A stretch of 64,000 nucleotides of DNA from Klebsiella oxytoca (GTDB lineage: Bacteria; Pseudomonadota; Gammaproteobacteria; Enterobacterales; Enterobacteriaceae): NCBI RefSeq assembly GCF_009707385.1, contig NZ_CP046115.1, positions 4,650,001-4,714,000 on the forward strand, in the 5' to 3' direction. This document shows, piece by piece, positions 1 through 64,000 of the stretch. Both the position numbers and the translations under genes were made by a program. The notes under the pieces are model-generated. The model saw nothing but the letters and a program-made list of their open reading frames with translations, did not search any database and was not told the origin of the DNA. The number at the start of each line of letters is the position of its first letter. Position 1 is the first letter of the stretch.

Positions 1-310
1 AATTGATATTCAGATTTTTAATCAGGTCCGCGGTGATACAGGGGCGCACTTTTTTATCCGCCTGTTCGGCAAATAACACCGGGCTCTGAGTGACGGATTC
101 ACCGTTAACGAAAATATCCGTTGACCAGGTTCCGGGCGTGGCGGAGCCGCCGTTTTCAAAACGGGACAGATCGATTTTCTCCTCACCGGAGGTGTTCAGA
201 AAGACCGGATCGAACGTCAGGTCCTCGCTCCCGAAAGCGGCCCGGGTCGGGCTCATCACGGCCGCCATGACCGCAAGGGCAATAAATGAATATCCGCACT
301 GAAGACGCAT
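1..310 (-). CDS. Fimbrial outer-membrane usher, N-terminal fragment (cut by window edge)
   Basis: Translating the minus strand from the ATG at 308-310 gives about 103 residues before the window ends. There is a signal peptide of about 28 residues, then a segment typical of the PapC N-terminal domain: DLSRFENGG followed by PGTWSTDIFVNG, the strand-turn-strand that receives chaperone-subunit complexes. An AAGGA Shine-Dalgarno lies about 9 bases upstream. The usher forms the outer-membrane pore and assembly platform for pilus subunits. It follows the chaperone at 354-1085 by about 40 bases and is probably co-transcribed with it and the pilin at 1134-1694. The plug, barrel and C-terminal domains lie outside the window, so intactness cannot be judged. 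Confidence 0.85.
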   Translation of the reverse strand, partial: MRLQCGYSFIALAVMAAVMSPTRAAFGSEDLTFDPVFLNTSGEEKIDLSRFENGGSATPGTWSTDIFVNGESVTQSPVLFAEQADKKVRPCITADLIKNLNIN

Positions 311-353
311 GACGCTTTTTCCTTGTGACTGATCCATAAAACGGTTGTCGGGG

Positions 354-1085
354 TTACAGGGTGTAATCGACCTTCTTGAGGGCACCCCAGTCGTTGACGT
401 ACTCGTACGTCAGGACAGAGCCGGCCCCGGCGCGCACGTTGGCAGGCAGAGTGAAGGTGTAGCGGCCCGTCGGGGGCACCATCTCGCCTTCCACAGAGCC
501 TTTACTCCCGACGCCTTTCAGGGAGATTGAGACCAGCGACACAAAGTAGGGAGAGGAATTGATGGCGGTCAGCTTATTGCCCGACACGGACCAGGTCAGG
601 CGATCGGCGGCCTCGCTGGCTTTAGCGCGATCGGCCAGGGCCGCAGGACGGTAAAAGAATTTGATACGGGTGCGAAACGCGACCTGAAGCCGGTTATCTT
701 TTTCATTTTTTTTCAGGGCCGGGACTTCGAGGACATTCAGCCAGTAGACCGATTCCTTGTCCTGTGCCAGGGCCGGGACGCCGGTGTAGCTGATGCGCAG
801 GGTCTGGCTCTTGTCGGCGTTGATGCGATTCACCGGAGGCATCAGGGTGAACGGGGTACGGATACGGTCGGGGCTGGCGTTCATATCCCCGTCGTCTATC
901 CAGCTCTGGACCAGCACCGGCAGAGTTCCGGTGTTGGTGAGACGGACGGCGACTTCCCGTTCCTGGCCGGCATAGACCACGCGAGTGCCGTTGATAATAA
1001 CGCTGGCCGACGCTGGCAGGGACACGGCCGCAGCCAGCAGGCAGGCTGAGGCAGGAAGGGTGCGGATAAGGGCTGAAAAGGCCAT
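354..1085 (-). CDS. Periplasmic fimbrial chaperone (PapD family)
   Basis: A 243-residue protein with a signal peptide of about 27 residues (ends near ASA). The mature part shows the PapD-type two-immunoglobulin layout: an N-terminal strand beginning VIINGTRVVYAG, the ESVYWLNVLEVP stretch, and FRTRIKFFYRP before the second domain. The chaperone donates its G1 strand to pilins in the periplasm and delivers them to the usher. It lies between the pilin (1134-1694, 48 bases upstream) and the usher fragment, the usual order for a chaperone-usher operon. The family is certain; the specific fimbrial type is not, so no symbol is given. Confidence 0.93.
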   Translation of the reverse strand: MAFSALIRTLPASACLLAAAVSLPASASVIINGTRVVYAGQEREVAVRLTNTGTLPVLVQSWIDDGDMNASPDRIRTPFTLMPPVNRINADKSQTLRISYTGVPALAQDKESVYWLNVLEVPALKKNEKDNRLQVAFRTRIKFFYRPAALADRAKASEAADRLTWSVSGNKLTAINSSPYFVSLVSISLKGVGSKGSVEGEMVPPTGRYTFTLPANVRAGAGSVLTYEYVNDWGALKKVDYTL

Positions 1086-1133
1086 ACGGGACTCCTGAAT
1101 GGCGGGGGGAGCGGACTCCCCCCGAGGTACGGA

Positions 1134-1694
1134 TTACTTGTACTGCAGGTTGTAAACAACGCTGCTGGTGACGGTGCCCGGGGTGGTCTGGGCATTCGCG
1201 AAGTATTCAACGGCGTACGGCAGCAGTGCGGTACCGTCAGCGTTGATGTCGACATAGGCCATGCCATCAACCTGATCGGTGTTACCTACGTTAATCGGCG
1301 CATAGCTGTTGGAAGCATCCAGCAGGCGCAGGTCAACGTTAGTGGCGCTGCCGCCGACGTTTTTCAGACGACCGGTGCTCAGATCAACGGTGTTACCCGG
1401 CTGGAAGAACGCCGAGACTTTAGAGTGGCCGCCTTCGGTGCCAATCACGCAGTCGGAGATGTTCATGTTGAAGGAAGTACGGCCGGTGGTGTCGCCGCTG
1501 GCGGTCAGCTGGTTTACGCCGACGGTCGGCAGGATGACGGTCGCGTCGGAGCCCTGGCCGTTAATATCCACTTCGCAGGTGGTGTCGGTCAGCTCACCGT
1601 TAAAAGTAATGGTCCCGGTGGAAGCTGCCTGGGCGGAAAATGCTGCGAGAGCGAAAACAGCAAAGAGGGAGGTACTGACGACTGACTTTTTCAT
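1134..1694 (-). CDS. Major fimbrial subunit (pilin), first fimbrial cluster
   Basis: A 186-residue pilin with a 23-residue signal peptide ending AQA. The mature N terminus STGTITFNGELTDTTCEV has the alternating hydrophobic donor strand followed by the first conserved Cys. The second Cys is in ISDCVIGTEGG, and the protein ends with the usual penultimate Tyr (YNLQYK). It is the first structural gene of the cluster and therefore probably the abundant shaft subunit. A 245-base AT-rich gap separates it from the regulator at 1940-2413 and should hold the operon promoter. I saw no flanking inverted repeats that would suggest a phase-variable switch. Confidence 0.92.
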   Translation of the reverse strand: MKKSVVSTSLFAVFALAAFSAQAASTGTITFNGELTDTTCEVDINGQGSDATVILPTVGVNQLTASGDTTGRTSFNMNISDCVIGTEGGHSKVSAFFQPGNTVDLSTGRLKNVGGSATNVDLRLLDASNSYAPINVGNTDQVDGMAYVDINADGTALLPYAVEYFANAQTTPGTVTSSVVYNLQYK

Positions 1695-1939
1695 AAAATT
1701 ATCCTTAATTGATTACTTTTGGTTTTACATGATTCAGGCAAAGAGAACCCTGCCTCAGCATCATGAATGCTGATACAAAAAATGGTGGATGGTCATATTT
1801 AAATTAAAGACATCCCTGTATTATTATCGATATCAGGTACGCTTCGGGAGTAAAACTCACCCCATAGTTCCCAGCGTCAAATAATATTGACATCTATCAT
1901 TAATCGATAAAATACCCTAATGAACTATCAAACGCGCAA

Positions 1940-2413
1940 TTAAATACCATTACGATAACTAAATTGCTTTTTACCATCCGTTAAATTAATAACGCGATCT
2001 ATTGTGGTGCTTCGCGTATACAGCGGCGTTATCTTGTCATTTATCAGGTAGTACCCTTTCCCTCTGACGCGCATAAATAACTCGCTTTTAATACCAAGCT
2101 TATTCAATTTTTTATTTAAATTCTGCATCACCTGCCACAGACGATTATAGGTACCTGAGAGATCGTTCTTTTCCCAAACGTTAAGAATGATTTCATCGTC
2201 TGTCACAACACCTTTACCAGCATGCTGTATAAGATAAAAAAGCAGCTCGCCCATAGTGTTTCTTAGCTGGCACGAGCTACCCTTATGGCTAATAAGCTGC
2301 TGTTGAAATGGTAAATAAAGAACAGAGGAATCGATAAGATATCCATACAGTTTATTCATATGCATGTCCGTAACTGCTCCATATTCAGATGCTCCGTTTT
2401 GTATATTTATCAT
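1940..2413 (-). CDS. Winged-helix transcriptional regulator (OmpR/CadC-type DNA-binding domain), likely fimbrial regulator
   Basis: 157 residues with one recognisable domain, roughly 20-125, resembling the OmpR/PhoB/CadC C-terminal winged helix. It shows NTMGELLFYLIQHAGKGVV, DDEIILNVWEK, RLWQVMQNLNKKL and the wing VRGKGYYL. There is no receiver domain and no obvious membrane segment, so it is a stand-alone DNA-binding protein. The gene is AT-rich. The start is uncertain: ATGs near 2413 and near 2365-2359 (MHMNKL) are all possible and none has a strong ribosome site. It reads in the same direction as the pilin operon 245 bases downstream, which suggests local control of fimbriation; this link is inferred only from position. 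Confidence 0.75.
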   Translation of the reverse strand: MINIQNGASEYGAVTDMHMNKLYGYLIDSSVLYLPFQQQLISHKGSSCQLRNTMGELLFYLIQHAGKGVVTDDEIILNVWEKNDLSGTYNRLWQVMQNLNKKLNKLGIKSELFMRVRGKGYYLINDKITPLYTRSTTIDRVINLTDGKKQFSYRNGI

Positions 2414-2839
2414 ATCTTTTTGTTACTCTGATTGAACCCAAGTCATAAAAAAAACATATGTGAAGTAAAAAAAGCCAAAAAAGCAAACCGCAACAAAATA
2501 AAACTCCATTGAATATCTTAAACAAAAAATAAAACTTCAATAAAATCGGGTTGATTTCAATAAAATTCCAGAAAAATAAGACCAATCCCAATGAAGATGT
2601 AAATTTTTTTTATCTTCATAAAGAAAAATCTTAGACTGATTGTTAATTAGTTGTTTAATGCAATCTCTATAAATGTTTCAGGAATCATCCGTTTTGCCTT
2701 GTTTAAGCCACGCTCAGTCCCCACACCCGTCGACAAGAACCAATATGGAAATCTAATAAATTTAAAAAACCAGTTTAATTAACCATTACAAATAAGATTA
2801 AAAGAATAACAAACTAAAAAAGAGGCCAGACACCGAAGG
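2414..2839. other. AT-rich intergenic region, no gene seen
   Basis: About 425 bases of very AT-rich sequence between the winged-helix regulator (minus) and the ACP-thioesterase gene (plus). A 68-codon hydrophobic reading frame on the minus strand overlaps the regulator start and has low-complexity composition; I do not treat it as a gene. No polyketide synthase coding remnant is recognisable upstream of 2840. Confidence 0.6.
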
Positions 2840-4069
2840 ATGGCGAGCCAGATGAGATATCTGGAGGATGTACTGCTGATATTCATCCTGAATGGCAGCA
2901 CATGGCGCTCTGGATTAACGGATGAACAACGCCGGGCGGTATTAACCGATAGCGTAAATAGCGGCATCGCAAAAATCATGCACCTTGAGAGCAGCCACGC
3001 GATAGACCCGGACCGCTCGTTACAGGAAATAGGCCTGGACTCGATGATGGCGGTAATATTGCGACAACGCCTGGCGGCCGTTACCCATCTGGAATTGCCG
3101 CCAACCCTGCTGTTTGATTATCCAACCCCGAATGCGTTGATCGCCTATCTCTATCAGCAGACCGGGCAAGCTGCTGCCGGTAAGCACCACGCTCCGGTTG
3201 CGTCGGATAGCCAACGCCCGACGCCAACGAAAGATACCGGGATACCGACGCCTGAGGCAGGGATGCTTTCACAACAGGTTGCCCGGGCCTTCAACGCCCG
3301 GCAATTTGAGCATGGTCAGCAATTGCTGGATATCATCGGTGCTATGGCGGGCAGGCTCACCCATGACAGTCTGCCGCTTGCGGGAAGCCCGGCCGTCAAA
3401 CTAGCAACCGGCCCGGATCAACCGGAGCTTTATTGCGTTGCGCCATTTTTACCGATGGGGATATTTGAATACGCAGATTTTGCGGCGCAGTTTCAACAGC
3501 AAAGAAACGTCTGGGTACTCCCTAACCCCGGTTTTGCCGCAGAACAAAGGCTACCGGGCCAAATCAAGCAGGTGCTCGACTATTACCAGAATGCGATTGC
3601 GCAAAGTTCGCACCATCACCCCTTCGTTTTGGTCGGACACAGCGGCGGCGGCGTGCTGGCGCATCTTCTTGCCGCTCACCTTGAGTCTCAGAGCATTCAG
3701 CCTGTCGCCCTGGTTCTGATAGACAGTTATCCCTCCGGGAGCATGACGCCTGAGTTCAGGAATTCGCTAATGCTTAGCCTCGGCGCGCTGTGGTCGACGA
3801 TGCCGCCGGCCGATCAACAGATGATAGCCAGCGCGTGGTATCAACAGCTGCTGGCCGGTCAGAGCCTGCCGCCAATTAGTACTCCAGCCATGTTAATACG
3901 CTGTCGGGATCCTCTACCTTCTTTGCAAACGTCTGATAGCAACGCATGGCAAACACAATGGCCGAATGCAGCCATAACGGTCGATGTTCCAGGAGATCAT
4001 TTCTCCATGATTCATCAATATAGCGATATTACCGCCGCGCAAATCCGGCAGTGGCTGGAGACTTGCTAG
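2840..4069 (+). CDS. Orphan polyketide-synthase-type acyl carrier protein/thioesterase didomain protein
   Basis: 409 residues. Residues about 30-105 form a modular-PKS acyl carrier domain: IGLDSMMAV places the phosphopantetheine Ser at 68, followed by LPPTLLFDYPTP. After a Pro/Thr-rich linker (about 108-145), residues about 190-407 form a type I thioesterase with GHSGGG (Ser268), LIDSYP (Asp295) and GDHFSM (His387), so the catalytic triad looks intact. This is the arrangement found at the C terminus of a modular polyketide or hybrid synthase, yet no ketosynthase, acyltransferase or adenylation domain is nearby. The first 22 residues do not resemble a synthase and the Shine-Dalgarno is poor, so the start is doubtful and the gene may be a 5'-truncated remnant. 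The lipocalin-like gene follows by 45 bases. Confidence 0.82.
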   Translation: MASQMRYLEDVLLIFILNGSTWRSGLTDEQRRAVLTDSVNSGIAKIMHLESSHAIDPDRSLQEIGLDSMMAVILRQRLAAVTHLELPPTLLFDYPTPNALIAYLYQQTGQAAAGKHHAPVASDSQRPTPTKDTGIPTPEAGMLSQQVARAFNARQFEHGQQLLDIIGAMAGRLTHDSLPLAGSPAVKLATGPDQPELYCVAPFLPMGIFEYADFAAQFQQQRNVWVLPNPGFAAEQRLPGQIKQVLDYYQNAIAQSSHHHPFVLVGHSGGGVLAHLLAAHLESQSIQPVALVLIDSYPSGSMTPEFRNSLMLSLGALWSTMPPADQQMIASAWYQQLLAGQSLPPISTPAMLIRCRDPLPSLQTSDSNAWQTQWPNAAITVDVPGDHFSMIHQYSDITAAQIRQWLETC

Positions 4070-4114
4070 TATATATATGCTTCGGTGACATTCTTCATTT
4101 CAGTAGAGGCTCCA

Positions 4115-4582
4115 ATGATCGAGACAACCCATTTTTTAGGCGCCTGGCGGTTGGTATCAGCCGAATTTAAACTCAGCGATGGCAGTAAACGCTATCCGTT
4201 AGGTAAAGAAGTCGTTGGCAGGCTGAACTATGATGCGCACGGAAACATGAGTGCCCAGCTCTATCGTGCCGACCGGCAGAATTTTATTCATGACGATCAG
4301 ACAGCAGCCACTGCTAATGAGATCAAAGACGCCTTCATATCATCGGTATGTTATTTTGGCCGATATACGCTGGATCTGGAAAATCAGACGATTATCCATT
4401 TTGTCGAAGGAAGCCTTTTCCCTAACTGGATTGGCGGTAAGCAGCTGCGTTATTTCCACTTTGAGGATGAGAAGCTGTTTTTATCCACCCCACCTTTCGT
4501 GATGAACGACGTTACGCAAACCGGCACCCTGGTCTGGGCAAGAGTGGCAAACCCGAGCCATACCGAGCCTGAACAAGATTAA
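4115..4582 (+). CDS. Lipocalin-like domain protein
   Basis: 155 residues from the ATG at 4115, chosen because AGAGG lies 6 bases upstream; an earlier GTG at 4085 lacks such a site. The sequence fits the bacterial lipocalin-like family often found near polyketide clusters: LGAWRLVSAEFKLSDG at the start, GRLNYDAHGNMSAQLYR, then repeated beta strands such as SVCYFGRYTLDLENQTI and a C-terminal TGTLVWARV. No signal peptide is visible, so it is probably cytoplasmic. It follows the ACP-thioesterase gene closely on the same strand and is probably co-transcribed. A role in binding or modifying the thioesterase product is inference from context. Confidence 0.75.
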   Translation: MIETTHFLGAWRLVSAEFKLSDGSKRYPLGKEVVGRLNYDAHGNMSAQLYRADRQNFIHDDQTAATANEIKDAFISSVCYFGRYTLDLENQTIIHFVEGSLFPNWIGGKQLRYFHFEDEKLFLSTPPFVMNDVTQTGTLVWARVANPSHTEPEQD

Positions 4583-5319
4583 CTGGCGTTCAGATTTCCT
4601 CTGTCGCGTCAGGTTGGCTCAAATTCCTGAGCTCGGCCTGATGCATCTAAAACACATTTGCTATGTAGATCAATAAATTAAAATAATCCCTCTGTGAATT
4701 TTATTGTTTATCAACCTCTTCTTCAGGGCCGTAAAACTATGGCGCCATATCATTCCGCTAAACAGCGCCATATTCACTACTCTGTAATATCATACAAATG
4801 AAATTTGTATAAATTGAAATAGATTATCCTTGCATATTATAAAAAATAAAAGTTTTAAACTTCATTGTTTTATGCGCAATTTAAAAGAAACAAAAATCCT
4901 AAAATCAGACAAAAATAGAGTTTTCAACTAAAAATAAATTCAAAGCCAGATTTAATATTCAGTAAAAACCAAAATCAAAGCCTTAAATTCTTAGCAAACA
5001 GGATTATTGATCTCTCATTTCAAATAAAGGTACTATCTAAAACGTATAGGGGATTTATACCTGACGTTCTACAGAACGAATCAGACGGGAATAACAAGGA
5101 AATGGAATTCATTGTTTTCACTTCCAATATAAAAAAATACTTTAAAAATCAGTATGATAAATATTGATTAGCATCGCTTATTTCAATAAAAACCCAAATA
5201 CCCGTATCTAAAAATGATGTAAAAGCCATGTTATTTACGTGAGCCTTTTTAAGCAGGTGTATTGCAATCTATCGTTTTACCCAGGATTAATGCTGTTTAT
5301 TTTCTACCAAGGAGCCATT
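4583..5319. other. Long AT-rich intergenic region, no gene seen
   Basis: About 735 bases, strongly AT-rich from 4660 onward, between the lipocalin-like gene and the small lipoprotein. No reading frame with a credible ribosome site or protein-family resemblance was found. A short GCTCA/TGAGC inverted repeat near 4616-4632 follows the lipocalin-like gene but has no T-run. Promoter-like TATAAT/TTGACA variants are too common in such sequence to assign. Confidence 0.6.
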
Positions 5320-5487
5320 ATGTTTAGTTCGTTAAAAATTATCGCGATTGCTTTCTTCGTTGCTACCGTTACCGGCTGTACCGGCAGCGTTTATAACAAA
5401 GAAAAAAACTGCAACTATGATTACTTATTACATCCGGCAGTTTCGATTTCAAAAGTGATCGGTGGTTGCGGCCCGGCAGATAAGTAA
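5320..5487 (+). CDS. Small DUF4223-family lipoprotein (YhfL-like)
   Basis: 55 residues from the ATG at 5320, which has an AAGGAG ribosome site 5 bases upstream; a longer frame starting at 5239 lacks one. The N terminus is a lipoprotein signal with lipobox VTGC (Cys20), so the mature form is about 36 residues and membrane-anchored. The mature part, with KNCNYDYLLHPA and SKVIGGCG, closely resembles E. coli YhfL as I remember it, including two conserved Cys. Its function is unknown. It is monocistronic, between a long AT-rich gap and the convergent DASS transporter. Confidence 0.85.
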   Translation: MFSSLKIIAIAFFVATVTGCTGSVYNKEKNCNYDYLLHPAVSISKVIGGCGPADK

Positions 5488-5598
5488 TATCAGGTCAGGG
5501 AACTGGTATTATGCTGGTCCCTGCTCCCAAAAAACCTTCTCATATTAATGAGTTACCTGTAGCTAATCACATTAAAATATTGTGCTATCTATTATATA

Positions 5599-5630
5599 CA
5601 GCACGACGGTCAACTATGACCGCCGTGCTG
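5599..5630. terminator. Hairpin between the DUF4223 lipoprotein and DASS transporter genes
   Basis: CAGCACGACGGT pairs with ACCGCCGTGCTG across a short loop, with one internal mismatch. It lies 24 bases past the transporter stop codon (minus strand) and also downstream of the lipoprotein gene, so it may serve both. The T-run is weak. Confidence 0.5.
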
Positions 5631-5653
5631 CATGTAAGCTCAACTTTCGAAAA

Positions 5654-7042
5654 TCATACCCAGAACAGCATACTGAACCCGGTCAGTACGATGATACAAG
5701 CGATGTTCAAAAACAGGCCTGCACGCATCATTTCATGCTGTTTGATATGGCCGGTAGCGAAAACAATAGCGTTTGGTGGAGTCGCTACGGGCAGCATAAA
5801 AGCGCACGACGCAGCGATGGCAATTAACACCGACAGAATCACTGGCGACAGTCCGAAAGCTTCGGCAACCGAGGCAAACACCGGAATTAACAAAGCGGCA
5901 CTGGCCGTATTACTGGCAAATTCCGTTAGAAATACCACGAATGCGACAATGACCAGAATAATGATAAATATCCCCATATGAGCGACCATCGAGCTGATTT
6001 GATTCGCCAGGAACAGGCTGGTGCCGGTTTCCTTGAGGACATTACTTAAACAGATGCCGCCGCCGAATAATAACAGCACACCCCAGTCAGCCGTTTTTTC
6101 TATATCCTTCCAGTGAACAACTCGCGCAAAATTCACTAAAATAATGGCGCCCAGGGCCACAATAGTATCAAAAGACTTAAATCCGCCCAGCAGCTCATTA
6201 ATTGGGCCGCTGAATATCCAAAAGAATACTGTCAGTCCAAAAATAGCCGATGTGACTATTTTTCCTTTATCCCAGTTGACCTGTTCAGTACTAATCTCAA
6301 AGGTCCCTTTGAGGTCCGGTCTGAAGACAACGTAGAGGATAGCGATTGCGGTGGGAAGCAATATAAGCATTGCCGGGAAGCCAAACTTCATCCAGTCAAT
6401 GAAAGAGAGTCCAACCTCAGCGGCGGCAATGGCATTCGGCGGACTGCCGACGATTGTCGCCATCCCGCCAATACTGGCACTGTATGCAATGCCGAGCAGG
6501 ACAAAAACATACGTCGAGTGGCTACTTTTGCTATTAACTTTGCTCAAGATGCCCAGAACTAACGGCATCATCATGGCGGCCGTCGCGGTATTACTGATCC
6601 ACATAGAGAGCGCAGCTGTAACACCAAATAACATAAAGACTGCGAGGCTCATTTTTCCCCGCGCCATCGCCAACACCTTGTCGGCAATGACTTTATCAAG
6701 CCCCTGCACGTGCATTGCAGCAGCCAGAGCAAACCCTCCCAGGAACAGGAATATCGTTGAGTTTGCGAAACTATTTAATGCAGCCTGAGTATTAAAGACC
6801 CCCAGCAGCACGGCCATTACCGGAACTATTATTGCCGTAACGGTAACGTGTAGCGCTTCTGTCAGCCATAACACGGCGATAAAAGCGAGCATACTAAGAC
6901 CCATGACCACTTTGGGTTCATAGGGGAGCGTATTGTAGAGAACAATAAAGAGAACAATATCGAGAAGGATAATGATATTGTTCCGATTGAAAAACCACTC
7001 ATGGGTATTGGTGGGTAAAGGAGTCATGTCGTTTTTATTCAT
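5654..7042 (-). CDS. DASS-family (SLC13) sodium-coupled anion/dicarboxylate symporter
   Basis: 462 residues, hydrophobic throughout, with about 11-12 membrane segments. Two family signature repeats are visible: [12 protein letters not shown] (SNT at 150-152) and [13 protein letters not shown] (SNT at 377-379). Each is followed by a glycine/proline-rich hairpin ([11 protein letters not shown] and [11 protein letters not shown]), the binding-site elements of the VcINDY/CitT fold. The family imports di- or tricarboxylates or sulfate with sodium, or exchanges them; the substrate cannot be read from sequence. The gene stands alone with no metabolic partner beside it. A second ATG at codon 6 is a possible start. 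Confidence 0.9.
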
Positions 7043-7286
7043 ACTGGCTTCCTTGTAACTGGTTACCAGCGAATCATTACATGCATATGTCCTGAAAGTA
7101 TAAATTATGTTCTCGATCTGTTAACTGAGTCGTAAAAATCGAATTCCCCGGCGCATGATTAATTGACCATGATATTTCAGGAAATGGTTTCCAAATATAA
7201 AGTTATTTATTGGAGCAGAAAGGTTATTACGAATCGCCTTATTCGGCCGCATCTATTAACCCGCAAATAAAAAACGTCGTTTCATA

Positions 7287-7317
7287 AAAGAACTGAGGGA
7301 CCAGCCCTCAGTTCTTT
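7287..7317 (-). terminator. Terminator of the alpha/beta hydrolase gene
   Basis: A perfect 13-bp stem (AAAGAACTGAGGG and its complement) around the loop ACCAG, 17 bases past the hydrolase stop codon. A-rich sequence at the left end gives a T-run on the minus strand. Confidence 0.8.
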
Positions 7318-7333
7318 AGTTGAACGATTTTTA

Positions 7334-8170
7334 TTATGCGCGGATAAATGCCAGTAAATCGGCATTAATCATCTCAGCGTGAGAGGTATGCATCCCGTGC
7401 GGCAAACCCGGATAAATTTTCAGCACGCTGTTAACCAGTAATTCATGCTGCATAAGGGCGGCATTTTTATAAGGAACAACCTGGTCGTCATCGCCCTGCA
7501 TAACCAGTACCGGTACCGTGATGGCTCTTAAATCCTCCGTCTGGTCGGTTTCTGAAAATGCTTTAATACCCTCATAATGGGCTTTGGCGCTTCCAGTCAT
7601 TCCCTGACGCCACCAGTTCTCAATCGTGCCCTGCGAAACCTCAGCGCCTTCACGATTAAATCCATAGAAAGGCCCGCTGGCGACATCAAGGTAAAACTGA
7701 GAGCGATTAGCGGCTAGCGCCTTACGGAAGCCATCGAAAACTTCAACTGGCGTGCCTCCCGGATTGTTGACCGTTTTAACCATCAGAGGAGGTACGGAGC
7801 TGATAAGTACCGCCTTAGCAACCCTTCCCTGCGGCTGACCGTATCTGGCAACATAGCGCGCAACCTGACCACCGCCGGTGGAGTGCCCTACGTGAACCGC
7901 ATTATGCAGATCCAGACTTTCTACCACCGCCGTAACGTCGGCAGCGTAGTGGTCCATATCGTGCCCTTCACTAACCTGATCTGAACGACCATGACCGCGG
8001 CGGTCGATGGCGATGACGCGATATCCTTGCGCCAGGAAAAACAACATCTGGTTATCCCAGTCATCGGCGCTCAAAGGCCAGCCGTGGTGAAACACAATCG
8101 GCTGCCGATCTTCAGCACCCCAGTCTTTGTAATAAATGTTCACGCCATCTTTGGTTTTTACGAATGCCAT
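7334..8170 (-). CDS. Alpha/beta hydrolase of the non-haem chloroperoxidase/arylesterase type
   Basis: 278 residues, the usual length for cofactor-free haloperoxidase-like hydrolases. Key elements: the oxyanion-hole segment FHHGWPLSADDW, the nucleophile elbow GHSTGGG (Ser97), an acid in MQGDDDQVVP (Asp228/229) and His258 in GLPHGM. The triad is complete. Such enzymes act as esterases with promiscuous perhydrolase or haloperoxidase activity in the cytoplasm; the physiological substrate is unknown. The gene is monocistronic, with its own terminator downstream and a repeat element plus a 20-bp palindrome upstream. Confidence 0.9.
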   Translation of the reverse strand: MAFVKTKDGVNIYYKDWGAEDRQPIVFHHGWPLSADDWDNQMLFFLAQGYRVIAIDRRGHGRSDQVSEGHDMDHYAADVTAVVESLDLHNAVHVGHSTGGGQVARYVARYGQPQGRVAKAVLISSVPPLMVKTVNNPGGTPVEVFDGFRKALAANRSQFYLDVASGPFYGFNREGAEVSQGTIENWWRQGMTGSAKAHYEGIKAFSETDQTEDLRAITVPVLVMQGDDDQVVPYKNAALMQHELLVNSVLKIYPGLPHGMHTSHAEMINADLLAFIRA

Positions 8171-8223
8171 ATTGTTTTCTCCTTCTATAAATATCTTTAG
8201 CGTCAGAATTCGATATAGTTATT

Positions 8224-8244
8224 CCCGTCATACTTCAGGTTGCG
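8224..8244 (+). repeat. Short dispersed repeat copy (CGTCATACTTCAGGTTGC type)
   Basis: The sequence CCCGTCATACTTCAGGTTGC here recurs as CCCGTCATACTTCAAGTTGC at 39298-39318, with a decayed inverted copy near 45122-45143. All three lie in intergenic DNA. This is a known type of small dispersed enterobacterial intergenic repeat. Confidence 0.6.
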
Positions 8245-8293
8245 TGGGCACTGGCTGCGCACTCGCCCCTTTGGAGCCAGCGCAAGCGCTATT

Positions 8294-8313
8294 CAAAACG
8301 GTTAACCGTTTTG
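8294..8313. repeat. 20-bp perfect palindrome
   Basis: CAAAACGGTTAACCGTTTTG reads identically on both strands. It lies 124 bases upstream of the hydrolase start and 95 bases past the adhesin stop. It could be an operator or a terminator; its perfect twofold symmetry with no loop favours a dimeric protein site, but no regulator is known. Confidence 0.5.
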
Positions 8314-8407
8314 TCCTGCAACACGAATTATTTAGGGTAGAGCTTCACTGCTGAATATTCGCTATTACGTTAATAAACAGGCTCGAACAAATTAATACCT
8401 GTCATCG

Positions 8408-9316
8408 CTAGGGATAGCGAACGCTGATAATACCGCTGCCGTTAAAACTCCCTGCGCTGTCTGGCTCTCCGGAGAGCTGTACCGAAAGCTGATAATGATT
8501 GATACCGCTAGAACCCTGTAAAGTTGTGCCCAACGGCTTGTCATCCAGCGAAAGATTGGCCGACATTCCATTTGATAATGGAATCTCATCACCTTCAACT
8601 AAGCTAAGTTTAAACTTAACATCGGCAGTACATGACACATCTACGGGCTTCGTTAACACTTTTGTCGTTGCTTCACTTTTATTCATCGTGCCAAAATCGA
8701 AATCAATATTGGCCGTCTCCATTGCACACCACTGCGAAACGTTACCCGAATATCCAACGCACTCCGGATCGCCGGGCGTACTATTAGGCAAGCCATCCCA
8801 TAGGGTTGATTTAATTGTTGTCCACGACCCCGAACCCGTTCTGGGTGTATTCACGCCAAAACCAAAGCAGACAAAACTTCTTTTACCTACATTACTATAA
8901 TGTGTGATGGCCCAGGAACCACCAAACTGTGAATTAACGGTTTCTGCAAATACTTTAAACGATCGTGATGAGTCAAAATAGCGCAGCATACCCTCGCCAA
9001 TAAAATAATCGTCGTCCCATATATGATACGGGCCATAATAAACATCTGCGCCGACGGTGATACCCCGGCTGGCAAAAGCTTCTTTGACGGTTGTCTTTTC
9101 ATCCCAGTCCCAGGCGGTAAACGTCTGGGAAATAAACGCACCTCGAGGGTTATACCAGATATCTCCACCATTACTCTGCACATAAAAACCAACAATATAT
9201 GCCGGCATTGGCCATGAATAGGTCAGCACAGCTTTTGCATAAGGGGAACTCAGAGTCAACATCATGATTGAGAGCAACCATAAAATTCGTTTTCTACTAA
9301 AAATAAATTTACCCAT
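8408..9316 (-). CDS. Fimbrial tip adhesin, two-domain
   Basis: 302 residues with a signal peptide of about 29 residues. The N-terminal part (about 30-190) is rich in Trp, Tyr and Gly (YVQSNGGDIWYNPRG, FTAWDWDEKT, YYGPYHIWDDDYF) and resembles a receptor-binding domain. The C-terminal part from about 195, with a WCAMETANIDFDFGTM start and second Cys in VDVSCTADV, looks like a pilin domain, ending SGIISVRYP. This domain order, the size (twice a pilin) and the last position in the operon are typical of tip adhesins such as MrpH or MrkD. The ligand cannot be inferred. Confidence 0.8.
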   Translation of the reverse strand: MGKFIFSRKRILWLLSIMMLTLSSPYAKAVLTYSWPMPAYIVGFYVQSNGGDIWYNPRGAFISQTFTAWDWDEKTTVKEAFASRGITVGADVYYGPYHIWDDDYFIGEGMLRYFDSSRSFKVFAETVNSQFGGSWAITHYSNVGKRSFVCFGFGVNTPRTGSGSWTTIKSTLWDGLPNSTPGDPECVGYSGNVSQWCAMETANIDFDFGTMNKSEATTKVLTKPVDVSCTADVKFKLSLVEGDEIPLSNGMSANLSLDDKPLGTTLQGSSGINHYQLSVQLSGEPDSAGSFNGSGIISVRYP

Positions 9317-9346
9317 ACATCAATCCGACTATATGTTCACACGCAG

Positions 9347-9865
9347 CTACTGGTAAACTGCTTTTAAAGTTGCCGTGGCGCTAAAATCCCCTTTTTCAAG
9401 GTTTGCACCAGCTCGTTGTACCAATACGGCTTCCAGGCTGGGAATACTATTAATACTAATATCCAGGGGCTCATTTATTTTAAAAGGCACACCATTTTGA
9501 TAGATTTTAATGCCAAGGTCGGACTGTTCAGCAGAAACGAGCGTCGCATCATCACTATCAAAATCGGCAGATATCCCCGTCAGGCTCAGCTTTAGCGCAA
9601 CTCCGGACACATCTCCCTGCTCACAGCTGATGTCATAGGGGATTGGTTGGCGAAACTCACCGGAGTCGACCTTGTTTACCGCGACATAGCCAAAGGAAAC
9701 TTTGATTGTCCGATCGTTATTTATTGAACACGCAGGCGTATCTAAAATCACACCGGAGACATTAACAACAGTTATATCACCATTATTTGCGGCAAAAATC
9801 CGCGGTGAAATAATAGCCAACAGAATAGCGAGAAAAAGAATCCAGAGTTGCCTGTCCCATACCAT
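9347..9865 (-). CDS. Minor fimbrial subunit (adaptor-type pilin)
   Basis: 172 residues with a 25-residue signal peptide (ends FAA). The mature N terminus GDITVVNVSGVILDTPACSI provides the donor strand and the first Cys; the second Cys is in PYDISCEQGDV, and the end is TATLKAVYQ with penultimate Tyr. It stands between the second chaperone (47 bases upstream) and the tip adhesin (30 bases downstream), which suggests an adaptor linking adhesin to shaft, as PapK or MrpG do. That assignment rests on position. Confidence 0.85.
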   Translation of the reverse strand: MVWDRQLWILFLAILLAIISPRIFAANNGDITVVNVSGVILDTPACSINNDRTIKVSFGYVAVNKVDSGEFRQPIPYDISCEQGDVSGVALKLSLTGISADFDSDDATLVSAEQSDLGIKIYQNGVPFKINEPLDISINSIPSLEAVLVQRAGANLEKGDFSATATLKAVYQ

Positions 9866-9912
9866 TACTTGACTTCCTACAGTAAACTTAGCTTAACGTC
9901 AGCGTGCTGGCA

Positions 9913-10665
9913 TCAGTCCTTTCCAGTACTTAGACAGCTATTATTGTTACATTTAAAGCTTAGCGACTTCATCGTGCCATAGTCATTGACATAAATAAGC
10001 TTTGGCGAGATACCAACAGTTTTGGCGTCAATATTCAAATCAGCAGTAGAAAATGGTGCCACCATGGTGGCCACAAATTCCGCCACGTCCTTATTTTTAC
10101 CATCAGGCAAAAAATCAACGAAAGAGTAATAATAAGGCGTTGGGTTTTTTATCCTTAAGCTATTACTGTTCTTTTCTAAACTCAATTTATCTCTACCGGG
10201 TAAAACAGAGACAGACGGTTCAACGACCAGGGCCTTTGGCCGCCAGAATACTTTTATCGTTGTCTGCATCACCAGAGTAAGCACATTGGGTTTATTTCCC
10301 TTAGGGGGAATCTCTCGTAAATTCAAATAAAAGACGCTTTCACGATCCTCGGGCAATTCTTTCGTATCAGGTAGCGCCTGGATTCGTATCATCGTCTTTC
10401 CGTCAGCCTCAATCCTCTGTAACGGAGGCAGTACGATCAGCGGCCCCTTAATTTTTTCCCCTCGTTCATTTTCCATCCAGCCTTGCGCTAAATAGGGCTC
10501 TTTCTGGCTGCGGTTTGCAACATTAATACTAATAGAGTTATTGCCTTCATTAAAAACGATTCTGGATCGGTCTAATGTTAAGGCTCCATAAGTTGGGGTA
10601 AGAACCGCACTACTTAAAATAAGTGCAGCGCTTCTGAAGAGAAAATATCTTATTTTCTGTTTCAT
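9913..10665 (-). CDS. Second periplasmic fimbrial chaperone of the operon (PapD family)
   Basis: 250 residues with a signal peptide of about 27 residues. The mature part starts ALTLDRSRIVFNEGNNSISI, carries RESVFYLNLREIPPK and MQTTIKVFWRPKAL, and ends in a Cys-containing tail (KCNNNSCLSTGKD). It overlaps the LuxR-type regulator by 4 bases (ATGA), implying translational coupling. It is similar in layout to, but clearly diverged from, the chaperone at 12959-13732 in the same operon. A second chaperone just before the adaptor and adhesin genes suggests specialised folding of the tip proteins; this is inference. Confidence 0.92.
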   Translation of the reverse strand: MKQKIRYFLFRSAALILSSAVLTPTYGALTLDRSRIVFNEGNNSISINVANRSQKEPYLAQGWMENERGEKIKGPLIVLPPLQRIEADGKTMIRIQALPDTKELPEDRESVFYLNLREIPPKGNKPNVLTLVMQTTIKVFWRPKALVVEPSVSVLPGRDKLSLEKNSNSLRIKNPTPYYYSFVDFLPDGKNKDVAEFVATMVAPFSTADLNIDAKTVGISPKLIYVNDYGTMKSLSFKCNNNSCLSTGKD

Positions 10666-11339
10666 TGCATGATCCGTTGTCTGGGGCGTCTTTTCTTCAG
10701 CGTTTCCGGTAACAGTGAAAGGGCTAAGGATTCACGCACTCCGGTGCTGCGTTTATTACTCCTTATCCGAATCTTTTTTTGTCGAGAGGTCATATCAAGC
10801 AAATAAAGTAGTTGAAACTTCGTCAATAGACCGACTTCCGTTTGTACACCTAACTTCTTCATGACGTTACGCTTGTAGCGACTGTTTTGTTTGGCGTTTC
10901 CGCCAACATGACCTCTCTGAAGATAGCCCCACATAAATGCTAGCTCGCCAAAAGTCAGTAATATATCCTCATTCGCGGCTTGAGGTTCATCATCACAGTC
11001 CTGTAACTGATTTATCGCCTCGCTTAACGCCAGCATCGAAGAGTTATCGCTGATGATTGACACGCGATCGCCGTAAAATATGCCGCTTAACTCCGAAAGT
11101 TGCCGAGTATTAACGACTATCACTACTTTTCCGGCGGGCAATTTTGGACGTCGACTCCATTCCAGTTGATAAAAATTATCCGCAAAATGCAAAACACTTA
11201 TTTCCTGAGCACCCTTGCTGCTGTGGGCGGCTGGCATCTGCTTCACCCATTCAATGACGCCCTGGCGAAAAAAATAATTGGGTGAGAATACATTTACTTT
11301 AAGCCCTGAAGGCGCGATAACGCGTTCTTTAACTATCAT
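10662..11339 (-). CDS. LuxR-type (GerE-like) regulator embedded in the fimbrial operon
   Basis: 225 residues. The N-terminal half (SPNYFFRQGVIEWVKQMP, IVVNTRQLSELSG) resembles the degenerate receiver-like region of fimbrial and capsule LuxR proteins. Residues about 127-185 form a GerE-like helix-turn-helix: LLTFGELAFMWGYLQRGHV, SRYKRNVMKKLGVQT, LLTKFQLLYLL. The HTH is atypical, lacking the usual LTPRE start. A basic tail (KKRRPRQR) follows. It overlaps the EAL gene upstream and the chaperone downstream by 4 bases each (ATGA), so all three are probably translated together. Its target is probably its own or another fimbrial operon, by inference. Confidence 0.72.
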   Translation of the reverse strand: MIVKERVIAPSGLKVNVFSPNYFFRQGVIEWVKQMPAAHSSKGAQEISVLHFADNFYQLEWSRRPKLPAGKVVIVVNTRQLSELSGIFYGDRVSIISDNSSMLALSEAINQLQDCDDEPQAANEDILLTFGELAFMWGYLQRGHVGGNAKQNSRYKRNVMKKLGVQTEVGLLTKFQLLYLLDMTSRQKKIRIRSNKRSTGVRESLALSLLPETLKKRRPRQRIMQ

Positions 11340-12355
11340 GTTGCTCGCCAGTGAAGGATATTATTTCGTCCTTTTCCTGTCTTCATGCAGATGGCATGAC
11401 CCTCCTGCACTAAAATCATCAATCGCTGACGCATGGTGTAAATACTTATTCCCAGATCCTCCGCCAGCTCCCTGGTAGTAAGCCAGGATTGACCAGAAGA
11501 GGTCTCCGACAATAATTGAAGATGCCTTATCAGCGCGTGTTTCCAATCCTGCTTTTTACCCCGTCCTTTCCCTTGTGGAGGATGTACGTCCTCCGTTACC
11601 GGCGCAAGAAAGACATCATCAGGGCAAGTTTCATTGATGATTCGCTCCGGCCATAAAAAGCCTTGTCCCAGCGTGGCTCCGCTATTGATGGCATGAAGAC
11701 GGTCATCATCGTTTTCTATCCCCTCAACCAGAACCGGCACGCCCTGGGGGCGAATCTTATTAATTAATCCCGTCAACGCCTGAGGATCCTTATGGCGCAG
11801 CAGTAATTCTTCCCGGTCCGTTTTCACACCAGCAAACTGCACATTCAGTGCATTAACCGTATCGACCAGCTCGCTGGTGACATCGTCCATCCAGATGGAC
11901 CAGCCTGCCTCCTGTAGCCTCATGATGCCCGCCACCAGCCGATGACGTGCGGCGAGTGACATATCGCCTAATCTCTCAGGATCCTGAATCTCAATAGCGA
12001 CGCGCGCTGAGAACAGGCTGTCCAGTAATCGCTCAATGCTGGCCTTATCGGAAAGCACGCATACCGGCAGATTTATAAAAAACAGACCGCGAATTTTTTC
12101 ATGACTCAATACATTGGCCTGCCAGAAAAAAAGCGACAGGTACTGCGCGGGGGTCAGGCTACGAAAAAAGTCAACAACATCAACATTGTCATGAAAATAG
12201 GTCAGCACTTCGCTGCCTACCTGAGTATTCGTTTTGAGATCGATCAAAGGCTGTAGCCGAATTCCCTCAATAACCTCTGCCGGGCTGTGCTTGCCGGAAG
12301 AATATTTCACTGCTGAACTTCTCTCCAATTTATGCGGCATGTAAATCTGGTTCAT
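11336..12355 (-). CDS. EAL-domain c-di-GMP protein with C-terminal winged helix-turn-helix
   Basis: 339 residues. Residues about 28-245 form an EAL domain. The signature is SEVLTYF (Glu49, with Val replacing Ala). Other catalytic positions appear kept: Asn95 (INLP), Glu122 (IEI), Asp157-Asp158 (MDD), Lys178 (VKTD), Glu211 (VEGIE) and Gln231 (LGQGF). It may therefore still hydrolyse or at least bind c-di-GMP. Residues about 268-338 form a DNA-binding domain with LTTRELAEDLGISIYTMRQR. Klebsiella FimK, also in a fimbrial operon, has an EAL domain with the helix-turn-helix at the other end. The gene follows a pilin by 23 bases and overlaps the LuxR-type gene by 4. A likely role is coupling pilus expression to c-di-GMP. 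Confidence 0.85.
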   Translation of the reverse strand: MNQIYMPHKLERSSAVKYSSGKHSPAEVIEGIRLQPLIDLKTNTQVGSEVLTYFHDNVDVVDFFRSLTPAQYLSLFFWQANVLSHEKIRGLFFINLPVCVLSDKASIERLLDSLFSARVAIEIQDPERLGDMSLAARHRLVAGIMRLQEAGWSIWMDDVTSELVDTVNALNVQFAGVKTDREELLLRHKDPQALTGLINKIRPQGVPVLVEGIENDDDRLHAINSGATLGQGFLWPERIINETCPDDVFLAPVTEDVHPPQGKGRGKKQDWKHALIRHLQLLSETSSGQSWLTTRELAEDLGISIYTMRQRLMILVQEGHAICMKTGKGRNNILHWRAT

Positions 12356-12378
12356 GTGAACTCCTGTTCCTGCCTTTC

Positions 12379-12924
12379 CTATTCATATTCCAGCATGAAA
12401 GTAACGTTAGAAGTAAAATCGCCTTCCTTTACCCGCCCGGCTGCCAGCGCCTTTATTTGCGCTCTGTACTCCAGTACCGTTTCTCCTGCGGATATCTCAA
12501 CGGACGCCAATGATTCATTGGGTAAGATTGCCCGGCCTTTACTGTCCTCCAGAACCACAGCAATACCTTTTGCTGCTCCCTCGACGGTAAACGTTCCGGG
12601 CTGGTCGGCATCTTCGACTCCGTTGAAGGTCACAACAACCTGGCTCCCCATTGAGAGGTCGCACTCTTCCAGTCGAATCTGAAATGATTCAGGATTCGAA
12701 CGGTCATTGTTAAAAAACGCTTTTGCGGCAATACTTCCGAAATTCACCGTTTGCTCTTCTGAATCGGTAGCAACCACGCAGGGTGCTGCCACCAGCGTTC
12801 CGCTAAATTCCACATCGCTGGCGGCTTTTAATTCAAGAGAACACAGACATAACGCAATACCTGGCAAAATCACTTTCAAAACATCGGGAAATGTACGGCG
12901 TAAACGTCGTGGGCCTTTTTTCAC
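12379..12924 (-). CDS. Fimbrial subunit (pilin)
   Basis: 181 residues. The N terminus is basic (KKGPRRLRRTF) followed by a hydrophobic signal segment ending near LKAA. The mature part SDVEFSGTLVAAPCVVATD carries the donor strand and first Cys; the second Cys is in LEECDLSMGSQ, and the end is FMLEYE. Its shared pattern with the pilins at 16312-16842 and 16909-17466 (SxxINFG/VNFGSIA, penultimate Tyr) places it in the type 1-like pilin group. It lies 34 bases after the chaperone. It may be a minor or adaptor subunit. Confidence 0.88.
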   Translation of the reverse strand: MKKGPRRLRRTFPDVLKVILPGIALCLCSLELKAASDVEFSGTLVAAPCVVATDSEEQTVNFGSIAAKAFFNNDRSNPESFQIRLEECDLSMGSQVVVTFNGVEDADQPGTFTVEGAAKGIAVVLEDSKGRAILPNESLASVEISAGETVLEYRAQIKALAAGRVKEGDFTSNVTFMLEYE

Positions 12925-12958
12925 TTGAACTCCTCCATCAAAAGCTGCCTGACGCTAC

Positions 12959-13732
12959 TTATCTACGCTCATCCACTGCCGCCCGGCAGATATCGCCGCT
13001 GCAATTGAACGACAGCCCCGGCTTTCCTCCGAAATCATTAACAGTGACAACATATGGCTTTGAAAAATTTGATGTTCTTACTATTTCACTCGACTTTGGC
13101 GCAATCATTACGCTTTTAAAATCTTTAGCAACGGACTGTGTTGGGCCACCGCTAATCCCCAGTACGGTCATATAAAACGGCGTTGGGTTCTCAATCCGAT
13201 ACCCCCCGCTGACTTTATGCAGAATCAGCTTGTCATCCTGTCGGCTGTAGCGCTCAGGCAGGATCCCTGCGGGGCGATAAAACAGCTTAATCCGCGTTTG
13301 CAGCGCAACTTGCAGAACGTTCGACCGTTCGCTTTTCGGCGGGATTTCCCGCACGCTGAAGTAAAATAAGCTCTCGCGATCCTGGGGTAACGAAGCGGCA
13401 GTCGGCAGCGCGCTGATACGGATGACGCTTTTGCCTCCTGGCTCCAGCCGCTGTAGCGCCGGGGTTACGGTTAAAATATCCGTCAGCTTTTTCCCTTTTT
13501 CATCTTCCAGCCAGGCCTGAGCCAGATAGGGTTTCTGATTGCTAACGTTAGAAATATTTAAAGAAATACTCTTTTCCGAGCCCGGGAATATAGCCCGGGT
13601 GCGATCCAGTGCTATTGCGCCTGAAGCCTGTCCTATAGACAGAACTCCCGCTACCACAGATAACATCAGGGTAATCAGCAATGTTCTGTTTTGTTTACTC
13701 ATCTTCTTCATCAAACCTACTAGTCTTTTCAT
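12959..13732 (-). CDS. Periplasmic fimbrial chaperone (PapD family), first of the operon
   Basis: 257 residues as read from 13732; internal ATGs at codons 8 and 11 are also possible starts, the last giving a cleaner signal peptide ending ASG. The mature part begins AIALDRTRAIFPGSEKSISL, includes RESLFYFSVREIPPK and LQTRIKLFYRP, and ends with a paired Cys (NCSGDIC). It overlaps the usher stop by one base (TAATG), a classic coupled junction. Together with the usher it assembles the shaft pilins of this operon. Confidence 0.93.
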   Translation of the reverse strand: MKRLVGLMKKMSKQNRTLLITLMLSVVAGVLSIGQASGAIALDRTRAIFPGSEKSISLNISNVSNQKPYLAQAWLEDEKGKKLTDILTVTPALQRLEPGGKSVIRISALPTAASLPQDRESLFYFSVREIPPKSERSNVLQVALQTRIKLFYRPAGILPERYSRQDDKLILHKVSGGYRIENPTPFYMTVLGISGGPTQSVAKDFKSVMIAPKSSEIVRTSNFSKPYVVTVNDFGGKPGLSFNCSGDICRAAVDERR

Positions 13733-16230
13733 TAATTCTCGGTAATGTCATTACAGGGCAACAGCAGCTGCTGGCCTGTTAATGATTGAGGTAATCGCAC
13801 CTGACACTGCGCTTTCCCTCCCCAGAATACGGTCAGTTTATTTCCCGGGTTGGCCCCTGATATCCAGGCAAGTCCCCCGTCGCTGACCATTCCTAATTCA
13901 CGTTCTTTCGCATCACGAATACTGGCGCCAAACGGCGGATGGCTTCCATCGGCTTGTGCGAGGACGGCGGTGATTTTTGCGCCTTTCAGGACATCAAAAT
14001 GCCTGAATCCTATCGCCCCTTCCGTTAAGGCGGCTTCTGCTACCGGCGAACCGGAGGTTTCCACATCATCCGGCAGTCGGTTCACATCAATTTCCGTTGT
14101 CGTCCGGTAATAGCTTGCCAGTGAGGACTCAACGGCTACGCCAAACATATTGCTACGTCCGTTACGACCAACAGGTACGTCAGACACACCATCGGTGCTG
14201 ACTAACATTCGAGTCCCTCCCCGGCTACTTCCGCCATGTAACGCCGCCCCCTTCGCCGTAGCCGTCATACCGCCGTTAAGCGATAAGTTAGCTGCGGTAT
14301 AGCTGTTTTGTGCCCAGCTAAAACTGGCGGTCGCGTCCATCAAGGCGCCATTGTGAATATATGACCCGCTGGCCTGAGTGGCGCCTTCATCTCCACCGCT
14401 GCGCGTTCCGGCGCTCAGTCGATAGCTGTCATCATTCTCCAGACGCTGGTACCAGCTGGCCGTTTGCGAATAGCGCTGATTACTCCAGTTGCCGTTGTAG
14501 CTGGCGGTACCTTTGCCTAACGGTATGCTGAGACTCAACCAGGCAGTATTATCCCGCCGGCCGTTGTAATCATTGCGGCTGGCAGATAGCGTCGCGGCCA
14601 TATTTCTCCAGTCCCCCAGATCAAAGTAACGACTGAGAGACAGACTGTAGCGATCGCTATTCTGACGATCCCAGTACGTCTGATGTGACCAGCTGAGATA
14701 AGTGGATAAACGTATATCACTGAAACTCTTACTGGCCGTTACCGTATACAGCTCCTTGCTGTGGCCCATCACGCCGTTGCGATAGCGAGCATCCAGATAT
14801 TCCGCCATGCTGAGATACTCTCTTTCAGAAAAGCGATAACCGGCAAAAGTGATATCGCTATTAATCTCCTCAAAACGTTTGGAGTAACTCAATCGATAGG
14901 AACGTCCCTGGGGATGTTCACCGTCAGGCATGCGGGCAAACGACTGAGTGATATCGCCCGACAGCGCGCCAAATTGATACAGGTCCCGACCTACGCCCAC
15001 CGCAAGGCTGTTGTAGTCTGATGAAAAAATGCCGCCACCGTACAAGGACCAGCTATTGGCTACCCCCCAGGAGAACTCCCCGGTACTAAAAACGGGCCCC
15101 TCTATATGATGGTTATAATCAGAAGGCCGTCCGGCGGCCAGTTTGTAACGCACCTGTCCAGGGCGAGTGAGGTAAGGTATGGTGGCGGTAGTGACCTGAA
15201 AGGTCTGCACGCTTCCATCCTGCTCTTCAACTCTGACATCCAGCTGACCGTTTACCGAGCTGCTCAATTCCTGGATACGAAATGGGCCTGGCGATACCGT
15301 TGTTTCATACAGGACTCGTCCCTGCTGGCTGACGGTCACCTTTGCGTTAGTACGCGCTATCCCTGAAACTTCAGGTGCATAGCCGCGAAGCTTTGGCGGC
15401 AGCTGGGTTTCATCACTGATCAGCGACATGCCGGTATAACGCCATGAATCAAACAAATCGGAGATCAGATAGTCTTCACCTAACGTCAGCTTCGCCATCA
15501 GTGACGGCAGGGCCCGGAAAGCGTAAATTCTGCTCCAGTCAAAACTCTGCTGACCGTTGTCAACATTACTGTTATGACTTCCCTGCCAGTCACCACGCAA
15601 CCGCCACGGCCCGGCATTAGCCCCCAAAGTGCCGCTACCGCTAACGCTTTGTGACTCACCATTCCGGTGATGCTTACTTATTCCTGCATTAATGCTGTAA
15701 TCCAGCATGACGCCAGGGATCCCATTTTCCCATCGGGAGGGCGGTAGCCAGGAAGCATCCTGGTATTCCAGCCAGATTTGCGGTACTGATACCTGCAAAA
15801 TCGACTCAGATAAATCTCCGCGCAGTACCACTCCTTCCAGAGCAGAAAAATCTGCACAGGTCCCCTGACTATTAAATACGATTTTTTCCAGCGCCTCCTC
15901 GGTCAAACCGAGTAACGCTACCTGTTCCCGTGACAGGCAGGCGCGAACTTCTCCTTTCGCTTCAGGATTCAGCGACGGTACTTCTTCAAAAATAATTTCC
16001 TGCTGGGAAATAACGCTCTCATTTAATTTCAGTGAAAGGCTATAGGTTCCCGGCATAATATAACCAGCCTGTGAAAACCTTGATAGATCAATATTTTTTC
16101 GGTCTTCCGCATCCAGGATATCAGTATTAAATTCCATGGCGTAAACCTGTAAAGACAGACCTTGTAGTGCTGTCAAAATACAAATAACCAGCCTACGACG
16201 GCGCAGTAATACTGACCTGTTCATTATCAT
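13732..16230 (-). CDS. Fimbrial outer-membrane usher (PapC/FimD family)
   Basis: 832 residues, full length for the family. After the signal peptide, the N-terminal periplasmic domain starts MEFNTDILDAEDRKNIDLSR. The middle shows the barrel and plug regions (FRALPSLMAKLTLGEDYL, GMSLISDETQLPPKLRGYAP, DVRVEEQDGSVQTF). The C-terminal domain carries the Cys pair GKAQCQVRLP and LLLPC. It forms the 24-strand pore that catalyses pilus assembly and secretion. It is preceded by two pilin genes and followed by its chaperone. No frameshift or truncation is visible. Confidence 0.96.
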   Translation of the reverse strand: MIMNRSVLLRRRRLVICILTALQGLSLQVYAMEFNTDILDAEDRKNIDLSRFSQAGYIMPGTYSLSLKLNESVISQQEIIFEEVPSLNPEAKGEVRACLSREQVALLGLTEEALEKIVFNSQGTCADFSALEGVVLRGDLSESILQVSVPQIWLEYQDASWLPPSRWENGIPGVMLDYSINAGISKHHRNGESQSVSGSGTLGANAGPWRLRGDWQGSHNSNVDNGQQSFDWSRIYAFRALPSLMAKLTLGEDYLISDLFDSWRYTGMSLISDETQLPPKLRGYAPEVSGIARTNAKVTVSQQGRVLYETTVSPGPFRIQELSSSVNGQLDVRVEEQDGSVQTFQVTTATIPYLTRPGQVRYKLAAGRPSDYNHHIEGPVFSTGEFSWGVANSWSLYGGGIFSSDYNSLAVGVGRDLYQFGALSGDITQSFARMPDGEHPQGRSYRLSYSKRFEEINSDITFAGYRFSEREYLSMAEYLDARYRNGVMGHSKELYTVTASKSFSDIRLSTYLSWSHQTYWDRQNSDRYSLSLSRYFDLGDWRNMAATLSASRNDYNGRRDNTAWLSLSIPLGKGTASYNGNWSNQRYSQTASWYQRLENDDSYRLSAGTRSGGDEGATQASGSYIHNGALMDATASFSWAQNSYTAANLSLNGGMTATAKGAALHGGSSRGGTRMLVSTDGVSDVPVGRNGRSNMFGVAVESSLASYYRTTTEIDVNRLPDDVETSGSPVAEAALTEGAIGFRHFDVLKGAKITAVLAQADGSHPPFGASIRDAKERELGMVSDGGLAWISGANPGNKLTVFWGGKAQCQVRLPQSLTGQQLLLPCNDITEN

Positions 16231-16311
16231 TATCTTTTAAAAAAAGGGTAACAAGAATTTAACTGAATCACGTTAAGCAACAGTAAAATAAACAAATAAT
16301 ACGATCTTGTA

Positions 16312-16842
16312 TCAAAGATATGACACAATAAAACGAACGCCTCCCGACCATTCTCCTGCAATCGCTGATTGCTTCATTGAGATCACCGAAAGCCAATATC
16401 CTATTTGGTTTTTCTTTGATTCCAGATTAACGTCAGATAATGTTTCTCCGGGCTTTGCAAGATTGCCGCGATCGTCGATTATCGCGAGCGCTATTCCCGC
16501 ATCCTGGCTGTTGATAGCGAATAAATCTGCTCCGTTCTCTGCCGGCTCGCCGTCAAAGATTACCGTTACACTGCGCCATTGTTCGCTATCCTCTTTAACC
16601 GGTTGGCAGTTTACCAGACCAATTTTTACTTTACGGGTAGCGATAAATATTCCGTTTTCATAGCGCATCGGCAATGAGCCGAAATCAACCTCTTGCCAGA
16701 CGTCATCCATATGAATGCTGCATGCCGCGGTTTGAATCTGGCCATTAACCAGTACCCGTCCCACCTCTGGCCGGTAGTTACTCGCCGAAGAGCAAAAAGC
16801 GGTGAACAGCAAGATTAAGGAAAGGCAGAAACTAGTGCGCAT
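16312..16842 (-). CDS. Minor fimbrial subunit
   Basis: 176 residues with a 20-residue signal peptide (ends SSA). The mature part GRVLVNGQIQTAACSIH has the donor strand and first Cys, DVWQEVDFGSLP resembles the conserved strand of type 1 pilins, and the second Cys is in KIGLVNCQPV. It ends GVRFIVSYL. It lies between the major pilin (67 bases upstream) and the usher (82 bases downstream), the position of FimI- or PapH-like subunits, which may initiate or terminate the rod. Confidence 0.87.
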   Translation of the reverse strand: MRTSFCLSLILLFTAFCSSASNYRPEVGRVLVNGQIQTAACSIHMDDVWQEVDFGSLPMRYENGIFIATRKVKIGLVNCQPVKEDSEQWRSVTVIFDGEPAENGADLFAINSQDAGIALAIIDDRGNLAKPGETLSDVNLESKKNQIGYWLSVISMKQSAIAGEWSGGVRFIVSYL

Positions 16843-16908
16843 AACATATCCTGTCGCCTGAAACTCCGGGCATTATTGCCCGGAGATATTTTCAGTAAGC
16901 CAGCGAAC

Positions 16909-17466
16909 TTATTCGTAGCTTAAGGTGAAATCAGCGATAGACTGGAATTCACCAGTGGTAATCGTGCCACCCAGACCCTGCAGGTACGCAGAGAAAGCCA
17001 GCGTGTTGTTACCTTCAATAAGGTCGCGGGCTACGGTAGAACCATTTACAGGAATCTTAGTACCAGAACCATCAGTAATAACTACACCGGCGCCAGAAGC
17101 GGTACCAGTAATACCAAACCAGGTATTATCATCCGGAACAGCCGGTGAACCACCAAACTTCACTGACACGGATGGTGCAATCGTGATGACATTGCCGTCA
17201 CCATCCTCACTGGTGTTAAGAGCACAGTTCTCCAGTTCAATTTGAAAATTACGTGGAGTGGAAACACCATTGTTTTCCAGCTGTACCGAAGCAATTTGTC
17301 CTAAATCAACTTCTTGCTCTTTATGATCTGGGTTTACTGAGCACGGCGCATCGATAATTGAACCAGTGAAAATTACGCGTCCGCTTCCCTGGTCGGCAGC
17401 CTGCGCAGCCCCGGTAACCATACCCAGAGTAAGAAAGAGAGCAGACGCAATTTTAGTGGCTTTCAT
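16909..17466 (-). CDS. Major fimbrial subunit (pilin), second fimbrial operon
   Basis: 185 residues from the ATG at 17464-17466, which is preceded by AGGA; a longer frame from 17508 adds 14 residues that do not fit a signal peptide. The signal peptide ends TGAAQAA. The mature part GSGRVIFTGSIIDAPCSVNP is very close to classical type 1 pilins, with VDLGQIASVQLENNGVST, the second Cys in ELENCALNT, and an end of FTLSYE. As first gene of the operon it is probably the shaft subunit. The upstream region (17467-17940) is AT-rich and should hold the promoter; I found no inverted repeats typical of a fim-type switch. Confidence 0.92.
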   Translation of the reverse strand: MKATKIASALFLTLGMVTGAAQAADQGSGRVIFTGSIIDAPCSVNPDHKEQEVDLGQIASVQLENNGVSTPRNFQIELENCALNTSEDGDGNVITIAPSVSVKFGGSPAVPDDNTWFGITGTASGAGVVITDGSGTKIPVNGSTVARDLIEGNNTLAFSAYLQGLGGTITTGEFQSIADFTLSYE

Positions 17467-18851
17467 ATAAATTATATCCTGATAATAATAAACGACTATT
17501 AAACACACATGACAAACACATATTTTATTTAACTGATAAGAAGCCTACCTTTATGAGAATGAAAATCATAAAGATATAATTCTTAGTTAGCTAATTACCA
17601 CTACAAAACAAGAAAAACTTAAGCTCATCTGTACTGGCGGGGTGCATTATTGGACATCGAAATATAAAAAGTAAAATGAGAAATAATAACAATAAAAAAA
17701 TCGACCTAATATTCCAAATACAAAACGCTAATTAGAATATAAATCCATACAGGCGGAAACAATCGGACATATTTTAGAACAAAACACCAATATTTTTGTT
17801 TTTAACAAGATAAAAATAACACAAAAATCACAGTATCAGCACTAAAAACCGCATTACATTCTTTTTTAATGATATTTATCCTGAACAACACTGCACAAGG
17901 ATTCACAACCAATCAAACAACACACAACATTTCATTATCATTGATCGGAACTTTCTCCGTATTTAACGTCCAGATCTGCCCCTTTCGGGGAAGATATCGT
18001 GTTGAGCATCATGAAACCGAAAAAGTGGAATCCAGCAAAAATTGATCGGCAACGTGGATTTGCGCCCTCAGGCCACCGCTTTACGCAGCTTCAGGCAAAT
18101 AAATTTGGCTTGTTGGCGCAAAATGCCCTGTTTCAGCCTTAAACAGGAATATCATCGGAGCGCAGAACGGTGGCGGCAGGGCGCCCTCTACTGATGACGC
18201 GAATTATTTTCCCGAGGATTACGCTTAATTTATCCTGATACAGCTTGTTTTATATCCCGCCAGGCCAGCAATCCCGGCTAAAGACTCAGAAATTACCGCC
18301 GCATCTGATTGTTCAATGAGGAATGGGGAAATATTAGTGCATTTGCGGCCAGCGTCAGACAGGGCGATAGCTTTCGGAAGCCACGACTGAAAGTCGTGTT
18401 GTTGAATATTCTGCAAATAACCGAATTCTATTGCAGAGGATTATGCTGTTCAGGCCGGCCAGGAATTGGCCCCTGTCCCGGCAAGATGATGGCGATGTGC
18501 CGTAGCCTGACTTAAATAACCCGCGCCAGCCAGTTATCTTACCGGTAGCGTCGGTGCTCTCGTCAGGTCAACCGCATCCCTTGTAAGAAAAGCGTCAGTT
18601 AAGGGCGGTCCGCGTGGTGTGCGACAAACTGAGATGCGAGACCAGAACGATGGGCTGGCGGGAACAGTGCGCGCCGCCTGGGTAGCCGAAGTCTATCGCT
18701 GCAGCGTGGAAAGTATTAAAAGACGGACCTGTAAAATCGGCTGCTGATAAAGTCGTCGCGGGCTGGATGATGCCTGCTGTCCGCTACGGCTCTTACATCC
18801 TGTTTCTTCAGCGGTTACACTGCCCATTCAATTTGCCTTTTTGAAGCACTT
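17467..18851. other. 1.4-kb gene-poor region: AT-rich promoter side, then apparently decayed DNA
   Basis: From 17467 to about 17940 the sequence is very AT-rich and is probably the control region of the fimbrial operon. From about 17960 the composition rises to backbone-like GC. Short broken frames occur here, such as a 43-codon frame at 18011-18142 and a 63-codon minus frame at 18225-18416, but none has a credible ribosome site or family resemblance. This fits a degraded coding region, though its origin cannot be recognised. A CCCCTTTCGGGG hairpin lies near 17978-17989. Confidence 0.5.
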
Positions 18852-19184
18852 ATGTCGAAGAAACTCGCTTTTATTGCCCCGCTTTTTGCGCTTATAGCTC
18901 TGCTTATCTGGTGGTTCACACCGCACTATTCCGCTGAGGACGAAGCGTACTACCGATCCGTTTTTTGCGTTATCGACCACCAGGATAGCCGCGTCTTTCT
19001 CCGCGATATGGAAAATATCATTGAAGGGGGCAATTCGGACTATGCGCTGCATAAAACCCATTTCGTTCCCGCTCTGGGCCAACGTATGCTGGACACCTGG
19101 CAGCAGCTCACGCCAGAGGAACAACGAAGCATCAGTCAGGACCAGCAGCGCTGCCGCCAGCTGATGAGCGAAAAACAGCGCTAG
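18852..19184 (+). CDS. Small membrane-anchored protein of unknown function
   Basis: 110 residues, not recognised. An N-terminal hydrophobic helix (about 5-22, KLAFIAPLFALIALLIWWF) serves as uncleaved anchor or signal. The rest is soluble and mostly helical, with HYSAEDEAYYRSVFCVIDH, DMENIIEGG and a C-terminal polar helix (RSISQDQQRCRQLMSEKQR), and contains two Cys. A periplasmic location is likely. It is followed by a hairpin at 19235-19259 and is separate from the phosphatase-autotransporter gene 264 bases on. Confidence 0.65.
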   Translation: MSKKLAFIAPLFALIALLIWWFTPHYSAEDEAYYRSVFCVIDHQDSRVFLRDMENIIEGGNSDYALHKTHFVPALGQRMLDTWQQLTPEEQRSISQDQQRCRQLMSEKQR

Positions 19185-19234
19185 CCCTAAGAAGTAGCGC
19201 GGCACAGAATACCTGTTTAAGAACGATATAAATG

Positions 19235-19259
19235 ACATCCTGCTGCCACAGCGGGATGT
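19235..19259 (+). terminator. Terminator after the small membrane protein gene
   Basis: ACATCCTGCTG pairs with CAGCGGGATGT (one wobble) around a 3-base loop, followed by a moderately T-rich stretch, 50 bases past the stop codon of the 110-residue protein. Confidence 0.6.
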
Positions 19260-19448
19260 TAAAGATTTTCATGTCTAATCATTATTATTTTTTAAGATTT
19301 GCCGGCTTTACATCATCAAGAGTCATGTTTAATCCCCTCTCTTTATTTTAAAAATAATCTTTCTGGAAATAATTTTGTCACAATCCTCTCCTATATTCTG
19401 AAGCCTTATTAAACAATGAATTATGAACTATAAATATCGAGGCTGACT

Positions 19449-21368
19449 TTGATTCGCTATATTCCCGTTACTCTGTCTCTGGTGGCAACCGCTATCTCCG
19501 GCACTTTATACGCCGCGCCAATAAATACTCCCCGACTCGCCACGATGGATAATTTCCGCGATATTGCTGGCACCACGTCGATTTATACTACCAGCCACGA
19601 CGGCACCATGCGTACCGGCGTTTTTTATCGTTCAAATGCGCTGGCGCTCTCCCCTACGGATCGGACCACGCTCAGCACCCTCGGGATCGGCAACGTTTAT
19701 GATTTGCGCACCGCCAGCGAAATCGCCAGCAGCCCCGACGTCATGCCCGACGGAGCGAAATATACCAACATTGATATCATCGGTAACGCCGCTTCGGGCA
19801 GCAATATCACCTCGATTACCGTCAGTAGCGCCGCGCAAGCAAAAGCGATGATGCAGCAGGCCAACGTCTCCTTCGTTAGCGACGCGGGCATGCGCGCGCA
19901 GTTCACCACCCTGTTTAACGACCTTGCCAGCACCGACGGCGCAGCGCTCTTCCACTGCACGGCGGGCAAGGACCGTACAGGCTGGACTGCCGCCATGCTG
20001 TTAAGCATTGCTGGTGTCGATAACGCAACCATTATGGAAAACTACCTCGCTACCAATGACTACACCCGTCAGCGGGTTGAGGCGACTCTGGCAATGATGC
20101 CGCCGAGCATGGCCGCAATTTACGCACCGCTGCTTGGCGTCGACGCCAGCTATCTGCAGGCCGGGCTGGATGAAATAACTCGCCAGTACGGCTCGGTGGA
20201 TAACTATCTGAAGCAGGGGCTCGGCCTGTCGCAGGAGACGCTGTACGTCCTGCGCGGCAAAATGGTGCAATACGGTCAGCTTCCGGGACAAAGTACGCTT
20301 AGAGGAAATGCAGCGCAGGGAGCGTCACTGCTTAACGCCCTGCAAAACAGCGCGCTATCGGGCCGTTACACCGACTATAACAACTACCTTCAATCGGCTA
20401 TTGATGCTGGAACGCTGGGCGGCGCAGAGTCGCAGGTCGGCGGACAGATTTACGCTGACGCTGCCAGCTATCTGCTGCGCAGCGGTTCGCGTCTGGACCG
20501 AGCGCTGACACCGAATACCGACAGCCGCCAGCTGAGGGATGGCGAAGGAAAACTGTGGCTGACCGGACTAAATAGCTATCTTGGCACTGATGGCTCCGCC
20601 CGCGCCGCCAGCAGCAATGAACATACCACCGGAACGCTGCTGGGCTATACCCAGCGGGTAAACTCGCAGTTTAGCGGCTACGGCACTCTCGGATATAGCT
20701 GGGGCTCATTGGGCAGCGCGAATGCCGAGGCGGATGCCAATACTACTGTGCTGGGAATTGGCGGCCGCTATGCCTTCAAGGATCTAAATCACGGCCTCTT
20801 TGCAGCGGGCGATCTCAATGCTGGCTGGATCGACTATAGCAGTACGCGGCGAATGAATGGCGGTCTGGGTAGCGCCACCGGCGATACTCATGGTCAGCTG
20901 GTTGGCGGTACGCTGCGTCTGGGTTACGTGAGCCCGTTCGATTTTGCCAGCGTCGAATACTCCGTCGGCACCCGCCTAACCCATCTGCGTATGGACGCCT
21001 TTGATGAGAGCGGGAGCGAACTGGCGCTGAATGTCGACCGCGTCAGCGAAAATAACGCCAGCGGCGTGGCCAATATCAGTCTCGCCTTTAACCCGCAGAA
21101 CAGCGGTAGCTGGACCTTTAGTCCGGCGGTAAATATCAGCTACGAACATAGCTTCAGCGGCCCCTCAATACGCACCGGCGCAAAGGTTTATCAATATGAA
21201 ATCAGTCAGAACTCGGCCTTCAACAGCCGCGATATACTTAACGCCGGAGCCAGTATGGGGATGACGCGCGGGGCGCTGAGCCTGAGCCTTGGCGGGCAGG
21301 CGGAAATCGCCAGCGGCGGCAACAGCCATGGCTACAGCGGCAACGTAAGCGTGGCCTACGCATTTTAA
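19449..21368 (+). CDS. Secreted tyrosine phosphatase fused to an autotransporter beta-barrel
   Basis: 639 residues from a TTG start at 19449, supported by GAGG 6 bases upstream and by a good signal peptide of about 23 residues (ends LYAAP). Residues about 33-265 form a Cys-dependent tyrosine phosphatase of the Y_phosphatase3/LipA type: MDNFRDIAGT, VFYRSNALAL, VYDLRTASEI and the P-loop HCTAGKDRTG (Cys170, Arg176). After a linker, residues about 365-639 resemble an autotransporter barrel: GKLWLTGLNSYLG, LLGYTQRVN, repeated aromatic-ended strands, and a C-terminal VSVAYAF ending in Phe. The predicted product is exported by Sec and its phosphatase displayed at the cell surface. A phosphatase passenger on a type V barrel is unusual. 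The substrate is unknown; inositol phosphates, phospholipids and proteins are all possible for this fold. Confidence 0.88.
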   Translation: MIRYIPVTLSLVATAISGTLYAAPINTPRLATMDNFRDIAGTTSIYTTSHDGTMRTGVFYRSNALALSPTDRTTLSTLGIGNVYDLRTASEIASSPDVMPDGAKYTNIDIIGNAASGSNITSITVSSAAQAKAMMQQANVSFVSDAGMRAQFTTLFNDLASTDGAALFHCTAGKDRTGWTAAMLLSIAGVDNATIMENYLATNDYTRQRVEATLAMMPPSMAAIYAPLLGVDASYLQAGLDEITRQYGSVDNYLKQGLGLSQETLYVLRGKMVQYGQLPGQSTLRGNAAQGASLLNALQNSALSGRYTDYNNYLQSAIDAGTLGGAESQVGGQIYADAASYLLRSGSRLDRALTPNTDSRQLRDGEGKLWLTGLNSYLGTDGSARAASSNEHTTGTLLGYTQRVNSQFSGYGTLGYSWGSLGSANAEADANTTVLGIGGRYAFKDLNHGLFAAGDLNAGWIDYSSTRRMNGGLGSATGDTHGQLVGGTLRLGYVSPFDFASVEYSVGTRLTHLRMDAFDESGSELALNVDRVSENNASGVANISLAFNPQNSGSWTFSPAVNISYEHSFSGPSIRTGAKVYQYEISQNSAFNSRDILNAGASMGMTRGALSLSLGGQAEIASGGNSHGYSGNVSVAYAF

Positions 21369-21387
21369 AAAACGCAGCTGGCCGTCG

Positions 21388-21798
21388 TTGCTGGCGGCCG
21401 GCGATTACCTTCAGAAGCGTGAAGAGATTTCTCATTCGCTATCGGAATGGGATCGTAGTGAAATGCTGGCGGGAAAGGTAAAAGTTTCATTCGATTGCTC
21501 GGCGGGCACTCATCAATCTGGCGGATGGTTGGCAGTATCACAAAAAGTAGTTGATCTGATATCGACAAGCTCTTATTTTGCTTCTCAGTTTTTAAACGAG
21601 ATGAACCTGATGCCTACTATTACTGCCAGTAGTATGAAAGAAGCAAAAGAGTTAATGAACTGTGGGAAATACAGAGAAATCGTTCTCAATTTTGATATTG
21701 ACGCCGATGATTTCTTCACCCTCGCAGCATCCCAATCAATGACAAAAGTCACCATCACGGATAGCAATAAACGCTCATCGGTAAAAGCAGAAAAATAA
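21388..21798 (+). CDS. Hypothetical protein, possibly 5'-truncated
   Basis: Up to 136 residues from a TTG at 21388; an ATG at 21463 would give 111. Not recognised. The sequence KVKVSFDCSAGTHQSGGWLA, SSYFASQFLNEMNLMPTI and EIVLNFDIDADDFFTLAAS looks like a compact soluble alpha/beta protein with no signal peptide. The frame stays open back into the end of the autotransporter gene (20 bases upstream) without a good ribosome site, so it may have lost its 5' end. It could be a remnant or a small cytoplasmic gene; the codon pattern is protein-like but the evidence is modest. Confidence 0.45.
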   Translation: MLAAGDYLQKREEISHSLSEWDRSEMLAGKVKVSFDCSAGTHQSGGWLAVSQKVVDLISTSSYFASQFLNEMNLMPTITASSMKEAKELMNCGKYREIVLNFDIDADDFFTLAASQSMTKVTITDSNKRSSVKAEK

Positions 21799-21821
21799 TA
21801 AAAACCCCTGAGGCACTTCTT

Positions 21822-21911
21822 ATGCTGTTAGCTATTGGCACCATCGCCGTCGCTTTTCTCTCCTCATTGATGCTGATCTGGCTTGACGATCGCATTGCTG
21901 ACCAGGATTAA
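21822..21911 (+). CDS. Candidate 29-residue single-pass membrane microprotein
   Basis: An ATG at 21822 with TGAGG about 8 bases upstream opens a 29-codon frame: a hydrophobic helix MLLAIGTIAVAFLSSLMLIW followed by the acidic end LDDRIADQD. This is the usual form of enterobacterial membrane microproteins. It lies 23 bases after the hypothetical gene. I do not recognise a named homologue. Alternatively it is a chance frame. Confidence 0.4.
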   Translation: MLLAIGTIAVAFLSSLMLIWLDDRIADQD

Positions 21912-21961
21912 GGTCAGAGCTGGCGAATACCCGCCGGAATTCCTCCCCTGAGTTTCTTTCG

Positions 21962-21982
21962 CCCGTAATCAGCGATTACGGG
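21962..21982 (+). terminator. Hairpin after the small genes
   Basis: A perfect 9-bp stem (CCCGTAATC and its complement) with loop AGC, 51 bases past the microprotein stop codon. The T-run is weak, so termination is tentative. Confidence 0.4.
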
Positions 21983-22024
21983 TGATTCAATCTCTATCCA
22001 CCTGATTCGAACTGTATCAGGAAA

Positions 22025-22049
22025 CTTCGCGCCGTCAGGCGGCGCGAAG
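22025..22049 (-). terminator. Terminator of the aminotransferase gene
   Basis: A perfect 10-bp GC-rich stem (CTTCGCGCCG and its complement) with a 5-base loop, 11 bases past the aminotransferase stop codon and followed on the minus strand by TTT. Confidence 0.75.
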
Positions 22050-22059
22050 CAAAAGCCGA

Positions 22060-23241
22060 TTACAGCGACTTCGCCAGGCGTTCGACGGCGGTCAGCAGAC
22101 CTTCCGCCGACACCGTAGAGTAGGAGAGACGCAGCGTACGAGTATCAGGATTATCGTTATAGAACGCTTCACCAGGCACATAGACGACACCGTTTTCCAG
22201 CGTTTTCTTCAGCCACTCCATGGTATCGAACGGATAGCGGAAGCGGGCCCACAGGAACATACCGCCTTTAGGACGGCTGAACTCCAGATGCTCCCCAAGA
22301 CGGGCTTCCAGCGCATCGGCCAGCGCCACGCACTTCTTATGATAATCTTCGCGGATCAGAGCAATCTGGCTTTCCAGGCGGTTCATGCTCAGATATTCCG
22401 CGGTAATCACCTGCGACAGCATATTGGTATGCAGATCCGCCGCCTGTTTGACAATCACCGTCTGCTGCGCCAGCCAGTCCGGCATCACGATCCAGCCAAT
22501 ACGCATGCCCGGCGCGAGGATCTTAGAGAAGGTGGAGGTGTAAACCACCTGATCTTCGCAGCCCAGCTCGACCGCATGCTGATACAGCGGGCGGCGCACT
22601 TCATCGGTAAAGCTGATTTCACCGTACGGATCGTCTTCGATAATGACAAAATCATGCTTTTTCGCCAGCTCAACCAGACGACGACGGCGCGCTTCGCTCA
22701 GGGTTTTCCCACCGGGATTGCCAAACGTCGGCACCAGATAAACGGCTTTCACGCGCGTGGTTGCCAGAAGATCGGCCAGCTGCTCCACCAGCATACCGTC
22801 ATCATCGGTATCAACGCTGAGAATATTAGCCTGCGCTAGCTGGAAAACCTGCAGCGCCGCCAGATAGGTCGGACGTTCAACGACAATCGCATCGCCCGGA
22901 TCGAGCAGCGTACGGGCGACGATATCCAGCGACTGCTGCGAACCGGAAGTGATATAGACATGGCCTGCCGTACAGGCAACGCCGCGCGCCTGACACAGTT
23001 CGCTAACGGCCTGACGCAGCGGCGGATAACCTTCGGTCAAACCGTACTGGAACGCATCGTTAAAGCGTCCATTCATCACCTGCTGCACCGCCAGATTCAG
23101 GCCTTCGGTATCAAAAAGCTCCGGGGCCGGAATGCCGCCGCCCAGAGAGATAACGCCGGGCAGTTTACTGTGCTTGAGGAGTTCGCGGACGGCGGAGGGC
23201 TTGAGTTCACCCGCGCGGGCGGCGAGTCGCCGATCGTGCAT
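22060..23241 (-). CDS. PLP-dependent class I/II aminotransferase (2-aminoadipate aminotransferase/LysN-like)
   Basis: 393 residues of fold type I. Landmarks: SLGGGIPAPELFD and YGLTEGYPPLRQAVS near the N terminus, ITSGSQQSLDIVAR for the phosphate-side loop, PTFGNPGGKTLS, EDDPYGEISF (PLP-stacking and Asp), and STFSKILAPGMRIGW with Lys240 as the PLP Schiff-base residue. The closest groups are the MocR-type stand-alone aminotransferases annotated as 2-aminoadipate or aromatic aminotransferases. It lacks an N-terminal GntR domain, so it is an enzyme rather than a regulator. The gene is monocistronic; substrate specificity is uncertain. Confidence 0.88.
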   Translation of the reverse strand: MHDRRLAARAGELKPSAVRELLKHSKLPGVISLGGGIPAPELFDTEGLNLAVQQVMNGRFNDAFQYGLTEGYPPLRQAVSELCQARGVACTAGHVYITSGSQQSLDIVARTLLDPGDAIVVERPTYLAALQVFQLAQANILSVDTDDDGMLVEQLADLLATTRVKAVYLVPTFGNPGGKTLSEARRRRLVELAKKHDFVIIEDDPYGEISFTDEVRRPLYQHAVELGCEDQVVYTSTFSKILAPGMRIGWIVMPDWLAQQTVIVKQAADLHTNMLSQVITAEYLSMNRLESQIALIREDYHKKCVALADALEARLGEHLEFSRPKGGMFLWARFRYPFDTMEWLKKTLENGVVYVPGEAFYNDNPDTRTLRLSYSTVSAEGLLTAVERLAKSL

Positions 23242-23320
23242 ACTATTTTCCTTTTCTGTCTTGTTGTTGTGATGTTTTATCTATTTTTTACCGTTTATTC
23301 CCCGGGTCGCTCTATGCTCA

Positions 23321-23572
23321 CTGGGGCTACGGGTTCGTATGTTCAGTAGCCCGGACCGATGCGCAGCATCGCCTCCGGGATATTCTTCAGCATCCTGCGG
23401 CCTTCCCCCGGGGGCGGCGCGATGCGCCTTGCCCGGGCTACAAATGCTGGGGCTACAGGTTCGTATGTTCAGTAGCCCGGACAGATGCGCAGCATCGCCT
23501 CCGGGATATTCTTCAGCATCCTGCGGCCTTCTCCCGGGGGCGGCGCGATGCGCCTTGCCCGGGCTACAAATG
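23321..23572. repeat. Two tandem 126-bp repeats containing REP-like palindromes
   Basis: Unit 1 is 23321-23446 and unit 2 is 23447-23572. They differ at only about 3 positions. Each unit holds inverted elements of the type GTAGCCCGGA...TCCGGG and CCCGGG...GCCCGGGCTAC, similar to the enterobacterial REP/BIME palindromes at 27222-27302. The array fills the gap between the aminotransferase start and the gss stop. Open frames on both strands through it are by-products of its GC-rich repetition. Confidence 0.85.
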
Positions 23573-23610
23573 CCGCAGGTGGAGAGAACCGCCGCCATCC
23601 GGGGTTAACC

Positions 23611-25482
23611 TTAACGGCTATCTGTGTCTTTTAGCACGATTAACGGCTCGATATCGCTCTCTTTTTTGACCACCAGAGAATCATCGCCGCGCAGGCAGGT
23701 TCCGCCATAGTTTCCGCCAACCGTGAAGGTGCAAACCTGAATGTATTTGCCATCCACTTTCGGCAGGCACCATAGCTGCTGGTAGATATTTTTACGGTCA
23801 AAAAACTGGCCGCTGGTTTTATCCAGCACTTCATCCTGCGGGCCAATCAGGTCAATGTTGCTGCCGCAGCGGCCTGAGATAGGCTTAACCGCATAGCCGC
23901 TTTCCGCAAGCTGCTCGTTGACCACAAAATCGGTATCCAGGAGATAGCGATGATTCGGGAACAGCGACCACAGCACCGGCAAAATCGCCTTGTTGCCGGG
24001 GATAACCGTCCATAGCGGCTCAAACACTAAGACTTCCGGGCGCAGCAGGACGTCAATCAACCGCACCTCGTTATCAGGATGCCCGGTACGGATCGGCACC
24101 GCCGCGTACTCATCGGCGCTGACTTCCCGCACCTGCTCAATGGCGGTTTCCCAGGCCCAGGTTTTCCAGACGCAGTTGACCAGGCGCCCGTCAGCATCGA
24201 TCAGCTGCCCGGCGGCATCCCAGCGCAGCTCATCAAGGCCGTAGAGAATTTTGCTTTCGAAACCGGCCTGCGTCAGCGAACGCTGGATAAACTGCGCGTG
24301 ATAGTTCTCCTCCAGATCCTTGTCCTGCATGATGTGCACGAAAGGACGCGCCCGGCTGTGCTTCCACGCTCCGGCAAGCTCATCCAGCAGGTTTTCCGCC
24401 GGGTTGTGGCCGGTACCGAAGTAGCCCTGTTTCATCCACTGCTCAAGGATCAATCCGCCTTCGGTATGGCAGGACGCGGAGTCGGCGTTGTATTCATACA
24501 CCTTCAGCCCGCGTTCATCCATACAGAAATCCATACGACCGGTAATCATATGATGGCGACGGCGCTGCCACGAGAGGCGCAGACGCGGCCAGAGTATTTT
24601 CGGAATATCGAACAGCGCCAGCAGGCTGTCATCCTTCATAACCTTATCGGTGGCGTGAAGGTACATCAGATGCAGTTCGTTGGTCGCTTTGATCAGCTCC
24701 TGCTCGGCGCTTTCGCTAATGGTGAAATACTGGTAAGGGTCTTTGTTAATAACGTGACCGTTGGCTTCCACATAGGCTTTTTGCAGCGAATCTTTCTCGT
24801 TAAGCCAGTTGCCGCGGAACTGGCCTTTATTCGGCAGTCGAGCGCCTTTGATAGCCATCGCTTCACCCGGCAGCACCGGCTGCGGCAGGCTATGCTCGGT
24901 ATCGGCGGTTTGGATCATCCAGCCAAGTATTTCGGTATCGGCAAAGGTGTCTTTAATCGTGTAGATGCCGTTTTTCACTTCCAGCGTCAGTTCGCGGGTC
25001 CACTGCTGGCCCTGCGGCAGCGGCGAGTGAATCACGTTCTGTTCGGCGATCCTGACCTTATTCCCTACCAGCTGAGTGATTACCGCCACGTGGCCCGTAT
25101 GCTTAAACTCACCGCCTTTCTGCCAGATGAGCAGAGAGCCGGCGATCGGTGGACGACGGGAGCCGTTGGCGAACGCCTGCAGCGGCAGGATATTGTCATT
25201 GACCACCTCGCGTAAAAAACGCAGGGAGAAGATTTCGTAGGCCATGCCGACATCGGTGAAAACAAAACCGTAGGTGAGGAACAGAAAGCGGCGTGCGAAC
25301 TCCACGCACTGCCATTTGTGCCCCATATACTCATTACCGATATAGCTGCGGAACGTGGCGTCATCCGGATAATCTTGCGGATTTAAGCTACTGTAATTCG
25401 AAGAATAAATCGCCACGCCGCCCGGTGCGTAGCCTAATAGTGTACCAAACGGGGCGTCACTGCTTGTCGAACCTTTGCTCAT
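23611..25482 (-). CDS. gss: Bifunctional glutathionylspermidine synthetase/amidase
   Basis: 623 residues, close to E. coli Gss (about 619). The N-terminal CHAP amidase (about 1-200) has GHKWQCVEFARRF with catalytic Cys59 and KHTGHVAVIT with the His. The C-terminal ATP-grasp synthetase (about 210-620) shows RMDFCMDERGLKVYEYN, NADSASCHTEGG, EPLWTVIPGNKAILP and TVGGNYGGTCLRGDD. It joins glutathione to spermidine with ATP and can hydrolyse the product, acting in the cytoplasm in thiol redox buffering. The synthetase half is related to YgiC at 52417-53577. Divergent from the DsbA-like gene. Confidence 0.95.
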   Translation of the reverse strand: MSKGSTSSDAPFGTLLGYAPGGVAIYSSNYSSLNPQDYPDDATFRSYIGNEYMGHKWQCVEFARRFLFLTYGFVFTDVGMAYEIFSLRFLREVVNDNILPLQAFANGSRRPPIAGSLLIWQKGGEFKHTGHVAVITQLVGNKVRIAEQNVIHSPLPQGQQWTRELTLEVKNGIYTIKDTFADTEILGWMIQTADTEHSLPQPVLPGEAMAIKGARLPNKGQFRGNWLNEKDSLQKAYVEANGHVINKDPYQYFTISESAEQELIKATNELHLMYLHATDKVMKDDSLLALFDIPKILWPRLRLSWQRRRHHMITGRMDFCMDERGLKVYEYNADSASCHTEGGLILEQWMKQGYFGTGHNPAENLLDELAGAWKHSRARPFVHIMQDKDLEENYHAQFIQRSLTQAGFESKILYGLDELRWDAAGQLIDADGRLVNCVWKTWAWETAIEQVREVSADEYAAVPIRTGHPDNEVRLIDVLLRPEVLVFEPLWTVIPGNKAILPVLWSLFPNHRYLLDTDFVVNEQLAESGYAVKPISGRCGSNIDLIGPQDEVLDKTSGQFFDRKNIYQQLWCLPKVDGKYIQVCTFTVGGNYGGTCLRGDDSLVVKKESDIEPLIVLKDTDSR

Positions 25483-25689
25483 TTAGCCTGACCTCAAATT
25501 AATGCAGCCCGGGCAGTTGGCGAAACAAAACTCCCTCTTCTTATCCTGCCGCAGGCACTTACCAGACAGAGGTGGAATGATGATACCACTCATTCGATTC
25601 GCTAATCGTGCCCTTAAGGAAAATAAGCCTGCGCCGCCAGGCAAAAGTGATATCGTTATTTGAGATAAAAAAATAATCAGGAGTCGATA

Positions 25690-26250
25690 ATGAGCACACC
25701 TTCGCATCTGACCGCCCAACCGCTGGTCTGGGGACATGGCCCACGCACCTTTGAGGTATTCCTTGAGCCCACCTGCCCTTATTCCGTTCGCGCCTTCAAT
25801 AAGCTTGATGACCTGCTGGATGAAGTTGGCGCAGATAACGTGACGATCAAAATTCGTCTTCAGTCTCAACCCTGGCATCTGTTTTCCGGCGTCATCGTTC
25901 GCTGCATCCTCGCCGCCTCCACTCTGCCGCACGGCCGCGAACAGGCGCACAAAGTGCTTAAAGCCGTCGCCGACCACCGCGAAGAGTTTGAGTTTACCGA
26001 CCACTGCAGCGGGCCGAACATGAACGCGACGCCGCAGCAGATTATTGAGCGTCTCGAACGCTATAGCCGCGTCTCGCTGGCCGCGGCGTTTGCCCGTCCG
26101 GAGCTGCAAAACGAAATCAAATGGCATAGCAAGTACGCCCGCCAGAACGGCATTCACGTGTCGCCGACTTTTATGGTTAACGGCCTGGTACAGGCGGATC
26201 TCGGCAGCGGCGACGACATCAGCGTATGGGCCGCGCGTATTCTGGCTTAA
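25690..26250 (+). CDS. DsbA-like thioredoxin-fold protein
   Basis: 186 residues without a signal peptide, so cytoplasmic. The thioredoxin-fold motif is EPTCPYSVRAF (Cys29, with Ser32 in place of the second Cys), a helical insertion follows, and the cis-Pro loop is VSPTFMVNG near the C terminus. The monothiol CPYS motif suggests glutathione-linked chemistry or a peroxidase/isomerase-like role rather than disulfide formation. It lies between the glutathione-related genes gss and yghU, which fits such a role. ATG at 25690 has AGGAG about 6 bases upstream. The exact reaction is unknown. Confidence 0.8.
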   Translation: MSTPSHLTAQPLVWGHGPRTFEVFLEPTCPYSVRAFNKLDDLLDEVGADNVTIKIRLQSQPWHLFSGVIVRCILAASTLPHGREQAHKVLKAVADHREEFEFTDHCSGPNMNATPQQIIERLERYSRVSLAAAFARPELQNEIKWHSKYARQNGIHVSPTFMVNGLVQADLGSGDDISVWAARILA

Positions 26251-26344
26251 TACGGCGGCAGCGTCGGGGTCCGTAGCGCCTACGGGCTCCGCGCGTCAGC
26301 GCCTGCTACACTCCCTCAACACCTCACTAAAAAGGCAAATCAGC

Positions 26345-27211
26345 ATGTCAGAGAATAACTACCAACCACCTAAAGTGTGGGAATGGAAGCAAAACAACGG
26401 CGGCGCATTCGCCAATATCAATCGTCCCGTCTCCGGCGCAACGCATGAGCAGGAGCTGCCGGTGGGTGAGCACCCGCTGCAGCTCTATTCGCTGGGGACG
26501 CCCAATGGACAGAAAGTCACCATTATGCTGGAGGAGCTGTTGGCGCTGGGCGTCAGCGGAGCGGAATATGACGCCTGGCTGATTCGCATCGGCGAAGGCG
26601 ATCAGTTCTCCAGCGGCTTTGTCGAGGTTAACCCGAACTCGAAAATCCCGGCGCTCCGCGACCACTCTACCACGCCGCCGACCCGGGTTTTCGAATCCGG
26701 CAGCATCCTGCTCTATCTGGCGGAGAAGTTCGGCTTCTTCCTGCCCAAAGATCCGGCAGGCCGCACCGAAACGCTCAACTGGCTGTTCTGGCTGCAGGGC
26801 GCGGCCCCCTTCCTGGGCGGCGGCTTTGGCCACTTCTACAACTATGCGCCGGTCAAAATTGAATACGCCATCGACCGCTTTACGATGGAAGCCAAACGTC
26901 AGCTTGATGTGCTGGATAAGCAGCTTGCCCGCGGTCGTTTTGTCGCCGGAGAGGAGTATACCATCGCCGATATGGCCATCTGGCCGTGGTACGGCAACGT
27001 GGTGCTGGGGAATGTTTACAATGCCGCCGAATTCCTTGATGCCGGTAGCTATAAAAACGTCCTGCGTTGGGCGCAGGATATTGGCAATCGTCCTGCCGTC
27101 CGGCGGGGACGTATGGTTAACCGCACCTTCGGCCCGCTCAATGAACAGCTTCACGAGCGCCATGCGGCCAGCGACTTTGAGACGCAAACCGAAGACAAAC
27201 GCCAGGCATAA
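26345..27211 (+). CDS. yghU: Disulfide-bond reductase / Nu-class glutathione transferase
   Basis: 288 residues from the ATG at 26345, matching E. coli YghU in length. The N-terminal extension (NYQPPKVWEWKQNNGG) is typical. The thioredoxin-fold domain carries LGTPNGQKVTIMLEELLALG, NPNSKIPALRDH and the glutathione-binding FESGSILLYLAEKFG. The helical C-terminal domain includes WLFWLQGAAPFLGGGFGHF and YTIADMAIWPWYG. The enzyme binds two glutathione molecules and reduces disulfides and organic hydroperoxides in the cytoplasm. It follows the DsbA-like gene by about 95 bases and may be co-transcribed. Confidence 0.95.
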   Translation: MSENNYQPPKVWEWKQNNGGAFANINRPVSGATHEQELPVGEHPLQLYSLGTPNGQKVTIMLEELLALGVSGAEYDAWLIRIGEGDQFSSGFVEVNPNSKIPALRDHSTTPPTRVFESGSILLYLAEKFGFFLPKDPAGRTETLNWLFWLQGAAPFLGGGFGHFYNYAPVKIEYAIDRFTMEAKRQLDVLDKQLARGRFVAGEEYTIADMAIWPWYGNVVLGNVYNAAEFLDAGSYKNVLRWAQDIGNRPAVRRGRMVNRTFGPLNEQLHERHAASDFETQTEDKRQA

Positions 27212-27221
27212 ATCCATGTTT

Positions 27222-27302
27222 CTCCCCGGCTGCGCTATGGCCCGCCGGGGCTACAGGCCAGTGCAACAATGTAGCCCGGATAAGCGTAGCGCAATCCGGG
27301 GA
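27222..27302. repeat. REP/BIME-like palindromic element
   Basis: Two facing palindromic units, CCCCGGCTGCGC...GCCGGGGCTAC and GTAGCCCGGATAAGCG...CGCAATCCGGGG, lie between the convergent genes yghU and yqhA. They are typical enterobacterial intergenic palindromes and may stabilise transcripts or terminate. Confidence 0.75.
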
Positions 27303-27332
27303 GGTCGTGGCCAGGCCGGGTAAGTCACATTA

Positions 27333-27827
27333 TCAATGCTTGCCCTTAGTCAGACGATCGAGATAGCCCATCACAAAGGCTGACAGGACAAACGTCAGGT
27401 GGATAATGACGTACCACATCAGCTTATTATCCGGGACGTTTTTCGCATCCATAAACACCCGCAGCAGGTGAATGGAAGAGATCGCCACGATGGAGGCGGC
27501 AACCTTATTTTTCAGCGACGTGGCGTCCATTTTACCCAGCCAGCTGAGCTTCTCTTTCCCTTCGTTGATGTCCAGCTGCGAGACAAAATTTTCATAACCG
27601 GAGAACATCACCATTACCAGCAGACCGCCCACCAGGGTCATATCCACCAGCGACAGCAGGGTCAGAATCATATCCGACTCGCTGACGCTAAAAATATGCG
27701 GCAGTATGTGGAAGATCTCCTGAAAAAATTTGATCGTCAGCGCAATCAAACCGAGCGAAAGGCCAAAATAAACCGGCGCCAGCAGCCAGCGCGAGGCGTA
27801 CATAGCATTTTCCAGAAAGCGTTCCAT
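27333..27827 (-). CDS. yqhA: UPF0114 inner-membrane protein YqhA
   Basis: 164 residues with about four membrane helices ([74 protein letters not shown]). The length and sequence match E. coli YqhA (UPF0114). Its function is unknown; a membrane role is all that the sequence supports. In E. coli the hyb hydrogenase operon lies between yghU and yqhA; here the two genes are directly convergent. Confidence 0.95.
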
Positions 27828-27923
27828 AAGATCCTGTCAGTTAACATAAACGGCCGCCATTATACCGCAACAGAGTAACGTTATAGCAACAGCTTACCAA
27901 CAGGACGACTCGGCAGAAGGGCG

Positions 27924-27950
27924 TAAAAAAGGCTGGCACATGGCCAGCCT
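27924..27950 (-). terminator. exbBD terminator
   Basis: AGGCTGGC pairs with GCCAGCCT around loop ACATG, followed on the minus strand by TTTTTT. It lies 21 bases past the exbD stop codon. Confidence 0.9.
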
Positions 27951-27970
27951 GGGGAGATGTACTGGGGGCG

Positions 27971-28396
27971 TTACTTCGCTTTTGCCGTTTCTTCGCCTAC
28001 CAGACCAATCTTCAGATAGCCTGCCTGATGCAGGGTATCCATGACTTTCATCATCGTTTCATAGTCCACGGTTTTATCCGCGCGGAAGAAGACGGTGGTA
28101 TCTTTTTTACCTTCAGTCAGGGCCTCCAGCGACGTAATCATGTTCTCTTCGGTAATGGGGTCGTTACCGAGGAACATGGTTTTATCCGCCTTCACCGACA
28201 GATAGATCGGCTTTTCCGGACGCGGCTGCGGCTGGCTGGAAGACGCTGGAAGATTAACCTTCACGTCAACGGTGGCCAGCGGCGCCGCCACCATAAAGAT
28301 AATCAACAGCACCAGCATAACGTCGATAAACGGCGTCACGTTGATGTCGTGCATCTCACCGTTATCATCAAGATTTTCGTTAAAATGCATTGCCAT
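27971..28396 (-). CDS. exbD: TonB-system biopolymer transport protein ExbD
   Basis: 141 residues, the E. coli length. One N-terminal membrane helix carries the proton-path Asp25 in NVTPFIDVMLVLLIIFM. The periplasmic domain follows, with PIYLSVKADKTMFLGND and KTVDYETMMKVMDTLHQAGY. With ExbB it turns the proton gradient into work for TonB-dependent import of siderophores and B12. It lies 6 bases downstream of exbB and shares its Fur-like promoter. Confidence 0.97.
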   Translation of the reverse strand: MAMHFNENLDDNGEMHDINVTPFIDVMLVLLIIFMVAAPLATVDVKVNLPASSSQPQPRPEKPIYLSVKADKTMFLGNDPITEENMITSLEALTEGKKDTTVFFRADKTVDYETMMKVMDTLHQAGYLKIGLVGEETAKAK

Positions 28397-28402
28397 AGAG
28401 CA

Positions 28403-29134
28403 TCAACCTACGCGTAGTTTCTGGGCGGTACGTACCGGCTTCACGCCGCTGGCGCTGAGGTCCAGGTCACGGCTTTGCAGCAACAATACCTGGGCGGCGA
28501 CATCGCCAAGGGAAGCTTTATAGCTGGCAATCATACGAGCGAAGATGTTGTAGATAACCACCGCAGGAATCGCGGCGAACAGGCCAATTGCCGTAGCCAG
28601 CAGCGCTTCCGCGATACCCGGCGCCACGACCGCCAGGTTAGTGGTCTGAGTCTGGGCAATACCGATAAAGCTGTTCATGATGCCCCAGACGGTACCAAAC
28701 AGACCAACGAACGGGGAAATCGCGCCGATAGTCGCCAGATAACCGTTGCCGCGTCCCATGTAACGACCCACGGCCGCCACGCGCCGCTCAAGGCGGAAAC
28801 CGGTACGCTCTTTAATGCCTTCGTTATCTTCAGAACCTGCGGACAGCTCCAGCTCGTTCTGCGCCTCGTTGATCAGTTGGGAGGTCAGGCTTTTCGCCTC
28901 GAAAGCGTTAGCGATATCGCTGGCCTGGTCGAGAGAGCGTGCTTCTGCAACCAGCTGCTGTTCGCGCTTGAGGCGACGCTTGCTGGCCAGGATCTCTGCA
29001 CCTTTGCCGAAAAAGATAGCCCATGTGACTACCGACGCCAGAATCAGGCCGATCATCACCACCTTCACGACAATATCGGCATGATGATACATACCCCAAA
29101 CGGAGAGATCCGCCTGCATCAAATTATTACCCAC
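28403..29134 (-). CDS. exbB: TonB-system biopolymer transport protein ExbB
   Basis: 243 residues with three membrane helices: VVKVVMIGLILASVVTWAIF near the N terminus, and IGAISPFVGLFGTVWGIMN and LLATAIGLFAAIPAVVIY in the C-terminal half, the MotA/TolQ/ExbB family pattern. The cytoplasmic loop lies between helices 1 and 2. It forms the pentamer around ExbD in the inner membrane. First gene of exbBD; the candidate Fur site is 64-82 bases upstream of the start. Confidence 0.97.
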   Translation of the reverse strand: MGNNLMQADLSVWGMYHHADIVVKVVMIGLILASVVTWAIFFGKGAEILASKRRLKREQQLVAEARSLDQASDIANAFEAKSLTSQLINEAQNELELSAGSEDNEGIKERTGFRLERRVAAVGRYMGRGNGYLATIGAISPFVGLFGTVWGIMNSFIGIAQTQTTNLAVVAPGIAEALLATAIGLFAAIPAVVIYNIFARMIASYKASLGDVAAQVLLLQSRDLDLSASGVKPVRTAQKLRVG

Positions 29135-29197
29135 ACTGTATCTCCAGGACGTAAATCACAAAATCTGCACATAATAATATCAAAACGACATCGAATT

Positions 29198-29216
29198 GAT
29201 AGTGGTTCTCATTAGT
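29198..29216. promoter_or_regulatory. Candidate Fur box upstream of exbB
   Basis: The minus-strand 19-mer ACTAATGAGAACCACTATC matches the Fur consensus GATAATGATAATCATTATC at 14 of 19 positions. Iron repression of exbB by Fur is established in E. coli, so the site is plausible. Confidence 0.7.
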
Positions 29217-29350
29217 ATTTACACTGTGCAGCAAATCACGTTTATTTTCTTTGCGCTTACGCAGTAAAAAAGTTGCCTGTCCCAACGTTGATAAAATTTT
29301 TTCCTGTATCTGCGGCTACCCGGTACATCAAGGGGGATTCATGTTAGTTT

Positions 29351-30573
<1,223 letters not shown>

Positions 30574-30704
30574 AGTGACAGTCAGTGGCAACAATAGCGG
30601 ACGTTTTTTCGAAAAACGGCCGCTTTAGTTGCGCCCGGGATCAAGGTGCCCGGGGCTCTTCAGGAGTACACTACATAAAAACACGGTACCACTTAGGAAA
30701 GTCC

Positions 30705-31364
30705 ATGGTTGTCATTCAAGAAATTGTCGCCGCTCTGTGGCAGCATGATTTTGCCGCGTTGGCAAACCCCCACGTTGTGGGCGTTGTATATCTGGTCATG
30801 TTCGCAACCCTGTTTCTGGAAAACGGTCTGCTGCCCGCCTCGTTTTTACCGGGCGATAGCCTGCTGCTGCTCGCCGGGGCGCTCATCGCCAAAGGCGTGA
30901 TGGACTTTGTACCCACGTTAGCCATTTTAACCGCTGCGGCCAGCCTCGGCTGCTGGCTGAGCTATATTCAGGGGCGCTGGCTGGGTAATACCGTCACCGT
31001 AAAGCGCTGGCTTGGGCACCTGCCGTACAAGTACCACCAGCGGGCAACCTGCATGTTTGACAAACATGGTCTGCTGGCCCTGCTCGCCGGGCGTTTCCTC
31101 GCGTTTGTACGCACCCTTCTGCCTACCATGGCGGGTATTTCCGGGCTGCCAAATCGCCGTTTCCAGTTCTTCAACTGGCTGAGCGCGCTGCTGTGGGTGG
31201 GGGTAGTTACCGGCCTCGGCTATGCCCTGAGCATGATCCCTTTCGTAAAGCGCCATGAAGATCAGGTCATGACCTGCCTGATGATTCTGCCCATCGCGCT
31301 GCTGATTGCCGGGCTGCTCGGTACGGTTATCGTGGTGATTAAAAAGAAATACTGTAACGCCTGA
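30705..31364 (+). CDS. yghB: DedA-family inner-membrane protein YghB
   Basis: 219 residues from the ATG at 30705, matching E. coli YghB; a longer upstream frame from 30585 is not used. DedA/SNARE-associated family landmarks: [21 protein letters not shown], the arginine-bearing [16 protein letters not shown] and [16 protein letters not shown], with about 4-5 membrane segments and a basic end (IKKKYCNA). DedA proteins are thought to act as proton-driven lipid carrier flippases; YghB with YqjA supports cell division and envelope function in E. coli. Convergent with yqhC. Confidence 0.95.
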
Positions 31365-31408
31365 TCGTTAGCCAGAACGGCGCAGATGCGCCGCTCTGCA
31401 ACCGTTTA

Positions 31409-32308
31409 TCACATCCCCTGAATCGTCCTGATGCGCGCCGCGTCTTCTCCCGGCGTCATACCGAAGTAGCGCTTGAACTCGCGGCTGAACTGCGACGCGC
31501 TTTCATACCCTACCTGCATCGCCGCCGCACTGGCCTTCATGCCATCGTGGATCATCAGCATACGCGCTTTATGCAGGCGGTAGGTTTTGAGGTACTGCAG
31601 CGGCGAGGTGCTGGTGACCGATTTAAAGTTATGATGGAACGCCGAGACGCTCATATTGGCCTCAGCCGCCAGCTGATCGATGCTGAGGTTTTCAGTGTAC
31701 TGGCTTTCGATACGCTTCAGCACGCGGCTAATCAGGCTGAAGTGGGTCTGGCGGCTTACCAGCGCCAGTAGAGCTCCTCCACACGGGCCGGTCAGAACGT
31801 GGTAGAGGATTTCGCGAATAATCTGTTTGCCCAGAATGCGCGCGTCCAGCGGGCGTTCCATTACGTCCAGCAGGCGCTCAGCCGCGCAGAGAATCTCTTC
31901 GGAGAGCACCGCTGAGTTGATCCCACTGGATGCGATAGAAGGCTGAAACTGCTCATCTTCCCCGATATCCATCAGCAGCTCTTGCAGCTGCAGAATATCG
32001 ACATTAAGACGAATGCCCGCCAGCGGCACTTCCGGGGTGGCAAAGGTTTCGCATTCAAACGGCAGCGGAACCGTCAGCAGCAGATATTTATTTGTGTCAT
32101 AGCGAAAGGTACGCTCGTTAATATAGCCAATTTTATGCCCGGAAAAGAGAAAAATGATTCCCGGCTGATACATGACCGGCGTGCGCGTCCCCGGCTGCGT
32201 ACCATACAAAAGACGTATATCCGGCAGCAGTCCCCTAAGCATTTCTTCTTTATTTATCAGCTTCCTAACCTTATCTGTTAATAGCTGACATATCTCAGCG
32301 CGGCTCAT
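31409..32308 (-). CDS. yqhC: AraC-family activator of yqhD-dkgA
   Basis: 299 residues. The N-terminal part (about 1-190) is an AraC-type cupin-like sensor domain; the C-terminal part has two helix-turn-helix units, [20 protein letters not shown] and [19 protein letters not shown], ending [15 protein letters not shown]. In E. coli YqhC senses reactive aldehydes and activates the adjacent yqhD and dkgA. The divergent arrangement here, with a 195-base intergenic region before yqhD, supports the same role. E. coli YqhC is slightly longer, so the start may be further upstream. Confidence 0.93.
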
Positions 32309-32503
32309 TTATCGTGCTTCTCCGAACGTTTTTTTACCTCTGCATTGTGCGCACTTCAGGAAGATTTCTCCAGCTTTAAAGAGAAATGGGCAAGACATCG
32401 GCAGAAATGTGCATTGAGAGGGAAGGTCTGCGGGAACACAATATTCGTCATCTGGCAGAGTTATCGTCTCTGCTGACGGTTTATCCATTTGAGGACACCA
32501 GCC

Positions 32504-33667
32504 ATGAATAATTTCGACCTACATACCCCAACCCGCATTCTGTTCGGTAAAGGCGCGATTGAAAATCTGCGCGATCAAATCCCGGCGGATGCACGCGTGC
32601 TGGTCACCTACGGCGGCGGTAGCGTGAAGAAAACCGGCGTGCTTGATCAGGTTCTGAGCGCGCTAAACGGCGTTGACGTTCTGGAATTTGGCGGCATCGA
32701 GCCAAACCCATCCTACGAAACGCTGATGAACGCGGTGAAAATCGCGCGTGATGAAAAGATCACTTTCCTGCTGGCGGTCGGCGGCGGTTCCGTTCTCGAC
32801 GGCACCAAATTTATTGCCGCAGCGGCGCACTATGCGGCTGATGTCGATCCGTGGGAAATCCTCGAAACCTACGGCAGTAAAATTACCAGCGCCATCCCGA
32901 TGGGATCCGTGCTGACCCTGCCTGCAACCGGCTCCGAATCCAACAAAGGCGCAGTGATTTCCCGTAAAACCACCGGTGACAAACGCGCGTTTATGTCTCC
33001 TTATGTACAACCGGTATTCGCCATCCTTGATCCGGTTTACACCTACACTCTACCGCCGCGTCAGGTTGCTAACGGCGTTGTTGACGCGTTTGTCCATACC
33101 GTTGAGCAGTACGTCACTTATCCGGTCGACGGCAAAATCCAGGACCGTTTCGCCGAAGGCATTCTGCTGACGCTGGTGGAAGAGGGTCCAAAAGCGCTAA
33201 AAGAGCCGGAAAACTACGACGTGCGCGCCAACATTATGTGGGCGGCTACCCAGGCGCTGAACGGCCTGATTGGCGCAGGCGTACCGCAGGACTGGGCGAC
33301 CCATATGCTGGGCCACGAGCTGACCGCCATGCACGGGCTCGATCATGCCCAAACGCTGGCTATCGTCCTGCCGGCCCTGTGGAATGAAAAGCGCGATACT
33401 AAACGCGCCAAACTGCTGCAGTACGCCGCTCGCGTCTGGAACATCACCGAAGGTTCCGAAGAGCAGCGTATTGATGCCGCCATCGCTGCAACGCGTAATT
33501 TCTTCGAACAGATGGGCGTTCCGACTCGCCTTTCCGCCTACGGTCTGGATGGTAGCTCCATCCCGGCGCTGCTGGCGAAACTGGAAGAACACGGTATGAC
33601 CCAATTAGGTGAAAACCAGGATATTACGCTGGACGTCAGCCGCCGTATTTACGAGGCTGCACGCTAA
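32504..33667 (+). CDS. yqhD: NADPH-dependent aldehyde reductase / Fe-type alcohol dehydrogenase
   Basis: 387 residues from the ATG at 32504, with GAGGA 9 bases upstream; a frame from 32489 adds five residues not in the family. Landmarks: TYGGGSVKKTGV, LLAVGGGSVLDGTKFIAA for the cofactor, and the metal ligands in NGVVDAFVHTVEQY and GHELTAMHGLDHAQ. The enzyme reduces short aldehydes, including lipid-peroxidation products and glyoxal, with NADPH in the cytoplasm. Under YqhC control with dkgA. Confidence 0.97.
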   Translation: MNNFDLHTPTRILFGKGAIENLRDQIPADARVLVTYGGGSVKKTGVLDQVLSALNGVDVLEFGGIEPNPSYETLMNAVKIARDEKITFLLAVGGGSVLDGTKFIAAAAHYAADVDPWEILETYGSKITSAIPMGSVLTLPATGSESNKGAVISRKTTGDKRAFMSPYVQPVFAILDPVYTYTLPPRQVANGVVDAFVHTVEQYVTYPVDGKIQDRFAEGILLTLVEEGPKALKEPENYDVRANIMWAATQALNGLIGAGVPQDWATHMLGHELTAMHGLDHAQTLAIVLPALWNEKRDTKRAKLLQYAARVWNITEGSEEQRIDAAIAATRNFFEQMGVPTRLSAYGLDGSSIPALLAKLEEHGMTQLGENQDITLDVSRRIYEAAR

Positions 33668-33799
33668 TCAACGCCCTCTCCGCCGCGTAAACTCATGCAA
33701 AGGAGAGGAGTTTAACTACCGTTTTTAGCTATTTCGTCCAGACTTAATGCTACCCCTCAGCGGAATAAATGCCGCTGAGTTCATTAACAGGAGGAAGGC

Positions 33800-34627
33800 A
33801 TGACACATCCAACCGTTATTAAACTACACGACGGCAACCTGATGCCGCAGCTGGGACTCGGCGTGTGGAAAGCAGGCAACGAGGAAGTCGTCTCCGCCAT
33901 TCATAAGGCGCTGGAAGTCGGTTATCGCTCGTTTGACACCGCCGCCATTTACCAGAATGAAACCGGCGTTGGCAACGCGTTAAGTAGCGCAGGCGTCGCC
34001 CGCGATGAGCTATTCATCACCACGAAACTATGGAATGACGATCAAAAGCATCCCCATGAAGCGCTGCAGGAAAGCCTTAAAAAGCTGAAACTCGACTATG
34101 TCGATTTATATCTCATTCACTGGCCGGTTCCGGCATCAAACCACTACGTTGACGCATGGAAAAGTTTGATCGAGCTACAGCAACAGGGGCTGGCAAAAAG
34201 CATCGGCGTATGTAACTTCCAGGTCCCACACCTGCAGAAAATCATCGATGAAACCGGCGTCGCTCCGGTAATTAACCAGATTGAGCTTCATCCTCTGCTC
34301 CAGCAGCGCCAGCTTCATGCCTGGAATGCGACGCACAAAATCCAGACCGAGTCCTGGAGTCCGCTGGCTCAGGGCGGCGAAGGCGTATTCGATCAGAAAA
34401 TTATCCACCAGCTGGCGGATAAATACGGTAAAACGCCGGCGCAGATCGTCATTCGCTGGCACCTCGATAGCGGCCTGGTAGTGATCCCGAAATCGGTCAC
34501 GCCGTCGCGTATTGCCGAGAACTTCAACGTCTGGGACTTCCGTCTTGATAAAGATGAATTAAGTGAAATCACTAAACTGGACCAGAACAAACGCCTGGGG
34601 CCAGACCCGGATCAGTTTGGCGGCTAA
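33800..34627 (+). CDS. dkgA: 2,5-diketo-D-gluconate reductase A / aldo-keto reductase
   Basis: 275 residues, the E. coli length, with AGGAGG 7 bases upstream of the ATG. AKR landmarks: LGLGVWKAGNEEV, SFDTAAIYQNETGVG (Asp46, Tyr51), TTKLWNDD (Lys76), LIHWPVP (His107), and the cofactor segment VVIPKSVTPSRIAENF. It reduces methylglyoxal, beta-keto esters and 2,5-diketogluconate with NADPH. It is 132 bases downstream of yqhD and probably read from the same YqhC-dependent promoter. Confidence 0.97.
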   Translation: MTHPTVIKLHDGNLMPQLGLGVWKAGNEEVVSAIHKALEVGYRSFDTAAIYQNETGVGNALSSAGVARDELFITTKLWNDDQKHPHEALQESLKKLKLDYVDLYLIHWPVPASNHYVDAWKSLIELQQQGLAKSIGVCNFQVPHLQKIIDETGVAPVINQIELHPLLQQRQLHAWNATHKIQTESWSPLAQGGEGVFDQKIIHQLADKYGKTPAQIVIRWHLDSGLVVIPKSVTPSRIAENFNVWDFRLDKDELSEITKLDQNKRLGPDPDQFGG

Positions 34628-34630
34628 ACC

Positions 34631-34709
34631 GTAAAAAAGCCGGATAGCGCTGGCGCTTATCCGGCCTGGAGATGTTTTGTAAGCCCGGCAGACGCTAGCG
34701 CCGCCGGGC
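34631..34709. repeat. Terminator-like hairpin and REP-like palindrome between dkgA and ygiQ
   Basis: GCCGGATA...TATCCGGC (34639-34665) after dkgA has GTAAAAAA before it, which gives a T-run on the minus strand; GCCCGGC...GCCGGGC (34683-34709) is REP-like. They lie between convergent dkgA and ygiQ and may act in both directions. Confidence 0.65.
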
Positions 34710-34724
34710 AATACCGCAGACTTA

Positions 34725-36905
34725 TCAACTGGCGGACTTGCCGCGTTTTGCGGGCTTCTTCGCCGTCGCCCCACCGTTCGATCGCTGATGCACAATTGGC
34801 GTATGCTTGGTCAACGCCGGTCGGGTATTGCGGTTCTGGCGGCGGGCTTCACGCATTTCATCCAGCGTCGGCGCCGGTACCAGGCAGTCGCGGCGCGAAC
34901 CAATCAGGTGCTTTTTGCCCATCGTTTCCAGCGCCTGGCGGATCAGCGGCCAGTTAGCCGGATCGTGATAGCGCAGTAATGCCTTATGCAGGCGACGCTG
35001 TTTATCGCCCTTCGGTACCACCACATCCTCACTCTTATAGCCAATCTTACCCAGCGGGTTCTTGCCGGTGTAATACATAGTGGTCGAGTTCGCCAGCGGC
35101 GATGGATAGAAGTTCTGCACCTGATCCAGACGGAAACGATGCCGCTTGAGCCACAGCGCCAGATTCACCATATCTTCATCACGCGTCCCTGGATGAGCGG
35201 AAATAAAGTATGGGATCAGGTACTGCTCTTTCCCCGCCTGCTTCGAATAGGTATCGAAAAGCTGCTTGAAGCGGTCGTAGCTGCCCATTCCCGGCTTCAT
35301 CATCTTCGACAGCGGCCCCTCTTCCGTATGCTCCGGGGCAATCTTCAGATAACCGCCAACGTGGTGAGTAGCCAGCTCCTTAATGTAGCGCGGGTCTTCC
35401 ACGGCAATGTCATAGCGTACGCCGGAAGCGATCAGAATCTTTTTGATGCCTTTAAGATCGCGGGCGCGGCGGTAGAGGTTAATCGTCGGCTCATGGTTCG
35501 TGTCCATATGCGGGCAGATATCCGGATAGACGCATGACAGTCGACGGCAGGTCTGCTCGGCGCGCGGCGACTTGCAGCGCAGCATATACATGTTGGCCGT
35601 TGGGCCGCCAAGATCGGAGATAATTCCGGTGAAGCCGGGAACCGTATCGCGAATAGCTTCGATTTCATTAATGATCGAATCTTCAGAGCGGCTCTGAATA
35701 ATGCGTCCCTCATGCTCGGTAATAGAGCAGAACGAACAGCCGCCAAAACAGCCGCGCATAATATTGATGGAGAAACGAATCATCTCATACGCCGGAATGC
35801 GGGCATCGCCGTATGACGGATGCGGGACGCGCTTATAAGGCAGAGCAAACACGCTGTCCATCTCTTCGGTGGAAAGCGGAATAGCTGGCGGGTTAATCCA
35901 GATATAACGCTCGCCGTGCTTCTGCATCAGCGCGCGGGCGCAGCCGGGGTTGGTTTCGTGGTGCAGAATGCGCGAAGCATGCGCGTAGAGAACCTTGTCG
36001 CCTTTAACTTTCTCAAAGGAAGGTAACAGAACATAGGTTTTTTCCCACGGCTTTGGACGCGGCGGCTGCACGGTGACGCGCTTCGCTTCCTGCTTTGGCG
36101 GGACGACGGTTTTGTTATCGGCGCACGGTAGATCTTCGCCATACGGGTGCGGAATCGGGTCGATTTTGCCCGGCGTATCCAGACGCGTGGAATCCACTCC
36201 GCTCCAGCCCGGCAGCGCTTCTTTCACCATGATGGCGGTGTTGCGCACATCGCGAATTTCCCCGATATGCTCACCGGCGGCCAGACGGTGCGCCACTTCC
36301 ACCAGCGGACGCTCGCCGTTGCCAAACATCAGCATATCTGCTTTCGAATCCACCAGAACCGAACGACGTACGGTATCCGACCAGTAATCATAATGCGCGG
36401 TACGGCGCAGGCTGGCTTCGATACCCCCGAGGATCACCGGGACATCTTTCCACGCTTCTTTACAGCGTTGGGTATAAACCAGCGTCGCGCGATCCGGGCG
36501 TTTGCCGGCCACGTTGCCCGCGGTGTAGGCATCGTCATGACGTAGCTTGCGATCGGCTGTATATCGGTTGATCATTGAGTCCATGTTGCCGGCGGTTACG
36601 CCGAAGAACAGGTTCGGTTTGCCCAGACGCATAAAGTCATCTTTGTTGTTCCAGTCCGGCTGGGAAATAATGCCCACGCGGAAGCCCTGGGATTCCAGCA
36701 TGCGTCCGCAAATCGCCATACCAAAGCTCGGGTGATCGACATAAGCGTCGCCGGTAACCAGAATAATGTCGCAGCTATCCCAGCCAAGTTGGTCCATCTC
36801 TTCTCGCGACATCGGCAGGAACGGCGCGGGGCCAAAACAGGCGGCCCAGTACTGCGGCCAGGAGAAAAGGTCACGATCCGGTTGGATCAGGGATATTGCG
36901 CTCAT
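34725..36905 (-). CDS. ygiQ: Radical SAM protein YgiQ (UPF0313)
   Basis: 726 residues. The radical SAM cluster motif is [12 protein letters not shown] (CX3CX2C) in the middle, preceded by a B12-binding-like N-terminal region ([27 protein letters not shown]) and an N-terminal YgiQ-specific block. Other landmarks: [33 protein letters not shown] and [19 protein letters not shown]. The family is conserved but its reaction is undefined. The C-terminal tail is basic and low-complexity ([11 protein letters not shown]). Convergent with dkgA. Confidence 0.95.
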
Positions 36906-37027
36906 ATTGCTTCCGGGGAAATGATAAAAAAATAATCAAAAAGGGCGGCGATTATAAGCCGGAACGCGGGAAGAAATGAAGGAGGTTTTTTCTGAACCCG
37001 GCCGCTATTGGGCCGGGACGGCAGAAA

Positions 37028-38440
37028 TTACGGTGCCGGGTTTACCAGAATCTGGCCGATTGAACCACGATCGGCAAGCTCCAGCGTCTGGCTCAGGTAC
37101 TGGAACGGGAAGTGCGGCCAGGAGGGCTGGTTATAATAGACCAAAAGTTCAACCTGCCCATCGATCCATACGGTATCCTTCCAGCCGCGATCTTCCGGGA
37201 ACGGCGCAGAGCCGTTAACGTTGCGCACCTGGAACATGACGCCTTCAATATGGAACGACTGCGGCCGGTCGGCGCGTACCGTCCAGCGCTCCCAGGTTCC
37301 CTGCTGCGCCGTAATATCGATGCGCTGCGGATCCCACAGCTGGCCGTTAATCCCAGGGTCGTCACCGAGGGTAATATCCCGGCTGCGAATCGGCGCGCCG
37401 GCCAGAATCTCCGTTGGCAACAGGCGCACCGGCAGGCTGTCGGTCACCAGCGGCAGCAGGCCCGTCGGACGCAAAGTCAGAACAAGCGTAGAGATCAGGA
37501 TGCTCGACGGTTCGAAGAAGCCGCGAATACGATCGACTATGCTTGCCGCTTCCCCGCAGGTTATCGACACCTCGTCGCCGTTGGTCATATCGACCAGAAT
37601 TTCTCGCCGCTCGCCCGGCGCCAGCGACAGCTGCTTTAGCGAAACCGGTGCCGGAAGCAGCCCCTGATCGCCGGAGATCACGTGCAGCAATCGACCGTCG
37701 CTCATCTGCAGCTGATAGCGGCGGGAGTTTGAAGCGTTAAGCAAGCGCAGGCGTACCCAGCCGCGCGAGACTTCAACAAAAGGCCCCTGAACGCCGTTCA
37801 CCAGCAGCGTATCGCCAACAAAGCCGCCGCTACCGGGCTCGCTGTATTCAGGCGTACCGAAGTTATCCAGACGTTTGTCCTGAATAATCACCGGGAAATC
37901 ATCCACACCGTAGTGGTTGGGGATCGGTAGATTCTTGCTGATCTCGTCTTCCACCAGCCACATTCCGGCAAGGCCGTTATATACCTGTTTCGCCATACGG
38001 TTGGGCGTGTTGGCCTGATACCATAATGTCGCCGCGCTTTGACGGATAGGCAGCACCGGCGCCCAGTCGGCGTTGGCGGACATCATCCGCGCCGCGCCGC
38101 CAATCAGCGGACCGGGAACCTGCAGACCACGGATAGTCATCGCAACGTTTTCGGCCAGGCGGTTGCTGTAGATGAGCTTCACGTCGTCGCCGTTCCAGAC
38201 GCGAATGGTTGGCCCCATATAGCGGCCGTTAATCCCCCATACCGATGCGCGGGTTCCCTGCGTAAACGACCAGTGCGCACGCTGTAGGGTCAAAAACAGC
38301 GGCTGCCCACGACGGGACTCCAGCAGAGGAGGGATTGGCAGCGCAGGCTGCTGGCCAGCGGCCTGAACCTTCAGCGGCGCGGCGCCCGCGCATAGCGCTA
38401 CGCCTGAAGCCTTAATGAACTGACGCCGACTGAGTGACAT
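37028..38440 (-). CDS. ftsP: Cell division protein FtsP (SufI), Tat-exported multicopper-oxidase-like
   Basis: 470 residues with a twin-arginine signal (SLSRRQFIKASGVALC). Three cupredoxin domains follow (SFTQGTRASVWGINGRYMGP, LWYQANTPNRMAKQVYNGLAG, FHIEGVMFQVRNVNG), but the copper-ligand His pattern of true oxidases is not seen, as in E. coli FtsP. The protein is folded in the cytoplasm, exported by Tat and protects the septal ring under stress. It is 84 bases downstream of plsC on the same strand. Confidence 0.95.
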   Translation of the reverse strand: MSLSRRQFIKASGVALCAGAAPLKVQAAGQQPALPIPPLLESRRGQPLFLTLQRAHWSFTQGTRASVWGINGRYMGPTIRVWNGDDVKLIYSNRLAENVAMTIRGLQVPGPLIGGAARMMSANADWAPVLPIRQSAATLWYQANTPNRMAKQVYNGLAGMWLVEDEISKNLPIPNHYGVDDFPVIIQDKRLDNFGTPEYSEPGSGGFVGDTLLVNGVQGPFVEVSRGWVRLRLLNASNSRRYQLQMSDGRLLHVISGDQGLLPAPVSLKQLSLAPGERREILVDMTNGDEVSITCGEAASIVDRIRGFFEPSSILISTLVLTLRPTGLLPLVTDSLPVRLLPTEILAGAPIRSRDITLGDDPGINGQLWDPQRIDITAQQGTWERWTVRADRPQSFHIEGVMFQVRNVNGSAPFPEDRGWKDTVWIDGQVELLVYYNQPSWPHFPFQYLSQTLELADRGSIGQILVNPAP

Positions 38441-38524
38441 ATTAACTCCATGAGATACTGACTAATCAACAAGGGAATTCGTTTCCCGCCAGCAATACGC
38501 GCGCTGTTCGCGGCGCTTCCTGTG

Positions 38525-39262
38525 TTATTTCTTTTCGGCCGCTTCGCGCTCGGCAACTTCTTTGTCCAGCTCGGCAATTTTAGCGGACATCAGCTCGCGA
38601 CAGTGCGTCGCCAGCGCACGAACGCCCTCTTTCCCGTACTGGCTGGTGTCTACCGGCGGCAGCATTTCTACAATCACCAGACCGTTGTTCAGGCGATTAA
38701 GATTAATTTTATTCGATGTATTAGACACGCACACCGGAATAATTGGTACGCCAGCCGCAATTGCCGCATGAAAAGCACCGGTTTTGAAAGGCAGCAAACC
38801 GCGGCCCCGGCTGCGGGTTCCTTCCGGAAACATCCAAAAAGAGATTTTGCGCTTATTAAACGCGTTTACGACTTCTGCGATGGTGCCGTGCGCTTTTGCC
38901 CGATTGTTGCGGTCAATCAGCAGGTTACCCGTCAACCAGTAGAGCTGGCCAAAAAAGGGGATCCACGCAAGGCTCTTTTTACCCACGGTAACGGTGGGCG
39001 GCTGGACGATGTTCGAGGCCGTCACCATATCATAGTTATTCTGGTGGTTAGCAATGTAGATAGCGTTGCCGTAGTTTTCCGCATCCGCAGGCTTACGCAG
39101 CTCGACTTTCAGGCCGAACACCGGCGCCAGTTTGCCAAAAAGGTGTCCGAAGGTGGCGACGTGCTTAGGATTACGTGGACTGAACAGACAATAGATACAG
39201 CCGAAGATGCAGACCAGAATACAGTAGATGACAACGATAATTACTCGAAAAATAAATAGCAT
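38525..39262 (-). CDS. plsC: 1-acyl-sn-glycerol-3-phosphate acyltransferase
   Basis: 245 residues, the E. coli length. N-terminal membrane helix (FIFRVIIVVIYCILVCIFGC), the HX4D catalytic motif in IANHQNNYD (His73, Asp78), and MFPEGTRSRGRGLLPFKTG for phosphate binding. It transfers an acyl group to lysophosphatidic acid to make phosphatidic acid at the inner membrane, an essential step. Followed by ftsP; preceded by parC. Confidence 0.97.
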   Translation of the reverse strand: MLFIFRVIIVVIYCILVCIFGCIYCLFSPRNPKHVATFGHLFGKLAPVFGLKVELRKPADAENYGNAIYIANHQNNYDMVTASNIVQPPTVTVGKKSLAWIPFFGQLYWLTGNLLIDRNNRAKAHGTIAEVVNAFNKRKISFWMFPEGTRSRGRGLLPFKTGAFHAAIAAGVPIIPVCVSNTSNKINLNRLNNGLVIVEMLPPVDTSQYGKEGVRALATHCRELMSAKIAELDKEVAEREAAEKK

Positions 39263-39297
39263 AGCTACCTCTAAAACCCAAACCGCTTAGAATTATA

Positions 39298-39318
39298 CCC
39301 GTCATACTTCAAGTTGCA
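39298..39318 (+). repeat. Short dispersed repeat copy (CGTCATACTTCAAGTTGC type)
   Basis: CCCGTCATACTTCAAGTTGC matches the copy at 8224-8244 at all but one position. It lies between parC and plsC. Confidence 0.6.
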
Positions 39319-39379
39319 TGCGCGTTGTCTTTGTTAATCGCAATGCCTGAATAAACAACGTTTTTGCGGTGAATATTAA

Positions 39380-39405
39380 CCTCCCCCGCCTGACAGCGAG
39401 GGAGG
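39380..39405 (-). terminator. Hairpin after parC
   Basis: CCTCCCCCGC and GCGAGGGAGG form a stem with one mismatch, 7 bases past the parC stop codon; on the minus strand it is followed by TTAATATTC rather than a clean T-run. Confidence 0.55.
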
Positions 39406-39411
39406 TCCATC

Positions 39412-41670
39412 TTACTCTTCGCTGTCGCCCGCAGAGGCGCGACGCGGCGAATCAATCTCTACCCGGTCAATTTTCTGCAAGCCGCGCATCAGAGAACCGC
39501 GGCGACCGCGCTCTCCGGTAACTTTTTGCAGCTCTTCCGGGCGTAGTTTGATTTTCCGCTTGCCGACATGAATGGTCAGCGTACTTTGCGGAGGCAGGAC
39601 AAACAGATGCGCCAGGCCATCCTGGCCAGAAGCCGCTTCCGCCGATGGAATATTGATAATCTTATTGCCTTTCCCTTTCGATAGCTGCGGCAGATCGCTA
39701 ACCGGGAACATCAGCATACGCCCGGCGGCGGTAATGGCCAGCAGCATATCTGACTCGTCCTCAATCACCAGCGGCGGCATCACGTGTGCGTTATCCGGAA
39801 GACTGATCAGCGTCTTACCGGCGCGGTTGCGCGCGACCAGATCGTTGAAAGTACAAATAAATCCGTAGCCCGCGTCGGAGGCCAGCAGCAGTTTTTGATC
39901 GTCTGCTTCCATCAGCATATGTTCAACCGTCGCGCCCGGCGGCAGCGTCAGCTTACCGGTAAGCGGTTCGCCCTGTCCGCGCGCGGACGGCAGAGTAATC
40001 GGGTCTATCGCATAGCTGCGCCCGGTGGTGTCAATAAAGACCACCGGCTGATTGCTCTTCCCTTTGACCGCCGCTTTAAAACTATCGCCTGCTTTATAGT
40101 TCAGCCCCGGCGCGTCGATATCATGGCCTTTGGCGCTACGCACCCAGCCGCTCTGTGAAAGAACGATGGTAACCGGCTCGGACGGCAGCATATCGTGCTC
40201 GCTCATCGCTTTCGCTTCTTCGCGCTCGCGCAGCGGCGAACGGCGGTCGTCGCCAAAAGCATCGGCATCGGCCTGCAGCTCTTTCTTCAGCAGGTTATTC
40301 ATCTTGCGTTCAGAGGCCAGGATAGCCTGCAGATGGTCACGTTCTTTTTCCAGCTCGTCCTGTTCACCGCGAATCTTCATCTCTTCCAGTCTGGCGAGAT
40401 GGCGCAGTTTTAACTCCAGAATCGCTTCCGCCTGGGTTTCACTGATGCCAAAACGCGACATCAGAGCCGGTTTAGGCTCATCTTCATGGCGAATGATTTC
40501 AATAACTTCATCGATATTCAGGAACGCCACCAGCAGGCCTTCAAGAATATGCAGACGCTTAAGGACTTTTTCCAGACGATAGTTAAGACGGCGACGCACG
40601 GTATCGCGGCGGAAAGTCAGCCATTCAGTGAGGATTTCGAGCAGGTTTTTAACCGCCGGACGATTATCGAGCCCGATCATATTCAGGTTGATTCGATAGC
40701 TCTTTTCCAGATCGGTCGTCGCGAACAGGTGGTTCATCACCTGTTCCATATCGACGCGGTTAGAGCGCGGGACGATCACCAGGCGGGTCGGGTTCTCGTG
40801 ATCCGACTCGTCGCGCAGGTCATCAACCATCGGCAGCTTTTTATTGCGCATCTGGGCGGCGATCTGCTCCAGTACGCGAGCGCCGGAAACCTGATGCGGC
40901 AACGCGCTAATCACCACCGCGCCGTCTTCTTTCGTCCATACCGCGCGCATACGCACCGAGCCGCGGCCATTCTGGTAGATTTTACGGATCTCGGCGCGGG
41001 GAGTGATAATTTCCGCTTCGGTCGGGTAATCCGGCCCCTGGACGATATCCAGCAGATCGTCCAGCGACGTTTGTGGTTTCTCGATCAGGGTGATAGCCGC
41101 CCGGGCCACTTCGCGCAGGTTGTGCGGCGGAATATCCGTCGCCATCCCGACGGCAATACCGGTGGTGCCGTTGAGCAGAATATTCGGCAGGCGGGCAGGC
41201 AGCATCTTCGGCTCCTGCATGGTGCCATCGAAGTTTGGTACCCAGTCCACGGTGCCTTGTCCCAGTTCGCTCAGCAGCAGCTCCGCATACTTCGACAAAC
41301 GGGATTCGGTATAACGCATCGCGGCGAAAGATTTAGGATCGTCAGGCGCCCCCCAGTTCCCCTGGCCATCGACCAGCGGATAGCGGTAGGAGAATGGCTG
41401 GGCCATCAGTACCATCGCTTCATAGCACGCGCTGTCGCCGTGCGGATGATATTTCCCCAACACGTCGCCGACGGTACGGGCGGACTTTTTGAACTTCGCG
41501 CTGGCGTTCAGCCCCAGTTCCGACATCGCATAGACGATGCGACGCTGGACCGGCTTCAGGCCATCGCCAATAAACGGCAGCGCCCTGTCCATGATGACGT
41601 ACATGGAGTAGTTCAGGTAAGCGTTTTCCGTAAATTCATGCAGCGCAAGGCGCTCTGCCATATCGCTCAT
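39412..41670 (-). CDS. parC: DNA topoisomerase IV subunit A
   Basis: 752 residues, the E. coli length. The catalytic Tyr120 is in AAMRYTESR. The quinolone-resistance region reads [13 protein letters not shown] with Ser80 and Glu84, the wild-type residues at both sites. The C-terminal beta-pinwheel follows (about 500-740, with [13 protein letters not shown] and [12 protein letters not shown]). Together with ParE (45524-47419) it decatenates daughter chromosomes. Upstream is ygiW; E. coli ygiV, next to parC there, is absent here. Confidence 0.98.
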
Positions 41671-41820
41671 TAATCGTGAATCCTCAATCTGCGTACCGGC
41701 CGTTCGGACGGCAAAACTACCGGCGATAATAACCTATCTAACGCCCTGAGTCACAGGGCGTTAGGCCGGTTGAGGAATTCCGTGAGCATCCTTCAGTTAT
41801 GGCTGAAGGTGAATCGCAAA

Positions 41821-42228
41821 TTAGGGGGTGATTTTACGAATCTGTTTTACGTCGATTTCCACTGAGTTCCAGTCTTTATCGACCTCCCCCTGAATCTCTA
41901 CCGTATCCTGCGGGGTTACGGTCACGCCGTTCCAGCGCTTGTGATCGATATCCACGTTCACGATGCCGGAGCTGTCCTGGAATTTGTAGAGATCGTCGGA
42001 AATCCGCTCCACGATTTTACCACGCAGGGTCACCCAGGTATCGTCACGCAGGGTTTTCGCATTCGCAACCGTTGTTACGCTACCGTTAGGGCCAATAAAC
42101 CCGCCGTTTTGCGTGGTCGTCTGGCTGGTTTGCGTGGAGCCTGGGCCGGAAAATCCGCCCTGCTCGGCGGCCAGGACCGGCATAGAAACTAAGGCGATGA
42201 TAGCGGTCATTGCGGCGATTTTCTTCAT
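41821..42228 (-). CDS. ygiW: BOF-family periplasmic protein YgiW (VisP)
   Basis: 135 residues from the ATG at 42226-42228, with a signal peptide of about 20 residues (ends VLAAEQ); a frame extending to 42285 is not used. The mature BOF (bacterial OB-fold) domain has [17 protein letters not shown] and the ending [16 protein letters not shown]. In Salmonella VisP binds peptidoglycan sugars in the periplasm and aids stress and virulence. It is divergent from qseB, and the shared 151-base intergenic region carries a PmrA/QseB-type box. Confidence 0.93.
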
Positions 42229-42277
42229 GATGTGTTCTCCCTTTGTGTTTGTATCGTCACTATTACACCGGGCAAAA

Positions 42278-42294
42278 CTTAACAACTTCTTAAG
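42278..42294. promoter_or_regulatory. PmrA/QseB-type box (CTTAAC-N5-CTTAAG) between ygiW and qseB
   Basis: Two direct half-sites, CTTAAC and CTTAAG, are spaced by 5 bases, the pattern bound by PmrA (BasR) and by QseB itself. It lies 50 bases from the ygiW start and 86 from the qseB start, so it may control both. Confidence 0.75.
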
Positions 42295-42379
42295 CGGTAA
42301 AAATAAATTTTATTACTGTACAGCACGCGCCGCAACGCGCTTTACTGCTGGCATAGGCGGGGGACACAGGAGCAGAAGA

Positions 42380-43039
42380 ATGCGCATTTTACTGGTGGAA
42401 GACGACAAACTGATCGGTGACGGTATTAAAACCGGGCTGGCTAAACTAGGCTTCAGCGTCGACTGGTTTACCCGCGGCGAGGAAGGAAAAGCCGCGCTGT
42501 ACAATGCCCCCTATGATGCCGTTATTCTGGATCTGACCCTCCCCGGTATCGATGGGCTGGACATTTTGCGCGAATGGCGCGACAAAGGCCGCCATGAACC
42601 AGTACTGATCCTCACCGCCCGCGACGCGCTCAGCCAGCGCGTTGAAGGACTACGGCTCGGCGCCGATGATTATCTCTGCAAACCTTTCGCGTTGATTGAG
42701 GTCGCCGCCCGTCTGGAAGCGCTGATGCGCCGCGCCCACGGTCAGAGCAGCAGCGAACTGCGGCACGGCAATGTCGTTCTCGATCCTGGCCGGCTCACTA
42801 CCACACTGAACGGCGAAAACTTACCGCTCAAGCCCAGGGAGTTCGCCCTGCTGGAGCTGCTGATGCGCAACGCCGGGCGGGTACTGCCGCGCAAGCTGAT
42901 TGAAGAAAAGCTCTATAACTGGGACGACGATGTCTCCAGCAATGCGATAGAAGTGCACGTCCATCATCTGCGCCGTAAGCTCGGCAGCGGTTTCATTCGT
43001 ACCGTACATGGTATCGGCTATACCCTGGGGGATGCATGA
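42380..43039 (+). CDS. qseB: Response regulator QseB
   Basis: 219 residues from the ATG at 42380, with AGGAGCAG upstream; a longer frame to 42113 is not used. Receiver domain (1-120) with Asp51 in [11 protein letters not shown] and Lys in DYLCKPF; OmpR-type winged helix (about 125-219) with [19 protein letters not shown] and the wing [10 protein letters not shown]. It responds to QseC and PmrB and controls flagella and its own operon. It overlaps qseC by 4 bases (ATGA). Confidence 0.96.
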
Positions 43040-44385
43040 AACGTCAAGGCAGATTGAGCCTGCGCGTCCGCCTGACGCTCTTTTTCCTGCTGCTGACCAG
43101 CGCCGCCTGGGGCATAGCCAGTTTTATTGCCTGGCAGCAAACCACCGACAAGCTGGATAAGCTATTCGATACCCAACAGCTGCTGTTCGCCCGCCGCCTT
43201 AGCGCAATGAATTTTGACGAGCTTCATACTCTCGCTCCGCAGGTACGGGCGAAGAAAAAGGTCAAGCACGGCCATCTCGACGACGACGCGCTGGCGTTCG
43301 CCATCTTCACCACCGACGGCAAAATGGTGCTTAACGATGGTGAAAATGGCCAGGATATCCTGTGGGGCAACCATCGGGAGGGGTTCAGCGACGGCTATCT
43401 GCGCGGAGATGACGACGAGTGGCGTTTCCTGTGGCTGACCACCCGCGACGGCCGCCATCGAATCGTCGTCGGCCAGGAGTGGGATTACCGCCGTGAGATG
43501 GCGCTTGATATCGTTACCTCCCAGCTCACCCCCTGGCTGGCCGCGCTCCCGCTGATGTTTTTGCTGCTTATCGTGCTGTTAAGCCGCGAGCTGGCGCCGC
43601 TGAAAAAGCTCGCCAACACGCTGCGCGCCCGGGCGCCAGACTCGGCCGAAACGCTAAATAACGACAACGTGCCCAATGAAGTCCGTCCGCTGGTCGACGC
43701 GCTAAATCAGCTTTTTACCCGGACGCACAATGCCATGATCCGCGAGCGTCGCTTCACGTCCGATGCCGCCCACGAGCTACGTAGCCCGCTGGCGGCGCTG
43801 AAGGTGCAGACTGAAGTCGCCCAGCTATCGTTAGACGATCCGCAAGGGCTGGATAAGGCGCTGGAACAGCTTCATCAGGGTATCGACCGTGCAACCCGTC
43901 TGGTCGATCAGCTACTTACCCTGTCGCGACTGGACTCTCTGGCCCAGTTGGATGATGTCCAGACTATCGCCCTTACTGACCTGCTACAGTCGGCGGTGAT
44001 GGAGATGTATCACCCTGCCCGGCAGGCCGGCGTTGAGCTACGCCTGCACCTGAACGCGGATAACATCACGCGCATCGGCCAGCCGCTGCTGCTGAGTCTG
44101 CTGGTACGCAATCTGTTAGATAACGCCGTACGCTATAGCGCTGCCGGAAGTCAGGTCGATATCACCCTTGAAGCTCATGAATTTCGCGTGCGCGACAACG
44201 GCCCGGGCATCAGCGCCGAAGCCCTGGCGCGTATCGGCGAGCGCTTTTATCGGCCGCCCGGACAGGAGCAACCCGGCAGCGGCCTTGGGTTATCTATCGT
44301 CAAACGTATCGCCGCGCTGCACGGAATGACGGCCAGCTTCGGTAACGCCCGGGACGGCGGATTCGAAGCGCGCATTCGCTGGTAG
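43036..44385 (+). CDS. qseC: Sensor histidine kinase QseC
   Basis: 449 residues, the E. coli length. Two membrane helices (about 11-33 and 163-183) flank a periplasmic sensor domain. Phosphoacceptor His246 is in [14 protein letters not shown]; the ATPase domain has [22 protein letters not shown] and [17 protein letters not shown]. It senses host catecholamines and autoinducer-3 in E. coli. Translationally coupled to qseB. Confidence 0.96.
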
Positions 44386-44492
44386 CGCCTATTATTGCTA
44401 AAAAAGCAAAAGACTTTGCACATTTTGCTCATTTTACCGTTCTGCCCATCGGGGTAAAATTAACCACAAAATTGAAAAGTTGAGGATAAAAA

Positions 44493-45074
44493 ATGAGCAA
44501 CATTCTGATTATCAACGGTGCGAAAAAATTCGCCCACTCCAACGGCCAGCTGAACGACACCCTGACCGAGGTCGCGGATGGTTATCTGCGCGACGCCGGA
44601 CATGATGTTAAGATCGTCCGCGCCGAAAGCGAATACGATGTCAAAGAAGAAGTGCAGAATTTTCTCTGGGCTGACGTGGTTATCTGGCAGATGCCGGGGT
44701 GGTGGATGGGTGCGCCGTGGACGGTGAAAAAGTACATCGATGACGTCTTCACCGAAGGTCACGGCTCTCTGTATGCCAGCGATGGTCGTACTCGCTCCGA
44801 TGCCAGTAAGAAATATGGTTCCGGCGGCCTGATTCAGGGCAAAAAATATATGCTGTCTCTGACCTGGAACGCGCCGATGGAGGCCTTCACCGATAAAGAG
44901 CAGTTTTTCCACGGCGCCGGCGTCGATGGCGTTTACCTGCCGTTCCATAAAGCCAATCAGTTTCTTGGGATGACCGCCCTGCCTACCTTCATCGCCAACG
45001 ATGTGATCAAAATGCCTGATGTTCCACGTTATATGGCAGAATATCGCAAGCATCTGGCGGAAATTTTTGGTTAA
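44493..45074 (+). CDS. mdaB: NADPH:quinone reductase MdaB
   Basis: 193 residues, the E. coli length. The flavodoxin-like fold starts NILIINGAKKFAHSNGQLN, with QMPGWWMGAPWTVKKYIDDV for the flavin region and LSLTWNAPMEAFTD. It reduces quinones with NADPH by two electrons in the cytoplasm. It is 107 bases after qseC and 90 bases before ygiN, with which it forms a redox cycle in E. coli. A ribosome site (GAGGA) lies 9 bases before the ATG. Confidence 0.96.
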   Translation: MSNILIINGAKKFAHSNGQLNDTLTEVADGYLRDAGHDVKIVRAESEYDVKEEVQNFLWADVVIWQMPGWWMGAPWTVKKYIDDVFTEGHGSLYASDGRTRSDASKKYGSGGLIQGKKYMLSLTWNAPMEAFTDKEQFFHGAGVDGVYLPFHKANQFLGMTALPTFIANDVIKMPDVPRYMAEYRKHLAEIFG

Positions 45075-45121
45075 CTGTATTGAGTTATGAAAAGACGACA
45101 AGCGCGGCTCACATAGCGGCG

Positions 45122-45143
45122 GCTTGAAGTATGATGAGAATAT
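45122..45143 (-). repeat. Decayed inverted copy of the CATACTTCAAG dispersed repeat
   Basis: The minus strand reads TCATCATACTTCAAGC, sharing CATACTTCAAG with the copies at 8224 and 39298. It lies between mdaB and ygiN, just upstream of the ygiN ribosome site. Confidence 0.45.
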
Positions 45144-45164
45144 ACAGAAGGAGTTGAGTTAACC

Positions 45165-45479
45165 ATGTTGACAGTGATCGCTGAAATTCGCACTCGTCCG
45201 GGCCAACATCATCGTCAGGCGGTGCTGGATCAGTTCGCAAAAATTACCCCGACCGTACTCCAGGAAGAGGGTTGCCACGGCTACGCGCCGCTGGTAGATC
45301 ACGCCGCTGGCGTCAGTTTTCAGACCACCTCACCGGATTCCATCGTGATGGTCGAGCAGTGGGAAAGCGTCGCGCATCTTGAGGCGCACCTGCAAACTCC
45401 GCACATGAAAGCCTACGGCGAAGCTGTTAAAGGCGACGTGCTGGAAATGAACATTCGTATCCTAGAATCAGGAATTTAA
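45165..45479 (+). CDS. ygiN: Quinol monooxygenase YgiN
   Basis: 104 residues, the E. coli length: a single ABM-type ferredoxin-like domain, with IAEIRTRPGQHHRQAVLDQF, EEGCHGYAPLVD and VMVEQWESVAHLEAHLQTPH. In E. coli YgiN oxidises menadiol and pairs with MdaB in a quinone redox cycle. AAGGAG lies 9 bases upstream of the ATG. Convergent with parE. Confidence 0.95.
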   Translation: MLTVIAEIRTRPGQHHRQAVLDQFAKITPTVLQEEGCHGYAPLVDHAAGVSFQTTSPDSIVMVEQWESVAHLEAHLQTPHMKAYGEAVKGDVLEMNIRILESGI

Positions 45480-45491
45480 GCGAGCCAAATC

Positions 45492-45519
45492 AATCGGCCG
45501 GTTTCCCGGCCGATTTTTT
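45492..45519. terminator. Bidirectional terminator between ygiN and parE
   Basis: AATCGGCCGG pairs with CCGGCCGATT (10 bp, loop TTTC) and is followed by TTTT after ygiN, 13 bases past its stop codon. It also lies just beyond the parE stop codon on the minus strand. Confidence 0.9.
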
Positions 45520-45523
45520 ATCA

Positions 45524-47419
45524 TTATCCATCCAGCTCGGCCAGATCGCCCTTCTCCTGCAGCCAGTTGCGCCGATCTTCGGAACGCTTCTTCGCTAACA
45601 GCATATCCATCATCGCGTTCGTCTGCTGCTCATCTTCATCGTTGATAATCAGCTGTACCAGACGGCGGGTATTCGGATCCAGAGTAGTCTCGCGCAGCTG
45701 CATCGGGTTCATCTCACCCAGACCTTTAAAGCGCTGTACGTTAGGCTTACCTTTCTTACGTTTAAGCTGCTCCAGAACGCCGGTTTTCTCTTCTTCCGTA
45801 AGCGCGTAGTAAACCTCTTTACCGAGGTCGATACGGTACAGAGGCGGCAGCGCCACGTACACGTGGCCGTGTTTGACCAGATTACGGAAGTGTCTGACAA
45901 ATAGCGCGCACAACAGCGTAGCGATGTGCAGACCATCGGAGTCAGCATCCGCCAGAATACAAATCTTACCGTAGCGCAGCTGGCTCAGGTCATCGCTATC
46001 CGGATCGATGCCGATGGCGACCGAAATATCATGCACTTCCTGGGACGCCAGCACTTCATCGGAAGAGACTTCCCAGGTGTTAAGGATTTTACCTTTCAGC
46101 GGCATGATCGCCTGATATTCGCGATCCCGCGCCTGCTTGGCAGAACCGCCTGCTGAATCCCCTTCGACGAGGAACAGTTCAGTTCGGTTCAAATCCTGGG
46201 CGGTGCAGTCCGCCAGCTTGCCGGGCAGCGCAGGGCCGCTGGTGAGCTTTTTGCGCACCACTTTTTTCGCCGCGCGCAGGCGACGCTGGGCGCTGGAAAT
46301 CGCCATTTCCGCCAGCAGCTCTGCCGACTGAACGTTCTGGTTTAACCACAGGCTGAACGCATCTTTAACCACCCCGGAAACAAACGCGGCGCACTGGCGT
46401 GAAGAGAGACGCTCTTTAGTCTGCCCGGCAAACTGCGGATCCTGCATCTTCACGGAAAGCACGTAGGCGCAGCGCTCCCAGATATCTTCCGCCGACAGCT
46501 TCACGCCGCGCGGCAAAATATTGCGGTATTCACAGAACTCGCGCATCGCGTCCAGCAGCCCCTGACGCAGGCCGTTAACGTGGGTTCCGCCCTGCATGGT
46601 GGGGATCAGGTTAACGTAGCTTTCCGTCAGCAGCTCACCGCCCTCCGGCAGCCACAACAGCGCCCAGTCGACCGCTTCGGTATCGCCGGAGAAATTGCCG
46701 ACGAAGGGTTTTTCCGGCAGCAGCGGCAACCCGTTAACCGCTTCGCTGAGATAGTCGTTCAGACCATCGGCGTAGCACCAGCGCTGCTCGCTATCGTTGA
46801 CCAGATCGCGGAAAACAATTTCTACGCCCGGGCAAAGAACGGCCTTGGCTTTTAATAAATGCGAAAGACGCGAGACGGAAAAACGCGGGCTATCAAAGAA
46901 GCTTTCATCCGGCCAGAAGTGCACGCTGGTACCGGTATTGCGCTTACCGCAGGTGCCGGTGACGTGGAGATCTTCTACTTTATCGCCGTTTTCAAAGGCG
47001 ATGCTATAGACCTGGCCGTCGCGGCGCACGTTGACTTCGACGCGCTTCGACAGGGCATTGACCACGGAAATCCCCACCCCATGCAGACCGCCGGAGAACT
47101 GATAGTTCTTGTTGGAGAATTTCCCCCCCGCGTGCAGGCGGCAAAGAATCAGCTCAACTGCCGGTACCCCTTCTTCAGGATGGATATCCACCGGCATTCC
47201 GCGTCCATCGTCGATAACTTCCAGCGACTGATCGGCATGGAGAATGACCTCCACCCGCTTCGCGTGACCGGCCAGGGCCTCATCCACGCTGTTATCAATA
47301 ACTTCCTGACCAAGATGGTTTGGTCGTGTGGTATCCGTGTACATTCCCGGACGGCGGCGAACCGGCTCTAGCCCGGTGAGTACCTCAATGGCATCAGCGT
47401 TATATGAAGATTGCGTCAT
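45524..47419 (-). CDS. parE: DNA topoisomerase IV subunit B
   Basis: 631 residues, one more than in E. coli. GHKL ATPase domain with EVIDNSVDEALAGHAK, VIDDGRGMPVDIHPEEG and GGLHGVGISVVNAL; TOPRIM domain with LFLVEGDSAGGSAKQARD and LADADSDGLHIATLL. It supplies ATP-driven strand passage with ParC. Last gene of the presumed operon nudF-yqiB-cpdA-yqiA-parE, 30 bases after yqiA. Confidence 0.98.
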   Translation of the reverse strand: MTQSSYNADAIEVLTGLEPVRRRPGMYTDTTRPNHLGQEVIDNSVDEALAGHAKRVEVILHADQSLEVIDDGRGMPVDIHPEEGVPAVELILCRLHAGGKFSNKNYQFSGGLHGVGISVVNALSKRVEVNVRRDGQVYSIAFENGDKVEDLHVTGTCGKRNTGTSVHFWPDESFFDSPRFSVSRLSHLLKAKAVLCPGVEIVFRDLVNDSEQRWCYADGLNDYLSEAVNGLPLLPEKPFVGNFSGDTEAVDWALLWLPEGGELLTESYVNLIPTMQGGTHVNGLRQGLLDAMREFCEYRNILPRGVKLSAEDIWERCAYVLSVKMQDPQFAGQTKERLSSRQCAAFVSGVVKDAFSLWLNQNVQSAELLAEMAISSAQRRLRAAKKVVRKKLTSGPALPGKLADCTAQDLNRTELFLVEGDSAGGSAKQARDREYQAIMPLKGKILNTWEVSSDEVLASQEVHDISVAIGIDPDSDDLSQLRYGKICILADADSDGLHIATLLCALFVRHFRNLVKHGHVYVALPPLYRIDLGKEVYYALTEEEKTGVLEQLKRKKGKPNVQRFKGLGEMNPMQLRETTLDPNTRRLVQLIINDEDEQQTNAMMDMLLAKKRSEDRRNWLQEKGDLAELDG

Positions 47420-47449
47420 GGTGTGTATTCGTAGGTCGTTCCGAACCGC

Positions 47450-48025
47450 TTAGCGCAGGCCCAGAAAATCGATAATCTGAGTGAAATGATCTTCAAAGCC
47501 AACAAATGCGTGATTACCGCCCTCCTCTACCGTTTGTCGGCAGGAGGCGAAATAATCAACGGCCTGGCGGTAATCAAGCACTTCATCACCCGTTTGCTGC
47601 AATAACCAGATTAAATCCGGCGCTTCCAGCGGGTCAATTTGCATGACTTTGAGATCGTAAATATGGCGAGACTCTAGCACATATTGCTGCCCCGTGTATG
47701 GATTCTCATTAGGGCCAAGAAAATTGTTCAATAGCTCAAACGGGCGCACCGCAGGGTTCACTACCACTGCGGGCAGCATAAAACACTGGGATAGCCAGGT
47801 GGCGTAATATCCTCCCAACGAAGACCCGACAACGCCCAGCGGCTCTCCGCCACGCTCCAGCACGATAGCCTCCAGATATTCTGCCGCTTGCGCGGGATAA
47901 ACCGGGAGCTCTGGTATCACCATAGAGATTTCGGGATAAGTCTGCGCCAGCCACTCTTTTAGCGCCGTCGCTTTTGCCGACCGCGGCGAGCTGTTAAAAC
48001 CATGCAGATAAAGAAGCGTAGACAT
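47450..48025 (-). CDS. yqiA: Esterase YqiA
   Basis: 191 residues, close to E. coli (193). Compact alpha/beta hydrolase: [16 protein letters not shown] at the N terminus, the nucleophile in [31 protein letters not shown] and the His in [14 protein letters not shown]. It hydrolyses short acyl esters; its physiological role is unclear. Start overlaps the cpdA stop by one base, indicating coupling. Confidence 0.95.
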
Positions 48026-48852
48026 CAGTATCCTTCTGAAGCGATATCCGGGTGAAATTTCACGCCTTCAAGGCGGCAAACTTCAGTGGTCAATGTACCG
48101 TCAGGATGCAGCTCCAGCCAGCGCCAGCCGGGAGAAACGGTATCCAGCGTGAAATTAGCGCAGTGCGGCTTAAACTGGACGCAGGTAGATGGCGTTGCCA
48201 TCATGCGCCGTCCGTTCCAGTCAAGGTCAAGCTCCTGATGAATATGGCCGCACAGCAGATGCTTAACGCGGGGAAAGGCGGCCAGCGCGCAATCAAGCTC
48301 TCCGGCATTGCGCAGGCTATGCTGATCCAGCCAGCTACAGCCAGACGGTAGAGGATGATGATGCAACAGCAGCAGCGTATAGCGCTCCGGGACTTCCGCC
48401 AGCTTCTGCTCAAGCCATTCCAGCTGGAATTCGCTCAGCTCACCGTGCGGAACGCCGAATACCTGGCTATCCATCAGTAATATTTGCCAATGGTCGCCCA
48501 GCAGAACGCGTTTAGCGGGGGAAATGCCTGACTCCTGCAGCGTGCTGTACATCGCCGGTTGAAAATCATGATTGCCCGGTAGCCAGACGCAGGGTGCAGC
48601 AAAACTCGCGATGCCTTCAGCAAAGTGCTGATAGGCCGCGGTAGAGTGATCTTGCGCCAAATCGCCGGTGGCAACAATCAGGTCGCATTCTCGCTGTGAA
48701 GCGTGGATAGCATCCAGTACAGCCTGATAGCTTTCCCAGGTATTGATGCCTAACAGCGTTTCGTGTTTTTCAGCAAACAGGTGAGTATCGGTAATTTGTA
48801 ATATCCTGACTCTGGCCTCACCAGCCAAAGGTAGGTTTAACAGGCTTTCCAA
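48025..48852 (-). CDS. cpdA: 3',5'-cyclic-AMP phosphodiesterase
   Basis: 275 residues, the E. coli length. Calcineurin-type metallophosphatase with all metal-binding blocks: [51 protein letters not shown] and [15 protein letters not shown]. It hydrolyses cAMP to AMP and lowers CRP signalling. Third gene in the nudF-parE operon, 24 bases after yqiB. Confidence 0.96.
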
Positions 48853-48876
48853 ATGGTGTCCTTAGGTTTCACGACG

Positions 48877-49299
48877 CTAACAAACCGGAATCGCCATCGC
48901 TCCATGTGCTAAACAGTATCGCAGCCAATCGGCCAAAAACTGGTTAATTTGATGCTTTTCGTCGCGTTGATGCAACTTTTTATTAGGATAATCATACCGC
49001 GCTTTGAAGCGAAAGATCTGCTGACTTGAACACACTTCAGCGACCATTGCATCGTGATAGAGCCGGACGGTCATCGACGGCAGGCTCCAGTAACTCACCG
49101 ACGGGGCAGTCTGTTCAATCGTCACCAATGTAGTGTAGCGGGTCGACTCAACGATGGTTAATCGGTATTGCGCGTTGCCCACCTGGTAACTCACCTTTTC
49201 TCCCGCCTCATCCGTTCGCGGCAGCAGGCGGCGCAGCTGGGCAAAGTTCGTTTCACACAGGCGCATCATTTCAGGGAAGTCAGGTGTATAACGCTTCAT
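48877..49299 (-). CDS. yqiB: DUF1249 protein YqiB
   Basis: 140 residues from the ATG at 49297-49299, which overlaps the nudF stop (ATGA) and matches E. coli YqiB from [16 protein letters not shown]; three extra upstream codons are not used. DUF1249 landmarks: [36 protein letters not shown] and [18 protein letters not shown]. The function is unknown; the fixed place between nudF and cpdA suggests a link to nucleotide signalling but proves nothing. Confidence 0.94.
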
Positions 49300-49928
49300 T
49301 TTGTCCACTCATTGCGTAAATTGTGATAATGCAGCTGCAGCCATTGCAGCGCGATGACAGAGGCTGCGTTGTCGATTTTCCCCTCTTCTACCCACTGGTA
49401 AGCCTGTTCACGGCTGACCACATGAACGCGAATATCCTCATTTTCGTCGGCCAGTCCATGAATTCCTTTTGCCGTCGTTGCATCGACCTCCCCCACCATA
49501 ATAGACAACCTTTCGCTGGTACCGCCGGGGCTGGCCAGGTAGCTCAGAACCGGTTTAACCCGGCCAACCTCAAGCCCGGCTTCTTCTACTGCTTCACGAC
49601 GGGCGACATCTTCGGGAGACTCCCCTTCCTCAATCATTCCGGCGACCATTTCGAGCAGCCACGGGCTCGGGCTGGTATCATACGCCGCAATACGGATCTG
49701 CTCGACGAGCACAACTTCATCACGTATCGGGTCAAAGGGTAGCAGGACTGCGGCGTGCCCACGCTCAAAAATTTCGCGGGTCACTTCACCGCTCATGCCG
49801 CCGTTAAACAAGCGATGGCGAAAACGATATAAATCGAGCGAAAAAAAACCACGATAAAGCTTTTCGCGTGCAATAATTTCTACATCGTTTTTAGAGAAGG
49901 TAATCCCCTGCTGATTGACGTCGCTCAT
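49296..49928 (-). CDS. nudF: ADP-ribose pyrophosphatase NudF
   Basis: 210 residues, one more than E. coli. The Nudix box reads [20 protein letters not shown] then AGLEVG, fitting GX5EX7REUXEEXGU. It cleaves ADP-ribose to AMP and ribose 5-phosphate and can influence glycogen synthesis. First gene of the nudF-yqiB-cpdA-yqiA-parE operon, divergent from tolC across a 195-base region that carries the tolC mar box. Confidence 0.96.
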
Positions 49929-50021
49929 TTCGATATCCTGTAGAACATGAAGTTATGAATTTATAGGCGGTGTGGCTACCGTTTTATGGCTTGTATGCTA
50001 GATTGGTGCAAATTACCGCCC

Positions 50022-50041
50022 CATGGCACATAACGCCAACT
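50022..50041. promoter_or_regulatory. Mar/Sox/Rob box upstream of tolC
   Basis: The sequence ATGGCACATAACGCCAAC ending here corresponds to the E. coli tolC marbox (remembered as TTGGCACGTAACGCCAAC), at the equivalent place about 85-100 bases before tolC. It should give MarA/SoxS/Rob induction. Confidence 0.75.
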
Positions 50042-50123
50042 TTTTACGGTAACAGACTCTATACAATCAGTGATTATTTTTAGAATTTGAGTAGCGCTAA
50101 ATGCTTCACAACAAGGAATGCAA

Positions 50124-51572
50124 ATGAAGAAACTCTTTCCCATCCTTATCGGCCTGGGCCTGACTGGCTTCAGCGCCATGAGCCAGGCAGAAAACCTGCT
50201 ACAGGTTTATCAGCAGGCGCGTATCAGCAACCCTGATCTGCGTAAATCAGCAGCCGATCGTGATGCCGCATTCGAGAAGATCAACGAAGCGCGTAGCCCA
50301 TTACTGCCACAGCTCGGTCTGGGTGCTGATTATACCTATACCAGCGGCTTTCGTGATTACAAAGACCAGAATTCCAATGTTACCAGCGGCTCGCTGCAGT
50401 TAACGCAGGTTCTGTTCGATATGTCGAAGTGGCGCTCGCTGACGCTGCAGGAAAAAACGGCCGGTATCCAGGACGTCACTTACCAGACTGACCAGCAAAC
50501 GCTAATTCTGAACACCGCAACCGCTTACTTTAAAGTGCTGGCCGCTATCGATACGCTCTCCTATACCGAAGCGCAGAAACAGGCTATTTACCGCCAGTTA
50601 GATCAGACAACCCAGCGCTTTAACGTTGGTCTGGTTGCCATCACCGACGTGCAGAACGCCCGTTCACAATATGATGCCGTGCTGGCGAATGAAGTTACCG
50701 CGCGCAACGACCTCGACAACGCGGTTGAAGAGCTGCGTCAGGTGACCGGCAACTACTATCCGGAGCTGGCCTCTCTAAACGTTGATGGTTTTAAAACCAA
50801 CAAGCCGTCAGCCGTTAACGCGCTGCTGAAAGAAGCGGAAAACCGCAACCTGTCGCTGCTGCAGGCCCGTCTGAGCCAGGACCTGGCGCGCGAGCAAATT
50901 CGCCAGGCGCAGGATGGTCATCTGCCGACGCTAAATTTGAACGCTTCCAGTGGCGTCTCTAATAACCGCTACAGCGGCTCAAAGAGCATTTCACAGGATG
51001 CTGACGTCGGGCAGAATAAAATCGGCCTGAGCTTCTCCCTGCCGCTGTATCAGGGCGGGATGGTTAACTCGCAGGTTAAACAAGCTCAGTACAACTTTGT
51101 GGGCGCCAGCGAACAGCTGGAAAGCGCACATCGTAGCGTCGTACAGACCGTTCGTTCATCTTTTAACAACGTCAACGCGTCTATCAGCAGTATCAACGCC
51201 TACAAACAGGCCGTGGTTTCCGCGCAAAGTTCATTAGATGCGATGGAAGCCGGTTATTCGGTGGGTACCCGTACCATCGTTGATGTGCTGGATGCGACCA
51301 CGACGCTGTATAACGCCAAACAGCAGCTCTCCAACGCACGTTATAACTACCTGATCAACGAACTGAACATCAAATCTGCTCTCGGCACGCTGAATGAGCA
51401 GGATCTGGTAGCGCTGAATAATACGCTGGGCAAACCTATCCCGACTTCGCCGGATAGCGTAGCGCCAGAGAATCCGCAACAGGACGCCAGCGCAGACGGT
51501 TATAGCAATACCGCCGCGGCAAAACCGGCATCCGTACGCAGCACTAGCGGCAGCAATCCGTTCCGTCAGTAA
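50124..51572 (+). CDS. tolC: Outer-membrane efflux channel TolC
   Basis: 482 residues from the ATG at 50124 (AAGGAATG upstream), with a 22-residue signal peptide (ends SQAE). It shows the duplicated OEP domains: ENLLQVYQQARISNPDLRKS, LSFSLPLYQGGMVNSQVK, AMEAGYSVGTRTIVDVLDA, and the Asn-rich alpha-barrel coils. About 10 residues shorter than E. coli TolC, mainly in the low-complexity C-terminal tail. It is the exit duct for AcrAB-type pumps and type I secretion. The long inverted repeat at 51589-51622 follows. Confidence 0.97.
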   Translation: MKKLFPILIGLGLTGFSAMSQAENLLQVYQQARISNPDLRKSAADRDAAFEKINEARSPLLPQLGLGADYTYTSGFRDYKDQNSNVTSGSLQLTQVLFDMSKWRSLTLQEKTAGIQDVTYQTDQQTLILNTATAYFKVLAAIDTLSYTEAQKQAIYRQLDQTTQRFNVGLVAITDVQNARSQYDAVLANEVTARNDLDNAVEELRQVTGNYYPELASLNVDGFKTNKPSAVNALLKEAENRNLSLLQARLSQDLAREQIRQAQDGHLPTLNLNASSGVSNNRYSGSKSISQDADVGQNKIGLSFSLPLYQGGMVNSQVKQAQYNFVGASEQLESAHRSVVQTVRSSFNNVNASISSINAYKQAVVSAQSSLDAMEAGYSVGTRTIVDVLDATTTLYNAKQQLSNARYNYLINELNIKSALGTLNEQDLVALNNTLGKPIPTSPDSVAPENPQQDASADGYSNTAAAKPASVRSTSGSNPFRQ

Positions 51573-51588
51573 TCAGCTTACGTAGTCC

Positions 51589-51622
51589 ACGCTTCGCTTA
51601 TCCGCCCGGGTAAGCGAAGCGT
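51589..51622 (+). terminator. Hairpin after tolC
   Basis: A perfect 12-bp stem, ACGCTTCGCTTA and its complement, around a 10-base loop, 16 bases past the tolC stop. No strong T-run, so ygiBC may still receive read-through. Confidence 0.65.
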
Positions 51623-51742
51623 TAAACGTAAGGCAACGTAAAGATCTCCCGCTTTCCGCCCCTATTCGCTTCATTTTCCACCACTCATCCTCTATCCTGA
51701 GCGTTAACAAAACGCATACCACTGGGTCCAGGAAAGACAATC

Positions 51743-52411
51743 ATGAAACGGACAAAAAATATCAATCACGCCTCCTTTCGCAAAAGCTGGAGCGCGCGCC
51801 ATTTAACTCCCGTTGCGCTTGCCGTCACGGCGGTATTTATGCTGGCCGGTTGTGAACAAAGCGATGAGACGGTTTCTCTGTATCAAAACGCCGATGACTG
51901 CTCTGCCGCCAATCCGAGCAAATCAGCTGAGTGCACCACTGCCTATAACAACGCACTCAAAGAAGCAGAACGTACCGCACCGAAATATGCCACGCGTGAA
52001 GATTGCGTAGCCGAATTTGGTGAAGGTCAGTGTCAGCAGACGCCGGCTCAGGCAGGCATGGCTCCGGAAAATCAGGCCCAGGCGCAAAGCAGCGGTAGCT
52101 TCTGGATGCCGCTGATGGCCGGCTACATGATGGGTCGCATGATGGGCGGCGGAATGGGCGCCCAGCAGCCGCTGTTCAGTTCAAAAAATCCGGCCAGCCC
52201 GGCCTATGGTAAATATACCGACGCTGGTGGTAAGAGCTACGGCGCAGCGCAGCCGGGCCGTACCATGAACGTGCCGAAAACCGCGATGGCGCCAAAACCG
52301 GCGACCACCAGCACCGTGACGCGCGGCGGATTCGGTGATTCGGTCGCGAAACAATCCACCATGCAGCGCAGCTCTGCGAGCTCCTCTTCTTCACGCTCGA
52401 TGGGCGGCTAA
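51743..52411 (+). CDS. ygiB: DUF1190 lipoprotein-like protein YgiB
   Basis: 222 residues, near the E. coli length of 223. A lipoprotein-type signal ends at AVFMLAGC (Cys near 37). The mature part has paired Cys segments ([36 protein letters not shown]), a Gly/Met-rich stretch ([12 protein letters not shown]) and a Ser-rich tail. Function unknown. It is followed by ygiC after 5 bases, and in E. coli the pair is co-transcribed with tolC. Confidence 0.93.
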
Positions 52412-52416
52412 GCAAC

Positions 52417-53577
52417 ATGGAAAGAATCAGCATTACCGAGCGTCCGGACTGGCGGGAAAAAGCGACAGAGTATGGCTTTAACTTTCACACCATGTACGGT
52501 GAACCGTACTGGAGCGAAGAAGCCTATTACAAACTGACGCTGGCGCAGGTTGAGAAGCTCGAAGACGTCACTGCCGAGCTGCATCAGATGTGTCTGCAGG
52601 CGGTTGAGAAAGTCATCGCCAGCGACGATTTAATGGCCAAATTTCGTATTCCCAAACATACCTGGGGGTTCGTGCGCCAGTCCTGGAAAACCAACCAGCC
52701 ATCGCTGTACTCGCGTCTCGATCTCGCATGGGACGGCGTGGGAGAACCAAAACTGCTGGAAAATAACGCCGATACGCCGACGTCTCTCTATGAAGCGGCC
52801 TTTTTCCAGTGGCTCTGGATGGAAGATCAGCTGAACGCCGGTCAGCTGCCTGCGGGCAGCGATCAGTTCAATAGCCTGCAGGAGAAGCTGATCGATCGCT
52901 TCGGCGAGCTGCGCGAACAGTTTGGCTTCCAGCTGCTGCATATGGCCTGCTGCCGCGACACCGTTGAAGATCGCGGTACCGTGCAATATTTGCAGGATTG
53001 TGCAGCAGAAGCGGGCGTGGCAACCGAGTTCCTGTACATCGAAGATATCGGCCTTGGCGAAAAAGGTCAGTTTACCGATCTGCAGGATCAGGTGATTGGT
53101 AATCTGTTCAAGCTCTATCCGTGGGAGTACATGCTGCGGGAGGTTTTCTCTACCAAGCTGGAAGATGCTGGCGTGCGCTGGCTGGAACCGGCCTGGAAGA
53201 GCATAATCTCCAACAAAGCGCTACTGCCGCTGCTGTGGGAGATGTTCCCGAACCATCCGAATCTGCTGGCCGCTTACTTCAGCGAAGATGCGCACCCGGA
53301 GATGGAAAAATACGTTATCAAACCCATCTTCTCCCGCGAAGGGGCTAACATCTCTATTGTCGAAAACGGCAAAGTGCTGGAGGCGGTGGAGGGTCCGTAC
53401 GGTGAAGAAGGTACTATCGTACAGGAGTTCTATCCGTTGCCGAAGTTTGGTGACAGCTACACCCTTATCGGCAGCTGGCTGATTAACGACCAGCCTGCGG
53501 GAATCGGTATTCGTGAAGACCGGGCGATGATAACCCAGGATCTGTCGCGTTTTTATCCGCACATTTTCGTCGAGTAA
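52417..53577 (+). CDS. ygiC: ATP-grasp protein YgiC, glutathionylspermidine-synthetase-like
   Basis: 386 residues, the E. coli length. It resembles the C-terminal synthetase half of Gss (23611-25482): [55 protein letters not shown] and [15 protein letters not shown] in place of the Gss end. There is no amidase domain. It probably ligates an amine to a carboxylate with ATP, but the substrates are unknown and published work indicates it does not make glutathionylspermidine. Co-transcribed with ygiB. Confidence 0.94.
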
Positions 53578-53582
53578 CATCT

Positions 53583-53613
53583 AACCCCGGCAGTATCCTT
53601 TACGGCCGGGGTT
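53583..53613. terminator. Bidirectional terminator between ygiC and ygiD
   Basis: AACCCCGGC pairs with GCCGGGGTT around a 13-base loop, 6 bases past the ygiC stop and 10 bases past the ygiD stop. Confidence 0.8.
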
Positions 53614-53622
53614 TAACTATTT

Positions 53623-54414
53623 TCAGGCGCCAATCACCACCGACAGCATGCTCAACGACCCCATTTCTATTCCTTCCACCGGAATAGTTATCGGTTCTTC
53701 ACCATCCCAGGCCCCCAGCACGTACAGCAACGGCAGGAAGTGATCGGCCGTCGGGTTAGACAGTGCTCCACCTTCATGCGACAGGTAATTCACCAGCGGA
53801 TGCTCAGCCACGGGGCCTTTCCAGTTCATATTCGCTTTCACGTATTCATTAAACGACTCAGCCCAGGGATATGGCGTATTCTCACCGTGCCAGCGCGCGG
53901 TACGCAGGTTATGCACTACGTTGCCGCTTGCGACCAGCATAATCCCTTCATCACGCAGCTGAGCCAGCTTACGCCCCATTTCGAAGTGCCATGCCGCGGG
54001 TTTAGTACTGTCGATACTCAGCTGCACCATCGGAATATCGGCGTCGGGATACATTTTAATCAATACGCCCCACGAGCCGTGGTCAAAGCCCCAGGCTTCT
54101 TTATCCAGCGTCACCGGCACCGGCGCCAGCAGCTCAACCAAACGCCTGGCCAGTTCTGGTGAACCCGGCGCCGGATAGTGGGTATCGTATAGCGCCTGCG
54201 GAAACCCGCCAAAATCATGAATCGTTTTCGGCGCTTCCATCGCGGTGACTCCGGTACCGCGTGTGAACCAGTGCGCGGATATCACCACAATGGCTTTAGG
54301 CCGTGGCAGAGTCTCGCCCAGATGCCGCCAGGCGCGAGTATAGATGTTATCTTCCAGCACGTTCATCGGACTACCGTGACCTAGAAACAGCGCGGGCATA
54401 CGGGTAAGGGACAT
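53623..54414 (-). CDS. ygiD: 4,5-DOPA-extradiol-dioxygenase-family protein YgiD
   Basis: 263 residues. LigB-family zinc/iron dioxygenase fold with His in FLGHGSPMNVL, VISAHWFTRGTG and FDHGSWGVLIKMYPD, and a late VASGNVVHNLR. In E. coli YgiD opens the catechol ring of L-DOPA to betalamic acid. Convergent with ygiC and divergent from zupT. A start at 54414 (MSLTRMPALFLGHG) is typical. Confidence 0.93.
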   Translation of the reverse strand: MSLTRMPALFLGHGSPMNVLEDNIYTRAWRHLGETLPRPKAIVVISAHWFTRGTGVTAMEAPKTIHDFGGFPQALYDTHYPAPGSPELARRLVELLAPVPVTLDKEAWGFDHGSWGVLIKMYPDADIPMVQLSIDSTKPAAWHFEMGRKLAQLRDEGIMLVASGNVVHNLRTARWHGENTPYPWAESFNEYVKANMNWKGPVAEHPLVNYLSHEGGALSNPTADHFLPLLYVLGAWDGEEPITIPVEGIEMGSLSMLSVVIGA

Positions 54415-54573
54415 AGTGATATCCTTTATTAAGAGTGTTTATGCATTTACATTACGCTCTTTCCATTCAGGTTAAACTCAGATAAGAATGATGATGATCG
54501 TCAGAAAATTTGAATGTAAGGGGCGGTAAAGAGTGAATCTCCTCTCTCGCGGTCATCAACTAATAGAGATATC

Positions 54574-54592
54574 ATTAATGAGAATCATTTTC
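54574..54592. promoter_or_regulatory. Candidate Fur box upstream of zupT
   Basis: ATTAATGAGAATCATTTTC matches the Fur consensus GATAATGATAATCATTATC at 15 of 19 positions. It lies 16 bases before the zupT start, directly before the ribosome site, where a bound repressor would block transcription. Confidence 0.55.
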
Positions 54593-54607
54593 ACAAAGAG
54601 GTAAGTG

Positions 54608-55378
54608 ATGTCATCCCCCATAATTTTGACCCTGCTGGCAGGGAGTGCCACCTTTATTGGGGCCATTTTTGGCGTTATCGGGCAAAAACCCTCGAACCGC
54701 TTGTTGGGGTTCTCTCTGGGCTTCGCCGCCGGGATCATGTTGCTGATTTCATTAATGGAGATGCTGCCGGCTGCGCTGGCAACCGAAGGAATGTCGCCTT
54801 TACTCGGCTATGGCATGTTTATCATCGGTCTTCTGGGCTATTTTGCCCTTGACCGCATGTTGCCTCACGCGCATCCGCAGGATCTGATGACGCCAGGTAT
54901 TTCCCGCCCGCGTAACCTGAAACGTACGGCGATACTGCTGACATTAGGCATCAGTCTGCATAACTTCCCCGAAGGCATTGCGACCTTCGTGACGGCCAGC
55001 AATAACCTGGAGCTGGGGATGGGGGTTGCCTTAGCCGTTGCTTTACATAATATCCCGGAAGGGCTGGCGGTAGCCGGACCGGTATATGCCGCCACGGGGT
55101 CCAGGAGTAAAGCGGTGTTCTGGGCGGGACTCTCCGGCCTGGCGGAAATCTTCGGCGGCGTGCTGGCGTGGCTGATCCTTGGTAGTTTGGTCTCTCCGGT
55201 GCTGATGGCAGCAATCATGGCAACGGTCGCCGGTATTATGATTGCGCTGTCTATAGATGAGCTTATGCCGCTGGCAAAAGAGCTCGATCCACAAAGCAAC
55301 CCAAGCTACGGCGTGCTGTGCGGGATGTCGGTAATGGGATTAAGCCTCGTTGTTTTACAAACGGTTGGAATTGGCTAA
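54608..55378 (+). CDS. zupT: ZIP-family zinc/divalent-metal importer ZupT
   Basis: 256 residues from the ATG at 54608 (AGAGG upstream); a GTG one codon earlier gives no benefit. Eight-helix ZIP layout with [15 protein letters not shown] and [15 protein letters not shown], the metal-binding helices 4 and 5. It brings zinc, iron, manganese and cobalt into the cytoplasm. Single gene with a possible Fur site before it and a shared terminator after it. Confidence 0.96.
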
Positions 55379-55389
55379 AGGTAAAAACA

Positions 55390-55416
55390 ACAAGGCCCAC
55401 ATGACGTGGGCCTTGT
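55390..55416. terminator. Bidirectional terminator between zupT and ribB
   Basis: ACAAGGCCCAC pairs with GTGGGCCTTGT (11 bp, loop ATGAC). It lies 11 bases past the zupT stop and 17 bases past the ribB stop. Confidence 0.85.
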
Positions 55417-55433
55417 TAAGCAGATAAGCCAGA

Positions 55434-56087
55434 TTAGCTCGCTTTACGCTCGTGTTCACGACGATAAGCCACTAAATCTTCAATCGTGACCACTTCCATA
55501 TTGTGCTGTTTAGCAAATTCAATGCACTGCGGCGCCCGCGCCATAGTACCATCGTCGTTGGTCAGCTCGCACAGTACGCCTGCCGGTTTGAGACCAGCCA
55601 GCGTAACCAGGTCGATGGTTGCTTCGGTATGGCCACCACGGGTCAGAACGCCGCCCGGCTGCGCGCGCAGTGGGAAAACGTGGCCAGGACGGTTCAGATC
55701 TGACGGCTTCGCGCCATCGGCAATTGCCGCGCGAACGGTGGTAACGCGGTCAGCGGCGGAAACGCCGGTGGTCACGCCTTCGGCGGCTTCGATGGTCACG
55801 GTAAAACCGGTACCGTAGGCGCTGGTGTTGTTCTCAACCATCATTGGCAGGTCGAGCTGCTTACGACGATCTTCCGTCAGGCACAGGCAAACAATGCCGC
55901 TGCCGTGGCGAATGGTCAGCGCCATCTGCTCAACGGTCATAGTTTCGGCGGCGAAAATCATATCGCCTTCATTTTCACGATCTTCATCGTCAAGCACCAT
56001 CACACCGCGGCCTTCGCGCAGTGCATCTAAAGCACGTTCCACACGTTCAAAAGCGGTACCAAAAGAGGAAAGTAGCGTCTGATTCAT
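55434..56087 (-). CDS. ribB: 3,4-dihydroxy-2-butanone-4-phosphate synthase
   Basis: 217 residues, the E. coli length. Key blocks: [20 protein letters not shown] (acidic metal-binding loop), [16 protein letters not shown], and [20 protein letters not shown] with the catalytic His. It converts ribulose 5-phosphate to the four-carbon precursor of riboflavin. An FMN riboswitch lies in its 5' leader, so expression falls as FMN rises. Confidence 0.97.
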
Positions 56088-56196
56088 GGTAATAAAACCT
56101 CATTAATTGTATGGTTACCAGAATCAGGGCAGTCTTAGGAGTGCCGGTTTAGCGGCAAAAGTCAACGCAAGCGGGCGGAAACCCGACTGAGCCGTT

Positions 56197-56342
56197 ACTC
56201 TCTCCCATCCGGACTCTAACCGTCGGCCCCGGAATTACACCGGATCTGCTGACCTTTCTGCATTAACAGAAAGCGCTCGCGGGCTTTCAACGCTATGGTT
56301 GATTTACCGCCGGTGGGGAATTTCGCCCCGCCCTGAGAATAA
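56197..56342 (-). promoter_or_regulatory. FMN riboswitch (RFN element) in the ribB leader
   Basis: On the minus strand the conserved RFN blocks are present in order: CTTATTCTCAGGGCGGGG at the 5' end, then CCCCACCGGCGGTAAAT, AGCCCGCGAGCG, GGTCAGCAGATCCGGTGTAA, TTCCGGGGCCGACGG and GAGTCCGGATGGGAGAGA near the 3' end, where the first and last blocks pair. It lies about 110 bases before the ribB start and may sequester the ribosome site (a GCGGGCGG...CCCGACTG segment follows). In E. coli this leader also yields the small RNA SroG. Confidence 0.95.
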
Positions 56343-56464
56343 GCAAAGTCACTATAACGCTATTGACTATCGTCGGCAATGCATAAGCTTCAAACATTTA
56401 TGGTTTATAGGCACCGACGATCGCACTACAATGAGCAGATAACCGACCAGAGCAGGAACTCACC

Positions 56465-56746
56465 ATGATTGACCCGAAAAAAATTGAACAAATCGCCCGT
56501 CAGGTTCATGAATCAATGCCGAAAGGGCTCCGCGATCTGGGGGAAGACGTAGAGAAAAAAATTCGTCAGGTGCTCCAGTCGCAGTTAACTCGCCTGGACC
56601 TGGTGAGTCGAGAAGAGTTCGATGTACAGACGCAAGTGCTGCTGCGCACTCGCGAAAAACTGGCGCTTCTGGAACAGCGTCTGAGCGAGCTGGAAAGCCG
56701 CTCGGCGATCGCGCCGGTGGCTCCAGACGCCGAAGAAAAGCAGTAA
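56465..56746 (+). CDS. ubiK: Ubiquinone biosynthesis accessory factor UbiK
   Basis: 93 residues, slightly shorter than E. coli YqiC (96). Helical, with a C-terminal coiled coil: [18 protein letters not shown], then [18 protein letters not shown] and [16 protein letters not shown] (about 50-80). It forms a trimer that supports the ubiquinone-synthesis complex and can fuse membranes. Convergent with glgS and divergent from ribB. Confidence 0.92.
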
Positions 56747-56753
56747 AAACAAG

Positions 56754-56775
56754 CAACGGGCCGTAAGGCCCGTTG
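56754..56775. terminator. Bidirectional terminator between ubiK and glgS
   Basis: CAACGGGCC pairs with GGCCCGTTG around loop GTAA, 8 bases past the ubiK stop; on the minus strand the following CTTGTTTTT supplies the T-run for glgS. Confidence 0.85.
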
Positions 56776-56800
56776 TCGTATTAGCGCTGCGATATGTATA

Positions 56801-57010
56801 TTAGTGCTCCAGCTCCGCTTCTGGTGTTGTGACTTTATTTGCCTGCCGGCGATAAAGTTCATATCGTTGACAAAACCACTCACGATGTTCTTCATCCATA
56901 TTTCCTACAATGGCCTGAAGATCGACTGGCTGACCTTGTGCGTTCATTCTGGCGAAACTCTGAGCCAGAAAATCAAAATTCTTCATCAAATACATATCGT
57001 TATTCTTCAT
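56801..57010 (-). CDS. glgS: Surface composition regulator GlgS (ScsR)
   Basis: 69 residues from the ATG at 57008-57010, chosen because AAGGAG lies 7 bases upstream; an ATG two codons earlier is only one base from it. The core matches E. coli Glg[33 protein letters not shown] and an AELEH end. A helical protein once linked to glycogen synthesis, now to control of flagella, fimbriae and exopolysaccharide. In E. coli it is followed by yqiJK; here hldE follows instead. Confidence 0.92.
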
Positions 57011-57157
57011 ACGCATACTCCTTCAGCCGTTGATGTTCTGATTGGTCATATGCTTTTTACTAGCTTCAGTATTTATTATTACCTTAGCTTTTTTTGTACG
57101 AAAAATGCGCCTAAAAGGATGCTTTATTGAGCAAAATCATTTATGCCGTCATTAAAT

Positions 57158-57195
57158 AAAAGAGGCCCACGATTATGCGACCGCGGGCCTCTTTT
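57158..57195. terminator. Terminator at the hldE 3' side
   Basis: AAAAGAGGCCC pairs with GGGCCTCTTTT (11 bp) around a 16-base loop, with A/T-runs at both ends. It lies 88 bases past the hldE stop and may serve that gene. Confidence 0.75.
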
Positions 57196-57282
57196 GTACT
57201 ACTTTGCAGCATTAACGCCGGTTACGCTTCATTTGGCAGGGCAATTCCGGATACACAGTCGCTAACGCCTGAAGCGAAAACA

Positions 57283-58716
57283 TTACTGCTCGCTATCTTT
57301 TTGGATCTTCTTGATGATGTTGGTTGTCGAACAGCCATCTTCGAAGTTAAGCACCAGCACCTCGCCGCCGTTTGCCCACACCTCTTCGCTACCGGCAATC
57401 TGTTCCGGCTTATAGTCGCCACCTTTTACCAGCAGATCCGGCAGAATCCCGGCGATCAGGCGCTGCGGGGTATCCTCTTCAAAAGAAACCACCCAGTCAA
57501 CGGCTTCCAGCGCGCCCAGCACGATCATCCGCTGCTCCAGCGGGTTGACCGGACGAGTCTCGCCTTTCAGACGCTTAGTTGAAGCATCGCTGTTCACCGC
57601 AACAATCAGTCGATCGCCCAGCTTACGCGCGTTCGCCAGATAAGAAACATGGCCCGCATGCAAAATGTCGAACACGCCATTGGTCATCACTACTTTCTCG
57701 CCGCGCTTGCGCGCCGCGGCTACCGCCTGCTTCAGCTCTTCTTCGCTCATCACGCCAAAACCGGTCTCAGAGCGCCCGCGTACCGCGTTCTCCAGTTCGA
57801 TAGGTGAAACGGTTGAGGTTCCGAGTTTACCGACCACCACGCCAGCCGCCGCGTTGGCAAAGTAGCAGGCTTCTTCCAGCGTATTGCCGGACGCCAGCGT
57901 CGCCGCCAGCACGCCAATAACCGTATCGCCTGCGCCGGTAACGTCATAAACCTCCTGCGCCTGAGTAGGCATATGCAGCGGCGGCTTGCCCGGCTGCAGC
58001 AGCGTCATGCCCTGCTCGGAGCGGGTCACCAGCAGCGCGGACAGTTCAAAATCGGCGATGATTTTCATCCCGCGCTCAACGATCTCTTCTTCATCCTTAC
58101 ACTTGCCCGCTACCGCCTCGAACTCGGAGAGGTTTGGCGTCAACAGAGTCGCGCCACGATAGCGTTCAAAATCCGTGCCTTTCGGGTCGATAAGCACCGG
58201 AACGCCCGCATCGCGAGCCAGCTTGATCATGGTCTGAACGCTGGTCAGCGCGCCCTTGGCGTAATCAGACAGCACCAGCGCGCCGATGGAACTCAGCGCC
58301 TGCTGAATACGCTCGTGCATCGGCTGCGGGTCGACGCCAGAGAAACCCTCTTCAAAATCGAGGCGAATCAGCTGCTGGTTGCGCGACAGTACGCGCAGTT
58401 TGGTAATCGTCGGATGCGTCGGGACGGATACGAAGTCACACTTCACATTGACGTCAGCCAGCGCTTTACTCAGCGCACGGGCAGCATCGTCAATCCCGGT
58501 CAGGCCAACCAGGCGAGAGGTCGCACCGAGTGAAGCGATGTTCATCGCCACGTTCGCTGCACCGCCAGGGCGTTCTTCGATATTTTCTACCTTCACCACC
58601 GGCACCGGCGCTTCCGGCGAAATACGGCTGGTGGGGCCATACCAGTAGCGGTCAAGCATCACATCGCCAACCACCAACACTCCTGCTCGTTCAAACTCTG
58701 GCAGCGTTACTTTCAT
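57283..58716 (-). CDS. hldE: Bifunctional D-glycero-beta-D-manno-heptose kinase/adenylyltransferase
   Basis: 477 residues, the E. coli length. The N-terminal ribokinase-like domain (1-320) has [37 protein letters not shown] and [19 protein letters not shown]. The C-terminal nucleotidyltransferase (about 345-477) has [20 protein letters not shown] and [16 protein letters not shown]. It makes ADP-heptose precursors for the lipopolysaccharide inner core. It lies 58 bases downstream of glnE on the same strand. Confidence 0.98.
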
Positions 58717-58774
58717 TACTTTCTCCTGCGAGACGCAAACTTTGCGCGCGATAATAGCACACCCGCTTTTTTAG

Positions 58775-61609
58775 TTAAGCCATCAACCATTTCTGCCAGC
58801 TGGCGCTGACCTGTTCACGCTCAAGGCTAAAGGCGTCCGGCGCCACGTTCCCCGGCTGCTCCTGCAGGGCCAGATGATGTAGCGCATCGCGTAGCGTTGT
58901 GTAAGCATGGGTTAACGCTCTCGCCTCTGCCTCATCCATAATGTCGTTCTGCGCCAGCAGTTCCAGAATTCGCACATTATCGGACCAACGCGTGAGCTTC
59001 GGTTTATCACTGGCATAGCGTAGGACCAGATACTGAGTAATAAATTCAATATCCGTGATCCCCCCCGCATCGGCTTTAATATCAAAGCGATCGGCATGCT
59101 TATTACCAAGGTGGGCGCGCATTTTTTCCCGCATTTCCCGCACTTCGGTCTGCAGTTTTTCACCTTCCCGCGGGGTGGTGAGAATATCCCGACGAATGGT
59201 ATCAAAGCGCGCCTGTAGCTCTGGATCGCCATACACTACGCGAGCGCGCACCAGCGCCTGATGCTCCCATGTCCAGGCCTCATTCTGTTGATAATCAGCA
59301 AAGGAATCGGCGGTAGTGACCAGCATCCCCGCTGCGCCAGAGGGGCGTAAGCGAGCGTCCACTTCGTACAGAATGCCTGAAGATGTACGGGTACTGAAAA
59401 GATGCATGATGCGCTGCGCCAGACGCAGATAAAACTGGCGGCCGTCGATTTCGCGCTCGCCGTCGGTCATTACCTCCATCGGGCAATCGTGCAGGAACAC
59501 CAGGTCGAGGTCAGAACTGTAGCCCAGCTCCCACCCCCCCAGCTTGCCGTAGCCGACCACCGCAAAACCGCGCCCCTGGCGATCGTGCAGGTGCGTCGGC
59601 TGCCCGTAGCGGGCCACCATCTGCAGCCATGCCTGCTGGACCACCGCGTCAATCATCGCCTCAGCCAGCCAGGTTAAGTGATCGCTCACTTTCATCACCG
59701 GCAGCGTCCCGGCAATATCGGCCGCCGCGATATGCAGCAGCTGCGCCTGCTTAAACTGGCGCAGCGCCTCCAGCTGCTGCTCTTCATCATCTTCCGGTAC
59801 GCGCAGCAGATACTGCCGTAGCTCATCGCGGTAGGCGTCGGTAGCCGTCGGCTGATAGAGCGTATTCGGATCCAGCAGCTCATCCAGCAGCAGCGGGTGA
59901 CGGGCCAGCTGGTTGGCGACCATCGGCGATGCGGCGCACAGGCTGATCAGGTGCTTTAACGCGCCGGGGAATTCACTCAGCAGCTCAAGATAGGTTGTGC
60001 GGGTGACAATCCCGGTTAGTAGCGGCGTGATGCGCGCCAGCGGCACCGGAGCATCCACGCGCGAGCAAATTTCGCTCAGCAGATGCGGCATGAGCTGATC
60101 GAGTACCTGACGACCGCGCGGGCCAATAGTGCGCCGGTCAAGCTCTTTACGAAAATCAGCGATCAGCGCCAGTACGCTGCGGCGATCGCTATCAGCAAGA
60201 TGCGCCAACGCCGGACTGGTATCGTCCTCCTGTAGCGCGTCCTGCCACAGTTCGCGCCAGTACTCTTCAAGCTGTTCATCCGGCGACTGGGTTTCATCGT
60301 CGCCAATTAATTCATTAAAGACGCGCCGCACGTCGGCCATCTGCTCCGCCAGCCTGGCGCTGAGCGTATCCCAGTCGGCAACGCCCATCCCCCATGCCAG
60401 CCGGGAACGATTAAGCTCATCCTGCGGCAGGGTTTGCGTCTGCTCATCGTTGATGCTTTGCAGCAGGTTTTCCAGGCGACGTAAAAACAGATAGGCTTCG
60501 CGCAGCCTCTGCGCATCGCCTTCCGGCAGCAGGTGCAGCTCTTCGATAGCGGCCAGCGTCGGCAGCAGGGCCCGCTGCTGCAGCATCGGCTCGCGACCGC
60601 CACGAATCAGCTGAAAGACCTGGACGATGAATTCAATTTCGCGGATACCGCCCGCGCCGAGTTTGATGTTGTCCTTCAGTCCCCGGCGGCGCACTTCACG
60701 GGCAATCATACCCTTCATGTTACGCAGGGACTGAATCACGCTGAAATCAATGTAGCGGCGGAAGACAAACGGCCGCAGCATGGCGCGCAGCTCGCTGGCA
60801 TAGGCGTCATCGTTATCGCCCATAATTCTCGCCTTCACCATCGCGTAACGTTCCCAGTCTCGCCCCTGCTCCTGGTAGTAATCCTCCAGCGCGGCAAAAC
60901 TCAGCACCAGCGGGCCGCTGTCGCCAAACGGACGCAGACGCATATCTACGCGATACACAAATCCATCCTGAGTGGGCTGATCCAGTACCTTAATCAGGCG
61001 CTGCCCGAGACGAGTAAAAAACTGCGCGTTATCCAGCTCGCGACGTCCACCGCGCGTGGAGCCGTGCTCAGGCCAGGCGAAAATCAGATCGATGTCGGAG
61101 GAGAAGTTCAGCTCGCCGCCGCCGAGCTTGCCCATCCCGAGGATCAGCAGCGGCTGCGGTGAACCTTCAGCATTACACGGGGTGCCCCATTCGCGACAGC
61201 AGGCGGCATAAAGCCAGTCGCGTGCGGCAACGATTAACGTCTCCGCTAATGCGCTTAGCTGCTGCAAACTACTCTCTTCGCCGATCAACGATAGCGCCTG
61301 AGCCCAGGCGATACGCACCATAATCCTGCGGCGGAACTGACGCAGCTCGCGCATCAGCGCAGCTTCATCATTGACCTCTGCCAGGCAAACCTGCAGCCAG
61401 TCGGCGTAGTGACGCCACTCCAGCGCCTCAGGAGGGGAGGTTTCAAGTTCTGCCAGCCAGTGCGGCTGAGCGATGAGACTCTGTTCGACGAAATCGCTGA
61501 AAGTCATCACCGATTGCGCCCGATCGCTCAACGTTGATACGGGAAAATCCGCTGGCAGCCGATCTTTGACCGTCTGCCAGTGCTGCTGTAATTGCGAAGA
61601 AAGCGGCAT
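58775..61609 (-). CDS. glnE: Bifunctional glutamine synthetase adenylyltransferase/deadenylase
   Basis: 944 residues, two fewer than E. coli. It has the two nucleotidyltransferase halves: [20 protein letters not shown] (deadenylylation half) and [20 protein letters not shown] (adenylylation half), each followed by [14 protein letters not shown] or [14 protein letters not shown]. It modifies glutamine synthetase under PII control. It lies 23 bases downstream of ygiF and upstream of hldE. Confidence 0.98.
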
Positions 61610-61632
61610 CTTAGGGGCTCCCTGGCCTGTAA

Positions 61633-62931
61633 TTATCGTTTTCCACTATGCAGCCAGAACGGCTCCGCTGCCAGCGCCTGACGACGAAAATATTCAATGA
61701 CGCTGCTGTCGTTGTGCGCAATCGCCCGGCGGATTTCCTGCCAGTTTTCCAGCCACGGTCCGGCCGCGTCGATATAGGCTCCGGATAGCAGCTGTACGGT
61801 GTCAATTTCACGAGTCAGACGCGGAAGCTGATCGGCATAACCGTCAGGGGATGCCTGGCGGAAGGCGTTTTTCAGTTCCGCCGCCGCTCTGGAGAGCTGA
61901 ATATCCGCGAAGCGTTTAAACGATCCGACAATTTTCTGCTCCCCCGCTGCGCTCAGGAAAGGGCGCCAGCCGCGGTTTACCAGCAGCTCGGTGAGCGCCA
62001 GCTTAGCTCTGACCGTCGCCACGCTGAAAAGCGCCGCCTGGGCCGTTTCGGCCTCCGCCAGCGCTGCCTCGGCTTCGCTCAAACGCTCCCGCAGCAGCGT
62101 GGTTGCCTTACGCGGGACAATGCCGCCAAACAATACCAGCGCGTGCCGTACGCGGGCGATGGCGTGCAGAATCTCCGCTTTCGCCTTCAGATTGCCGCAA
62201 TTGAGGACTTCATCGTGATATAGCCAGTGCGCCAGCGCGCTTTCCAGCGCCGCTTCCAGCCCCTGTTCGACGCTGGCCTTCGGCACCACGCGGAGAATGG
62301 ATAGCGCCGTCAGCTGGCGCTCTTCATTGCCCTGCGCCAGATGGTAACCACGCGCCGCTTTGCTCAGGCTTCCCTGGCGCAGCACGCCGGTGTCCAGCAG
62401 GCGACGGGCAAGAGTGAGAATGTCCTGCGTATTACCGGACAAGAGCTCCAGCTCCAGTTCACAAATCGGCTGACTATGCTCGCCGGCTTTGACTTCGCCG
62501 CGGTCGAGAGCGATTTCAATTTCGCTGCCGCCCTCCTTCACCATCCACTTTTCACGCTCAAAATCAGTGCTGAAAAGCGGCTGTACGTTCTGCGCAAGTT
62601 CCGCCGGCAGTTCATCCTGCGGCCAGACTTCGGCCGGCAGTTTATCCAGCGCCAGCTCCGCGGTTTCCAGCGGGATGTTATATTCCGGACGCTGATGCAG
62701 GCCGCCCACCGCGCGGCCGGCGATTTTCAGCGTCATTTCATAGCGCCCCTGGTCGCCGCGAATGCGCAGCCCCATATCGTGGCGGCGCAGCCAGTTATCC
62801 GCCGTTTCGTAGTAGATATTCAGCAATTGACCTGCGGGCGTATGCTTTGCCTCAAGCGTATTGAGGTGCTGACGCAGCGCGTCAACCCCATCCTGAGCGA
62901 CGATAAACTTTAATTCGATTTCTTGAGCCAT
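61633..62931 (-). CDS. ygiF: Inorganic triphosphatase YgiF (CYTH-CHAD)
   Basis: 432 residues from the ATG at 62929-62931. The CYTH domain (1-200) starts [13 protein letters not shown] with the EXEXK metal-binding motif, followed by [20 protein letters not shown]. The C-terminal CHAD domain (about 215-430) is helical and His/Arg-rich ([40 protein letters not shown]). It hydrolyses tripolyphosphate with magnesium. A longer frame to 63198 runs into the divergent ygiM start and is not used. Just upstream of glnE. Confidence 0.95.
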
Positions 62932-63145
62932 GACTGAATTCTTCCGCTTATATGCTGTGCCGGGAAATTGCGGCGAACTAACAACGATATTTCTTGTCAG
63001 TAGATAGTATTTTGCGGCGAATCGCCATGCAATGCGCATTTTGCCGGGCCACCTCCTGGATGATTCCGATTGTGGCGGAAAACTTTGCGTCGCTTCGGCG
63101 ATGCCACTACTATCGTTCAACTTTTTATGACCAAACGATGACCTG

Positions 63146-63766
63146 ATGCCAAAATTACGCCTTATTACATTGACTTTGCTGGCGCTGAGCGCCGCCACGG
63201 CGGTTCACGCGGAAGAAAAGCGTTACGTTTCAGATGAACTGAATACCTGGGTTCGCAGCGGTCCGGGTGATAACTATCGCCTTGTCGGAACCATCAACGC
63301 CGGGGAAGAAGTCGCCGTGCTGCAGACCAACGACAGCACGAGCTATGCTCAGGTACGCGACAGCAGCGGCCGTACTGCCTGGATCCCACTGAAAGAGCTG
63401 AGCAACGAGCCCAGCCTGCGCACCCGCGTACCGGATCTGGAAAACCAGGTCAAAACCCTGACCGATAAACTGAACAACATAGATACCACCTGGAACCAGC
63501 GCACGGCGGACATGCAGAAGAAGGTTGCTGGTAGCGATGCCGTCATCAACGGCCTGAAAGAAGAGAACCAAAAGCTGAAAAACGAGCTGGTTGTCGCACA
63601 GAAGAAGGTCAATGCCGCTAATCTGCAGCTTGATGACAAACAGCGCACCATTATCATGCAGTGGTTTATGTACGGCGGCGGCGTGCTTGGCGTCGGCCTG
63701 ATTCTCGGTCTGGTGCTGCCGCACCTGGTGCCGAGCCGTAAACGCAAAGACCGTTGGATGAACTAA
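63146..63766 (+). CDS. ygiM: SH3-domain membrane protein YgiM
   Basis: 206 residues, the E. coli length. Signal peptide of about 22 residues (ends VHAEEK), a bacterial SH3 domain (about 25-90: YVSDELNTWVRSGPGDNYRL, EVAVLQTNDSTSYAQVRD), a coiled coil (about 95-165), a C-terminal membrane helix (GGGVLGVGLILGLVLPHLV) and a basic tail (PSRKRKDRW). It thus faces the periplasm with a C-terminal anchor. Function unknown. 60 bases upstream of cca. Confidence 0.94.
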   Translation: MPKLRLITLTLLALSAATAVHAEEKRYVSDELNTWVRSGPGDNYRLVGTINAGEEVAVLQTNDSTSYAQVRDSSGRTAWIPLKELSNEPSLRTRVPDLENQVKTLTDKLNNIDTTWNQRTADMQKKVAGSDAVINGLKEENQKLKNELVVAQKKVNAANLQLDDKQRTIIMQWFMYGGGVLGVGLILGLVLPHLVPSRKRKDRWMN

Positions 63767-63826
63767 TTCGTCTTCTCTGCCAGACTTACGTATCATCGTA
63801 AGAAAATGAAGACGGGAGAGTAAGGC

Positions 63827-64000
63827 GTGAAGGTTTATCTGGTCGGTGGTGCAGTGCGGGATGCGTTATTAAGACTACCGGTTAAGGATAAAGATTGGGT
63901 TGTGGTGGGTGCCACGCCTCAGCAGCTTCTCGACGCGGGCTACCAGCAGGTAGGCCGCGATTTTCCCGTGTTCCTTCATCCGCAAAGCCGCGAAGAGTAT
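63827..64000 (+). CDS. cca: tRNA nucleotidyltransferase (CCA-adding), N-terminal part, cut by window edge
   Basis: The frame from a GTG at 63827 runs open to the window end (58 codons): [37 protein letters not shown] and [17 protein letters not shown]. This matches the N terminus of E. coli Cca, including the VGGAVRD nucleotide-binding motif. GGAGAGTAAG provides the ribosome site. It adds and repairs the CCA end of tRNA; the rest lies outside the window. Confidence 0.95.

Follow-up and report, generated by a model that had tools for sequence, protein, structure and literature searches.

A tyrosine-phosphatase autotransporter of Klebsiella oxytoca with a candidate PhoB-controlled promoter

Introduction

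Phosphatase/hydrolase autotransporters with a tyrosine-phosphatase domain (PHATs) were described from sequence as a class in 2018 (PMC5767081, accessible text). That text classifies them by sequence and gives neither their regulation nor their substrate; tyrosine-phosphatase autotransporters are a named class there, with no function stated. MapA of Moraxella catarrhalis is an autotransporter with reported acid phosphatase activity (PMC9289746 and PMC3419190, in excerpt).

The catalytic half has described relatives as well. Atypical lipid phosphatases (ALPs) are recognised by the motif HCXXGKDR[TA]G, whose Asp is described as the acid/base catalyst and whose Lys as important for binding the substrate, according to the accessible sections of PMC6409689. 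The same sections describe Pho16B, a soil metagenome PTP-phytase that is affiliated to Actinobacteria, predicted to be secreted, and active on 10 of 10 phosphate compounds assayed, phytate included. Here we analyse a gene that joins such an enzyme to an autotransporter barrel. It lies in a 64,000-nucleotide stretch of the Klebsiella oxytoca genome (NZ_CP046115.1, positions 4,650,001 to 4,714,000), referred to as the window.

Results

Architecture of the fusion protein

The gene and the parts of its product are as follows.

19449..21368, + strand: whole gene of the phosphatase-autotransporter, 639 amino acids plus stop, with a TTG start
19438..19447, + strand: ribosome-binding region CGAGGCTGAC ahead of the TTG start, read from the sequence
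19449..19520, + strand: candidate Sec-type signal peptide, residues 1-24, assigned by eye
19536..20267, + strand: passenger, Y_phosphatase3 cysteine phosphatase, residues 30-273
19953..19982, + strand: active-site P-loop HCTAGKDRTG (Cys170, Lys174, Asp175, Arg176), from its invariance in 59 aligned proteins
20271..20546, + strand: helical linker, residues 275-366, with no β-helix, from the secondary structure of the model; the alignment with EstA begins at residue 275
20547..21365, + strand: outer-membrane barrel, residues 367-639, with C-terminal Phe

One open frame encodes both a phosphatase and a barrel, as the sequence-only reading of this DNA had observed, and the motifs that it listed are found where it placed them. 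Both Pfam domains that it expected are present, Y_phosphatase3 at residues 30-273 (E 4.8e-62) and Autotransporter at residues 369-614 (E 1.4e-27); a search of the protein against NCBIfam returns nothing at E 0.01. In the structure model, a translocator barrel is predicted at the C-terminus, the outcome on which the reading had staked its proposal, and the passenger domain has the PtpB fold by structural comparison. Residues 1-24 are modelled with low confidence. The hexamer GAGGCT ahead of the start recurs at the homologous loci of five other genomes of the genus (L004-L008).

Between the enzyme and the barrel, the model has helices spanning residues 286-357 and lacks a β-helix, which fits the PHAT definition. 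The last helix of the linker (residues 345-357) should be placed inside the barrel, judging by the model. Residue Phe639 is the C-terminal aromatic residue, and a terminal Phe is present in 48 of the 48 proteins used for the tree. The fused frame, the domain families, the predicted fold and the conserved active site, all computed, mark the protein as a phosphatase passenger on a predicted type Va autotransporter. The architecture proposed by the sequence-only reading is thereby borne out by domains and fold, and the fusion gene is a further member of the already described tyrosine-phosphatase autotransporter class.

The protein shares with the PHATs a passenger of tyrosine-phosphatase fold, a helical character with no autochaperone identified, and a type Va barrel (PMC5767081, accessible text). 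It resembles MapA, compared by description, in carrying a phosphatase passenger on an autotransporter, but MapA has a predicted β-helix after the catalytic domain where the present protein has a helical linker (PMC9289746 and PMC3419190, in excerpt). The barrel and linker align with those of Pseudomonas aeruginosa EstA (3kvn) from residue 275 onward, whereas the EstA passenger is a GDSL lipase/esterase of another catalytic fold (PMC5767081, accessible text). In contrast to PtpB and other atypical lipid phosphatases, whose solved chains comprise 236-265 residues and have no barrel, the enzyme here is predicted to be tethered to an outer-membrane barrel. With Pho16B it shares the Y_phosphatase3 domain and the P-loop signature; Pho16B has a signal peptide, as the present protein probably has by inspection. 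Pho16B is a 38-kDa protein, for which the accessible sections of PMC6409689 mention neither barrel nor autotransporter.

Active site

The P-loop HCTAGKDRTG matches the definition of the atypical lipid phosphatases, HCXXGKDR[TA]G. Residues His169, Cys170, Thr171, Gly173, Lys174, Asp175, Arg176, Thr177 and Gly178 are invariant in 59 of 59 aligned proteins. The motif HC..GKDRTG is missing from none of the 49 loci examined (19 enterobacterial and 30 Pseudomonas-type); its presence in 48 of the 48 tree proteins is by construction, since those loci were chosen via the motif. A YDLR-like block is matched in 38 of the 48. The closest solved structures by sequence are a phosphatase of C. difficile (8dhi) and M. 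tuberculosis PtpB, and a profile built from 59 relatives reaches EstA too, via the barrel.

Distribution and phylogeny

In the protein homologue search, 8000 candidates were scored and 809 kept; both domains are present in all of the best 120 of these 809, one of which is the protein of the window itself. Candidates were limited to 0.55-1.75 times the query length. Because proteins shorter than 0.55 of the query were thus excluded, this search cannot reveal unfused relatives, and we do not use it as proof of fusion. The nearest named homologue among the matches listed is from Klebsiella huaxiensis (90%), and these matches also include named Pseudomonas species, P. putida and P. fluorescens among them. 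Barrel-less Y_phosphatase3 relatives occur as well, at most 41.5% identical among the matches listed.

Six-frame searches of genomes were run free of any length limit. Of 20 genomes of the genus, 6 carry a full-length relative as a single frame (the genome of the window included, the others being L004-L008), and so do 3 of 247 genomes of the order sample. In the family of the window, whose genomes we call enterobacterial, 18 of 392 genomes match the linker-barrel part; 15 of the 18 have fused genes with the P-loop (own genome included, one gene broken by a stop), and the other three have different frames of 1654-1691 amino acids. The class sample of 369 genomes holds no full-length relative apart from that in the own genome, and we therefore approached the Pseudomonas-type family through genome G425, which was picked by a match to OprF and whose family is taken as Pseudomonadaceae on that basis. 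In that family 36 of 298 genomes match; in two of these the frame is dissimilar or very short, which leaves about 34 of 298. Of the 37 matches in the family, 30 loci were tested. Carriage on plasmids was considered and rejected, since in none of 178 plasmid records with a match does a single place account for 80% of the query.

The sequence-only reading had called such a phosphatase unusual. This was an overstatement, given the fusion in 15 of 392 own-family and about 34 of 298 Pseudomonas-type genomes; in addition, tyrosine-phosphatase autotransporters were a named group by 2018 (PMC5767081, accessible text).

Two other Y_phosphatase3 relatives in the own genome, L002 and L003, were considered as genes of the same kind and rejected. 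They are 31% identical, and their frames of 281 and 355 amino acids are too short for enzyme and barrel together, so they are not equivalents of the fusion gene. Pfam was applied to the matched parts of these two.

The tree of 48 proteins (18 enterobacterial and 30 Pseudomonas-type) is midpoint rooted and carries no support values; locus L082 is absent from it because its frame has a stop. The enterobacterial proteins form two groups, and the group of the window adjoins the main Pseudomonas-type group, a position that would suit transfer between enterobacterial and Pseudomonas-type lineages.

A candidate pho box ahead of the enterobacterial genes

PhoB-activated promoters are expected to have a strict spacing between pho box and core promoter (PMC10294691, in part), and pho boxes overlap -35 regions (PMC2695467, in part). 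Two candidate elements lie upstream of the gene.

19365..19382, + strand: candidate pho box (PhoB site) GGAAATAATTTTGTCACA, from a position weight matrix built on 59 PhoB sites published for E. coli
19392..19397, + strand: candidate -10 element TATATT, separated from the box by 9 nt and ending 51 nt before the start

The prompt for the test was a TGTCAC element at a constant distance ahead of TATA(T/C)T in the upstream regions. The test is thus not blind: we settled on the 10/9-nt spacing after inspecting upstream regions, and we set the weights of the -10 element ourselves. The PhoB model is built from Table 1 of PMC10294691 (consulted in part), which prints 59 sites. In the window, the second half-site, TGTCACA, is the stronger half. 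The box alone has p 0.003 against 300 dinucleotide shuffles, and the composite of box, 9 nt and -10 element (19365-19397) scores 21.3, which is reached at 0 of 798,680 positions sampled on both strands of the own genome (400 kb, as twenty 20-kb stretches). The window thus has a candidate pho box at fixed spacing ahead of a putative core promoter, the arrangement expected in the Pho regulon.

The same arrangement recurs in the homologues, whose upstream regions are related rather than independent and whose p-values are uncorrected. Of 19 enterobacterial upstream regions, 17 have p<0.05 for the box alone, L074 and L079 failing and L083 being borderline (0.050), and 18 pass for the composite. The exception is L074, where no site is present (p 0.47). 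The best-scoring box differs from the box of the composite in L024 and L085. This count leaves out L073, which comes from the genome of L008, as well as L071, L076 and L084, which are the same genes as L001, L023 and L024, and retains L082. When the spacing was varied from 3 to 16 nt (14 values), the median enterobacterial score is 18.6 at 9 nt and 5.4 to 11.4 at the others; the reverse strands of the same regions give a composite median of 2.7. The positive controls phoB (26.8) and pstS (20.7) score high but are weak controls, as the model itself includes the phoB box and the pstS score depends on an implausible -10 element (TTTTAC). With the phoB and pstS sites removed from the model, the scores are 21.4 for the window, 26.1 for phoB and 20.2 for pstS, and the maximum of the sample is 17.2.

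A first pass had used a provisional set of seven E. coli pho boxes; our conclusions rest on the 59-site model. Among 19 homologues that pass was positive for 18, as against 3 of the 39 ORFs of the window that served as controls; one control ORF (12.5) lies above the weakest passing homologue (12.1). The seven-box model without the -10 element is often no better than shuffles (for example, fractions of 0.415 in L007, 0.53 in L024 and 0.645 in L074), and the -10 element at fixed spacing made the difference. None of seven other response-regulator genes scores above 7.4 with these seven boxes. In L083, the first-pass site and the site of the 59-site model are at different positions. A scan of the region for sigma-70 promoters finds none on the + strand, which fits, weakly, an activator-dependent promoter.

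Two side observations concern individual loci. L082 (genome G852) has a single in-frame stop, yet its upstream composite site is still good (19.6). The barrel-less paralogue L002 (G000:C1 near 1862296) has a PhoB-like composite upstream that scores 17.3, a value matched at 1 of 798,680 positions, and may be phosphate-controlled as well.

Promoters of the Pseudomonas-type homologues

In 30 Pseudomonas-type upstream regions, previously unseen, the box alone passes in 6 and the composite in 11, and the 9-nt spacing is not favoured (median -0.2, compared with 2.1 at 11 nt). The half-site TGT(C/A)A(T/C)AT(T/C), a pattern drawn up after viewing these sequences, is present in 24 of 30 against a background of about 0.003 per region, and in 21 of 30 it is followed by a -10-like hexamer 15-20 nt further on. 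In most of loci L119-L147, a half-site resembling TGTCAYATTC precedes GATAGT by about 17 nt. From the scores of the two sets, PhoB control is well supported by sequence in the enterobacterial genes and only suggested in the Pseudomonas-type genes.

Neighbourhood

Between 15000 and 26000, the recognised neighbours consist of frames of fimbrial type together with genes for a PLP aminotransferase and a glutathionylspermidine synthase. The same aminotransferase gene lies downstream, within 1.5 kb, in 5 of the 6 genus members, the exception being L004; among named loci, it flanks those of Klebsiella spallanzanii, K. michiganensis and Enterobacter sp. JUb54. A fimbrial-type cluster at 13732-17508 (- strand) comprises an usher-like frame of 832 amino acids and subunit-like frames of 176 and 199 amino acids, named from the appearance of their sequences. 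Upstream, an ORF of 110 amino acids at 18852-19184 (+ strand) has no Pfam match; it likewise precedes the homologues of L007 and L052 and was not found in L008 or L053. Directly 3' of the gene, a frame of 136 amino acids at 21388-21798 (+ strand) has no Pfam or NCBIfam match and may not be a real gene. A 126-bp unit occurs twice, with 97% matches, at 23321-23573, between the aminotransferase and glutathionylspermidine synthase genes.

Discussion

The protein is likely to be a PhoB-induced, surface-displayed phosphatase for broad scavenging of organic phosphate; we infer its display, its activity, its dependence on PhoB and its substrates. At low inorganic phosphate, PhoB would turn on the gene. 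The precursor would be exported through Sec and its barrel inserted in the outer membrane; the phosphatase would pass through the barrel and stay outside on the helical linker, as in EstA. Cys170 would attack the phosphate of small organic esters, with Arg176 and Lys174 binding the phosphate and Asp175 acting as acid/base. The released phosphate would be taken in via porins and the Pst transporter. Substrates would be organic phosphates of a broad range, possibly including inositol phosphates. The simplest use of an exported phosphatase under PhoB control would be to supply phosphate to a starving cell; together with the breadth of Pho16B, this favours broad scavenging of organic phosphate at the surface.

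The confidence that we place in the competing readings is a matter of judgement, and the figures overlap. A join of two genes by assembly or sequencing has a negligible probability: the fusion stands in one open frame in the five other genomes of the genus and in 15 of 392 family genomes (own and stop-broken included), and these fusions already refute it, while nothing found speaks in its favour. The refuting outcome named by the sequence-only reading, homologues with the two parts as separate genes and an artificial join here, thus did not come about. That the enzyme is a dedicated phytase, with the same anatomy and PhoB control and with inositol phosphates as main substrate, is unlikely. The P-loop class of Pho16B differs from that of the Selenomonas-type PTP phytases. 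Pho16B, which belongs to the ALP type and shares the P-loop signature, does use phytate, but at about 30% of its rate on naphthyl phosphate, the better substrate (PMC6409689, accessible sections). By analogy with its phytase activity, phytate or inositol phosphate as one substrate has some support, as domain and active-site signature are the same.

Action on the host is improbable. The sequence-only reading, which stands as to architecture and falls as to rarity, had suggested host phospho-substrates, and these find no support here; the candidate pho box and -10 element point to phosphate scavenging instead. Dephosphorylation of host substrates has been proposed for PtpB and LipA, and a displayed phosphatase might likewise act on host phosphotyrosine proteins or phosphoinositides. 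The nearest solved relatives, the C. difficile enzyme and PtpB, would suit this, as would the 33% identity of Listeria LipA among the plasmid-collection matches and the description of ALP-type enzymes as virulence-associated (PMC6409689, accessible sections). Surface display, however, would leave the enzyme outside host cells, away from such substrates, and the gene recurs in about 34 of 298 genomes of a family with P. putida and P. fluorescens among its named members, whereas within its own genus only 6 of 20 genomes have it. PhoB control by itself would be compatible with a host role, but the pho-box-like promoter makes phosphate foraging more likely than a weapon against the host. More doubtful still is a regulatory rather than scavenging role on the cell's own surface or biofilm phosphates, such as lipopolysaccharide or phosphorylated surface proteins; the EstA-like model suggests an outer-surface tether within reach of such targets, but no surface-polymer gene is recognised among the neighbours between 15000 and 26000.

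For broad scavenging, the wider setting is the Pho regulon. We tentatively suggest that a phosphatase autotransporter under PhoB control, exchanged between pseudomonads and enterobacteria, may be an unrecognised part of this regulon. Outside the outer membrane it would release phosphate from organic esters, inositol phosphates among them, and so complement the periplasmic phosphatases. The literature searched, which leaves most subscription journals outside, holds no recognisable report of a PhoB-controlled phosphatase autotransporter. A low-phosphate proteome of P. aeruginosa gives TpbA as a protein tyrosine phosphatase and, in its accessible text, does not mention autotransporters (PMC9769906). 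Kinship with PtpB and LipA invites a virulence reading of tyrosine-phosphatase autotransporters, and a domain name alone is insufficient to call such genes effectors; the conserved candidate pho box gives them a directly testable role in extracellular phosphate foraging.

The linker-barrel unit may be common to different enzymes, as judged from sequence matches. In the order sample, autotransporter-like frames at L026 and L038 match the linker and barrel over residues 283-635 and 288-570, respectively, and L026 is a subtilase by Pfam.
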